Shown in pieces: positions 1 through 49,141 of a DNA stretch of 49,141 nucleotides. The stretch's first letter is position 1, and the number at the start of each line of letters is the position of its first letter. This DNA comes from Microcoleus sp. FACHB-1515. GTDB taxonomy: Bacteria > Cyanobacteriota > Cyanobacteriia > Elainellales > Elainellaceae. The notes below the pieces were generated by a model. That model was not told where the DNA came from. It ran no database searches and worked only from the letters and a program-made list of their open reading frames with translations. The DNA is taken from positions 1-49,141 of the forward strand of contig NZ_JACJPO010000057.1 of assembly GCF_014696105.1 (NCBI RefSeq), in the 5' to 3' direction. Position numbers and translations under genes: made by a program.

Positions 1-40
1 TATGTGGGTTACTTTGAATAAACTGTTCGAGCGTTTCCAT
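1..40 (-). CDS. Possible 5' end of a gene running off the window, perhaps a transposase
   Basis: On the minus strand an ATG at position 40 opens a frame to the window edge, reading METLEQFIQSNPH. Only 13 residues are visible. The start resembles, from memory, the beginning of cyanobacterial IS630-type or helix-turn-helix transposase proteins, but this is too short to be secure. Just upstream (60-74) lies a small inverted repeat, TGAGG-CACAC-CCTCA, which could belong to an element end. It may equally be a chance frame. Confidence 0.3.
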   Translation of the reverse strand, partial: METLEQFIQSNPH

Positions 41-400
41 TGTCTGAGAGGGTAGAGTTTGAGGCACACCCTCAGCCTACCATTTGTTCACATCCTATTT
101 AGGCTGCCTGTATTACCGATTTTGTTTTGAAGATAACTAGCCATAATCCGAGTATCGAAGCGCGAAGCCTAGTCGTTAACCTGCCTCAACGCTACTTTGT
201 AGTGTTGGTTGCTTCTAATTTGGGTTGCGATCGCCCTTCCTTGAACTTCACCGCAGCCATGCGATCGCTTGCGAATCGACACAGGCTTTCCAGACGCAAA
301 ATTGTGGGTGAACCGACCGTCGCAAATGCGGCAAGATTTGGCGACAAGTCGAGATAAGATGTTTAGTTGACTTCGCGCCCATTAAGTCAACCCTCTGTGC
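41..400. other. Non-coding stretch upstream of minC
   Basis: No convincing gene is visible here. A 76-codon frame at 127-357 on the plus strand has no recognisable domain and is rich in HIP1-derived codons, so I do not call it. HIP1-type cores lie near 228 and 262. A TAAGAT about 45 bases before the minC start could be a -10 box, but there is no good -35 partner. Confidence 0.4.
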
Positions 401-1174
401 ATGAATTCTGATTCTTCTGTTCCCACACCGATATCAGCAATTTCCCCGACTCCAGAGGGAAACCCGAATTTGCAAATTCGCCTCAAAAGCGAAGGCGGAC
501 GGCTGCTGCTGCTGCTGCCCGCTGAAACCGAAGTGAGCAGTTCAATGGGCTGGTCAGACTTGTGGATGCAGTTTCGGCAGCGACTCAGCGGCGGCGATCG
601 CTTCTGGCAGCCGAACACCGCCGTTCATTTGATTGCTCGCGATCGCCTGCTCGATTCCCGTCAGCTTCAGGCGATTTCGGATGCTCTCGCGGAATATCAG
701 CTTCAGCTCAAGCGCATCTACACCAGCCGCCGCCAAACCGCAGTTGCCGCTGCAACGGGCGGCTTTTCGGTCGAGCAGCATTCACCGCTGGCGCATCTGA
801 ATCAGCCAGCCGAAACAGGGCAAGCTCTAGCCGAACCGCTGTATATTCAAACGACGGTGCGATCGGGCATGGAAGTGCGGCATCCCGGCACGGTCGTCAT
901 TTTGGGCGACGTGAATCCGGGTAGCGCCGTGATTGCCGATGGAGATGTGCTAGTTTGGGGCAATCTGCGTGGCGTCGTTCAGGCAGGCGCAGCCGGAAAC
1001 TCGCGCTGCTACATTGCTGCACTTCGCATGGAGCCAACTCAGCTTCGCATTGCTGATGCCGTTGCTCGCGCTCCCGAAAAGCCGCCGCAGCAGTATGTGC
1101 CAGAAGTGGCTTACGTTACGCCTGAAGGGATTCGCATCGCCAAAGTGGTTGATTTCCACAAACTTCGCTCCTAG
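401..1174 (+). CDS. minC: Septum site-determining protein MinC
   Basis: A 257-residue inhibitor of FtsZ assembly that, with MinD, blocks division away from mid-cell. An N-terminal alpha/beta domain (about residues 20-110) is followed by a variable linker and the conserved beta-helical C-terminal domain from about residue 145. The hallmark GDVNPGSAVIADGDVLVWG lies near residues 168-186, in the domain that dimerises and binds MinD. The ATG at 401 precedes the first conserved block; no strong ribosome binding site is visible. It is the first gene of the minC-minD-minE cluster, 64 bases before minD on the same strand. Length and order match cyanobacterial min operons. Confidence 0.95.
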   Translation: MNSDSSVPTPISAISPTPEGNPNLQIRLKSEGGRLLLLLPAETEVSSSMGWSDLWMQFRQRLSGGDRFWQPNTAVHLIARDRLLDSRQLQAISDALAEYQLQLKRIYTSRRQTAVAAATGGFSVEQHSPLAHLNQPAETGQALAEPLYIQTTVRSGMEVRHPGTVVILGDVNPGSAVIADGDVLVWGNLRGVVQAGAAGNSRCYIAALRMEPTQLRIADAVARAPEKPPQQYVPEVAYVTPEGIRIAKVVDFHKLRS

Positions 1175-1238
1175 TTTTTCGGCTGTTGACCTGTCTCGGC
1201 TGTTGACCTGTAAAGTTGTTCATCTGTAATCCCTAGCC

Positions 1239-2048
1239 ATGAGTCGCATCATCGTTGTTACCTCCGGCAAAGGCGGCGTCGGCAAAACCACGACCACCGC
1301 GAATTTAGGCATGGCGCTGGCTCAGCGTGGCCGCAGCGTGGTTGTGATCGATGCGGACTTTGGCTTGCGGAATTTAGATTTGCTGCTCGGTCTGGAAAAT
1401 CGCATCGTCTACACGGCTGTCGAAGTGCTCGCGGGCGAATGCCGCCTAGAGCAAGCCTTGGTGAAAGATAAGCGACAGCCGAATTTGTCGCTGCTGCCTG
1501 CTGCACAAAATCGCACCAAAGATGCCGTCACGCCCGAACAGATGAAGCAGCTCGTCACAACGCTTGCGCCGACTTACGATTTTGTTTTAATCGATAGTCC
1601 AGCCGGAATTGAGACGGGCTTTCAAAATGCGATGATTGCCGCTCAAGAAGCGCTGATCGTGACGACACCGGAGATTGCGGCTGTGCGCGATGCCGATCGC
1701 ATTGTCGGCCTGCTGGAAGCCAACGGCATCAAAACCATGAGCTTGATCGTCAATCGACTTCGACCGCGCATGGTTGAAGATGAAAAAATGATGTCGGTGA
1801 AAGATGTGCAGGAAATTTTGGCGATTCCGCTGATTGGCGTGGTTCCCGACGATGAGCGCGTGATTGTTTCGACCAATCGCGGTGAACCTTTGGTTCTGGC
1901 TCCTGCCGGATCGCAAGCGGGCGAGGCGTTTGGCAACATTGCCCGCCGACTGGAAGGCGAAAAAGTGCCGTTCATCGATTTGTCGCCTGCACCAGAAGAT
2001 TTGTTTTCGCGCCTTCGCCGGATGTTTCGCGGTTCACCCCGCAAGTAG
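1239..2048 (+). CDS. minD: Septum site-determining protein MinD
   Basis: A 269-residue ParA/MinD-type ATPase that recruits MinC to the membrane and is released by MinE. The deviant Walker A motif KGGVGKTT is at residues 11-18, and the Walker B region follows in VLIDSPAGIE. The C-terminus DLFSRLRRMFRG is the expected amphipathic membrane-targeting helix. Length is normal. It lies between minC and minE on the same strand. Nothing is missing from the active site. Confidence 0.97.
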   Translation: MSRIIVVTSGKGGVGKTTTTANLGMALAQRGRSVVVIDADFGLRNLDLLLGLENRIVYTAVEVLAGECRLEQALVKDKRQPNLSLLPAAQNRTKDAVTPEQMKQLVTTLAPTYDFVLIDSPAGIETGFQNAMIAAQEALIVTTPEIAAVRDADRIVGLLEANGIKTMSLIVNRLRPRMVEDEKMMSVKDVQEILAIPLIGVVPDDERVIVSTNRGEPLVLAPAGSQAGEAFGNIARRLEGEKVPFIDLSPAPEDLFSRLRRMFRGSPRK

Positions 2049-2129
2049 GGGAACAAGATGAACTCACTGTTGGACGGATGGAGAGTCGATCGAAATTTCG
2101 CTATTGTGAGATGACTTGAGAGCAACGCT

Positions 2130-2537
2130 ATGATTTCCGAACTGCTAGAACGACTTTTTCCTCGCCATACCGAGGCCACCAGCCGCGCCAAAGTCAAAGA
2201 GCGGCTGCAATTCGTCCTAGCACACGATCGCGCCGACCTCACTCCAGAAATGGTCGAAAAGATGCGTCAGGAAATTCTTGAAGTCGTCTCGCGCTATGTG
2301 GAAATCGATGCGGAAGGCACAGAATTCTCGCTAGAAAACGATCAGCGCATGACTGCTTTAATCGCCAATCTTCCGATCCGGCGCGTTAAGGCGAAACTGG
2401 AAGCGATCGCGCCGCCTCCAGTTTCCGAAGACCCGCCCAAATCCGAAGATCTGTCCAAATCCGAAGATCCGTCCAAATTGGAAGACCGACCAAAAGTGGA
2501 AGGCGCGATCGACCAAGTGGGCAATCTGAAAGAGTAG
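2130..2537 (+). CDS. minE: Cell division topological specificity factor MinE with a repeat tail
   Basis: A 135-residue protein that stimulates MinD ATPase and sets the pole-to-pole Min pattern. The N-terminal part (residues 1-90) is standard: an amphipathic start, [12 protein letters not shown], the MinD-binding segment around [18 protein letters not shown], and the dimerisation domain. The family usually ends near 90-105 residues. Here residues 99-122 form an added tail of four six-residue repeats ([24 protein letters not shown]) encoded by an 18-base tandem repeat at 2424-2495. The tail is acidic, proline- and lysine-rich and probably disordered. Confidence 0.95.
2424..2495 (+). repeat. Four-copy 18-base tandem repeat inside minE
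   Basis: Units start at 2424, 2442, 2460 and 2478 and keep the reading frame. Units 1 to 3 are nearly identical and unit 4 has diverged. They encode the SED-x-x-K repeats of the MinE tail. Confidence 0.9.
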
Positions 2538-2622
2538 CGCTGCAAGCAAAGTTAAATTTGCGATCGCACCTTTTCGCGAACTGAGCAACCGTTCGTGATG
2601 CGCTCTCTTTTACTAGACAGCA

Positions 2623-3660
2623 ATGAACGACTTGCAATCGCCTGATGTCCCTTTAATTTTGCTGATCGAAGACCAAGCTTCGATGCGGCTTCAGTTGCGA
2701 ACTTACCTCGAAGCGGCAGGATATCGAGTTGAGGAAGCGATCGACGGTCAGGCTGGAATCGAAGCTTATATTCGCCTGCTGCCAGACATCGTGCTGCTCG
2801 ATGCCGTCATGCCGATTATGGATGGCTTTACCTGCTGTTCGCAGCTTTTGGCACTGCCAATCGCTCATCCTGCGCCAATTTTGATGATTACAGGGTTGGA
2901 AGATACCACCTCAGTCGATCGCGCATTTGCGGCAGGAGCGATCGATTTCATCACCAAGCCCATTCACTGGCCTGTGCTGCATCAGCGCATCCGCCGTTTG
3001 CTGCAACAGGTGCAGCTTCACCGCCAGCTTGAAGCAATGAACGCTGCGCTTGCCCAAACCAATCAGGAACTCGAATCTGCGAATGCTGCGCTTGCCAAAC
3101 TCGCCGCGATCGACAGTTTGACAAATCTGGCGAACCGCCGCATCTTTGACGATCGCCTCAACTGGGAATGGCGGCGACTGACGCGCAAGCAGCTACCGCT
3201 CTCGCTGATTTTGGCAGACATCGATTTTTTCAAGCGCTACAACGACACCTACGGACATCAAGCTGGAGATGCTTGCCTCCAGCAGGTTGCCGGAGTGCTG
3301 CAATCGAGCCTGATGCGGCCTGCGGATCTGGCGGCTCGCTATGGCGGCGAAGAATTTGCGATCGTGCTGCCAAACACCAATTTGGCGGGAGCCGCGCGAG
3401 TCGCAGAACGAATCCGCCAGCAAATTCGCGCTTTAGCAATTCCTCACGCTCAAACGGATGGCGGCTATGTCAGCCTCAGCACGGGTGTGGCCTGCTTGAT
3501 TCCTCAGCCGACGCTGCAACCGATCGCCCTGCTCCAAGCGGCTGACCAAGCGCTGTATGCGGCCAAAGCTGCCGGACGCGATCGCATTGTTACGGTTTCG
3601 CCAACCCAAAGTGCGATGGGCGGGGCGATGCCTACGACTGACCCGGAGATTGTCCGGTAG
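2623..3660 (+). CDS. Response regulator with GGDEF domain (diguanylate cyclase)
   Basis: A 345-residue PleD/WspR-like protein predicted to make cyclic di-GMP when phosphorylated. The receiver domain covers about residues 10-125, with acidic residues E16 and D17, the phospho-acceptor D60 in LLDAVMP, and the conserved lysine in FITKP. A coiled-coil linker (LEAMNAALAQTNQELESAN) leads to a GGDEF domain with active motif GGEEF. The product-inhibition site RPAD sits exactly five residues before it, so feedback inhibition is expected. No kinase gene is adjacent. The 3' end overlaps the convergent SWIM gene by 29 bases. Confidence 0.93.
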   Translation: MNDLQSPDVPLILLIEDQASMRLQLRTYLEAAGYRVEEAIDGQAGIEAYIRLLPDIVLLDAVMPIMDGFTCCSQLLALPIAHPAPILMITGLEDTTSVDRAFAAGAIDFITKPIHWPVLHQRIRRLLQQVQLHRQLEAMNAALAQTNQELESANAALAKLAAIDSLTNLANRRIFDDRLNWEWRRLTRKQLPLSLILADIDFFKRYNDTYGHQAGDACLQQVAGVLQSSLMRPADLAARYGGEEFAIVLPNTNLAGAARVAERIRQQIRALAIPHAQTDGGYVSLSTGVACLIPQPTLQPIALLQAADQALYAAKAAGRDRIVTVSPTQSAMGGAMPTTDPEIVR

Positions 3661-4459
3661 ACATGGCGGCGATCACAGCCTGCTGACTCGCTTGCAAAGT
3701 GATCGAGCGCAAATAGTCCATCACTGCTTGCGAAGCGGCCAAATTCAAAGGCGAATCCGGCTTAATCGGAAAATTGCCCAGCACATCCAGCACGGTTTCG
3801 GTACTTGGCGGCGCAATCACGACCAGCGACGATTCAAGCTGCTCGTCATACTGCCAAAACTCGTGCAGATCGATCGCATCGGAAACCTGTTCCGGCTCGG
3901 CTGTTGCCGTTTGCTCGTCAGGATTCGCGCTTCTAAGCTGCCGCAGTTCATTGATGATTTGCTCTTTGCTGCGACCGCGCAGTTGAAATAGAACAAACGG
4001 ATCTTCGCTGAAGCGATCGCCCAGCAGATAATAAACCGCGCCGATATGTTTACAGGGATTCGCCGGATCGGGGCACGAACATTTGCTGTGAATATCAAAT
4101 TTCGTAAACGGAAACAAACTTAATCCATTTGCCGTAAATACTTCTTCGATGTTCTGCGGCATTTCTCCCGCTAACAGTTTGGCGGAAAAAATCGCCCGCT
4201 CTGAGAGCGATTCGATCACATATTGCCACTGCTCATCGCTGAATCGATCGAGCGACAAAGACACTTTATAAGGCTCTGGCGCAGTTCCCTGCACCAATGC
4301 CGACACCTTTTCACCTTTGTACTCGATGTTGAGAACATTCCCCTGCCGCGCATAGTTGCGGGCGCGTTCCAGCCTGCGTCGCCAGCCAAACGATTCGAGG
4401 ACATCGACCCAGCGCTGTGCCCACCATTCGCGATTTGGTTGTGTGTCGTAGTTGGTCAT
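3632..4459 (-). CDS. SWIM zinc-finger protein, partner of the SNF2 helicase
   Basis: A 275-residue protein with a SWIM zinc finger: C127, C129, C136 and H138 in CSCPDPANPCKH form the CxCx6CxH signature. SWIM domains bind nucleic acid or protein and are commonly encoded beside SNF2-type helicases. The rest is hydrophilic and lacks another domain I recognise. The gene starts two bases after the stop of the upstream SNF2 gene, so the two are almost surely co-transcribed and translationally coupled. Its last 29 bases overlap the 3' end of the diguanylate cyclase on the opposite strand. Confidence 0.9.
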   Translation of the reverse strand: MTNYDTQPNREWWAQRWVDVLESFGWRRRLERARNYARQGNVLNIEYKGEKVSALVQGTAPEPYKVSLSLDRFSDEQWQYVIESLSERAIFSAKLLAGEMPQNIEEVFTANGLSLFPFTKFDIHSKCSCPDPANPCKHIGAVYYLLGDRFSEDPFVLFQLRGRSKEQIINELRQLRSANPDEQTATAEPEQVSDAIDLHEFWQYDEQLESSLVVIAPPSTETVLDVLGNFPIKPDSPLNLAASQAVMDYLRSITLQASQQAVIAAMSTGQSPGQS

Positions 4460-4461
4460 CT

Positions 4462-7683
<3,222 letters not shown>

Positions 7684-7782
7684 GCGCGTAAGGGAGTTCT
7701 ACAGTCTGCTGCAAGATGAAATTTGCTGTGTGCAAGTGCAGTGGTTTAGTGGCGATCGCAAAAGCAACCAAGTAAATCCACG

Positions 7783-8361
7783 ATGCAGTTACCCGTTTTC
7801 AAGACACTAAAGAATGGCATGACGATCGCACTAGACGAGATGCTGCCCTCTGAACGTGAAATCGTCAGGTCGCTCTTGAATACTGTAGTAATGGAAGGGC
7901 AAACATATCCACACTTGCAGCCGCTAAGTGAAGCGGAATTTGCTGCATATTGGCTAGTTCAAGATGCGTTTGTGGTGCGGAAAGTGGAAGCATCGGATCG
8001 ATCGCAAAGCATGACAGGTGAAATTCTGGGTGCTTTCTATCTCAAGCCAAATTTCCCAGGTCGGTGCAGTCATATCTGCAACGCTGGCTTTATTGTACAA
8101 CCTGCCGCTAGGGGTCTGGGAATTGGGCGATTCATGGGCGAAGCGATGCTGGCGATCGCGCCGACGCGCAGCTACACAGCCGTAATGTTTAACTTGGTGT
8201 TTGCCAGCAATACAGCGTCTTTGAAGCTGTGGGAATCATTGGGGTTTACCGCGATCGGTCGCATTCCAAATGCAGTGCGGCTAGAAGGCGATCGCCATGT
8301 GGATGCCTGTATGCTCTATCGCTGTTTGGAGTCGCGATCGAATAATCTTGAGAAAACCTAA
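7783..8361 (+). CDS. GNAT-family N-acetyltransferase
   Basis: A 192-residue acetyltransferase of unknown substrate. The acetyl-CoA binding motif A appears in FIVQPAARGLGIGRFMGEAM, with the R/Q-x-x-G-x-G/A pattern. The later segment with N-x-A-S-L-K-L-W-E-S-L-G-F is typical of the GNAT C-terminal half. The ATG at 7783 is the first in the frame. The gene is transcribed away from the SNF2 gene; the 99-base gap holds both promoters. No neighbour hints at the substrate. Confidence 0.85.
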   Translation: MQLPVFKTLKNGMTIALDEMLPSEREIVRSLLNTVVMEGQTYPHLQPLSEAEFAAYWLVQDAFVVRKVEASDRSQSMTGEILGAFYLKPNFPGRCSHICNAGFIVQPAARGLGIGRFMGEAMLAIAPTRSYTAVMFNLVFASNTASLKLWESLGFTAIGRIPNAVRLEGDRHVDACMLYRCLESRSNNLEKT

Positions 8362-8420
8362 AGACTGACTTAAATTTAAGAGTTTCTTAACAAAATAAGC
8401 AGAGCTTCAATTTTGATTCC

Positions 8421-8446
8421 TGTGAGTGATTTGACAATTGTGAGTG
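8421..8446 (+). promoter_or_regulatory. Direct repeats flanking a -35-like box upstream of pnp
   Basis: TGTGAGTG occurs at 8421-8428 and again at 8439-8446, 18 bases apart start to start, on either side of TTGACA (8431-8436). The spacing puts both copies on roughly the same region of the helix, as expected for a dimeric regulator over a -35 box. No good -10 hexamer follows at 16-18 bases. A 12-base palindrome CTTAAATTTAAG lies upstream at 8369-8380. Confidence 0.3.
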
Positions 8447-8571
8447 TGGAAAAACGGGGGCGATTGAGCGATCGCTTTTTGCTTAGAAACGCCTGAAAAC
8501 AAGTCAGCACAAGTGTATCAGTGCTACGATCGCAGAAGAAAGAGAAGAAGAAAGAAAGGAAAACCCGCTAC

Positions 8572-10722
8572 ATGGTGAGTGAAGTAGACAAGTCAATATC
8601 CTTTGATGGACGGGATATTCGACTTAAAGTAGGCTTGCTTGCACCGCAAGCAGGCGGTTCGGTGTTGGTGCAGTCGGAAGAAACAGCGGTTTTGGTGACG
8701 GCGACGCGCAACAACGCCAGAGAAGGCATCGACTTTTTGCCGCTAACGGTTGACTACGAAGAACGACTGTATGCCGCCGGACGCATTCCCGGCGGATTTT
8801 TACGGCGTGAAGGTCGCCCGCCCGAAAAAGCGATTTTGACCGGACGTTTGATCGATCGCCCGATGCGCCCTCTATTTCCATCCTGGCTGCGCGACGATCT
8901 GCAAATTGTCGCCACGACCATGTCGCTTGATGAGCGCGTGCCGCCAGACGTGTTGGCTGTGACGGGTGCATCGATCGCCACGCTCCTCGCGGGAATTCCG
9001 TTTAATGGCCCAATGGCCGCTGTGCGCGTCGGCTTGATTGGCGACGACTTCATCATCAACCCGACCTACCAGGAAATTGAAGCCGGAGATCTTGATTTGG
9101 TCGTGGCCGGATCGCCCGAAGGCGTGATCATGGTCGAAGCCGGAGCCAATCAGCTTCCGGAACAAGACATTATTGAAGCGATCGATTTTGGCTACGAAGT
9201 CGTGCGCGATCTGATTCAGGCGCAGCTTGATCTGCTGGCCGAACTCGGCATCGAGCGTCCGCAAATCACGCCGCCCGAAACCGATTCGACGCTGGAGAAC
9301 TTCATTAGCGATCGCGCCAAAGAATCGATCCGCGAAATTCTTCACCACTTCGAGTACAGCAAAACCGAGCGCGATGCCGCTTTGGACGAAGTGAAAGAAT
9401 CGGTGAACGCCGCGATTGCCGAACTGCCGGAAGAAGATGCGGTGCGCGTCGCGATCGCTGCCGACTCCAAAGCCTTTGGCAACACGTTCAAAAGCTTGAC
9501 CAAAAAAATGATGCGCCAGCAGATCCTCAATGATGGCGTGCGCGTTGATGGTCGCAAGCTCGATGAAGTCCGCCCGATCTCGTGCCGAACCGGAGTGTTG
9601 CCCAATCGCGTTCACGGCAACGGCTTGTTTCAGCGCGGGCTGACGCAGGTGCTGTCGATCGCCACTTTGGGAACGCCCGGAGACGCGCAGGAAATGGACG
9701 ACCTCCATCCCGACGAGCAAAAGCGCTACATGCACCACTACAACTTCCCGCCCTACTCGGTCGGAGAAACCAAGCCGATGCGATCGCCCGGTCGTCGCGA
9801 AATCGGTCACGGCGCTTTGGCCGAACGTGCGATCGTGCCCGTTTTGCCGCCGAAAGAACAGTTTCCCTACGTTCTGCGCGTCGTCTCGGAAGTCCTTTCT
9901 TCCAACGGCTCCACCTCAATGGGTTCGGTTTGCGGCTCAACCCTTGCCCTGATGGATGCAGGCGTCCCAATCACCAAGCCCGTCAGCGGTGCGGCAATGG
10001 GATTGATCAAAGAAGGCGATGAAGTTCGTATTCTCACGGATATTCAGGGCATCGAAGACTTCCTGGGCGATATGGACTTCAAGGTCGCCGGAACTGCGGA
10101 CGGCATCACCGCCCTGCAAATGGACATGAAGCTGAACGGCTTACCGATCGCCGTGATTGCCGATGCCATTCGCCAAGCCAAGCCTGCCCGCATCCACATT
10201 TTGGAAAAAATGCTGGAAGCGATCGACAAGCCCCGTGAAGATCTTTCGCCCCACGCTCCGCGCCTGCTCACCATCAAGATTGACCCGGAATTCATCGGCA
10301 TGGTGATCGGTCCCGGTGGAAAGAACATCAAGGGCATCACCGAGCAAACCGGAGCCAAAGTCGATATCGAAGACGATGGCACGGTGACGATCTCGGCGAT
10401 CGAAGGCGAAAAGGCCAAGCAAGCCCGCGCCATCATCTTGGGCATGACGCGCAGGCTTGGAGTCGGCGATGTGTTTGCAGGCAAGGTGACGCGGATCATT
10501 CCGATCGGCGCGTTTGTCGAATTCCTGCCGGGCAAGGAAGGCATGATTCACATTTCGCAGCTTGCCGACTATCGCGTTGGTAAGGTGGAAGACGAAGTGG
10601 CCGTCGGTGACGAGGTAATCGTCAAGGTGCGCGAAATCGACGGACGCGGACGCATCAACCTGACGCGCTTGGGCATTCATCCCGACGAAGCAGCGGCGGC
10701 ACGAGCAGCAGCGTCTGAATAG
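8572..10722 (+). CDS. pnp: Polyribonucleotide nucleotidyltransferase (PNPase)
   Basis: A 716-residue 3'-to-5' phosphorolytic exoribonuclease and RNA polymerase of the degradosome. The order is RNase PH domain 1, helical linker, RNase PH domain 2 with the catalytic region [16 protein letters not shown], a KH domain ([17 protein letters not shown]) and an S1 domain ([18 protein letters not shown]). I place the start at ATG 8572, 11 bases after AGAAAGGA, which reads [14 protein letters not shown] like other cyanobacterial PNPases. The upstream GTG at 8521 adds a lysine-rich run unlike the family. A strong intrinsic terminator follows. Confidence 0.97.
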
Positions 10723-10752
10723 TTCGGCGCTGAAAGCTTCTGTTGAATGGTT

Positions 10753-10784
10753 CAGGGTGTGGCGAAAGCTTCACCCTGTTTTTT
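10753..10784 (+). terminator. Intrinsic terminator of pnp
   Basis: CAGGGTG (10753-10759) pairs with CACCCTG (10772-10778), with a partly paired GAAA-containing loop, and is followed at once by six T residues. It lies 31 bases after the pnp stop codon. Confidence 0.9.
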
Positions 10785-10942
10785 GCTGGATAAGACGAGG
10801 GAAAAGCTCATCTTATCCAGATGCTTCACCAGTCGCCAGCCAAGATTGAAGAATGTTAAAATTCGACTGACCAGACTCGGAAATAATCGCTATTTTTGGG
10901 GTATCCACCTGGCGTTTTGGCCGCATCGAAGCGCCGCCTTGT

Positions 10943-11404
10943 GTGGGGATTCTGCCTGATTCTCAGCATCCATTCATCTTTTTGCCGCTGCTTGTGCACC
11001 CTCAAAAACCTCACAAGATCGACTTAAATGGCGATTACCCCTGCCCCTGCCGCCGTCGGGGTCGCCTCGTTCCGATCGCGCTGACCGAAGCGTTCGGCTG
11101 TAACCGCTGTCAGCAAATCTTTGTTGTGCAAGAGAGCGGGCAGGCGATCGAGCAGCTATCCACCCACTATCCGTATAAACGCGCATGGCGATGGACAGGC
11201 CATCAGTGGGTGATGGTGCATCCCAACCTGAGTCGAGGCTATTTGCCGCTGACGCTGGTGATTTTAATCGGCCTCGTGTTTCTGCTGCTGATCACAATGT
11301 TGCAGTCGCCGCTCAGCAGCAACCTCACCTTCCGCGTCGTCGCTGCGCTGATTCTGTCGGTGATGCTGGCGTTTATGCTTTGGCTCGCCTGTCGGCGATC
11401 GTGA
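10943..11404 (+). CDS. Zinc-ribbon membrane protein of unknown function
   Basis: About 153 residues from a GTG start; the true start could be further inside. Residues near 34-58 carry two cysteine pairs (CPC and CNRC), consistent with a zinc ribbon. Two hydrophobic segments follow, LTLVILIGLVFLLLITML and a second near the C-terminus (VVAALILSVMLAFMLWLA), predicting a cytoplasmic zinc ribbon anchored by a helical hairpin. The stop TGA overlaps the ATG of the following ProA-family gene (TGATG), so translation is coupled. I do not recognise a function; the coupling suggests only co-expression. Confidence 0.75.
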   Translation: MGILPDSQHPFIFLPLLVHPQKPHKIDLNGDYPCPCRRRGRLVPIALTEAFGCNRCQQIFVVQESGQAIEQLSTHYPYKRAWRWTGHQWVMVHPNLSRGYLPLTLVILIGLVFLLLITMLQSPLSSNLTFRVVAALILSVMLAFMLWLACRRS

Positions 11405-12657
11405 TGGACACTGGATTTCCGGCCTCATGGCTGCTCAACACCGTTCAAGCTGCTCATCACGCTTCTGTGCAACTAGCCGCCTGCAAAGGAACCGATCGCA
11501 GCCGCGTTCTGCAAATGATGGCTGAAGCGCTGCACGACCAGCAGGACGCCATCCTCGAAGCCAACACGCTCGATTTGGAAGCGAGTCGCGAGATGGCCGT
11601 GCCGGAACTGGTGCTGGACTGGCTGAAGCTGACTCCCGAACGGTTGCAAGCCGCCGCCCGCCTGCTTCAGCGACTTTCGGAGCTGTCTGATCCGCTCCAG
11701 CAAGTGCTGAACACGCCCTATCAGGTCGAGCAGTGCCAAACCTACTCGCAACTGATGCCGCTGGGCGTGATTGCCTTGATCTTCGAGGCATTTCCGGAAC
11801 TCGGCGCGATCGCAGCGGGCATGTGCATCCGCACGGGAAACAGCTTGATTCTCAAAGGCGGAACCGAAGCGAGTCACTCGAATCAGGCGATCGCGCAAAC
11901 GCTTCAGCAGGCGATCGAAGACGCCGGACTGCCCAACTGCGTGCATCTGCTGCCCTCGGATCAAGGCGATCTAATTCGCGAACTCGTGGTGCAAGACCGC
12001 TACGTGAATTTGCTAATCCCCTATGGCCGATCGAGCCTCGTCCAGCAGGTAATTCGCCAGGCAACCGCTCCAGTTTTGAAAACGGCGATCGGCAACTGCT
12101 ATCTGTACTGGTCGCCTTCGGCCAGCGTCGAAACCGTCCGCAACATGATTTTAGACAGCCACGCCAGCGAACCTGATCCGGTCAATGCGATCGAAAAAGT
12201 GATTATCAGCCGCTATCACAACTTTTCTTCCCTCACCTTGCTGTGGAATCACCTGAAGGAAAAAGGCTTTACGCTACGCGGCGATGCCGATTTGGTCGAA
12301 GAATTTCCGCATCTCAATTTGGTTGACATGACGGAGTGGCGACGAGCGGGACTTGATCGATCGATTTGCTTCAAAGTCGTCGATGGCCTAGATTCTGCCA
12401 TCCACTGGATCAACAGCCACAGCAGCGGCCACGCCGACTGCATCGCCACCGAATCCTATTCCGAAAGTCGCCAGTTCGCGATGGGCATCACCAGCGCCAC
12501 CACCTACATCAACGCTTCCCCGCGCTTTTGCCGCAATCCGAAGCGCGGCAGTCCGATCGCGCTGGGCATGTCCAACCAAAAAGGCCACCGTCGCGGCATC
12601 ATCAGCCTGGAAACCCTAATGACCGTGAAGCATATCGTGCAGGGCAATAGTTTGTAG
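11404..12657 (+). CDS. proA: ProA-family protein (glutamate-5-semialdehyde dehydrogenase-like) lacking the catalytic cysteine
   Basis: A 417-residue member of the gamma-glutamyl phosphate reductase family, which makes glutamate-5-semialdehyde for proline synthesis. The start is ATG 11404, overlapping the upstream stop; the frame remains open upstream but is not protein-like there. The segment that normally reads V-C-N-A-x-E-T-L-L-V reads PVNAIEKVII, so the catalytic cysteine appears to be Val260. The late block normally like GLGAEIGISTQ reads GSPIALGMSNQ. Cyanobacteria often carry two ProA paralogs; this may be the divergent one. Family assignment is firm, but reductase activity is doubtful. 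Confidence 0.85.
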   Translation: MDTGFPASWLLNTVQAAHHASVQLAACKGTDRSRVLQMMAEALHDQQDAILEANTLDLEASREMAVPELVLDWLKLTPERLQAAARLLQRLSELSDPLQQVLNTPYQVEQCQTYSQLMPLGVIALIFEAFPELGAIAAGMCIRTGNSLILKGGTEASHSNQAIAQTLQQAIEDAGLPNCVHLLPSDQGDLIRELVVQDRYVNLLIPYGRSSLVQQVIRQATAPVLKTAIGNCYLYWSPSASVETVRNMILDSHASEPDPVNAIEKVIISRYHNFSSLTLLWNHLKEKGFTLRGDADLVEEFPHLNLVDMTEWRRAGLDRSICFKVVDGLDSAIHWINSHSSGHADCIATESYSESRQFAMGITSATTYINASPRFCRNPKRGSPIALGMSNQKGHRRGIISLETLMTVKHIVQGNSL

Positions 12658-12936
12658 CGAAGCCAACACGAGGGACGCGGCGGGAAAGCCAATGCGAAGC
12701 GCCATATTGACACCCGCGAGTACGCCCTTGCGTAGGGTGCATGGGAGGACTCTCCCTGCTGGGGTTGGAGGTTTGGAGGCTAGGGGCGTTGCCCCTCCTC
12801 CACTGGCTCGAAAAATCGAGAATAATCTAACTTGCGATCGATTTTTAAACCACAATCAGTTAATCAGTTCTTCAAAAAGATGCAAGAAAATTAAAAAAGC
12901 AAGATTGTTATCAAAAGAAGTTTAGGCAAAAATCAA
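12658..12936. other. Intergenic region with short hairpins
   Basis: No gene is visible. It holds GGGAG-GACT-CTCCC near 12745 and AGGGGC-GTT-GCCCCT at 12782-12796, GC-rich hairpins of a kind often seen in cyanobacterial spacers. Neither has a T-run, so they are poor terminators. The last 70 bases are AT-rich and lead into the DDAH remnant. Confidence 0.5.
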
Positions 12937-13210
12937 ATGTTGACTGCAATCACTCGATCGCCCACTTCCAGCTTAATAAACTGCGAAATTACCTATCTCG
13001 ATCGCCAGCCAATCAACTACGACCTCGCCTTAAAACAGCACAGTAGCTATTGCGAATACATTGCGAATTGGTGAAACGATTTTGATGCAGGCCGGATTTC
13101 CCCAAACGATCGAGCAGGTGCGATCGATCGGCTACAGCGTGGAAGCCGTAGACATCTCAGAATTTGCCAAAGCGGAAGCGGGTTTGACCTGTTTGAGCTT
13201 GATTTTTTAG
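12937..13210 (+). pseudogene. Remnant of a dimethylargininase (DDAH)/amidinotransferase gene with its middle deleted
   Basis: From ATG 12937 the frame reads an N-terminus of DDAH type (MLTAITRSPTSSLINCE, then a block ending in QHSSYCEYIANW) and stops. In the frame one base over, from about 13060, it reads NTLRIGETILMQAGFPQ, GYSVEAVDISEFAKAEAGL and TCLSLIF, then a stop at 13210; this is the C-terminal end of the same family, with the conserved late Cys. Only 274 bases remain where about 780 are usual. Two copies of ATTGCGAAT lie side by side at the junction (13050-13067), which may mark the deletion. Confidence 0.8.
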
Positions 13211-13257
13211 CTCCACAGAACAGATACGATCGAAACGTTGTTTCTCGATCGTGCCTC

Positions 13258-14283
13258 GTGCTAGCAGCCCTCCTCTACGGCCAAGAAGACCTCCGCCTCG
13301 AAACCGTCCCCGACCCGACTCCCGCAGCCGGAGAGATCGTTTTGCAGGTGACAGCGGCAACCACCTGCGGCACAGACTTGAAAGTTTGGCGGCGCGGCGG
13401 TCACGCCAAAATGCTGAGTTTGCCGACGCTGTTTGGGCATGAGGCAGCGGGGCAAATTGTCGCGATCGGGTCAGGGGTGCGCGGCTGGCGCGTGGGCGAT
13501 CGCGTCGTTGCCAACAATTCTGCCCCCTGCTTCGACTGTTTTTTCTGTCAGCGGCAGGAGTTCTCCCTCTGCACAAACTTAATTTTTAACAACGGCACAT
13601 TTGCTCAGTATCTCAAGATTCCGGCTGCGATCGTCCAGCATAATCTACTACCCATTCCCTCAGATTTGCCGGATGCCGTCGCCGCAATGACCGAGCCGCT
13701 GGCCTGCGTTTTGCATGGCGTGGCGCGATCGAACGTGAAGCCAAACGATCGCGTGGTCGTATTGGGAGATGGCGCAATCGGCTTGACGTTCGTGGGCGCG
13801 TTGGCGCAGCAAGAAGCGCAGGTGATCGCGTTTGGCGGCAATGACGGACGCTTGGCGATCGCGCAGAAATTCGGAGCGGCTCAAACGTTCAACTACCGGC
13901 AGGTTGCAGATGTTCCGAGTTTGGTGAAGGAGCTAACGGACGGCTGGGGCGCGGATGTGGTGATCGAGGCGACGGGTGTGCCGAGCGTGTGGGAGCAGGC
14001 GATCGCCTGTGCGCGTCCGGGCGGAACGGTAAATTTGTTCGGTGGCTGTCCACGCAACACAACGATTACCGTCAATACTGAGCCGCTTCACTACAGTGAA
14101 TTGACGTTGAAAGGCGTGTTTCACAATACGCCGCAGTTCGTTCGATCGGCATTAGAACTGTTAGCCAGTCGCGTTTTACCGTTCGAGCTTTTGATTAGCG
14201 AATCGCGATCGCTCATCGACCTAGAGCAGGTGTTTCAAGACATGAGAAATCGGCGCGTCATCAAGGTTGCGATCGAACCCTAG
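13258..14283 (+). CDS. Zinc-dependent medium-chain alcohol dehydrogenase
   Basis: A 341-residue NAD(P)-dependent dehydrogenase of the threonine/sorbitol dehydrogenase type. Catalytic zinc ligands are C37, H61-E62 and the glutamate in MTEPLACVLHG. The structural zinc site has four cysteines, C91, C94, C97 and C105. The Rossmann motif is GDGAIGLTFVGALA. The start is GTG 13258, which gives the typical opening MLAALLYGQEDLRLE. The substrate cannot be told. Its stop codon abuts the stop of the convergent sulfotransferase gene with no base between. Confidence 0.92.
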   Translation: MLAALLYGQEDLRLETVPDPTPAAGEIVLQVTAATTCGTDLKVWRRGGHAKMLSLPTLFGHEAAGQIVAIGSGVRGWRVGDRVVANNSAPCFDCFFCQRQEFSLCTNLIFNNGTFAQYLKIPAAIVQHNLLPIPSDLPDAVAAMTEPLACVLHGVARSNVKPNDRVVVLGDGAIGLTFVGALAQQEAQVIAFGGNDGRLAIAQKFGAAQTFNYRQVADVPSLVKELTDGWGADVVIEATGVPSVWEQAIACARPGGTVNLFGGCPRNTTITVNTEPLHYSELTLKGVFHNTPQFVRSALELLASRVLPFELLISESRSLIDLEQVFQDMRNRRVIKVAIEP

Positions 14284-16023
14284 CTATTTCCAGAAAGTCT
14301 TGATTTTTTGCTGAATTTTGGCGAATGGCGATCGCTCTGGCATTCGCAAATCTGCGGGAATATGAGGCGACTGCTTTAGAACGGGCACATTCGATCGCGT
14401 CGTGAAAATCACAAACACCTCATTTGCAAAAACCGGATTCAACGTTTGCCGTAAAAAGTTTGGATCGATCGATTTTCGCTGTCCTTTGTGAATGACAATC
14501 CACTGCGCTTGGAGGTGCAGATCACCACTGTAGAACTGAATTTGCTGCGGATATTTCTCATAGAATTCGTTCGGTGCAACAATCGTTTCATGGGGCTGAA
14601 TGTGAGCAGCTAGGAATCGATCAGCTTCGACCCAATTTGGTTCATCCAGCGGAAACAGCAGGTAGAGATAGTTTGGATCTTGAGGCGATCGATTCACAGG
14701 CTGAATTTGAATACGATGCAGCGCGATGCCAACCTGTCGCGAATCGGAACTGCTGCGCTTGACTTCGTTTAACGGCAAGGTGCGATCGACCGTAAATTTT
14801 AGGCGCGTAAATGGTTTTTCGCTTTGCAAAGCAGCCTGCGGAATTTTGCCTTGCCAAACGGTAATTTTGCCTTGCTGACTGAGTTTTTGCAGGGGAATCG
14901 ATCGATCGTTGACAAATAGCTTTAGACTCGCCAAAACTTCAGGTGATGCCGCATCAGTAATTCGCAGTTTAATTGACAAATTCGCTTCGGTTGCGAGCGG
15001 AAAATCTAGAGTTGATTCGGTCGTTGAACCTGTCCAACGAACGGCTGTATTGCCCTTCAGTCCCTTGAAGCGTCCGTTGCGGTGATGCCATCCGCTGCCG
15101 GAAATGGCTTGACGAAAATCAAAATCGATCGAATCTATTCTGGGAATTTTCTGCTCTGCATATCGCTGCTCATAGTGTTTTTCTAGCAGATTAAAAATCA
15201 GTGGTGCATCTTTAGAAACAGATTGATCGTATTTTTGGCTAAGTGCAGCAAGCATTTGCGAAAAGCGATTGCAAAACAACTTTTCAGCATAATCATAGAG
15301 CGCTAAATCAAGCTGATTCGCTTCAATTACCACATCGAGAACAGACTGCGGTAGATCCTGCTTCGTTGATTTGTTAGAGGCGACTCTTAAGCTGGAGTAA
15401 GAAGTGGATGGATACCAGCCGAAAATATAGAACAAAAGAAAAACGGAATCTTGGAAGCGTTCGGTTAATCCCACAAAGATAAACTTTTCTAAATTGGCTT
15501 TGGCGATCGCCAATACTTCCGCATCCGATCGATCGCCCTGTGGTTCAATTCCCAACAGGCGCGTTTGGGGATTAGAGATTCGCATCTTGACGATCGGATG
15601 CGGATTTGCCATGAACCCTTCTAAACCGTGATCGGTAGCATCGCGCAGCAGCTTGGTGAATTCGTTGTATTCGGGTTCGCCTTTTTCTTTGGCGCGTTTG
15701 AGAAAGTTGTAGAGCGAAATGGTGCGATCGATCGGATTGCGTAGAATCGTCAAATAAAGCGGTTTTTTTGACAGGAATTGATCGATCGGATGGTAGCTAA
15801 AATGTCCGCGCAAGAAGCGATATTTCGCAAGCTGTTCGGGCGTAATTTCAGCTTGAGAATATTGCGGATCGATCTCCGACAGATATTCAAGTTCCGGGCA
15901 GATTTGATCGACATGAAACTTCTGGTCAATGATCGCGGTGAGCGTGGTTCCTGCCGTTTTGGGAATGTGGATAAAGCAAAGCTGATCTTCCGCTTTCAGA
16001 CGATATTCCAAATCTGAATTCAT
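14284..16023 (-). CDS. Sulfotransferase with a C-terminal extension
   Basis: A 579-residue protein. The N-terminal half is a PAPS-dependent sulfotransferase: the 5'-phosphosulfate loop [12 protein letters not shown] is at residues 17-28 and the 3'-phosphate motif [14 protein letters not shown] near 93-106. After about residue 300 come a predicted beta-rich region and a final block containing [20 protein letters not shown] and QWIVIHKG, which recalls, from memory, C-terminal regions of some cyanobacterial glycosyltransferases. ATG 16023 is preferred because AGGAAAG lies just upstream; an open frame to 16167 overlaps the divergent chlI region. It probably modifies a surface polysaccharide. Confidence 0.85.
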
Positions 16024-16157
16024 CTTGCTTTCCTGCCCGATCGCCCGCAACTTTACCTGCAACTTCAACAGATTACACCAGCCAATTCGATCGCGTGAAG
16101 CCACCGTCTGTGTGGCAAAATGGGAAGCAGCGTTTTGTTCAAGGTAGCTCGATTCCC

Positions 16158-17249
16158 GTGACTGCACCCGCCCTGCCCCGCCGCGCCGTCTTTCCCTTCA
16201 CGGCGATCGTCGGTCAAGAAGAAATGAAGCTGGCTCTGCTGCTCAACGTCATCGATCCCAAGGTCGGCGGCGTCATGATTATGGGCGATCGCGGAACCGG
16301 AAAATCCACCACGATTCGCGCGTTGGCCGATTTGCTGCCGGAAATTGAAGTCGTGGCCGATGACCCGTTCAACAGCCACCCGACCGACCCGGAGCTGATG
16401 AGCGATGCGATCAAACAGCAGATCGAGCAGCAAACCAAACTGCCGATCGCCCGAAAGAAAGTGCAGATGGTCGATTTGCCGCTGGGTGCAACCGAAGATC
16501 GCGTCTGCGGCACGATCGACATTGAAAAAGCTTTGTCTGAGGGCGTCAAGGCGTTTGAACCCGGACTGCTCGCCAAGGCCAATCGCGGCATTCTCTATGT
16601 CGATGAAGTCAATCTGCTAGACGATCACCTGGTCGATGTGCTGCTCGATTCGGCGGCGTCCGGCTGGAATACCGTTGAGCGCGAAGGCATTTCGATTCGT
16701 CATCCGGCTCGTTTTGTCCTGGTCGGGTCGGGCAACCCCGAAGAAGGCGAACTGCGCCCGCAACTGCTCGATCGCTTCGGAATGCACGCCGAAATTCGCA
16801 CGGTCAAAGACCCGGAACTGCGAGTGCAAATTGTCGATCAGCGATCGCAATTCGACCAAAATCCGCAAGCTTTTCTGGAAGCCCACCAAGCGCAGCAAGA
16901 CGAACTTCAGCAGCGCTTGCTGAATGCTCAAGCCTTGCTGCCGACTGTTTCGATCGATCACGATTTGCGCGTCAAAATTTCTCAGGTCTGCTCGGATCTC
17001 GACGTGGACGGACTGCGCGGCGATATCGTCACCAACCGCGCTGCCAAAGCGATCGCCGCTTTTGAAGGCCGGACAGACGTGACGATCGACGATATTCGGC
17101 GCGTCATCGGTCTGTGTCTGCGTCACCGCTTGCGGAAAGACCCGCTCGAATCGATCGATTCTGGCTACAAGGTCGATAAAGTGTTCGCGCAGGTGTTTGG
17201 CTTGGCGGAACCGGAAACCGCAGCGGCAAATGGAGCGATGCGGCGCTAG
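16158..17249 (+). CDS. chlI: Magnesium chelatase ATPase subunit I
   Basis: A 363-residue AAA+ subunit that powers insertion of magnesium into protoporphyrin IX, the first step of chlorophyll synthesis. The Walker A motif is GDRGTGKST and Walker [11 protein letters not shown]. The C-terminal helical lid is present. GTG 16158 gives [20 protein letters not shown], matching the family N-terminus; an upstream ATG at 16095 would add 21 residues not seen in homologs. It diverges from the sulfotransferase gene and stands alone, as chlI often does in cyanobacteria. Confidence 0.96.
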
Positions 17250-17334
17250 GGCAATTGCAGCTTGACGGCGAACCGCGCTTTGAACCCTTGATACTTGCTG
17301 GATTTCGGCCAAAAGGCAGACCAGGATTGCGCTG

Positions 17335-17362
17335 ACCCCTCTCTAAGGTAGAAAGGGTGTTT
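17335..17362 (+). terminator. Weak hairpin after chlI
   Basis: ACCC and TCTA on the left pair with TAGA and GGGT on the right around an AGG loop, followed by GTTT. It is an imperfect stem with a poor T-run, so it is only a possible terminator. Confidence 0.35.
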
Positions 17363-17394
17363 GGAGATTGAGGTCTGTCTAGGTTGGAGTGCTA

Positions 17395-20300
17395 ATGCAT
17401 CGCGATCGACTAATTCGCCTGGGAATTGCGCCGCTGAGTGTAGCGATCGCCACGCTGCTGACGCATCTGCTGCTGCCCTATCTTGCACCTGCAAATATGG
17501 CGTTTTTTTATGCAGCCGTCACGCTCAGCGCCTATCTGGGCGGATTGCGGACGGGGTTGCTGGCAAGCGGATTGTCCTTGCTGGCGATCGCCTATCTGTT
17601 TGTGCTGCCGCTGGAGTCGGTTGCGGAGCTAGAGCAGTTGATTTTTCCGCTGGCGGTGTTCGGCTTTGTCACCTTTTTGATGAGCCTGCTGCACTGGCAG
17701 CGCCGACAGGCACAGCGACGCGCAGACCTGCATTTGCAGGCGTTGCAAGATAGCGAATCGCGCTATCGCACCTTGACCGAAGCTCTGCCGCAGCTTGTTT
17801 GGGTGACATCTGCCAGCGGCGAAACGCAATACTGCAATCAGCGCTGGTATGACTACACCGGATTGACCGCTGCCGAATCGCTGGGCTGGGGCTGGCAAAC
17901 CGTTTTGCATCCGGACGATCGAAATGCCGCGATCGCCGCTTGGCAAGCCGCTTTGACCGAAGGGCGATCGCTTGAAACGCAATATCGCCTGCGCCGTGCC
18001 GATGGCGCATACCGCTGGTTTCTTGCTCGCGCCATGCCCCAGCGCAACGCTGACGGATCGATCGCCGCTTGGATCGGCTCTTGTACCGACATTCACGACC
18101 AAAAGCAAGCCGAGCAAGAACGTCTAGCGCTGATGGGCGAATTGGAAGCGAAGCAGAATTTGTTGGAAGCCGTCTTGCAGCAAATGCCCGCCGCGCTGGT
18201 TGTAGCCGAAGCGCCTTCTGGCCGTATTGTGCTAACCAATAAGCAGATCAAGCAGGTTTTGCGCGGGGCGGCTCCCACATCCGGCAGCGTAGATGAATAT
18301 GACCAGTATCCCTGCTACTACCTGAACGGCGAACCCTACCCGCTGACCGAAACGCCTGTGGCGCGATCGATCCGCACGGGCGAAATCATTCGCGATGAAG
18401 AACTGCTAGTGCGCTGTGGCGACGGGACACGGCGCAGAGTCGTCAGCAGTTCTTCCCCGATTCGCGATGCAGATGGACAAATTGTTGCCGCTGTCGGCAC
18501 GTTTTACGACATCACCGATCGCCAGCAGATGGAAGCAGCTTTGCGCGAAAGTGAAGCGCTGTTTCGACAACTCGCAGATAACATTGATGACGCTTTTTGG
18601 ATGGTCGATTTGGATTATCAGCTCATCTATACGAGCGCTGCCTATGAACAAATTTGGGGACGATCGCGCCCCGATTCGAGCAGCTTTGTGTACGATACTT
18701 GGCTAGAAACGTTACACCCAGACGATCAAGAACGCATCAACGCTTTCTATGCCGACAATAGCCAGGGTCGCTATGAAATTGACTACCGCATTGTACGACC
18801 AAATGGTGAAGTTCGCTGGATACGCGATCGCGGTTTTCCCATCAGCAACGAAGCAGGCGAAGTTTATCGAATTGCTGGAATTGCCGAAGATATTACCGTT
18901 GCGAAGCACCTCGAAGAGGGTCGCAAAAACACCGAAGAAGCGCTTAACTCTGCACTACAAAAGCTGAATTTCCATGTTGAAAACACGCCGCTGGCCGTCA
19001 TTGAATTAAATCGAGAGTTGCAGGTAATTCGCTGGTCAAAAACGGCTGAGCGTGTGTTTGGCTGGAGCGCAGCAGAAGTCACTGGTCGCAATTTGGGTGA
19101 GTTTCGCTTTGTGTATGAAGACGATGCGGAAATTGTGCAGCGTGTCCTCAATCGAATTTTCATCGATCGCGAAGTTCAAACGGTTGAACAAAACCGCAAC
19201 TACACCAAAACCGGAAGCATTCTCACTTGTGAATGGTACAATTCCGCTCTGCTTGATGATGACGGCAATCTCGTTTCTATTCTCTCTTTGGTTCTCGACA
19301 TCACCGATCGCAAAAACGCCGAACGCGATCGCGAACAGTTGTTGCAGCGCGAGCAAAAAGCACGGGAAGAAGCCGAACGCGCCAACTGTCTCAAAGACGA
19401 ATTCTTAGCCGTGCTCTCCCATGAATTGCGATCGCCCCTCAACCCGATTTTGGGCTGGACGCGCCTCTTGCAAACTCGCAAATTCGATCAGGCCGGACTC
19501 GATCGCGCCTTGGAAATCATCGAGCGCAACGCCAAACTGCAAACGCAACTGATCGAAGATCTGCTTGATGTCTCGCGGATTCTGCGCGGCAAAATGATCT
19601 TGAACGTGCAGCCCGTCAACCTTGCGCTCACGATTCAAGCGGCGATCGAAACGGTTCGCCTTGCCGCCGAAGCTAAATCGATCGATTTGCGCTTCGAGAA
19701 ATCCAACGAGAAGCTGATCGTCTCTGGCGACAGCGGACGCCTTCAGCAGATTGCCTGGAATTTGCTTTCCAACGCGATTAAATTCACGCCCAACGGTGGA
19801 CGAGTAGAAGTGAAAGTGGAAAGGATGAGGGATGAGGGCGGCAGGATGAAAGCCAATCCTCAGGCCTTCGCCCGCCTAATTGTTTCCGACACGGGCAAAG
19901 GCATCTCTGCCGACTTTCTGCCGCACGTGTTCGAGCGATTTCGGCAGGCCGATAGCTCCACGACACGATCGTTTGGCGGATTGGGCTTGGGACTGGCGAT
20001 CGTCCGCAACTTAGTCGAACTGCACGGCGGGTCGATCGAAGTCAGCAGCGCAGGTGAAAACCAAGGCGCAACCTTTACGGTCGAACTGCCCCTGATGCCC
20101 GCTGCCGATACCCGTGCCCCATCCGACACTCAGTCCCCAACTTCCGATCGCCTCCTCAGCGGAGTGCAAGTTCTGGTCGTTGACGACGAAACGGACATGC
20201 GCGACTATCTCGCATTCGTGTTGGAACAAGCCGGAGCGAACGTTTCGATCGCCGATTCTGCTGCAACCGCGATCGCCCTGCTTGCCAAGTCGCGCCCCGA

Positions 20301-20535
20301 CCTGCTGATTAGTGATATCGGAATGCCGCAGGTGGACGGCTACGAACTGTTGCAGCAAGTCCGTCAGCTTCGTCCAGATGACGGCGGCCAAACACCTGCG
20401 ATCGCTCTGACTGCCTATGCGGGAGAAATCAATCAGCAGCGAGCGATCGCAGTTGGATTTCAGCGGCATTTATCCAAGCCGATCGATCCCGATACGCTGA
20501 TTGCAGCCATTCGTGAAGTTTTGGAAATTCGCTGA
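17395..20535 (+). CDS. Hybrid sensor histidine kinase with membrane anchor and four PAS domains
   Basis: A 1046-residue kinase. The N-terminus (about residues 5-105) has several hydrophobic segments, like the DUF4118/KdpD-type sensor region. Four PAS-type domains follow (roughly 120-240, 255-375, 385-505, 520-640). The dimerisation domain carries H676 in VLSHELRSPLNP. The ATPase domain has DTGKGIS and GLGLGLAIV. A C-terminal receiver has phospho-acceptor D974 in LLISDIGMP. ATG 17395 is preferred over GTG 17389 because GGAG lies five bases before it. An odd insert in the ATPase domain, near residues 810-822, comes from a heptamer repeat. No cognate regulator is adjacent. Confidence 0.93.
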   Translation: MHRDRLIRLGIAPLSVAIATLLTHLLLPYLAPANMAFFYAAVTLSAYLGGLRTGLLASGLSLLAIAYLFVLPLESVAELEQLIFPLAVFGFVTFLMSLLHWQRRQAQRRADLHLQALQDSESRYRTLTEALPQLVWVTSASGETQYCNQRWYDYTGLTAAESLGWGWQTVLHPDDRNAAIAAWQAALTEGRSLETQYRLRRADGAYRWFLARAMPQRNADGSIAAWIGSCTDIHDQKQAEQERLALMGELEAKQNLLEAVLQQMPAALVVAEAPSGRIVLTNKQIKQVLRGAAPTSGSVDEYDQYPCYYLNGEPYPLTETPVARSIRTGEIIRDEELLVRCGDGTRRRVVSSSSPIRDADGQIVAAVGTFYDITDRQQMEAALRESEALFRQLADNIDDAFWMVDLDYQLIYTSAAYEQIWGRSRPDSSSFVYDTWLETLHPDDQERINAFYADNSQGRYEIDYRIVRPNGEVRWIRDRGFPISNEAGEVYRIAGIAEDITVAKHLEEGRKNTEEALNSALQKLNFHVENTPLAVIELNRELQVIRWSKTAERVFGWSAAEVTGRNLGEFRFVYEDDAEIVQRVLNRIFIDREVQTVEQNRNYTKTGSILTCEWYNSALLDDDGNLVSILSLVLDITDRKNAERDREQLLQREQKAREEAERANCLKDEFLAVLSHELRSPLNPILGWTRLLQTRKFDQAGLDRALEIIERNAKLQTQLIEDLLDVSRILRGKMILNVQPVNLALTIQAAIETVRLAAEAKSIDLRFEKSNEKLIVSGDSGRLQQIAWNLLSNAIKFTPNGGRVEVKVERMRDEGGRMKANPQAFARLIVSDTGKGISADFLPHVFERFRQADSSTTRSFGGLGLGLAIVRNLVELHGGSIEVSSAGENQGATFTVELPLMPAADTRAPSDTQSPTSDRLLSGVQVLVVDDETDMRDYLAFVLEQAGANVSIADSAATAIALLAKSRPDLLISDIGMPQVDGYELLQQVRQLRPDDGGQTPAIALTAYAGEINQQRAIAVGFQRHLSKPIDPDTLIAAIREVLEIR
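19823..19850 (+). repeat. Heptamer repeat inserted in the kinase gene
   Basis: Four seven-base units: GGATGAG, GGATGAG, GGCGGCA, GGATGAA. They resemble the short tandemly repeated heptanucleotides known in cyanobacteria. Here they encode RMRDEGGRMK between two strands of the kinase ATPase domain. Confidence 0.65.
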
Positions 20536-20710
20536 ATGATGGGGTGCAAATCATCTCGAAAGCTGCTTGGTTTCCTGATGATTTCTCCACAGCCAATGTC
20601 GATCGAATGGCGGCTAAAACTCTCGTCAAACCAAGACATTCCGTACCTCAACACCGCGCCATTGATCTGAATACAGCTATAGAATGTAAATAGGTGAAAC
20701 GGGTCAACCA

Positions 20711-21535
20711 ATGCGTTTGGTAATTTGCGATCGCTCCGTTGAAGAGTGGGCAGCGACTTATATTCAGCAACGAATTCAAGTATTTTCTCCGACTAGCGAT
20801 CGCCCGTTTGTGCTTGGTTTGCCGACAGGCAGCACACCGCTAGGAATGTATCGATCGCTGATTCAAAAATATGAAAGCGGCGAACTTAGTTTTCAAAATA
20901 TCGTGACCTTCAATATGGATGAGTATGTAGGTTTGCCAGAAAACCACTCGCAAAGCTATCACTCATACATGTACGAAAACTTCTTTAATCACATTGATAT
21001 TCTTGACAAGAATATTCATATTCTCGATGGCAATGCCCCTGATCTCGATCGCGAATGTCAAGCCTATGAACAGAAAATTGAAGCGATCGGCGGCGTTGAA
21101 CTTTTTGTCGGTGGCGTGGGTGAAGATGGTCACATTGCTTTTAATGAACCGGGATCATCGCTGCAATCTCGCACTCGGATCAAAACCTTGACGCACAGCA
21201 CTCGCATCGCTAACGCTCGCTTTTTTAATGACGACCTTGAACAAGTTCCTAAACTTGCATTAACTGTTGGCGTTGGCACAATTCTAGCGGCGCGAGAAGT
21301 CATGATTTTAGCAAAAGGATATGCGAAAGCGATCGCCGTCGCCCAAGCGATCGAGCAGGGCATCAATCACATGTGGCCGATTTCCGCATTGCAGCTTCAT
21401 CCACACGCGATCGTCGTTTGCGATGACGCAGCCACTTCAGAATTGAAGGTGAAAACAGTCCGCTATTTCAAAGAAATGCACGATCATTTAAGCGAAATTG
21501 AAACTCAAGCATCCGTGAACTTAAGTTCTAGCTGA
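20711..21535 (+). CDS. nagB: Glucosamine-6-phosphate deaminase
   Basis: A 274-residue enzyme converting glucosamine 6-phosphate to fructose 6-phosphate and ammonia. Active-site residues match the family: D70 in FNMDEYVGL, and D140, H142 and E147 in [13 protein letters not shown]. The phosphate loop [11 protein letters not shown] is near residues 38-48. Length is normal. No nagA or transporter gene is adjacent, so its role may be amino-sugar recycling from the cell wall rather than a dedicated uptake pathway. Convergent with the next gene. Confidence 0.95.
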
Positions 21536-21542
21536 AAGCTCA

Positions 21543-21597
21543 AACTCATTAAAATGAGTTGCGGCGATCGCTTGCAGTCAGGAAATTGATTTCCTGG
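21543..21597. terminator. Two hairpins between convergent nagB and GNAT genes
   Basis: AACTCAT pairs with ATGAGTT around TAAA (21543-21560), and CAGGAAA pairs with TTTCCTG around TTGA (21579-21596), followed by GTTT. They sit between convergent stop codons and could end transcription in both directions. Confidence 0.55.
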
Positions 21598-21598
21598 T

Positions 21599-22117
21599 TT
21601 AAGGGCATAGCTTCAATGCCAAAATGCTCAGTCCGCGCTTTTCTCCATCTAAGACTGCAACCTCTGGTAAATGGCCTTGCTGCTGAAATCCAAAACGTTC
21701 AAAGAGGCGGATGCTGCTGAAATTATGATCGAAACAAAAGGCGAGTAGTGTTGTGATTTGCAGGCGATCGCACTCCTGAATGACGTGCTTCAACAACAGC
21801 GAACCATATCCCTGACGCTGATGGCTTGGAGCAATATAAATGCTAACTTCTGCGGTTGCATTGTAAGCCGCACGTCCGCCATAAAATGAATTGAGCGCAA
21901 TCCAAGCGGCAATTTCTTCATTGATTTCGAGTACCCAGATCGGACGAAAATCCGGTGAATGTTCGGCAAACCAGGCGCGGCGATCGTCCACTGAAATTGG
22001 CTCTAAATCCGCTGTTGCTAATCGAGTTGGAATCGACGAATTGTAAATTTCCACGATCGCAGGTAAGTCGTTTTCGATCGCATCTCGAATCTTGATATTT
22101 TCCATCGCGATTGTCAT
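21599..22117 (-). CDS. GNAT-family N-acetyltransferase, phosphinothricin acetyltransferase-like
   Basis: About 172 residues. The N-terminal IRDAIENDLPAIVEIYNSSI and the aromatic/tryptophan pattern following it fit the phosphinothricin/methionine sulfoximine acetyltransferase group. The acetyl-CoA loop is in HQRQGYGSLLLKHV, with the Q-x-x-G-x-G pattern. The start could be ATG 22117 or ATG 22105 (MENIKIRD); the latter opens at the conserved part. The substrate is unproven; many such proteins acetylate toxic amino-acid analogues. Confidence 0.82.
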   Translation of the reverse strand: MTIAMENIKIRDAIENDLPAIVEIYNSSIPTRLATADLEPISVDDRRAWFAEHSPDFRPIWVLEINEEIAAWIALNSFYGGRAAYNATAEVSIYIAPSHQRQGYGSLLLKHVIQECDRLQITTLLAFCFDHNFSSIRLFERFGFQQQGHLPEVAVLDGEKRGLSILALKLCP

Positions 22118-22221
22118 CAAATGCTGTCATTAAACCAAATCAAAATCGATCGAAAAGTTCACTGCTAGCAGACGATCGCCCCGCTTTCGCTAAAATAGCG
22201 ATTGCCAATTTTTTGCCTGCA

Positions 22222-22719
22222 ATGAAAACCAACGCCGCCCGCATCCTCGATAACTTGGGCATCCCTTACGAACTGCGATCCTACGAAGTCGATCCCGACG
22301 ATCTGGCAGCGGAATCGGTTGCGGCGAAAATCGGCTTTCCGCCAGAGCAGGTGTTTAAGACGTTGGTGGCGCGGGGCGATACCGTTCCGGGACGCCACGA
22401 TCGCAACGGCATCTGCCTCGCCGTGATCCCCGGAAATATGCAGCTTGACCTGAAGGCGTTGGCGCAGTTGGCGGGTTTTCGTAAAGCTGAAACCGTTTCC
22501 CTGAAAGAAGTTCAGCCTTTGACAGGCTACATTCGCGGCGGCGTGACGGCGTTGGGCTGCAAGAAGGACTATCCGGTTTACGTGGATGAACTGATCGCGC
22601 TCTTTGACGTGATTTCGATTTCGGCAGGCGTGCGCGGAACGCAGATTTTAATCGCGCCGGATGACTATGTGCGGGCAGTACGGGCAAAAGTGGGGGAGAT
22701 TGCGAAAGAAAAAGATTAA
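22222..22719 (+). CDS. ybaK: YbaK/EbsC-family Cys-tRNA(Pro) deacylase
   Basis: A 165-residue trans-editing enzyme that hydrolyses mischarged Cys-tRNA(Pro). The typical opening MKTNAARILDNLGIPYELRS begins at ATG 22222; the frame is open from 22111 but that part is not conserved. The conserved block GYIRGGVTALGCKKDYPVY, with the GGVxP-like loop and the following lysines, is present. It stands alone between a divergent GNAT gene and typA. Confidence 0.9.
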   Translation: MKTNAARILDNLGIPYELRSYEVDPDDLAAESVAAKIGFPPEQVFKTLVARGDTVPGRHDRNGICLAVIPGNMQLDLKALAQLAGFRKAETVSLKEVQPLTGYIRGGVTALGCKKDYPVYVDELIALFDVISISAGVRGTQILIAPDDYVRAVRAKVGEIAKEKD

Positions 22720-22870
22720 ATTGCCCGACATGGGCGATCGACAACCCGCTAAGATAGAATTATTGCGGCTTCTTTACAAGCACAGAAATAATCTTCAGAA
22801 AGTCTTAACGACCGCTTAACGTTCAGAAGTCGTCACGCTCCATTCGCTTAACTATCATCGGAACTTCCTT

Positions 22871-24661
22871 ATGACGCTGCCTATTCGCAATGTCGCCATC
22901 ATTGCTCACGTTGATCACGGCAAAACGACGCTGGTTGATGCACTGCTCAAACAGTCCGGCACATTTCGCGAGGGCGAGGAAGTTCCAGACTGCGTGATGG
23001 ACTCCAACACGCTAGAGCGCGAGCGTGGCATCACTATTCTTGCTAAAAATACTGCCGTCCACTACGGCGAAACGCTGATTAATATTGTGGACACACCCGG
23101 ACACGCGGATTTCGGCGGCGAAGTCGAGCGCGTCTTGGGCATGGTTGACGGCTGCATCCTGATCGTGGATGCGAACGAAGGTCCGATGCCGCAAACCCGA
23201 TTTGTGCTGAAAAAAGCGCTGGAAAAAGGCTTACGTCCGATCGTCGTCGTCAACAAGATCGATCGCCCTGCCGCCGATCCGTTTGGCGCGATCGATAAAG
23301 TCTTGGATCTGTTCCTCGAACTGGGTGCAGACGATGACCAGTGCGACTTCCCCTATCTGTTCGCGTCCGGCTTGGCAGGCTATGCCAAAGACGATTTGGA
23401 CGATGAAGGCACGGACATGAAGCCGATGTTTGAAGCGATCTTGCGTCACGTTCCCGCTCCGGTGGGTGATGCGACTAAGCCGCTTCAGCTTCAGGTGACG
23501 ACGCTCGACTATTCGGAATATCTGGGTCGAATTGTGATTGGTCGGATTCACAACGGCACGATCGCAATGGGTCAACAGGCCGCACTCGTGACGGAAACGG
23601 GCGCGATCGTTAAGGGCAAAATCTCGAAGCTGATGGGCTTTGAAGGACTCAAGCGCATCGATCTGACCGAAGCAACCGCAGGCAATATCGTCGCCGTCGC
23701 CGGATTCGCGAATGCCAACATCGGTGAAACGATCACCTGTCCGAACGAGCCACAAGCCTTGCCGCTGATTAAGGTCGATGAGCCGACCTTGCAGATGACT
23801 TTTTCGGTGAACGATTCGCCGTTTGCGGGACAGGAAGGCAAATTGGTTACGTCTCGGCAGGTGCGCGATCGCCTCTTCCGCGAACTCGAAACTAACGTCG
23901 CCCTCCGCGTCGAAGAAACCGACTCAGCCGAAAAATTCGCCGTATCCGGTCGTGGCGAACTTCACTTGGGCATCTTGATCGAAACGATGCGGCGCGAAGG
24001 CTACGAATTCCAAGTCTCGCAGCCACAAGTCATCTACCGCGAAGTCAACGGCCAACCTTGCGAACCGTTTGAACTGCTTGTCCTCGACGTGCCTGAAGAT
24101 GCGGTTGGCGGCTGCATCGAGCGTCTGGGACAGCGGCGCGGCGAAATGCAAGATATGCGCGTCGGCGGCAACGGTCGCACCCAGCTTGAATTCGTGATTC
24201 CGGCTCGCGGCTTGATCGGCTTCCGAGGCGAATTCATGCGCCTAACTCGCGGTGACGGCATCATGAATCACAGCTTCCTCGACTACCGCGCCTTGTCCGG
24301 TGAAGTGGAAGCCCGTCGCAACGGCGTTTTAATCTCGTTTGAGGAAGGCGTTGCCACGTTCTACGCGATGAAGAACGCGGAAGATCGAGGCGTCTTCTTC
24401 ATCACGCCTGGAACCAAAGTGTACAAAGGCATGATCGTCGGCGAACACAATCGCCCGCAAGATCTCGAACTCAACGTCTGCAAAACCAAGCAGTTAACCA
24501 ATCACCGCGCATCGGGCGGCGAAGAACTGGTGCAGCTTCAAGCCCCGATCGATATGAGCTTAGAACGCGCCCTCGAATATGTCGGTCCCGATGAACTGCT
24601 CGAAGTCACCCCCCAATCGATTCGCCTCCGCAAAATGACCAAGAAGCTCGCGAAGCGTTAG
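22871..24661 (+). CDS. typA: Ribosome-associated translational GTPase TypA/BipA
   Basis: A 596-residue EF-G-like GTPase involved in ribosome assembly and stress adaptation. G1 is [10 protein letters not shown]3 DTPGHADF and G4 NKIDR. Domain 2, the EF-G-like domains and the TypA-specific C-terminal domain ([18 protein letters not shown]) are all present, ending in a basic tail. The start ATG 22871 gives [21 protein letters not shown] strong terminator follows. Confidence 0.97.
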
Positions 24662-24686
24662 AGGGCGATCGAATTAACGAAACATC

Positions 24687-24715
24687 AGGAGTGCGGTTCG
24701 TCCGTACTCCTTTTT
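24687..24715 (+). terminator. Intrinsic terminator of typA
   Basis: AGGAGTGCGG (24687-24696) pairs with CCGTACTCCT (24702-24711) with one G-T pair around TTCGT, followed by a T-run to 24715. It lies 26 bases after the stop. Confidence 0.9.
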
Positions 24716-24740
24716 ATTTGCTTGGAATCGATCGAGCCGA

Positions 24741-25400
24741 CTACTCTTCTACAAATCGCTCACCATCAAACTGATAGCGACCGATGAGCGTTCGCTGATT
24801 ATTTTCATCGAGGTGAGAAACTTCGATCGTGCGGCCAATCTGGGGCAGCTTCACTTCAACGATGTAGCTCGCATTAGAACTAGGCGAGAGATCGACCGGA
24901 AGAACAGTTGCAGTCACATCTCTCCAGTTTTGATCGGGGTCAAGAATTTTAGTCGTGTCGCCTGAAGTGCAAGTAAGACTCACCGCGACGAGTGGGCTTG
25001 CAGACGGACGAGAGAAAATGGCGATCGTGACAGTCGGGCAGCTATCACCTCCAGAAGTGACTTGGAGGTAGCCATTGTTCGGGTCATAAATGTTGCCGCC
25101 TTGTCCCTGTTCTGCTGCACTTAAGAGTTCTTGGCGCTGTTGTGTTGAAAGTCGAATTGGTTGGAAATATTGCTCTGGAATTTCTAAGAAGTAGTCTGCT
25201 ACAGTTTTGCGGCGGGCAGTCTGCTCAGTTTTCGGCGTTGCTTGGACTGTCGAAACTGGGGAAGGAGATTCAATTGCCTGTGTGGTTGCCTGTGCATGAA
25301 CAGTTGGTTCAGGCGATCGAGCCGTCGTTCCACAACTGGCTAGAAGAAAGCTCAAACTGATGAGCAAACCGCCAACAATGTTGAACTGTTTCACTAACAT
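24741..25400 (-). CDS. Predicted lipoprotein of unknown function
   Basis: A 219-residue secreted protein. A hydrophobic signal sequence ends in the lipobox LASC, so the mature protein should start at Cys23 with a lipid anchor. A Ser/Thr/Pro-rich linker follows to about residue 62, then a soluble domain of about 150 residues that contains two cysteines (SCP and TCTSG) possibly forming a disulfide. I do not recognise the domain. A ribosome binding site is not obvious. The next gene upstream is another unknown membrane protein on the same strand. Confidence 0.75.
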   Translation of the reverse strand: MLVKQFNIVGGLLISLSFLLASCGTTARSPEPTVHAQATTQAIESPSPVSTVQATPKTEQTARRKTVADYFLEIPEQYFQPIRLSTQQRQELLSAAEQGQGGNIYDPNNGYLQVTSGGDSCPTVTIAIFSRPSASPLVAVSLTCTSGDTTKILDPDQNWRDVTATVLPVDLSPSSNASYIVEVKLPQIGRTIEVSHLDENNQRTLIGRYQFDGERFVEE

Positions 25401-25521
25401 GCACTTATTCTTCCTTTTGCATAAATCAGAAATATCTTCACAGCGGTCTTGCTATAGTCCTGAAGTCTTTGTGCGAAAAAGTTGAATTGTGCAATCAGCA
25501 AAGTTCACTCGTTAACTACTT

Positions 25522-26424
25522 TTACCTTCTAGTTTGACTTCGCACAATTGCAAATATAAAAAGAACTCCAGCAGGTATCAACAGAACTCTAAAGATGATG
25601 AAAAGAATTGCTTTGTATCCTGCAATAAATGATGTGTAAAGACGAGGAGAAGAAAAACAGAGAATCACATCCTGGCTGCCGCAAATTAGCTGCTTCAAAG
25701 AATTGTATCCAAAAAAAGAGCATATCAATGAAAACAAAGCAACACCTATCCATCCAAAAATTTCAGACAACACAACACCTCTTCGATCGCGATCGATCTC
25801 ATTCAGTGATGTACTATTAGGCAAAGTATTTTTGGCTGTTTGTTCTTGCTGGCTCCTATGGTGTCTTTGTACGATGCCTGTGTACCATCGAGAGATATTT
25901 TGACCTGCTAGTGCTCCTGCACACCCAGCAACTAGAGACGCAAGAACAGAATTAAATCCGATAAAAACTGCTGTAGTAGGTGTCATCCGCCTGGAAGAAA
26001 AGAGCCATAGTCCGAAGACTGCTGTTCCTCCTCCCGCTGTAGAAGCGCTAATCAACTCGACTAATATTCTGTAGAAAAAAACAGATCTCAGTGGATGAAA
26101 AAACTGGCAAGTTATTATGCTCAGCAATAGCCCATTAACTAGTCCCAGTACTAAACCTAATCCAGCCCCAAGCCATAGCGTGAAGATAGAATAAGTGAAA
26201 TAGCCGACACCAAAAAACGCACCCATAATACACCCGGATATTAGCCCTATTGCTGCATTCCTTACAACAATAAGCAATGCTATTTTCGATTTTGAAAAGA
26301 TAGTCCGGCTATTCAAATTTAACTTATTATTGATAGCCATATCTTTTGCCTGAGTAGATGCGCTTCCACTTTGTCTTTCTGCGTAAAATTCCTGTGTTTC
26401 CGCATCGTAAACTATTCCAGGCAA
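25522..26424 (-). CDS. Predicted multi-pass membrane protein of unknown function
   Basis: Up to 300 residues. Hydrophobic segments include IALLIVVRNAAIGLISGC, a glycine-zipper-like stretch with GAGLGLVLGLVNGLLL, and two or three more towards the C-terminus. The start is uncertain: the frame opens at TTG 26424 (MPGIVYDAETQEF) and the first ATG is at 26340. The gene is more AT-rich than its neighbours, and HIP1-type cores are nearly absent except near 25785-25797, suggesting recent arrival or fast evolution. No known family recognised. Confidence 0.6.
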   Translation of the reverse strand: MPGIVYDAETQEFYAERQSGSASTQAKDMAINNKLNLNSRTIFSKSKIALLIVVRNAAIGLISGCIMGAFFGVGYFTYSIFTLWLGAGLGLVLGLVNGLLLSIITCQFFHPLRSVFFYRILVELISASTAGGGTAVFGLWLFSSRRMTPTTAVFIGFNSVLASLVAGCAGALAGQNISRWYTGIVQRHHRSQQEQTAKNTLPNSTSLNEIDRDRRGVVLSEIFGWIGVALFSLICSFFGYNSLKQLICGSQDVILCFSSPRLYTSFIAGYKAILFIIFRVLLIPAGVLFIFAIVRSQTRR

Positions 26425-26495
26425 ACAGGCAGGAATCTTTATTTTTCAGTTTTGAGTGCGACAAAAATCGATCGCCCCCACCCCAAACTACCCTA

Positions 26496-26524
26496 TTGAC
26501 ATCCCCAAACAAATCCGCTAAGGT
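26496..26524 (+). promoter_or_regulatory. Candidate promoter of the first leader RNA unit
   Basis: A perfect -35 TTGACA (26496-26501) is followed after 17 bases by TAAGGT (26519-26524), a weak -10. Transcription would start near 26531, where homology with the second copy also begins (CTAATGCYGCT). Confidence 0.45.
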
Positions 26525-26530
26525 TTCTCT

Positions 26531-26759
26531 CTAATGCCGCTTCCCGGTGGCAGGTGTTTCGGTTCCTAGACCCAAAGTCTAGCCACGCGACTCGAAGCTG
26601 TTCCCGCAGACATCGAGCCGCTGACCCGTCAAACTGATCACGCCAGTCGAGCGGGCTACGGAGATCTTACCCTCCTAGCCGCCCCGATTTGTCTTGGTTT
26701 GACATTCTGGGGTGGCTAGATTTTTGGGTTTTCCTCGACTACTCAAACAAGGAAAACTC
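26531..26759 (+). ncRNA. Structured 5' leader RNA, copy 1
   Basis: A cis-acting leader of about 230 bases before the small-protein gene at 26760, homologous to 37210-37432. Visible elements are: a 5' hairpin 26566-26582 (CTAGAC/GTCTAG); a second stem at 26591-26617 (CTCGA/TCGAG and CTG/CAG); a conserved block CCGCTGACCC; a third stem (ACTG/CAGT); a terminator-like hairpin 26675-26719 with 11 pairs followed by TTTTT; and GTTTTCC (26728-26734) able to pair with GGAAAAC (26751-26757), hiding the AAGGA ribosome site. The 5' stretch 26571-26584 can instead pair over 14 bases with 26714-26728. I cannot match it to a named riboswitch class. Confidence 0.7.
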
Positions 26760-27041
26760 ATGAATGACTTCGATTCTTCGTCCACTGGAGGCGAATCAGC
26801 TTCGCCTACGCCGGAAATTCGATCGACTCCCAAAATCAAGGGCGATAATCGCACCCCAATCAAGCACATCTTGATCGGCACGCCGCAAGTTGTCGAATTC
26901 ACGATGCGACGGCTCGATCAGCTTGGCTATGTGGATGCGATCGAGTGGGCGCAACCGCTCAACCTGAATGAACCGCTCAACATCGTGCCTGAACCGGGTG
27001 ACGTGATTAGCTTGCTGGTGCGCTATTTGCGATTCCAGTAG
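26760..27041 (+). CDS. Small conserved cyanobacterial protein, paralog 1
   Basis: A 93-residue protein from ATG 26760, preceded by AAGGA. An acidic, Ser/Pro-rich N-terminus (about 30 residues) leads to a conserved core, IKHILIGTPQVVEFTMRRL, then GYVDAIEW and PEPGDVISLLVRYLRF, suggesting a small alpha/beta fold. It is about 80% identical to the 92-residue protein at 37433 over the last 71 residues. Small cyanobacterial proteins with a KHILIG-like core are familiar to me from memory, but I know of no function. It forms a single-gene unit with its own leader RNA and an inverted repeat after the stop. Confidence 0.8.
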   Translation: MNDFDSSSTGGESASPTPEIRSTPKIKGDNRTPIKHILIGTPQVVEFTMRRLDQLGYVDAIEWAQPLNLNEPLNIVPEPGDVISLLVRYLRFQ

Positions 27042-27047
27042 ATCAGC

Positions 27048-27083
27048 GGGGCGATCGGCCAAAAATTGCAGAGCGATCGCCCC
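27048..27083 (+). terminator. HIP1-based inverted repeat after paralog 1
   Basis: GGGGCGATCG (27048-27057) pairs with CGATCGCCCC (27074-27083) around a 16-base loop, seven bases after the stop. There is no T-run, so efficiency is uncertain. The same arrangement, with T-run, follows paralog 2. Confidence 0.55.
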
Positions 27084-27152
27084 TTACTGAAGATTGATGT
27101 TCTTTTCGCAACCAGCCTTCATCTTGGAGAAAGCTCGATCGCTTCTTCCTCC

Positions 27153-28796
27153 ATGCCTCGTCAATCCAAACCCAAAGATCTGCAAAAAATCGCCCAAGAG
27201 CGCTTCGGTTATGACGGTCTTCGCCCCGGTCAAATCGCCGCCCTGCAATCGATCCTCGACGGACACGACACGCTTGCCGTCATGCCCACAGGTTCCGGAA
27301 AATCCGCAATCTATCAGATGGCCGCGTATCTGATGCCCGGAGCAACCGTGATCGTTTCGCCGCTGGTTGCCCTTCAGCAAGATCAGGTGGACTCGATCGC
27401 TCATCACGACGTTGGGGAAGCCGCCTTGGTCAACTCCACGTTAAACACGGCTGAACGCGAAGCCGCCTTTAGCGAACTCGAAGCCGGAGACCTGGAATTT
27501 CTTTTCCTCGCGCCTGAACAGTTTAGCAATCCCGAAACGCTCGATCGCCTCCAAGCCGTTTCCCCGTCGCTGTTTGTGATTGACGAAGCGCACTGCATCA
27601 GCGAATGGGGACACGACTTTCGACCCGACTATTTGCGGTTGAACTCGGTGATTCACGCGCTCGGACAGCCGCGCATCCTCGCGCTCACTGCTACTGCCGC
27701 GCCGCCCGTCCGTACAGAGATCATCGATCGCCTGGAGATGCAAAATCCCAAAACGATCGTGCAGGGCTTCGATCGCCCCAACATTTGCCTCGGTGTGATG
27801 CGGTTTGAAGACGACGCTGAGAAGCAAGACAGCCTGCTCCGCTGGGTGTCGCAAGCGGAAAAACCCGGAATCGTTTATGTCGCCACGCGCAAACGCGCCG
27901 AATCGATCGCCCAAGCGCTTCAAGAAGCAGGCGTCAACGCAATTTTCTATCACGGCGGCATGAAGGGAGACGATCGCCACCAAGCCCAAACGCAGTTTAT
28001 GGAAGACCAAGCCGAGGTGATTGTTGCCACAACCGCTTTCGGCATGGGTGTCGATAAAGCGAATGTCCGGTTTGTGACGCACTACGACATCAGCAGTTCG
28101 ATCGATTCCTACTATCAGGAAATTGGCCGTGCCGGACGCGATGGCGAACCTGCCAAAGCGCTGCTGTTTTATAATCCCGCTGATCTCAACATCCGCCGAT
28201 TTTTTGCCAGCGGCGGACAGGTGGATGCCGAAGCCGTCGCCACTGTAATCGATCTGGTACAGCAGGACGAGGACGGATCGATCGATCCCAAAGAACTCGC
28301 GGAAGAAACCGACCTTTCCAAATCAAAAATTAAAGCTGCGCTGAATCGACTCAGCGATGTGGGCGTGGTGGAAGCTTTGCCGACCGGGGAATTTGCGCCT
28401 GCTGAACAGCCACCAGAGAAGGGGGAAGCGATCGCAGCCGCCCTAGAAGCCCAAGAACGACAACAAAAGTTTGAGCGATCGCGACTGGAAATGATGCGTG
28501 GATATGCGGAAGTTCGCAACTGTCGCCGCCAATATTTGCTGAACTATTTTGGTGAAGAATATCCGCAACTGTGCGAAAACTGCGACAACTGCAAAGCCGG
28601 AATTAGCCACGAAAATACATCCGACTATCAGCCTTTTCCGATTGGCAATCGCGTCACGCATAAAGAATGGGGCGAAGGTTTAGTGATGCGATACGAAGAT
28701 GACAAAGTGGTGGTTTTATTTGATCAGGTTGGATACAAAACGCTGGAGGTGAAGCGAGCCGTGCTGTTTCGATTGCTGACGCGAGTGGATCAGTAA
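27153..28796 (+). CDS. recQ: RecQ-family ATP-dependent DNA helicase
   Basis: About 547 residues from ATG 27153. The 3'-to-5' helicase core has motif I PTGSGKSAIYQ, motif II DEAH and motif VI QEIGRAGRDG. A zinc-binding RecQ C-terminal region has four cysteines spread across RNCRRQYLLNYF and QLCENCDNC. There is no HRDC domain; instead the C-terminus (THKEWGEGLVMRYEDDKVVV) is a small SH3-like domain as seen at the end of UvrD/PcrA-type helicases. The frame is open to TTG 27066, but the conserved part begins at 27153. A short unknown gene follows after eight bases. Confidence 0.92.
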   Translation: MPRQSKPKDLQKIAQERFGYDGLRPGQIAALQSILDGHDTLAVMPTGSGKSAIYQMAAYLMPGATVIVSPLVALQQDQVDSIAHHDVGEAALVNSTLNTAEREAAFSELEAGDLEFLFLAPEQFSNPETLDRLQAVSPSLFVIDEAHCISEWGHDFRPDYLRLNSVIHALGQPRILALTATAAPPVRTEIIDRLEMQNPKTIVQGFDRPNICLGVMRFEDDAEKQDSLLRWVSQAEKPGIVYVATRKRAESIAQALQEAGVNAIFYHGGMKGDDRHQAQTQFMEDQAEVIVATTAFGMGVDKANVRFVTHYDISSSIDSYYQEIGRAGRDGEPAKALLFYNPADLNIRRFFASGGQVDAEAVATVIDLVQQDEDGSIDPKELAEETDLSKSKIKAALNRLSDVGVVEALPTGEFAPAEQPPEKGEAIAAALEAQERQQKFERSRLEMMRGYAEVRNCRRQYLLNYFGEEYPQLCENCDNCKAGISHENTSDYQPFPIGNRVTHKEWGEGLVMRYEDDKVVVLFDQVGYKTLEVKRAVLFRLLTRVDQ

Positions 28797-28804
28797 AATG
28801 CCCG

Positions 28805-29473
28805 ATGCGAACTTTAACTGAAGCTGAATATCAAATAGAAGCAGAGCCGCATCTACGCAAAATTTTTATCCACGATGATGCGTTTCAACAGCCGTTTGCA
28901 TTTGGTATTTCCGATCGATTAATCATCTTTCCCTACAAATACTCGATCGAGCCACCTTTGACTGAAGCGATCGTGGCAGCCGCCGCCAGTTTAGGAGAAA
29001 AAAATTGCTATTTTTCGATTCTTTGGAGATGGCAAGATCCGCAGCAAACAAAGGCGATCGAGCCGTCTCACTGGCAAATTTCCCTCACAGAATTTCATGC
29101 TGCTTATGTCGGTGATGAGAACTGCTTGCCTTTAATTGCAAGCCGACAAAGCAGTTTTAATCTGTTGGAGGGTGCGATCTATTCCGGTCGGGGAACCTGG
29201 GGAATCATGGTCACGCATGAATCTTTTGGTTTGCTGGGTGGCACATCTGAATTTATGCAGGCCGTTCGATCGTTTATGCCGAATATTGATCAGCAAGTTC
29301 TTGATTTTCTCAGCTACATCAAAGAATGCAAACAAGGTTATGGCAAAGACGGCTCTTTTGCATGGGTTCGCTCGCTTCTAACCCACGTTTACGGAGCAGA
29401 AAACGTCAATTTGCTGCTACTCAATTCAGGTTTAGTTCAGTTCAAAAAGAAAGGAATAAAGTTTTTAAATTAG
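28805..29473 (+). CDS. Unknown protein downstream of recQ
   Basis: A 222-residue soluble protein with no signal peptide, membrane segment or motif I recognise. It is rich in aromatic residues (FSILWRWQ, SHWQISLTEFHAAY) and has a conserved-looking GTWGIMVTHESFGLLGGT. It starts eight bases after the recQ stop and is probably co-transcribed with it. The C-terminus is lysine-rich. No function is proposed. Confidence 0.7.
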   Translation: MRTLTEAEYQIEAEPHLRKIFIHDDAFQQPFAFGISDRLIIFPYKYSIEPPLTEAIVAAAASLGEKNCYFSILWRWQDPQQTKAIEPSHWQISLTEFHAAYVGDENCLPLIASRQSSFNLLEGAIYSGRGTWGIMVTHESFGLLGGTSEFMQAVRSFMPNIDQQVLDFLSYIKECKQGYGKDGSFAWVRSLLTHVYGAENVNLLLLNSGLVQFKKKGIKFLN

Positions 29474-29489
29474 GCAGGACGCGATCGAC

Positions 29490-30053
29490 TTAGCCTGAAC
29501 CTAAAACTTCACTAACGGCAATCTCAACATCGGCAAACGCTTGAATCGAAAAGCTTTGCTGACCTGTAAACCGCTCCACTTGCTGATAGCCTTTTGCCGT
29601 TGGCTGACGATACACTTCAATACAGTTTGCCTTGAGATCGATCAGCCAAACTTCCGCAATTCCGTCTTCGGCATAAAGTGGAATTTTTACAGTTCGATCG
29701 AGCCTTAGCGTAGAATCTGCCACCTCTACTAATAGCAACACATCTTCCGGCAGCGGATGACCTGCTTCGTAGCAATCATCGCGAGGACGTAGCAAAGCAA
29801 TATCCGGTTGAGGCTCTGAGTAATCGTCAAGCTCGACCGGATTTTGAATGCTGGGCAAGGCTCGATCGCCAAACTTTCGGAAGAATAAGCGATTGATTCG
29901 GTTTACTGTTGCGGCGTGTCTACTTCCGATCGGGGACATCTGAACAATTTCTCCGCGCAGCAGTTCGAGGCGATCGTCCTCACGCAGAATTCCCGCCTCC
30001 GCCATGCGGTGATATTCCTGGACGGTAAACAATCGCCTGAGTAGCTGCGTCAT
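29490..30053 (-). CDS. Uma2-family endonuclease (DUF820)
   Basis: A 187-residue member of the Uma2 family, which is much expanded in cyanobacteria and has a PD-(D/E)XK restriction-like fold. The catalytic pattern is intact: EPQPDIALLRP supplies the aspartate, VLLLVEVADST the glutamate, and the following LDRTVKIPLYA the lysine. ATG 30053 gives the usual MTQLLRRLFTVQEYHRM start. It begins four bases after the clpB stop, so it is read from the clpB transcript. Confidence 0.88.
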   Translation of the reverse strand: MTQLLRRLFTVQEYHRMAEAGILREDDRLELLRGEIVQMSPIGSRHAATVNRINRLFFRKFGDRALPSIQNPVELDDYSEPQPDIALLRPRDDCYEAGHPLPEDVLLLVEVADSTLRLDRTVKIPLYAEDGIAEVWLIDLKANCIEVYRQPTAKGYQQVERFTGQQSFSIQAFADVEIAVSEVLGSG

Positions 30054-30057
30054 GGCC

Positions 30058-32733
30058 TCAAGCTTGATCAACAACCGCAACCGCACTAGCAGCGGCTTGA
30101 CTCGGTGCTTTCGATCGCTTTTTGCTGAAGGTGAGCTTGTGGTCTTTCACGTCGATGAAGATCGTGTCGCCTTCGACAAAGGCGTTTTCGAGGATTTTGG
30201 TGGCGATCGGATTTTCCAGTTGCTTCTGAATCGCTCGCTTCAAGGGACGTGCACCATAGACCGGATCGAACCCCGCATCTGCAATAAAGTTTTGCGCGGC
30301 TGTCGTCAGTTCCAGCGAGATTTTCTGATCGGCCAGCAAACGGTGAATCCGCTGCATTTGAATTCCGACGATTTGCCGCAGTTCCTTGAGCGTCAGCGGG
30401 TGGAAGAGAATGATGTCATCGACGCGGTTGAGGAATTCTGGGCGGAAGTGCGATCGCAATGCCTGCGTCACTCGCCGCTGCATTTCCTCATATTTCGATT
30501 CGTCACCGGAAACATCGAGGATGTGTTCGCTGCCGATGTTGCTGGTCATGACCACGATCGTATTGCGAAAATCCACTGTCCGCCCTTGCGAGTCGGTGAT
30601 CCGGCCATCATCGAGGACTTGCAGCAGAATGTTGAACACATCCGGGTGTGCCTTTTCGACTTCATCGAGCAGCAGGACGGAATAGGGATGACGGCGGATT
30701 GCTTCGGTCAATTGTCCGCCTTCCTCGTAGCCGACATAGCCCGGAGGTGCGCCGACCAGACGCGAAACCGAATGCTTCTCCATGTACTCCGACATATCGA
30801 TCCGCACCAGGGCGTCGCCTGTGTCGAAGAGCGATTCAGCCAGAGCGCGAGCGAGTTCAGTTTTGCCGACGCCCGTTGGCCCCATGAACATGAACGAGCC
30901 GATCGGTCTGCCCAAATCTTTCATTCCGGCTCTTGCCCGCCGAATCGCTGCCGCCACCGCTGCAACCGCTTCATCCTGACCGATGACGCGCTGATGCAAG
31001 AAGCTTTCCAGTTGCAAGAGCTTTTGTCGCTCGGTTTCCATCAGGCGCGTGACGGGAATGCCTGTCCACTTGGCGACGATTTCGGCAATGTCCGCCTCGG
31101 TGACTTGCTGACGCAGAAGCGCTGTGCCTCCGGTTTGCATTTCGAGCAGGCTGGCTTCTTTGGCTTCGAGGTCGCGATGGACGGCTTCGAGGCGTCCGTA
31201 TTTTAGCTGGGCAGCGGTATTCAGGTCGTAGTCGCGTTCGGCTTTTTCGATTTGGCGATGCAATTGTTCTTCTTCCGATCGCAGCGCATTGATCTGGTCA
31301 AGCATCTGCTTTTCGGTGTCCCACTGCGAATTCAAGCGGGTTTGCTCTTCCTTGAGGTCGTTAATTTCGCGGTTGATCCGCTCCAGCTTTTCCTGCGAGG
31401 GTCGATAGCTGCTGGAAATTCCCAGGCGCGAGCCTTCGCCTTCGAGTGAGAGCTTTTCCATCTCAAGCTGAATCACGCGCCGATCGATCGACTCTAGTTC
31501 GGTCGGCTTCGAGGTTGTTTCCATCCGCAGTTTGGCGGCGGCTTCGTCTACCAGATCGATCGCTTTGTCGGGGAGAAATCGATCGGAGATGTAGCGATCG
31601 CTCAGCACGGCAGCGGCAACCAGGGCAGAATCCGCGATGTTGACGTTGTGGTGAACCTGATAGCGCTCTTTCAATCCGCGCAGAATTGAGATCGTATCTT
31701 CGACGCTCGGCTGACCGACATAAACCTGCTGGAAGCGGCGTTCCAAGGCAGCATCTTTTTCGATGTGCTTGCGGTATTCGTCCAGCGTGGTTGCGCCGAT
31801 GCAGCGCAGTTCGCCTCGTGCCAGCATCGGCTTGAGCAAGTTGCCAGCGTCCATCGTGCCCTGAGCGGAACCCGCGCCGACAACCGTGTGCAGTTCGTCG
31901 ATGAACAGGACGATTTGACCGTCCGAGCTGGTGACTTCTTTGAGGACGGCGCGGAGACGATCTTCAAATTCGCCGCGATATTTCGCTCCGGCGATCAGCG
32001 ACCCCATGTCGAGCGTGATCAGGCGGCGGTCTTTCAGCGATTCGGGCACGTCGCCGTTGATGATGCGCTGGGCGAGTCCTTCCGCGATCGCCGTCTTCCC
32101 GACTCCCGGTTCGCCAATCAAAACCGGATTATTTTTCGTCCGACGGGACAAAACCTGCACGACACGGCGGATTTCGTCATCGCGACCAATGACGGGATCG
32201 AGCTTTCCGGCTTTGGCTTGCTCCGTGAGATCGCGGCCAAACTTTTCCAAAGCATCATATTTGCCTTCGGGATTTTGGTCAGTGACTTTTTGACTGCCGC
32301 GAACGGATTTGATTGTGGTTTCGATTTGCTTTTGGTCGATGTTGGCAGCTTTGAACAAACGGCGACCGATGCGATCGTCCTCACACAAAGCGAGCAGCAT
32401 ATGCTCAACCGAAATATATTCGTCTTGAAAATTCGTGCGGGCGGCTTCGGCTTTGTCCAGCATCAAATCAAGCGATCGCCCCAGATAAAGCTGCGCCGTC
32501 TCAGACACCTTCGGCTGACGCTGGGCAAAGCTTTCAAGCTGCTGCTTCAGCTTGGCAGGTTCAAACCCGACTTTGTTCAAAATGGTGTTGGCAAGTCCTT
32601 CCTGTTCAAGCAGGGCGATCGCCAAATGTTCAACTTCTAGCTGCTGCTGCTTAAAGCGGCGCGTGACATCTTGCGATTTAACGATCGCTTCCCAGGCTTT
32701 ATCAGTAAACTTGCTCGGATCAGTCGGCTGCAT
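30058..32733 (-). CDS. clpB: ATP-dependent chaperone ClpB
   Basis: An 891-residue Hsp100 disaggregase that rescues aggregated proteins with DnaK. Order: Clp N-domain, AAA+ module 1 with Walker [14 protein letters not shown] near residue 210, the long coiled-coil middle domain ([20 protein letters not shown]), AAA+ module 2 with Walker [15 protein letters not shown] near residue 615, and a C-terminal domain. The M-domain distinguishes it from ClpC. The upstream gap holds TATACT on the minus strand as a possible -10 box but no CIRCE element was seen. Confidence 0.97.
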
Positions 32734-33164
32734 GGATTTTCAACTATCGGCCTCGATCGAGGCGTTTGCGTCAGTATAGCAATCGCTCTGCCTCGGCTGA
32801 TCACAATCGAGACACAAAGCGTTCATTTCCTATTATTTCAGCTATTTTAAAATCCGGTATTTACCGTCAGGCAGGATCTTTGGCAGCAAGCGGTTTAATC
32901 TCCGTAGCATCACTGAGGCCGTGAGGCGATCGCTCAAAAATTCATTCAATCTTGACTGAATCTCTACACTGGTTCACCGGAAGCTGCGGAATACTATAGA
33001 AGGTGAATTCACTTTTATGTTCTACTTTTATAGTCGATGTAGCGGTTGCGCTGGTCGCCCCAAGTTCTTAATTGCCAACTGCGGTTTATTCAGTTGCCAT
33101 ATGCCCTGTTGCTCTGCTGCTTGAGTTCACGGAAGTTTAGCAGCCCTTAAGCTGTATCTACCCT
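32734..33164. other. Divergent regulatory region between clpB and the kinase-TPR gene
   Basis: There are 431 bases without a gene. For clpB, TATACT lies on the minus strand at 32779-32774, without a clear -35. Towards the kinase gene there is a 10-base palindrome GTGAATTCAC (33003-33012) and TATAGT at 33029-33034, a possible -10. ATTCA-N8-TGAAT forms a small inverted repeat near 32941. No CIRCE inverted repeat or RNA gene is visible. Confidence 0.45.
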
Positions 33165-35015
33165 ATGCTTGGTCAAGTCCTTGGTGGTCGCTATCTCATC
33201 ATTCGACATCTCGGCGGCGGCGGTTTCGGCCAAACCTACCTGGCGCAAGACCAGCACCTGCCGGGAAATCCTGTTTGCGTCGTCAAGCAGCTTAAACCCA
33301 AAATTCGCGATCCGCAGGCGTTGCAAACTGCACGGCGATTGTTCGATCGCGAGGCCGAAGCGCTCTACACCCTCGGCTGTCACGACCAAATTCCTCGCCT
33401 CTATGCTCACTTTGAGGAAAATCAAGAGTTCTACCTCGTTCAAGAATTCATCGAAGGCCACATCTTGAGCAAAGAACTCAAGCGCGGTAGACCGTTTGAA
33501 GAAGCGGAAGTGATCGGCCTGTTGCAAGACATCCTCGCGACGCTGGAATTTGTCCACCAGCAGCAGGTGATTCACCGCGACATCAAGCCGTCGAACTTAA
33601 TTCGCCGCCGCAGCGATCAAAAAATTGTGCTGATCGATTTCGGTTCAGTCAAACAAATCAACCAGTCGATCGAACTGTTTGATGAAAGTTTGGCGCTCGA
33701 AACCGAAGAAACCTGCGAACTGTCTTCCAGTGACGAAGACGCGCCCACAACAATCACAGTGGCGATCGGCTCTTATGGCTACATGCCCAACGAACAGATC
33801 GCCGGAAAGCCAAGGTTTAGCAGCGATGTCTATGCAGTCGGCATGGTTGGCATTCGTGCCCTGACGGGAATGCGCCCCACCGAATTGCGCGAAGATCCTC
33901 GCACTGGCGAGATTATTTGGCGCGACGAAGCCAACGTTAGCACGGCACTGGCAGACATTCTCGACACAATGGTGTCCTACGATTTCCGCCAGCGCTATCC
34001 ATCTGCCGTCGAAGCGATCGCCGCCCTCAATCAGCTTGCGGCGGCTGCGATCGAAGCTGGAGTTCTCCATCCGCCCACCACACCGCTGAGTGAAAGCCAT
34101 CAGGTTTGGCTAGAGCGAGCCGACGAACTGTTTGCCCAGCAGCGCTATCAGGACGCCGTTTCTTACTACGGCAAAGTTCTCGATGCCTGCCCGAACGACT
34201 ACACCGTTTGGTTTAAGCAGGGTATGGCGCTGGAAAATTTGCACCGCTACGAAGCCGCGATCGCCGCTTACGATCGCGTCATCGAAATTCAGCCAAACGA
34301 CTATCTTGTTTGGTTTAAGCGTGCCAGAGCACTCGAAAACCTGCGACAGCATACCGAAGCCGTCACTGCTTACGATCGCGTCATCGAAATTCAGCCAGAC
34401 AACTACTGGGCATGGCACGATCGCGGGCGCGTCCTCGAACTGCTAGAGCGATACGAAGACGCTGCCGCCTCATACGATCGTGCCGTCAATCTCAAGCCAA
34501 AGTTTGAACTGGCGATCGAAAGCCGTAAGCGCGTCTTGAGTCAGCTTAAGCGGGTCGATCGCCTGTATGACTTGCAGCACTACGAAGAAGCGATCGAATC
34601 GTGCAACAAAGCGATTCGCACCAATCCCGACGATGCACTGGCCTGGCTGATGCGCGGCATGGCGCTGGAAAATGCAGAGCAATATGAAGAAGCCGCTGCC
34701 TCTTACAATCGCGTCGTCAAGCTTCAGCCCACCGACCATCTAGCCTGGTTCAAGCGCGGCGGCGTTTTGGAGAAGCTAGAGCGCTATAAGGAAGCGGCGA
34801 TCGCCTACAACCAAGTTGTCAAGCTTCAGCGCGAAAACTGCTGGGCATGGCACGATCGCGGGCGCGTCCTTGAAAAACTGCAATGGTACGAAGAAGCCTT
34901 GGTTTCCTACGAAAAAGCGCTGCGCGTCCAGCCCGATTTTCCGGAAGCCCAAGCCGGACGACAGCGAATGATGCTCCACCTGCTCCGCAGCCGCAGCGAA
35001 ACCACGACAAGTTAG
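33165..35015 (+). CDS. Ser/Thr protein kinase with eight TPR repeats
   Basis: A 616-residue Hanks-type kinase fused to TPRs, a typical cyanobacterial arrangement. Kinase domain (residues 1-290): glycine loop LGGGGFGQTYLA, lysine in VCVVKQLKP, catalytic loop HRDIKPSN and metal-binding DFGS. From about residue 315 to 605 there are eight TPR units, most reading like ALENLxRYEAAIAAYDRVIEIQPND. No transmembrane segment is evident, so it is probably cytoplasmic. Several TPR units share long identical DNA stretches, a sign of recent internal duplication. Confidence 0.93.
   Translation: MLGQVLGGRYLIIRHLGGGGFGQTYLAQDQHLPGNPVCVVKQLKPKIRDPQALQTARRLFDREAEALYTLGCHDQIPRLYAHFEENQEFYLVQEFIEGHILSKELKRGRPFEEAEVIGLLQDILATLEFVHQQQVIHRDIKPSNLIRRRSDQKIVLIDFGSVKQINQSIELFDESLALETEETCELSSSDEDAPTTITVAIGSYGYMPNEQIAGKPRFSSDVYAVGMVGIRALTGMRPTELREDPRTGEIIWRDEANVSTALADILDTMVSYDFRQRYPSAVEAIAALNQLAAAAIEAGVLHPPTTPLSESHQVWLERADELFAQQRYQDAVSYYGKVLDACPNDYTVWFKQGMALENLHRYEAAIAAYDRVIEIQPNDYLVWFKRARALENLRQHTEAVTAYDRVIEIQPDNYWAWHDRGRVLELLERYEDAAASYDRAVNLKPKFELAIESRKRVLSQLKRVDRLYDLQHYEEAIESCNKAIRTNPDDALAWLMRGMALENAEQYEEAAASYNRVVKLQPTDHLAWFKRGGVLEKLERYKEAAIAYNQVVKLQRENCWAWHDRGRVLEKLQWYEEALVSYEKALRVQPDFPEAQAGRQRMMLHLLRSRSETTTS
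34406..34870 (+). repeat. Near-exact DNA repeats within the TPR region
   Basis: A 30-base stretch at 34406-34435 recurs without change at 34841-34870. Other TPR units share the segment encoding YDRVIEIQP (about 34270 and 34372). Confidence 0.8.
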
Positions 35016-35133
35016 CGATTTAGGCGGTTTCGCTCAATTAGAACTCAAAGCGACCCATATAGCGGACAGCTTTGAGCCGCCTCTCAGGTGACATTATGCC
35101 AGTCCACTTGATTTGAAATTGTGCACGTGTTAA

Positions 35134-35148
35134 TATGCATAACGCATA
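35134..35148 (+). promoter_or_regulatory. Candidate MarR operator
   Basis: TATGC-N5-GCATA forms a 15-base palindrome 18 bases before the marR start, in an AT-rich stretch. Its size and position fit autoregulation by the MarR-type protein encoded next. Confidence 0.5.
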
Positions 35149-35166
35149 CATAAAAACTAAGAATGA

Positions 35167-35688
35167 ATGGACACCGATCGATCGCTGAACCTCTTGGGCG
35201 CATTCGCGCTCAGCCTCACCGATGCTGTCAACTCGGCGATCGCTGCCGAAACCGGACAGGGCGGCGAAACCTGCGCGGCGATCGTCTCGCTGGGAACCGA
35301 ACCGGGAATTTCGATTAATCGGCTCAGGCAAATCCTCAACCTGTCGCATCCGGGAACCGTGCGCCTGGTCGATCGCCTCGTCGCACAAAACTTGGTCGAG
35401 CGGCGATCGGGCACAGATGGCCGCACGGTCGCTTTATTTCTGACAGCAGCGGGGATCGATCGCCGTCAAGTCATTCTTGACCAGCGGCGATCGCACCTCC
35501 AGCTTGCGATGAATTCGCTCACGTTTGATGAACAGCAGCAGCTTACAATTTTGCTTGAAAAAATGTTGACTCAGCTTACCACTAGCGAATCGCGAGGCGA
35601 TGCAATTTGCCGATTATGTGAGGAAGAAGTTTGTCCAGGCGATCGCTGTCCGGTCGAACAACAATGCCGTCAAATGGTGAACCCATGA
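35167..35688 (+). CDS. MarR-family transcriptional regulator with a cysteine-rich tail
   Basis: A 173-residue winged-helix repressor. The recognition-helix region is in ISINRLRQILNLSHPGTVRL and the wing in RSGTDGRTVALFLTAAG. The last 25 residues hold five cysteines (CRLC, CPGDRC, and QQC), unusual for MarR proteins and suited to thiol or metal sensing. Its ATGA stop/start overlap with the following DMT exporter indicates a regulator-exporter operon, so the exporter is its likely target. A palindrome upstream is the likely operator. Confidence 0.9.
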   Translation: MDTDRSLNLLGAFALSLTDAVNSAIAAETGQGGETCAAIVSLGTEPGISINRLRQILNLSHPGTVRLVDRLVAQNLVERRSGTDGRTVALFLTAAGIDRRQVILDQRRSHLQLAMNSLTFDEQQQLTILLEKMLTQLTTSESRGDAICRLCEEEVCPGDRCPVEQQCRQMVNP

Positions 35689-36566
35689 ATACAATTTTGA
35701 TTGCCTTGAGCTACGCTTTTTGTTGGGGCGTGGGCACAACGCTAACGAAACTTGCACTTGCAGAAATTTCAGCAACGACGCTATTAGTCATCCAGCTTAT
35801 TTCCAGCGTTTTGTTTCTGGCGATCGCCTGCTACATCAAAATGCAAAAGCTGCCGTTTTCTCTAGCGGCTCTCAAACAAGGCAGTGCTGGAATTTTTGAA
35901 CCTGCTTTGGCATACATGGTTGGCATTTTTGGAGTCAAATTGACCACTGCCAGTAATGCGGTTTTGATTGGTTCAAGCGAAGTAATTCTAACAATTTTGA
36001 TGGCAGCAGTATTTTTGGGTGAGCGATTGACGCGATCGAAACTACTGCTGGCAGTCATCAGCTTTTTAGGTGTCGCTCTGCTGGTGTGGAACGATGAAGA
36101 AGGCGCGATCGATTCTTCTTTAATTGGAAATATATTGGTCTTGCTGGGAACCGTATTTGCGGTTTGCTATGTGCTGATGAGCAAAAAGCAAATTGGAGGT
36201 GCTGACCCGCTACAGCTCACTGCATCTCAGCAGTTCGTTGGTTTGATTGTGACTGTTTTTTGCTTTGGAGTGCTATCAACAATTAATCCATCTTATGAGG
36301 TGAACGCGATCGATATTTCGCTTCCCTTCTGGCTGCTGGCGATCGGTTCTGGCATCATGCAGTATGCGATCGCGTACCTACTTTACCTCACAGCTTTACA
36401 AAATGTGCCTGCCAGTCAAGCCGCCTTTTTTATTGCCTTAATTCCCATCTTTGGCGTTGGCAGCGCAGTTTTGCTTTTGGGTGAAACGCCTAGTCTTGCT
36501 CAGTGGATTGGCGGCGCATTTGTGATTGTGTCATCCTACTGGGCAAATCGCCTTCAGCCTGCTTGA
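35685..36566 (+). CDS. DMT-superfamily (EamA) transporter
   Basis: A 293-residue inner-membrane protein with about ten hydrophobic segments in two EamA halves, as usual for drug/metabolite exporters. ATG 35685 (MNTILIALSYAFCWG) overlaps the marR stop as ATGA. The first EamA half ends near ERLTRSKLLLAVISFLGVALL and the second near PSLAQWIGGAFVIVSSYWANR. The substrate is unknown; pairing with a cysteine-rich MarR suggests export of a reactive or toxic compound. Confidence 0.9.
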   Translation: MNTILIALSYAFCWGVGTTLTKLALAEISATTLLVIQLISSVLFLAIACYIKMQKLPFSLAALKQGSAGIFEPALAYMVGIFGVKLTTASNAVLIGSSEVILTILMAAVFLGERLTRSKLLLAVISFLGVALLVWNDEEGAIDSSLIGNILVLLGTVFAVCYVLMSKKQIGGADPLQLTASQQFVGLIVTVFCFGVLSTINPSYEVNAIDISLPFWLLAIGSGIMQYAIAYLLYLTALQNVPASQAAFFIALIPIFGVGSAVLLLGETPSLAQWIGGAFVIVSSYWANRLQPA

Positions 36567-36582
36567 ATCAAATAGTTTCTTC

Positions 36583-36671
36583 CACCTAACTATCGAGTTG
36601 AGCCGCAACGCCGACATGCTGTCTTCGTGCGGCTAACCGTTGGCGTTGTCGGCTCCAACGAGGTTGTTTTA
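36583..36671 (+). repeat. Bulged inverted repeat resembling an integron attC site
   Basis: ACCTAAC (36583-36589) fits the RYYYAAC box. Inside it, GTTGAGCCGCAACGCC (from 36597) pairs with GGCGTTGTCGGCTCCAAC (to 36659), giving about 16 pairs with two extra-helical bases on the right arm and a loop of about 29 bases. AAC and a GTT in GAGGTTG lie at the outer ends. The right outer box (GTTGTTT) does not fit GTTRRRY. It starts 16 bases after the transporter stop, so it could simply be a terminator stem, though the T-run is poor. The rest of the 36567-36875 gap shows a 15-base palindrome (36743-36757) and nothing else. Confidence 0.4.
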
Positions 36672-36875
36672 CGGAACTGATAGTTGTTATAGTGTTCTCA
36701 ACAAGTAACATTTAATACCAGTTCAGTGGAACAATTTATTCTACAGATTCAATCTGTCTAATCACCTGCTACGGGGAGTTATGCAGCAAAGTTCAGTATA
36801 TTTTCCGTTTTTGTGCTAGCAGTATTTTCGTACTATATTGTTAGTTTTGTTACATGATTGTGGGGTGTTGAGGCG

Positions 36876-37178
36876 ATGGATTCTTCTCGTCCTCGAAAGC
36901 TGCTGGATCAGGTGCGTGATGTGCTGCGAGTGAAGCATTACTCCTACCGCACTGAGCAAAATTACGTTTACTGGATTCGTCGCTTCATTTTTCACGACAA
37001 GCGCCATCCGATCGAAATGGGTGCAGCAGAAGTGACGGGGTTCTTGACGCATTTAGCGGTTGATGAACAGGTCGCGGCAGCAACGCAGAACCAAGCTTTG
37101 AGCGCGATCGCATTTCTCTACCGCTTTGTATTGCAGCAGAACTGCGAAGTCCGATCGATGATTGAAAAAACTGCTTGA
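36876..37178 (+). CDS. Truncated tyrosine recombinase, integron-integrase-like N-terminal domain only
   Basis: A 100-residue frame from ATG 36876. It reads KLLDQVRDVLRVKHYSYRTE, then a Y-V-W-I-R-R-F-I-F-H pattern and a helix ending FLYRFVLQQ, which closely follows the N-terminal SAM-like core-binding domain of IntI/XerC-type recombinases. The catalytic domain with its R-H-R-Y residues is absent; a stop follows and the next 50 bases are not its continuation. It cannot recombine by itself. It is either a relic or a free DNA-binding domain. The -35 box of the second leader RNA unit overlaps its stop. Confidence 0.8.
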   Translation: MDSSRPRKLLDQVRDVLRVKHYSYRTEQNYVYWIRRFIFHDKRHPIEMGAAEVTGFLTHLAVDEQVAAATQNQALSAIAFLYRFVLQQNCEVRSMIEKTA

Positions 37179-37204
37179 CTTTGCCGAATAATTCCGTTAG
37201 TGTT
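37175..37204 (+). promoter_or_regulatory. Candidate promoter of the second leader RNA unit
   Basis: TTGACT (37175-37180), 18 bases, then TAGTGT (37199-37204). It overlaps the last codon and stop of the recombinase fragment. The arrangement mirrors that before copy 1. Confidence 0.4.
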
Positions 37205-37209
37205 GCTTG

Positions 37210-37432
37210 CTAATGCTGCTAAATGACAGCAAAGACCGATCGCTTAGACCCAAGGTCTAGCCACGCGACCCGAAGCTGGTAACGACAGACTTCGAGCCGC
37301 TGACCCACCAAACTGATACTGGCAGTTGATAGGCTAACTGGGATCATACCCTTCTAGCCGTCTCGATTGCTGCGTCTTGCGTCGGGGCGGCTAGACTTTT
37401 GGGTTTTCCTACTCACTCAAACAAGGAAAACC
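37210..37432 (+). ncRNA. Structured 5' leader RNA, copy 2
   Basis: Homolog of 26531-26759. The same elements are visible: 5' hairpin 37245-37259 (TAGACC/GGTCTA), second stem with CGAAGCTG and CAGACTTCG, the conserved CCGCTGACCC and CAAACTGAT, a third stem AACTG/CAGTT, and a terminator-like hairpin with arms 37354-37366 and 37382-37394 (13 pairs, two of them G-T) followed by CTTTTGGG. GTTTTCC (37403-37409) faces GGAAAAC (37425-37431) over the ribosome site. The 5' stretch 37249-37262 can pair over 14 bases with 37389-37403, with substitutions relative to copy 1 that preserve pairing. Confidence 0.7.
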
Positions 37433-37711
37433 ATGAACAACTTTGATGACTCCGCCTCAGAGCGGAACGATTCCCCCACGCCGCAAATTCAGTCAATCCC
37501 CAAAATTCCGGGCGATAACCGCACCCCAATCAAGCACATTCTGATCGGCACTCCGCAAATTGTCGAATTCACGACCAGGCGGCTCGAACAGGCCGGATAC
37601 GCGCAGGCGATCGAGTGGGCAATGCCGCTGGAACTCGATGCGCCGCTCAACATCGTGCCCGATCCGGGTGACGTGATTAGTTTGCTGGTGCGCTATTTGC
37701 GATTCGAGTAG
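37433..37711 (+). CDS. Small conserved cyanobacterial protein, paralog 2
   Basis: A 92-residue protein from ATG 37433, with AAGGA before it. The core reads IKHILIGTPQIVEFTTRRL, GYAQAIEW and PDPGDVISLLVRYLRF, differing from paralog 1 at about 14 of the last 71 positions; the N-terminal 20 residues diverge more but remain acidic and Ser-rich. No signal peptide or membrane segment. Function unknown. Together with its leader and a strong terminator it is a self-contained transcription unit. Confidence 0.8.
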   Translation: MNNFDDSASERNDSPTPQIQSIPKIPGDNRTPIKHILIGTPQIVEFTTRRLEQAGYAQAIEWAMPLELDAPLNIVPDPGDVISLLVRYLRFE

Positions 37712-37719
37712 ACCAGTGG

Positions 37720-37753
37720 GGGCGATCGATCGTGACGATCGATCGCCCTTTTT
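37720..37753 (+). terminator. HIP1-based intrinsic terminator of paralog 2
   Basis: GGGCGATCGATCG (37720-37732), loop TGA, CGATCGATCGCCC (37736-37748), then TTTTT (37749-37753). Perfect 13-bp stem. It lies just before the end of convergent asnS. Confidence 0.92.
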
Positions 37754-37756
37754 CGC

Positions 37757-39133
37757 TCAAAATTCGGCGCTCAGCGGGGTGCGCGGGAACGGAATCACAT
37801 CGCGAATGTTGGTCATTCCGGTCATGAACTGCACCAAGCGTTCAAAGCCAAGGCCAAATCCGGCATGGGGAACGGTTCCGTAGCGTCGCAAATCGAGATA
37901 CCACCACAAATCTTCGATCGCCATGCCCTGCGCCTGAATGCGTTTTTCCAGCACGTCGAGTCGTTCTTCCCGCTGGGAACCGCCGACAATTTCGCCGATA
38001 TTCGGTGCAAGAATATCCATTGCGCGGACGGTTTTTTCGTCATCATTTAAGCGCATATAAAAGGCTTTGATTTCAACTGGATAGTCGGTAACAATGACGG
38101 GTTTTTTGAATTTTTCTTCAGCCAGATAGCGCTCATGTTCCGACTGCAAATCGAGTCCCCAGGAAACCGGAAATTCAAATTGGCGATCGGCTTTTTCCAG
38201 CAGCGAAACTGCCTCAGTATAGCTAATCCGTTCAAACTGACTGTTGATGATATTTTCTGCGGTTGCAAGAACGGTTTTATCAATCCGCTCGTTGAAGAAT
38301 TCCATGTCTTCAGGGCAAGCTTCGAGAACCGATCGAAACACAGATTTCAAGAATTCTTCGGCCAGATCCATGTTGCCTTCTAAATCACAGAAAGCCATTT
38401 CCGGTTCGACCATCCAAAACTCGGCCAAATGGCGCGACGTGTTAGAATTTTCCGCTCGAAATGTGGGGCCAAAGGTGTAAACATTGCTGAACGCCATCGC
38501 CATAATTTCCGCTTCAAGCTGACCGCTGACTGTTAGGAAAGCAGGCTTGCCAAAAAATTCGCCGTCTTCCGCTTTTTCTGCCAGCGCGGTGCGGTTGAGC
38601 GCTTTGACGCCAAACAGTTCGCCCGCCCCTTCGCAATCATTTGTCGTGATGATTGGCGTGTGAACCCACAGAAAACCGCGCTCCTGGAAAAACTGGTGGA
38701 TGGCGTTGGCGCAGGCGTTGCGGACGCGAAAAACCGCGCTGAGCGTGTTGGTGCGCGATCGCAAATGGCCGATCGTCCGTAGAAACTCGAACGAGTGCCG
38801 CTTTTTCTGCAACGGGTAGGTTTCGGGATCGGCTTCACCGTAGACCTTGACTTCACTGGCCTGTAGCTCGATGCGCTGATTTTTGCCCTGTGAGGGCACG
38901 AGTTTTCCCGACATTTCAACGGACGCACCTGTGTTGATGCGGCTCATCACCGTTTCGTAGTCCGGCAGCGATTGATTCACAACCGCTTGCAGTCCGGTCA
39001 GCGAGGAGCCGTCGTTGACTTCGACAAAGCTGAAGCCTTTCAGGTCGCGTTTGGTGCGTACCCAGCCTTGAATCGTCACGGATTCATCGGGCTGTCCGGT
39101 TTTGAGCAGTTCAGCAATGCGGCGCGTCGTCAT
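37757..39133 (-). CDS. asnS: Asparaginyl-tRNA synthetase
   Basis: A 458-residue class IIb synthetase charging tRNA(Asn). The N-terminal OB-fold anticodon-binding domain contains [20 protein letters not shown]. Motif 2 appears in [20 protein letters not shown] and motif 3 in [15 protein letters not shown]. Length is normal for bacterial AsnRS. Start ATG 39133. Neighbours are unrelated. Confidence 0.96.
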
Positions 39134-39255
39134 AAGTTCCAGCGAAATAGCGAAAGGTCAAGGGAATTGCGATCGATCCCTTCATTAAAAATAGCGACTT
39201 CGATCGAGTTCGGGGAATTTGTTGGGGGTGTCGGGTGTCGGCGATCGGGTGTCGG

Positions 39256-39311
39256 GTACAGACGCGAGATCTCGCGTCTGTACGTTAGCCATAAGATCTC
39301 GCGTCTGTACG
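39256..39311. repeat. Perfect 28-base palindrome plus a third half-copy
   Basis: From 39256 to 39283 the sequence is a perfect palindrome (half-site GTACAGACGCGAGA). The half-site AGATCTCGCGTCTGTACG recurs at 39294-39311. Just upstream are direct repeats of GGGTGTCG (about 39225-39256). Such palindromes are common dispersed elements in cyanobacterial spacers. It could form a cruciform and may end transcription between asnS and its upstream neighbour. Confidence 0.85.
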
Positions 39312-39320
39312 GGATGGGAA

Positions 39321-39677
39321 TTAGCCGTGAACGATCGCCCGCAGCAGCCAGCCAATCACAATTCCTAAGCCCAAAAATCGCACCGCCTGCCAAAACGCTT
39401 CTTTCAGTCCGCTCCAGGAAAATAAATGACTTTCGAGGGCGAGTTCGAGGGCATCAAGCTGTTCGCGGACGCGCTTCAGTTCCGCTTGCGTTTGGGGTGA
39501 TTGGCGTCTGCGCTGCAATTCGATCGATCGCTGCCTCAGTTCTTGCTGCCGCTGCTGGTCGGTTTTCACCTGCTCAAAGCGCGATCGCAACTCGACGACG
39601 GACTGTTCGAGTTCTTGCAGCGATCGCTCAAATTCTTGCGGATCAAATGGCGATTCAGAAGCGGGCATAGGGCGCAT
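39321..39677 (-). CDS. Coiled-coil protein with a C-terminal membrane helix, unknown function
   Basis: About 118 residues. Most of the protein is a Glu/Gln/Arg-rich coiled coil (LQELEQSVVELRSRFEQVK and onward), ending in one hydrophobic helix, FLGLGIVIGWLLRAIV, that would anchor it by its C-terminus. The start may be ATG 39677 or 39668. Proteins of this shape are common and poorly studied in cyanobacteria. No motif points to a role. Confidence 0.7.
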   Translation of the reverse strand: MRPMPASESPFDPQEFERSLQELEQSVVELRSRFEQVKTDQQRQQELRQRSIELQRRRQSPQTQAELKRVREQLDALELALESHLFSWSGLKEAFWQAVRFLGLGIVIGWLLRAIVHG

Positions 39678-39811
39678 CAAAAAATAAGGTGAACCGTTTC
39701 AAGCCGAACGGTTCATTACTCAACATTCTCCTTTACACTCAAGCTTTTTCAAATCATTTTCAACCGCAAAGAGCGCTAGAGTTTTCACACGCTTTAATTT
39801 TGTGCTTGTTT

Positions 39812-42800
39812 ATGCCGATGCAATTGTTCGATCGCGTCAGTCGCGCTTCATTGCGATCGATCGCGCTGCTAATTGGTGCGCTGATTGGGTTTGAACTGGT
39901 GGCGGCACTGGTGGCGGAGCGATCGTGGTTTGTCGAAGTCGGCTATCTGCAAGTGTTTCAGGTGCGGCTGGCAATGCAGGCAGGTTTGGCACTGCTGGGC
40001 TTTGGGCTGGGAGCCGTTTTGCTGGGCGGCAATTTGGCGATCGCGAAGCGCTCCGGGAACCGTATCGCCCGTCGCTGCATTGCGCCCGCTGACGCGACTT
40101 TGCCGGGACGATTGCCGTTTCGACGCTTGCTGCTAGCAACGATCGCGCTGAGCGTGGCGATCGCGGGCTTGGTGATTTTCTACGGCCAAACGGCCTTGCA
40201 AGCTTGGCATTCGCGTCCCTCTGTTGCCCTGCCGATCACGCTGAGCGGCGTGGGGATCGCGATCGCGGTTGTGCTGCTGCTGTTTGGGGAACCTGCGCTG
40301 TGGGCGATCGCGCTGCTGCTGAGTTTGGCTTGCGCTCTGGTGCTGTCAGACCAGTGGCAAACGGTTTTGCTCGGATTTCACCGCAGCGCGTTTGGGCGAA
40401 CTGAGCCGCTGTTTGGCCGCGATTTGGGCGACTACATTTTTCAGTTGCCGCTGTGGGAACTGATTACGTTTTGGCTGGTCGGCCTGCTGGCGATCGCGCT
40501 GGCTTCGGTTTTGCTGGTGTATTTGCGATCGAACGACAGCATCAGCCAAGGGGAATTTCTTGGTTTTGCCTCGGTTCAGCGACGCCACCTGAGCGCGATC
40601 GGTGGCGGACTGATGCTGACAGTTGCGCTCAACGACTGGCTCGATCGCTACCGTCTTTTGTACGATCCGGGCAACGCCAGCTACGGTGCGAGCTATGTGG
40701 ACGTAACGATTCAGCTTCCGGTTGAAACGGGGTTGAGCTTTTTGGCCTTGGCGATCGCGCTGTTTCTGCTGGGTCGCGCGATTGCTTGGCCGCGCCTGAC
40801 CGTGAGCGATCGCGTCTGGTCAACCCGCCAGCCGTTGCCTGTCACCACTGCGCCTCGCCAAGCGACCAGCGCGATCGCCACTCGCGAGGCGGCGCGTCCA
40901 ATCTTGCGATCGCTTCAAACTACCGCGCCACCGAAGCCAAAGCTGCGATTTAATCCTTACATTTCGCTGTTTAGTGCGCTGCTGCTGTATGCGCTGATTG
41001 CAATTTTGTTTCGTGGCTTGCTGCCGCTAGCCGTACAGCGTCTCGTTGTGCAGCCAAACGAACTGTTGCGCGAACAGCCGTTTATTGAGCGGACGATCGC
41101 CGCCACGCGCAACGCCTTTGAACTGGACGAAATCGATACGCAAAATTTTGACGTGCAGGACAACCTGACGCTGGAAGCGATCGATCGCAACGACCTGACG
41201 ATCCGCAATATCCGCCTCTGGGATACGCGACCACTTCTGCAAACGAATCGCCAGCTTCAGCGCTTTCGTCCCTACTACGAATTTCCCGGTGCGGATATCG
41301 ATCGCTACACGCTTTCCACGCCCGCAGGCGGCGAACAGCAGCAGGTACTAATCGCCGCTCGCGAACTCGACTACACCGCCGTCCCCAGCGATGCCCAAAC
41401 TTGGGTGAACGAGCATTTGGTTTACACGCACGGCTTCGGCTTCACGCTCAGTCCGGTCAACGTGGCAGCGGAAGGCGGACTGCCCGACTATCTGATTCAA
41501 GGCATCGAGCATCGATCGAGCAGCGATCGCGTCCGCAACAGCATTCCCGTCGGCATTCCGCGCATCTACTACGGCGAAATCACCAATACGCACATCTACG
41601 CGCCGACTCGCGTCCGCGAACTCGATTTTCCCAGCGGCAGCGACAACGTTTACAACACCTACGACGGACAGGGCGGCATCCCGATCGCGCCATTTTGGAA
41701 ACGCTTGATCTTCGCCAACTATTTGCGCGACTGGCAGCTTTTATTCAACCAGGATTTCACTCCGGCCACCCGCGTTCTGTTTCGCCGCAACATTGTCGAT
41801 CGCGTCCGGGCGATCGCTCCGTTCTTGCAGCTCGATGGCGATCCCTATCTGGTCGCGGCAAATGCCGAGTTTCGAGAATCGCCGCCCGACGCAACGCCAA
41901 ACACCCTGTACTGGATTATTGATGCGTACACAACCAGCGATCGCTACCCCTACTCGGCTCCGGGCGAGAATGCTTTCAACTACATTCGCAACTCGGTCAA
42001 AGTCGTGGTCGATGCCTATCACGGCACGGTGCGGTTTTTCGTGGCAGATGAGCAAGACCCGATCGTGCAGTCGTGGAGCCGAATTTTTCCCGGCATGATG
42101 CAGCCTTTAGCAGAACTGCCGGATTCGCTGCGGGCACATCTGCGCTATCCCCAAGACTTCTATCGCATCCAGTCGGATCAACTGATGCTCTATCACATGA
42201 TTGACCCGCAGGTGTTCTACAACCGCGAAGATTTGTGGAGAGCGCCGAACGAAATCTACGGCAGCGAACCGCAAGTCGTGCAGCCCTACTATCTGATCAT
42301 GAAGCTGCCCGATACCGTTCCGGGAGCGCTTCGCGATCGAGAGACCGAAGAATTTTTGCTGTTTCGCCCGTTCACGCCTGCCCAGCGCACCAACTTGATC
42401 GCATGGCTAGCGGCGCGATCGGACATTAGCAGGAGCGATCGCGGCGATCGTCCCGGTCGGCTGATTTTGTACCGCTTCTCCAAGCAAGAACTCGTGTTTG
42501 GAACCGAACAGCTTGAAGCGCGAATCAATCAAGATCCGGTGATTTCGCAGCAAATTTCGCTGTGGAATCGGCAAGGCTCGCGCGTGGTTCAAGGCAACTT
42601 GCTCGTGATTCCGATCGAAAATTCGCTGCTCTACGTTGAACCGCTCTACCTGGAAGCCGAACAGAACGAACTGCCAACTCTGGTGCGCGTGATTGTGGCC
42701 TATGGCAATCGCATCGTCATGGCCGAAACGCTTCAGCAGGCGATTCAATCCGTCTTTCGATCGCCCACGACAGAAGCTCCAGCGATCGTGCGTCCCGTCG

Positions 42801-42820
42801 AGGAAGGCGTCAGCAACTAG
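39812..42820 (+). CDS. UPF0182-family large membrane protein
   Basis: About 1002 residues from ATG 39812. The N-terminal third holds about seven hydrophobic helices (for example [20 protein letters not shown] and [20 protein letters not shown]), followed by a large extracytoplasmic domain from about residue 420 with many acidic and aromatic residues. This is the layout of UPF0182 (COG1615), found in cyanobacteria and actinobacteria; function unknown. The frame is open to 39689, but the earlier part is not membrane-like or conserved. It ends 94 bases before ilvC. Confidence 0.88.
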
Positions 42821-42914
42821 CCGAGGCGTCGATCGCGCCGCTTGGGTGGCGGCTCAGATGGTAAAATCAAGAGCTTGCATATTCACTACCTCGACTGCGG
42901 GACGGAGAAATTTT

Positions 42915-43907
42915 ATGGCTCGGATGTACTACGACGCGGACGCCAATCTCGATTTACTCAACGGCAAAACGATCGCCATCATCGGCTACGGTTCGCAAGG
43001 TCACGCTCACGCCCTCAACCTCAAAGACAGCGGCCTGAACGTGATTGTCGGCTTATATCCCGGTAGCAAATCCGCAGCCAAAGCCGAAGCCGCTGGCCTA
43101 ACGGTAAAATCCGTCGCGGATGCGTCTGCCGCTGCCGATTTCATTATGATTTTGCTGCCCGACGAAGTACAACGAACCGTTTATCAAGCCGAAATTGAAC
43201 CGAACCTCAAGCCTGGAAAAGTTTTGGCCTTCGCGCACGGCTTTAACATCCACTTCGCGCAGGTCGTGCCTCCTCCCGATGTCGATGTCGTCATGATCGC
43301 ACCCAAAGGTCCCGGCCACCTCGTCCGTCGCACTTATGAGCAGGGTCAAGGCGTCCCCTGTCTATTTGCCGTGTATCAAGATGCAACGGGGCAGGCTCGC
43401 GATCGCGCAATGGCCTATGCCAAAGGCGTTGGCGGCACTCGCGCCGGAATCCTGGAAACCAGCTTCCGCGAAGAAACCGAAACCGATTTGTTTGGCGAAC
43501 AGGTCGTCTTGTGCGGCGGCCTCAGCGCGTTGATCAAAGCCGGATTTGAAACGCTGGTCGAAGCAGGCTATCAGCCAGAAGTTGCCTATTTCGAGTGTCT
43601 GCACGAAGTCAAGCTGATCGTTGATCTCGTTGTGGAAGGTGGACTTGCCCAAATGCGCGACAGCATTTCCAACACGGCAGAGTATGGCGACTACACGCGC
43701 GGACCGCGCATCGTCACCGACCAAACTCGCGCAGAAATGCGTAAAGTCCTGACCGAAATTCAAACCGGACAGTTTGCCCGCGAATTCGTCCTGGAAAATC
43801 AATCGGGCAAAGCCGGATTTACGGCCATGCGTCGCCGCGAAGCTGAACATGCGATCGAAGAAGTCGGAAAGGATCTGCGGGCGATGTTTAGCTGGTTGAA
43901 GAAGTAG
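42915..43907 (+). CDS. ilvC: Ketol-acid reductoisomerase (NADP+)
   Basis: A 330-residue class I KARI that converts acetolactate or acetohydroxybutyrate to the dihydroxy acid in valine, leucine and isoleucine synthesis. The NADPH loop [13 protein letters not shown] is at residues 22-34. The metal-binding acidic region is in [13 protein letters not shown], and [13 protein letters not shown] is intact. ATG 42915 follows GGAG by seven bases; the frame is open upstream into UPF0182 but [12 protein letters not shown] is the known N-terminus. Confidence 0.97.
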
Positions 43908-43958
43908 GAATCTGGAGGTCGGGGATCGAATGTCAGCAAACAGCCGATCCTCGATCGC

Positions 43959-44429
43959 TCAAACCTTCTTGACTTCTTCCAGCAGCCCGCGACAGGCATC
44001 CATCAGCAAATCGATCACGTAGGTAAATCCCGATTGGCCACCATAGTAGGGATCGGGCACTTCTCTGTCGGAATGCGATCGGCAAAAGTCGCACATCAGG
44101 CGCACTTTGTCGCGATATTTTCCAGTGCGATCGATCGCCAAAATGTCTTCGTAGTTCGCCTTGTCCATCGCCAGAATCAAATCAAAGTTCTCGAAGTCAG
44201 CAGCAACGAATTGGCGAGCGCTGCCCGTCATGGTGATACCCTGCTGGGCGGCGGCCATTGTCATGCGTCGATCGGGCGGACTGCCGATGTGATAGTTGGA
44301 GGTTCCGGCAGAATCACAGATGATTTGGTCGCTCAAGCCTGCTTCGGCAATCAAATGATTCATGATGTTTTCGGCAGAGGGTGATCGACAGATGTTGCCG
44401 AGACAGACAAACAGCAGCTTGTAGGGCAT
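43959..44429 (-). CDS. Low-molecular-weight protein-tyrosine phosphatase
   Basis: A 156-residue phosphatase. The P-loop CLGNICRS has nucleophile C9 and R15, and the general acid lies in VPDPYYGGQSG. Length is typical. In cyanobacteria such enzymes may act on tyrosine-phosphorylated proteins or polysaccharide-export kinases, but no partner is adjacent. Convergent with ilvC. Confidence 0.93.
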   Translation of the reverse strand: MPYKLLFVCLGNICRSPSAENIMNHLIAEAGLSDQIICDSAGTSNYHIGSPPDRRMTMAAAQQGITMTGSARQFVAADFENFDLILAMDKANYEDILAIDRTGKYRDKVRLMCDFCRSHSDREVPDPYYGGQSGFTYVIDLLMDACRGLLEEVKKV

Positions 44430-44493
44430 GGGCGGAAAAATGTTATGATTGCGAAAGCTAACTGCGATCGTAACTCAGTCGCGGTTTGGCTAA

Positions 44494-44566
44494 GGGCATG
44501 TAGCTCAGTGGATAGAGCACCAGGTTCCGGTCCTGGGTGTCGGGGGTTCGAGTCCCTCCATGCTCG
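44494..44566 (+). tRNA. tRNA-Arg (anticodon CCG)
   Basis: Cloverleaf by eye: acceptor GGGCATG/CATGCTC with one G-T pair, D-arm with AGCTCAGTGGATAGAGC, anticodon stem CCAGG/CCTGG around TTCCGGT (anticodon CCG), and T-arm GGGGGTTCGAGTCCCTC. Discriminator G at 44566. CCA is not encoded. Confidence 0.95.
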
Positions 44567-44588
44567 TAATTGATGTGATAGAAATGAA

Positions 44589-44672
44589 GCTACTGAGGTA
44601 GCACCGCAACATCACCGATGTTATGAAGACTAGGTGAGAGGATGGCAACTTAGCCCTTGGTCGCCGTAGTCT
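44589..44672 (+). ncRNA. Folded RNA between tRNA-Arg and the NACHT gene
   Basis: Three consecutive stems: GCTAC-TGAG-GTAGC (44589-44602); AACATC-ACC-GATGTT (44608-44622); and AGACTAGGTGA (44627-44637) with TCGCC-G-TAGTCT (44661-44672), 11 pairs with one bulged G and one T-G pair, enclosing GGC-AACTTA-GCC. The last helix ends three bases before the ATG. From memory the pattern recalls the HEARO/IscB-associated RNAs (omega RNA), but no IscB gene follows; I am not sure of this. It could also be a plain 5'-UTR element of the NACHT gene. Confidence 0.5.
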
Positions 44673-44675
44673 GAT

Positions 44676-45692
44676 ATGTCAGCTTCGATCGATTTTCAGC
44701 CGTATTTGACTGCACTCGCAACCGCTTATAAAAAGTGGTGGAAGCTTTACACCTTGACTGACGTTGAAGGGAAGCAACGGCACTTAAAGGATGCGCCACC
44801 GATTTTTGACTTTGGGTTGATGGCGCAGACAGTGAAGGAGGAGCGAGAACAGCAGCAGGAAGCGAAAGTTGAGCGTTTCCCCGTGCTGGAGGGAATTCGT
44901 AACCATACCAATCAGCATGACAAGTATACCGATCGCCATGTGTTGTTAGTTGGGCGACCGGGATCGGGAAAATCTACGACACTGGCACGATTGCTTTTTG
45001 AAGAGGCAACGACAAATCAGGCAAGAATTCCGATACTGATAGAACTGCGCTACTGGCAAGGGTTGATCGAACAATTGATTCTCAATTCGTTTGCTCGATA
45101 TGGCCTACGATTGACGGCAAATCAATTGGAAACGGTGCTTTCGCGATCGCTCATTCTCTTCGATGGTGTAAATGAGTTGCCGTCAGAGGAAGCAAAATTT
45201 CAGCTTTCTAGCTTTCGTCGCAACCATCTGAAATTGCCAATGATCTTCACCACACGAGATTTAAGTTTGGGTGGAGATCTGGGAATTGAGCAGAAATTAG
45301 AAATGCTGCCGCTCAATGAAACGCAAATGCAGGCGTTTATTCGAGTCTATGTGCCGGAGCAAGCGGAAGTAATGCTGCGGCAATTACGTGACCGACTGCG
45401 CGAGTTTGGAAAAACGCCATTGCTGCTGTTCATGCTATGCGAAGTATTTCAGCAATCTCCTGAGAATCAATTGCCTTCTAACCTAGCAGGAGTTTTTCAG
45501 GCTTTTACGAATATGTATGAAGTTAGCAGTATTCGTAAGCACGAAGTCGCGCTGCTGAAAGGCGATGTAAGACCGCTGAGCGATCGAAGGCTGTGGAAGA
45601 AAGCTTTGACAACTTTAGCCGCAGCTATGATGCAGGGAAAAACACCTGTTGAATTTCGATTGGTGGTAGAACGAGAAGAAGCGGAACGATAA
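44676..45692 (+). CDS. NACHT-domain STAND NTPase, N-terminal fragment (split by an in-frame stop)
   Basis: A 338-residue frame. After an N-terminal segment typical of cyanobacterial NACHT proteins (SASIDFQPYLTALATAYKKW) comes the NTPase: Walker A VGRPGSGKSTTLARLL near residues 92-107, Walker B ILFDGVNELPSEEA near 160, and a sensor region MIFTTRD. The frame stops at TAA 45690-45692, yet the same frame continues beyond it with LGKVFPTEQFPVRDILDDLL and QLIQEYYAAEHL, the conserved winged-helix end of a NACHT module. The whole protein would be 1298 residues. STAND NTPases of this kind act in antiphage defence or signalling. The fragment alone is probably inactive. Confidence 0.88.
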   Translation: MSASIDFQPYLTALATAYKKWWKLYTLTDVEGKQRHLKDAPPIFDFGLMAQTVKEEREQQQEAKVERFPVLEGIRNHTNQHDKYTDRHVLLVGRPGSGKSTTLARLLFEEATTNQARIPILIELRYWQGLIEQLILNSFARYGLRLTANQLETVLSRSLILFDGVNELPSEEAKFQLSSFRRNHLKLPMIFTTRDLSLGGDLGIEQKLEMLPLNETQMQAFIRVYVPEQAEVMLRQLRDRLREFGKTPLLLFMLCEVFQQSPENQLPSNLAGVFQAFTNMYEVSSIRKHEVALLKGDVRPLSDRRLWKKALTTLAAAMMQGKTPVEFRLVVEREEAER

Positions 45693-45848
45693 CTAGGCAA
45701 AGTTTTTCCAACCGAGCAGTTTCCAGTTCGAGACATTCTAGACGATTTACTAAAGTATCATCTGCTGCAAAATCATAGTGCAAACAAAATTGAGTTTTGC
45801 CATCAACTCATCCAAGAATATTATGCGGCTGAACATCTGCGTCAACTA

Positions 45849-48572
45849 TTGCCAAATTTGACGGACGAGCAACTGCAACGAAATTACCTCAACTATTTGA
45901 AGTGGACAGAATCGATCGCTTTAATGTTGGCACTAGAAGATCGAAAAGTACAAGTGCTGCGCGTAGTAGAATTGGCTGTGGAAGTCGATCGAAGGTTAGG
46001 GGCAAGGCTATCAGGCGAAGTGCAGCCGGAGTTTCAGGCAGAAACAGTTGATTGGATCAAACAATTGCTAATTTCTGAATTGCTCAAGGTGGAGCTTCTG
46101 GGTATTACGAGATCTACTGAAGCTGTGCCCGATTTGCTAAGGGCAATTCAAAATTCAGATTCATCTATCCGATGGAGCACAGCGACGGCGTTAGGTCAAA
46201 TCGGTGGGCAAGAATCAGTGCAAGCACTTTTGACAGCCTCGAAAGACTCAGCGTATTTCGTCCGTCTAGCAGCAGTTTCAGCATTAGGAACTATAGGCAG
46301 TAGTGCAGCAAGCAAGGCACTGTTAAAAGTTTTAGAGGGCGCAGCAGATAATGATGTTCATCTTAGAGCAGCTTATGAGCTTGGAAGTCTAGGCAACAAC
46401 ATAGGAATCCAAACGCTAAGTGAAGCTCTGAACCGTCAAGAAAAGTCTGTTGTTCAAAGAGCAATTTTGAATCTAAAGCTATTAAATAGTAAAGTTTCAA
46501 ACTTAGTTCTACTAAAAGCTTTGCATCACCCTAAGTATTACGTATGCAGGCTAGCAGTTCAAGCATTGGGCGAAACTGGTAATGGGGCATGGATTTCAGA
46601 TTTATTGCAAGTTCTAGAACATGAAGATTCTCGTTCATCTGAAATCATTAGCTTGGATGAGAGCGTGATTTTTGCTCTAGGAAAAATAGGCAATAACAAA
46701 GCAATTGCGGCCTTGCTAAGGCTTGCAAAACATTCAAGCTTTATAATCCGAAGCAAGGTGTTAGAAGTGTTCGGAAATCTGCATTGTAAGTTAGCAGTAC
46801 CAACGCTGAGAGAAGCCCTTAAAGATGAAGATGCCGTTATCCGGAGAATTGCAGCTACTTCATTAGGAAAAATAGATGATAGTTTGGCTGTGCCAGACCT
46901 GATAAAAGCCCTAGATGATCCTGAGGTCTGCGTGAGTGCAGCTAGGGTAATAGGGGAACTTCGCAGCAAAGAAGCTGTCCCAAAGCTTCTAAAGCTGTTA
47001 AAAGATGAAAATCACCACACTCGTCAGGCTGCATCTGATGCGCTAGGAGAAATTGGCGGAGGGAAAGCCATTAAAGAACTATTGAAACTCTTAAAGCATC
47101 CGACTTTCCAAACTCAGCAAATAGCAGCTAAAACACTTGGTCTAATTGGTGATAAAACAGCTATTCAAGGACTCAGCGAGGCATTAGAAAAACAAGAAAA
47201 GCTTATTGTAGCTAAAACACTTGAGCTAACAGCTAAAGAACAGATTCGAGAAACTACAGAAGATCTAGAGGAGTTGGAAGGAGTTGCAGCGGATTTAGCA
47301 GTTGCACTTATGCGCTTAAACTGCTGTATAGGAACTTTACTGCTGACCCAGAAGCTTGAAAATCTAACTTCTCATGGAGCATTGTGGGGCTATTTCAGCT
47401 TTGACTTGCCGATGGATTTGGCAATTGAAGCAGCAGTTCCCTTGTTGCTGAAAGCGCTGGAACATCAAAGTATCGAGATTCGATGTAGAGCAGCTTCCGT
47501 ACTAAATTCTAGTTTACATAAAACAAAGAAATTCAGCGTAGTTTTACTTCCAATCATACGGAAAGCCTTGCAGAGCTTAGATGAACTTGTTTCTACTAAT
47601 GCAATGTCAATACTTTGTAGAATTGAGCATAAAGAAGCAATTGAAGAAATATTAAAGAACTTAGAGCACTCGAATTTACTTGTCCAAATACAAGCAGCTT
47701 CCGTATTAGTAAAGTTGGACAATAGGTCTGCGGTTCCAATACTGTTAGAAGGCCTTAAGAGTGAAGATGTTTTTGTACGAAGTAATTCAGCTTTAGCCTT
47801 GGCAAATTCTACTAGCGAAGAAGTGGTTTCTGCTCTTTCTTTTTTGCTAGCTGATCAAGACTTTAAAGCTCAAAATGAGGTAATTAGAGCCTTAGAGAAA
47901 ATTGGGAATCCAAAAGCTCTAGCAACGTTGTGTGAATTAGAAACGAAGTCCTATGATTATGAAGTTGTAATGGCGATCGCCGCCATCCAAAACCGATGCA
48001 AGTTCTACAACTACGAAATTTGGCAGGAAGCTACTCAAGATGCAGCATTAAAAATGCAAGATGGAGGACGGTCGCTACAACTCCCATCTGTTGATCTCCT
48101 TGTTAAAATCGACCAGACTACGCAACAAATCGATCGACGGACACAGCAAATGGCAGCCGAACCCAAATATGATTTCAGCGATGCAAACTTTCATGCTCCA
48201 GTTAACTTTGGTGACAACCCTACGGGCGATTTTATTGGCACTCAAAACAACTACGCTACCGATCCAGAAGTACAAAGCGCGATCGCCGATCTGCGAACTC
48301 TTCTAACGCAGCTTCAAACTCAACATCCCCAGGTCAACACCGAAATCGAAGCCCTCGCTATTCTCGACGCCGAATTCACCGAAATCAAACAATCTAACCG
48401 CTGGAATTTGGCAACCCTCCGCAAACAACTGCTCAATCCTGAACGCCATCTTCAAGCCACCAAAGCTGCTTTAGGAGAAGTTGCGAAACACTATCTAGAA
48501 GAAAGCGTTTGGGCAAAAGCCGGACTCACCTATCTTGATAAGCTCAGCGAAGACCCGAATTACGGAGCATAG
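45849..48572 (+). CDS. HEAT-repeat C-terminal fragment of the split NACHT protein
   Basis: Open in the same frame from 45693; the first ATG is 45849, giving 907 residues. It begins in the end of the NACHT module (NYLKWTESIALMLALE), then carries many HEAT/PBS-lyase-like repeats of about 31 residues (AVPDLLRAIQNSDSSIRW, ALGQIGGQESVQALL and similar), the usual ligand-sensing part of such proteins. The last 150 residues, from MAAEPKYDFSDANFHAP with GDFIGTQNNYA, form a short C-terminal module seen, from memory, in other cyanobacterial effector-type proteins. About 2 kb of the HEAT part lacks CGATCG sites. Whether it is translated on its own is unknown. Confidence 0.85.
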   Translation: MPNLTDEQLQRNYLNYLKWTESIALMLALEDRKVQVLRVVELAVEVDRRLGARLSGEVQPEFQAETVDWIKQLLISELLKVELLGITRSTEAVPDLLRAIQNSDSSIRWSTATALGQIGGQESVQALLTASKDSAYFVRLAAVSALGTIGSSAASKALLKVLEGAADNDVHLRAAYELGSLGNNIGIQTLSEALNRQEKSVVQRAILNLKLLNSKVSNLVLLKALHHPKYYVCRLAVQALGETGNGAWISDLLQVLEHEDSRSSEIISLDESVIFALGKIGNNKAIAALLRLAKHSSFIIRSKVLEVFGNLHCKLAVPTLREALKDEDAVIRRIAATSLGKIDDSLAVPDLIKALDDPEVCVSAARVIGELRSKEAVPKLLKLLKDENHHTRQAASDALGEIGGGKAIKELLKLLKHPTFQTQQIAAKTLGLIGDKTAIQGLSEALEKQEKLIVAKTLELTAKEQIRETTEDLEELEGVAADLAVALMRLNCCIGTLLLTQKLENLTSHGALWGYFSFDLPMDLAIEAAVPLLLKALEHQSIEIRCRAASVLNSSLHKTKKFSVVLLPIIRKALQSLDELVSTNAMSILCRIEHKEAIEEILKNLEHSNLLVQIQAASVLVKLDNRSAVPILLEGLKSEDVFVRSNSALALANSTSEEVVSALSFLLADQDFKAQNEVIRALEKIGNPKALATLCELETKSYDYEVVMAIAAIQNRCKFYNYEIWQEATQDAALKMQDGGRSLQLPSVDLLVKIDQTTQQIDRRTQQMAAEPKYDFSDANFHAPVNFGDNPTGDFIGTQNNYATDPEVQSAIADLRTLLTQLQTQHPQVNTEIEALAILDAEFTEIKQSNRWNLATLRKQLLNPERHLQATKAALGEVAKHYLEESVWAKAGLTYLDKLSEDPNYGA

Positions 48573-48576
48573 TTTT

Positions 48577-48813
48577 ATGCAAATCACGATCGATCTACCC
48601 GACGATATTCAATTAAGTGAAGCCGATCTGCGTACTGAATTGGCGATCGCCCTTTTCCAACAGCACCGTATTACGCTTGGAACAGCCAGCCAGCTTGCCA
48701 GACTTCATCAAATCGAATTCCAAAGACTAATTGCCAATCGCGGCATTTGCATCCACTATGACGTGGAAGATTTAGAGCAAGACCTCGCTAGCCTGCGTCA
48801 AGATGGATGGTGA
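48577..48813 (+). CDS. UPF0175-family antitoxin
   Basis: A 78-residue protein from ATG 48577, four bases after the stop of the HEAT gene. The block TELAIALFQQHRITLGTASQLARL is typical of UPF0175, followed by the helix-turn-helix-like HQIEFQRLIANRGI and an acidic C-terminal region (YDVEDLEQDLASL). It is encoded just before a DUF3368 PIN-like toxin, the classic order, with TGATG overlap. It should neutralise that toxin and bind its own promoter. Confidence 0.9.
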   Translation: MQITIDLPDDIQLSEADLRTELAIALFQQHRITLGTASQLARLHQIEFQRLIANRGICIHYDVEDLEQDLASLRQDGW

Positions 48814-49049
48814 TGCGAATTGTCAGCAATACTTCGCCCTTGAGCAATCTAGCAGTGATTGGCGAAATCAAACTGCTACAACAGATCTATTCAAAAATTC
48901 TAATCCCGCCCGCTGTTCACGATGAACTCATGCGCCTTCCTGAAATTCAGGCCACGATCGCTTCTGGAATTGGTGCAGGTTGGCTTGAGATTCAAATTCC
49001 CAACAATCTTCAACTCATTCAAAATCTTAGAGGACGTTTGAAAAGGTGA
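48813..49049 (+). CDS. DUF3368 PIN-like toxin, truncated
   Basis: The frame starts at ATG 48813 (or 48807), overlapping the antitoxin stop. SNTSPLSNLAVIGEIKLLQQ and ILIPPAVHDELMRLPEIQ are the N-terminal half of the DUF3368/VapC-like PIN fold. Only 78 residues remain; the family is usually about 150-160. The reading changes after LQLIQNL, and an IS5-type transposase end lies within 50 bases, so the gene is cut by an insertion. The C-terminal acidic residues of the PIN site are missing, so this copy is probably inactive. Confidence 0.85.
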   Translation: MRIVSNTSPLSNLAVIGEIKLLQQIYSKILIPPAVHDELMRLPEIQATIASGIGAGWLEIQIPNNLQLIQNLRGRLKR

Positions 49050-49061
49050 GAGGTGTAAGCT

Positions 49062-49141
49062 TTATACCAAGCGCCTTAGCATCAGGCGAATCATGGCAAT
49101 GTAGATCAACATCTCGGATGTTTGCGGTAATAACTCATAGT
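49062..49141 (-). mobile_element. C-terminal end of an IS5-type transposase
   Basis: On the minus strand, before stop 49064-49062, the frame reads YELLPQTSEMLIYIAM then IRLMLRRLV. This is the characteristic end (pattern LPxTSExxIYxAMxRLMLRRL) of IS5/IS427-type transposases in cyanobacteria. The rest lies beyond the window. The element end is probably between about 49033 and 49060 and interrupts the toxin gene. Confidence 0.8.

Follow-up and report, generated by a model that had tools for sequence, protein, structure and literature searches.

An amplified cyanobacterial leader RNA with two exclusive folds and copy-specific loops, a putative antisense-controlled attenuator

The window analysed here, a stretch of 49,141 nucleotides from Microcoleus sp. 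FACHB-1515 (contig NZ_JACJPO010000057.1), contains a structured leader in front of a small-protein gene, and the locus raises the question of what such a leader responds to. A preliminary description had proposed a riboswitch-like or attenuator RNA, present in two copies, whose ligand or partner might be the small protein itself. The elements on which that proposal was built are all found in the sequence (Table 1): a 14-base closing helix with one bulge and one G-T pair (P1), a local hairpin and an 11-pair stem with a T-run, both read directly, and a hairpin that hides the ribosome site. The second copy is likewise present, although the count of two was too low, as the genome holds 21 distinct places. 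A loose promoter pattern similar to that of copy 1 lies no more than 110 nt ahead of P1 in 111 of 156 leaders, versus 1 of 156 for a control window further upstream. A stricter promoter and terminator scan of 26400-27100 reported neither the sense promoter nor the terminator of copy 1; the loop of the terminator exceeds the 8-nt limit of the scan.

Table 1. Positions of the leader elements and the genes behind them, numbered along the window
Feature	Position	Strand	Sequence, basis or remark
Sense promoter, copy 1	26496-26524	+	TTGACA, 17-nt spacer, TAAGGT; from sequence
Local hairpin CTAGAC/GTCTAG, copy 1	26566-26582	+	direct reading
Whole leader, copy 1	26570-26728	+	
P1 5' arm (segment 1), copy 1	26571-26584	+	CCCAAAGTCTAGCC; direct reading, covariation
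P2 hairpin, copy 1	26587-26621	+	hypervariable loop L2 at 26601-26606; covariation, loop variability
Conserved U-R-ACC(C) linking P2 to P3, copy 1	26622-26627	+	alignment
P3 hairpin, copy 1	26633-26647	+	hypervariable loop L3 at 26637-26643; covariation, loop variability
P4 hairpin GGCUA..UAGCC (segments 2 and 3), copy 1	26654-26680	+	covariation
L4 ATCTTA, copy 1	26664-26669	-	minus strand TAAGAT; candidate -10 box for antisense transcription
Predicted antisense RNA, copy 1	26571-26658	-	ends uncertain; from L4 position and loop pattern
Intrinsic terminator P5 (segments 3 and 4), copy 1	26675-26725	+	11 pairs 26675-26685/26709-26719, then ATTTTTGGG (direct reading); T-run 26721-26725; covariation
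P1 3' arm (segment 4), copy 1	26714-26728	+	GGCTAGATTTTTGGG; overlaps terminator 3' arm, T-run and GGG; covariation
Ribosome-site hairpin GGGTTTTCC/GGAAAAC, copy 1	26726-26757	+	GGGTTTTCCT (from 26726) paired with AAGGAAAAC (26749-26757), direct reading; GGG common to hairpin and P1; computed folds
Small-protein gene P0001, 93 aa	26760-27041	+	behind copy 1
Sense promoter, copy 2	37175-37203	+	sequence
Second leader	37248-37403	+	P1 37249-37262/37389-37403; terminator stem 37354-37394
Loops of second leader	L2 37279-37285, L3 37316-37322, L4 37343-37348	+	
Paralogous small-protein gene P0002, 92 aa	37433-37711	+	behind copy 2

The RNA is closed by P1 and contains the hairpins P2 and P3, with the sequence URACC 3' of P2, followed by P4 (GGCU..AGCC), which bears the loop L4 (AUNNUA), and the terminator stem P5. 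P1 and the full terminator stem are mutually exclusive because the 3' arm of P1 overlaps that of the terminator, as had been claimed. Four segments describe the alternatives: the AGCC-like 5' arm of P1 (segment 1), GGCU on the 5' side of P4 (segment 2), AGCC on the 3' side of P4 and in the 5' arm of the terminator (segment 3), and GGCU in the 3' arms of both the terminator and P1 (segment 4). By sequence and covariation, these segments can pair as 1:4 together with 2:3, the read-through state, or as 3:4, the terminator.

Covariation in a larger alignment, on which the preliminary description had staked its structure, exceeds shuffled controls for both folds. Among 99 distinct leaders, whose alignment was fitted with a model of the P1-state structure and is therefore biased towards it, double-sided changes occur in 41 of the 49 pairs of that structure (shuffled mean 27.0, with 0 of 500 shuffles as high) and 88.9% of cells are paired, compared with 76.9% after shuffling. 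Versions of the structure slid out of register reach a covariation score of at most 0.093 versus 0.397 for the actual register. The terminator stem tested alone has double-sided changes in 10 of 12 pairs, a value reached by none of 500 shuffles, and the two partners that compete for alignment column 235 both covary with it (13:235 and 152:235, each A-U/G-C). A third option, the pairing of segments 1 and 2, is available in 95.1% of cells and covaries weakly. The P1 and terminator folds are nearly equal in computed energy, about 1-3 kcal/mol apart in the window copies: up to the end of the T-run the values are -81.5 and -78.4 kcal/mol for copy 1 and -72.2 and -70.8 kcal/mol for copy 2, and up to the start codon they are -88.9 versus -89.8 and -78.3 versus -79.7 kcal/mol. 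By computation and covariation, the leader thus has exclusive terminator and antiterminator folds as in attenuators of the pIP501/pT181 type. An SD sequence could be recognised in 154 of 167 leaders; in the computed folds of 98 of these it is mostly paired and the GGG is paired as well, a count made without a shuffled control.

Rfam 15 contains no match to the leader in the window, and positions 26480-26800 stay empty even at E values up to 5. In these searches the leader matches none of the Rfam classes, in line with what had been suspected, including the glutamine riboswitch (Downstream-peptide and glnA motifs), which is also a cyanobacterial leader that precedes small proteins. Nor did Rfam match the leader in 20 loci, not all of which carry it, or in a further 8; only tRNA and group II intron matches were obtained. 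No published description of this RNA was found in the literature searched, the coverage of which excludes most subscription journals and preprints.

A covariance-model search of cyanobacterial genomes, the course proposed in the preliminary description, revealed how widespread the leader is. A first model (R1), built from 14 leaders, detected the RNA in 29 of the 36 genomes of the same taxonomic family. Rebuilt from 75 leaders, the model (R2) detected it in 104 of 388 genomes sampled from the class, or 50 of 160 genera, in a scan with stricter filters that scored at most seven candidates per genome. A draw from the phylum, which overlaps the class draw and for which the share of other classes is not given, yielded matches in 12 of 386 genomes, all 12 in the class of the window genome. 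The window genome (G000, 5.79 Mb, with the window as contig 53) has 21 covariance-model matches, compared with 11 leaders detected by DNA similarity alone. Copy number rises to 71 in genome G055, at least 44 matches in G147, and at least 76 in G200, where 76 of 76 scored candidates matched. These copy numbers seem far above those usual for cis-regulators. Named carriers came from a pattern scan for the terminator/P1 arm; among the matches listed, which cover 80 loci, the model recognised 68 leaders distributed over 67 loci. Carriers among these matches include Nodosilinea nodulosa PCC 7104 (L187, L188), Phormidium tenue FACHB-1052, Microcoleus vaginatus HSN003, and strains of Oculatella, Tychonema, Lyngbya and Leptolyngbya, and eight listed pattern loci from other phyla contain no leader according to the model. 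A DNA comparison of two leaders with plasmids gave no match. As delimited by model matches, the RNA family is large, extends over filamentous and other cyanobacteria, and has no Rfam counterpart in the stretches searched.

The genes behind the leader were surveyed with a profile built from 20 small proteins, each of which lies behind a leader of the first sets. Of the 127 leaders in these sets, 121 have a profile relative no more than 600 nt downstream (119 of 125 distinct), the misses being four contig ends, one leader without a recognisable gene (L150), and one split by an insertion (L158). Because protein searches supplied some of the first sets, this agreement is partly due to selection; leaders first found with the R1 scan or later were obtained by RNA or DNA search. 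The corresponding figures are 57 of 68 for the pattern set and 49 of 59 for those of its leaders that are absent from the first sets; the misses are seven contig ends, a group II intron (L206), a weak case (L172), and two Limnofasciculus leaders that precede other genes (L207, L224). Relatives follow 48 of the 51 leaders read in G200 (the other three lie at contig ends), and the profile found none in the 600 nt upstream of leaders on either strand. G055 shows that the leader is not bound to this one family. Among the 42 of its 71 copies that were read, 28 precede a second family with the motif DRGGQFISYR, 7 an LSPSQIRL-LWD family (2 counted in both), 4 a GGINTPG family and 2 a RYSLS family, while 1 precedes the small protein and 2 precede none. 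In G142, the ORF behind one copy (L308) resembles a DNA methyltransferase by reading. Going by the genes read and the profile matches, a single divergent small-protein family follows most of the leaders examined, whereas most of the G055 copies read stand before other genes.

The small proteins are mostly 66 to about 120 residues long with a conserved Trp. Two window proteins, P0001 among them, have no match in Pfam or NCBIfam, P0001 has none in PHROGs or PADLOC, and PADLOC matched none of three family proteins; the matches of other members were weak and looked like chance (Pfam E 0.048, PHROGs E 0.16). The profile compared with PDB sequences returned SAKe6BR (E 0.0091) and SAKe6AR (E 0.31) without a passing stretch. 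A phage origin was considered and set aside, one small protein having no phage match; relatives of that same protein are found on 12 plasmid records, all Nostocales by genus name. The RNA model found no leader in 13 loci with protein relatives, of which 9 were leaderless by eye and 4 are plasmid contexts (L163-L166). A clear HTH gene lies beside the plasmid relative at L164 and a weak HTH match at L165, with a tyrosine recombinase at L165 and L166 and replication genes at L163. Our guess is that the small proteins have dosage-sensitive accessory functions, perhaps of plasmid origin. One 167-aa ORF (L049, G055:C1 247114-250281) holds a tandem pair of small-protein domains.

Within this conserved scaffold, L2 and L3 vary even among near-identical leaders of the same cell. 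In 74 within-genome pairs, formed among 54 leaders of five chosen genomes and at least 80% identical when L2/L3 are disregarded (the pairs not being independent), the mismatch rate is 0.52 in L2 and 0.53 in L3, versus 0.08 at paired positions, 0.08 in L4, 0.15 in the terminator loop L5, and 0.06 in the junctions. In seven clusters of near-identical co-resident leaders from these 54, 62 of 95 columns in L2/L3 are variable versus 54 of 982 elsewhere (Fisher p 5.5e-44); L5, which belongs to the 982 and lies outside the predicted antisense span, accounts for 9 of 97. The 51 copies read in G200 have 44 distinct L2 and 47 distinct L3 sequences, compared with 14 for L5 and 13 for L4, and at least six of its leader pairs have identical cores yet different loops. 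Among 174 G200 pairs with a core difference of at most 6%, L2 is common to 3, L3 to 1, and both to 0. That no two of the 51 copies share both loops reflects diversity and not avoidance, since independence predicts equally few such pairs (about 0.02). In G000, two leaders are identical outside L2/L3 although their proteins share 48% of residues. This pattern suggests that L2 and L3 resemble an address that varies by copy, through which each copy might be turned off by its own antisense RNA; recognition loops that differ among co-resident copies are expected of plasmid antisense attenuators, and their recognition role here is presumed from that pattern. Alternatively, the loop divergence may be near neutral within an otherwise constrained RNA, though L5 is almost fixed. 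At fourfold-degenerate positions in the genes behind the leaders, pairs of this kind differ by 0.19-0.47 depending on the genome, beside 0.42-0.58 for L2 and 0.31-0.62 for L3; the duplications are therefore old, or the leader cores have been homogenised.

Other partners for the loops found little support. L2-L3 kissing in cis, as in purine riboswitches, was rejected, as 207 of 2000 shuffles scored as high with 75 leaders and z was 1.02 with 133. Self-complementary loops that would form dimers gave z values of 3.1 and 5.4 that were lost under a column-shuffled null (z -0.96 to 1.37). Eight tests of L2 or L3 with the SD region, coding sequence or upstream region of the same locus gave z from -1.5 to 2.42, nothing convincing; the highest was for L3 with bases 150-300 downstream.

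If the partner is an antisense RNA, its promoter should be sought on the opposite strand. The most conserved bases of a -10 box are the first T, the A at position 2 and the last T. The reverse complement of TANNNT is found inside L4 or no more than 4 nt away from it in 193 of 201 leaders, the eight exceptions all being AATAAT, and in 235 of 243 records of a larger set, which represent 233 distinct sequences and include many related copies. An extended TGn precedes the -10-like L4 in 156 of the 243. The minus strand of L4 is accordingly a putative antisense -10 box by sequence, although L4 could instead be a conserved RNA loop. At 15-19 nt spacing, no antisense -35 box was detected (best match 2.41 of 6 versus 2.74 shuffled; 2.70 versus 2.76 in leaders without TGn), and no antisense terminator was identified. 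The hypervariable loops all lie within the span of a leftward transcript from L4, and L5 lies outside it.

L2 itself has features of an antisense recognition loop. The motif YUNR, found in recognition loops of either RNA in antisense systems (PMC4485353), is present in L2 on either strand in 155 of 201 leaders versus 76.2 after shuffling, and in 77 of 114 unique loops versus 43.1 +/- 4.9, as would befit an attenuator of this kind. The composition of L2 is also reverse-complement symmetric: the loops score 2.76 bits and their reverse complements 0.93, versus -4.29 for reversed and -5.33 for complemented loops; L3 is not symmetric in this way. The end positions of L2 have the strongest coupling outside helices in the alignment. 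Of 75 unique seven-base loops, 24 have C..A there and 14 have U..G, and these are equivalent because U..G is C..A read from the opposite strand. Among 83 seven-base loops there are 10 exact reverse-complement pairs, where the two null models give 3.1 +/- 1.4 (0 of 2000 as high) and 4.3 +/- 1.5 (1 of 2000). If the loop were now and then inverted between its stem arms, reverse-complement loops would likewise be in excess. In G200, the L2 loops of L407 and L408 are exact reverse complements of that of L409, which suggests loop inversion or strand-equivalent kissing.

On balance, it is somewhat more likely than not that the leader attenuates transcription, with the ribosome-site hairpin coupled to the switch, under the control of a predicted antisense RNA from its own opposite strand. 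In the read-through state (1:4 with 2:3), P1 would take the GGG from the ribosome-site hairpin. The antisense transcript would start at the -10-like L4 and run back through L3, L2 and segment 1, would meet the nascent leader by contacts with the L3 and L2 loops, and by occupying segments 1 and 2 would leave 3:4 free to form the terminator. Copies with equal loops would repress each other, such that loops would diverge after duplication, like plasmid incompatibility groups. Attenuation is not the mechanism of every copy, since many G055 copies read as lacking a clear terminator T-run. There is about an even chance that cyanobacterial chromosomes hold dozens of such orthogonal sense-antisense switches (at least 76 in one genome), with a near-frozen scaffold and loops renewed after duplication.

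The plasmid pT181 shares antisense attenuation and loop contacts with the mechanism proposed here. For pIP501, one source describes antisense attenuation, loop contacts, YUNR, and loop mutations that create new specificities and incompatibility groups (PMC4485353); the antisense RNA of the present leader is predicted. Elsewhere, single-nucleotide effects are described for the loop of IncK RNAI (PMC10724649), and ColE1 compatibility is a further parallel among antisense systems (PMC9458437). In contrast to pIP501 and pT181, where rep genes are controlled, the leader family is found in genome assemblies in up to at least 76 copies and mostly precedes small proteins. We read the leader, by analogy, as a chromosomal, amplified counterpart of pIP501-type antisense-RNA attenuators; it would work like these but is not a member, because the genes downstream are mostly those of small uncharacterised proteins rather than plasmid replication initiators. 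At the pSYSA locus asRNA1/ssr7036 of Synechocystis 6803, also on a cyanobacterial plasmid, an antisense RNA covers the coding region of a small gene (PMC9978351). TAAGAT, the minus-strand reading of L4 in copy 1, stands 5' of the mapped antisense start of that locus. Homology to this locus was rejected, the RNA model reaching at best 6.1 bits (E 0.34) and the protein failing the family profile. What is new here is the variation of L2/L3 among co-resident near-identical leaders, the -10-like L4, and the symmetry and YUNR content of L2.

The main rival is a new class of metabolite riboswitch, an antitermination ON switch in which a ligand would bind the P2/P3/P4 junction, which carries the conserved URACC and AUNNUA, and would stabilise P1, and L2 and L3 would simply be unconstrained. 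The complex five-helix fold with its conserved junction and L4, the two-state expression platform, the several unrelated gene families under one RNA, and loops that diverge to a degree similar to fourfold sites are what such a switch would show. It leaves unexplained the reverse-complement symmetry of L2, has loops that differ where the remainder is identical while L5 is nearly fixed, and would require the extreme copy numbers of 71 and at least 76 per genome. A riboswitch is therefore possible but unlikely, and is judged less likely than the predicted self-addressed antisense attenuator. Of the preliminary interpretation, the attenuator with two exclusive folds and a ribosome-site hairpin stands, whereas the ligand reading does not stand as worded: a ligand or the small protein is possible as partner but accounts neither for differing loops in near-identical leaders nor for the -10-like L4. 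Ibs/Sib and other multi-copy type I toxin-antitoxin loci have paralogous antisense RNAs with variable recognition regions. If the present loci were of that type, the small protein would be toxic, the antisense RNA its antitoxin, and the variable loops would keep loci apart, which suits the multiple copies, the antisense-type loops and the small gene, and is compatible with the antisense attenuator mechanism; it is nonetheless improbable, as the family's proteins are larger than such toxins, the sequences read include no short hydrophobic peptide, PADLOC is silent on the three proteins compared, and the architecture is that of a transcription attenuator. Autoregulation, in which the small protein would bind its own leader through paralogue-specific loops, agrees with the presence of the family behind most leaders but is the least credible reading, given protein relatives without a leader, other genes behind the leaders of G055 and Limnofasciculus, and the G000 leaders that match outside L2/L3 despite their diverged proteins.

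If the antisense reading is true, RNA regulators orthogonal to one another have arisen by the dozen within single cells. They would then offer a natural experiment in specificity as well as parts for synthetic biology, and the origin of loop specificity could be tested directly.

Several minor features accompany the leaders. By reading, many terminators in G055 (L312-L341, L370-L381) are degenerate, yet P2, P3 and L4 are kept, and GC-rich palindromes lie behind several leaders of this genome. At L158 (G273), an insertion with a transposase-like ORF splits the small-protein gene directly behind the leader. The group II intron at L206 (6481-6629, minus strand, Rfam match) starts at most a few dozen bases behind the leader terminator, and the bases behind the leader at L130 read by eye like the same intron start, as if the terminator were an insertion target. 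Elsewhere in the window are a tRNA gene (44494-44566, RF00005) and short tandem repeats with 17-18 bp units (1179-1211 and 2424-2502).
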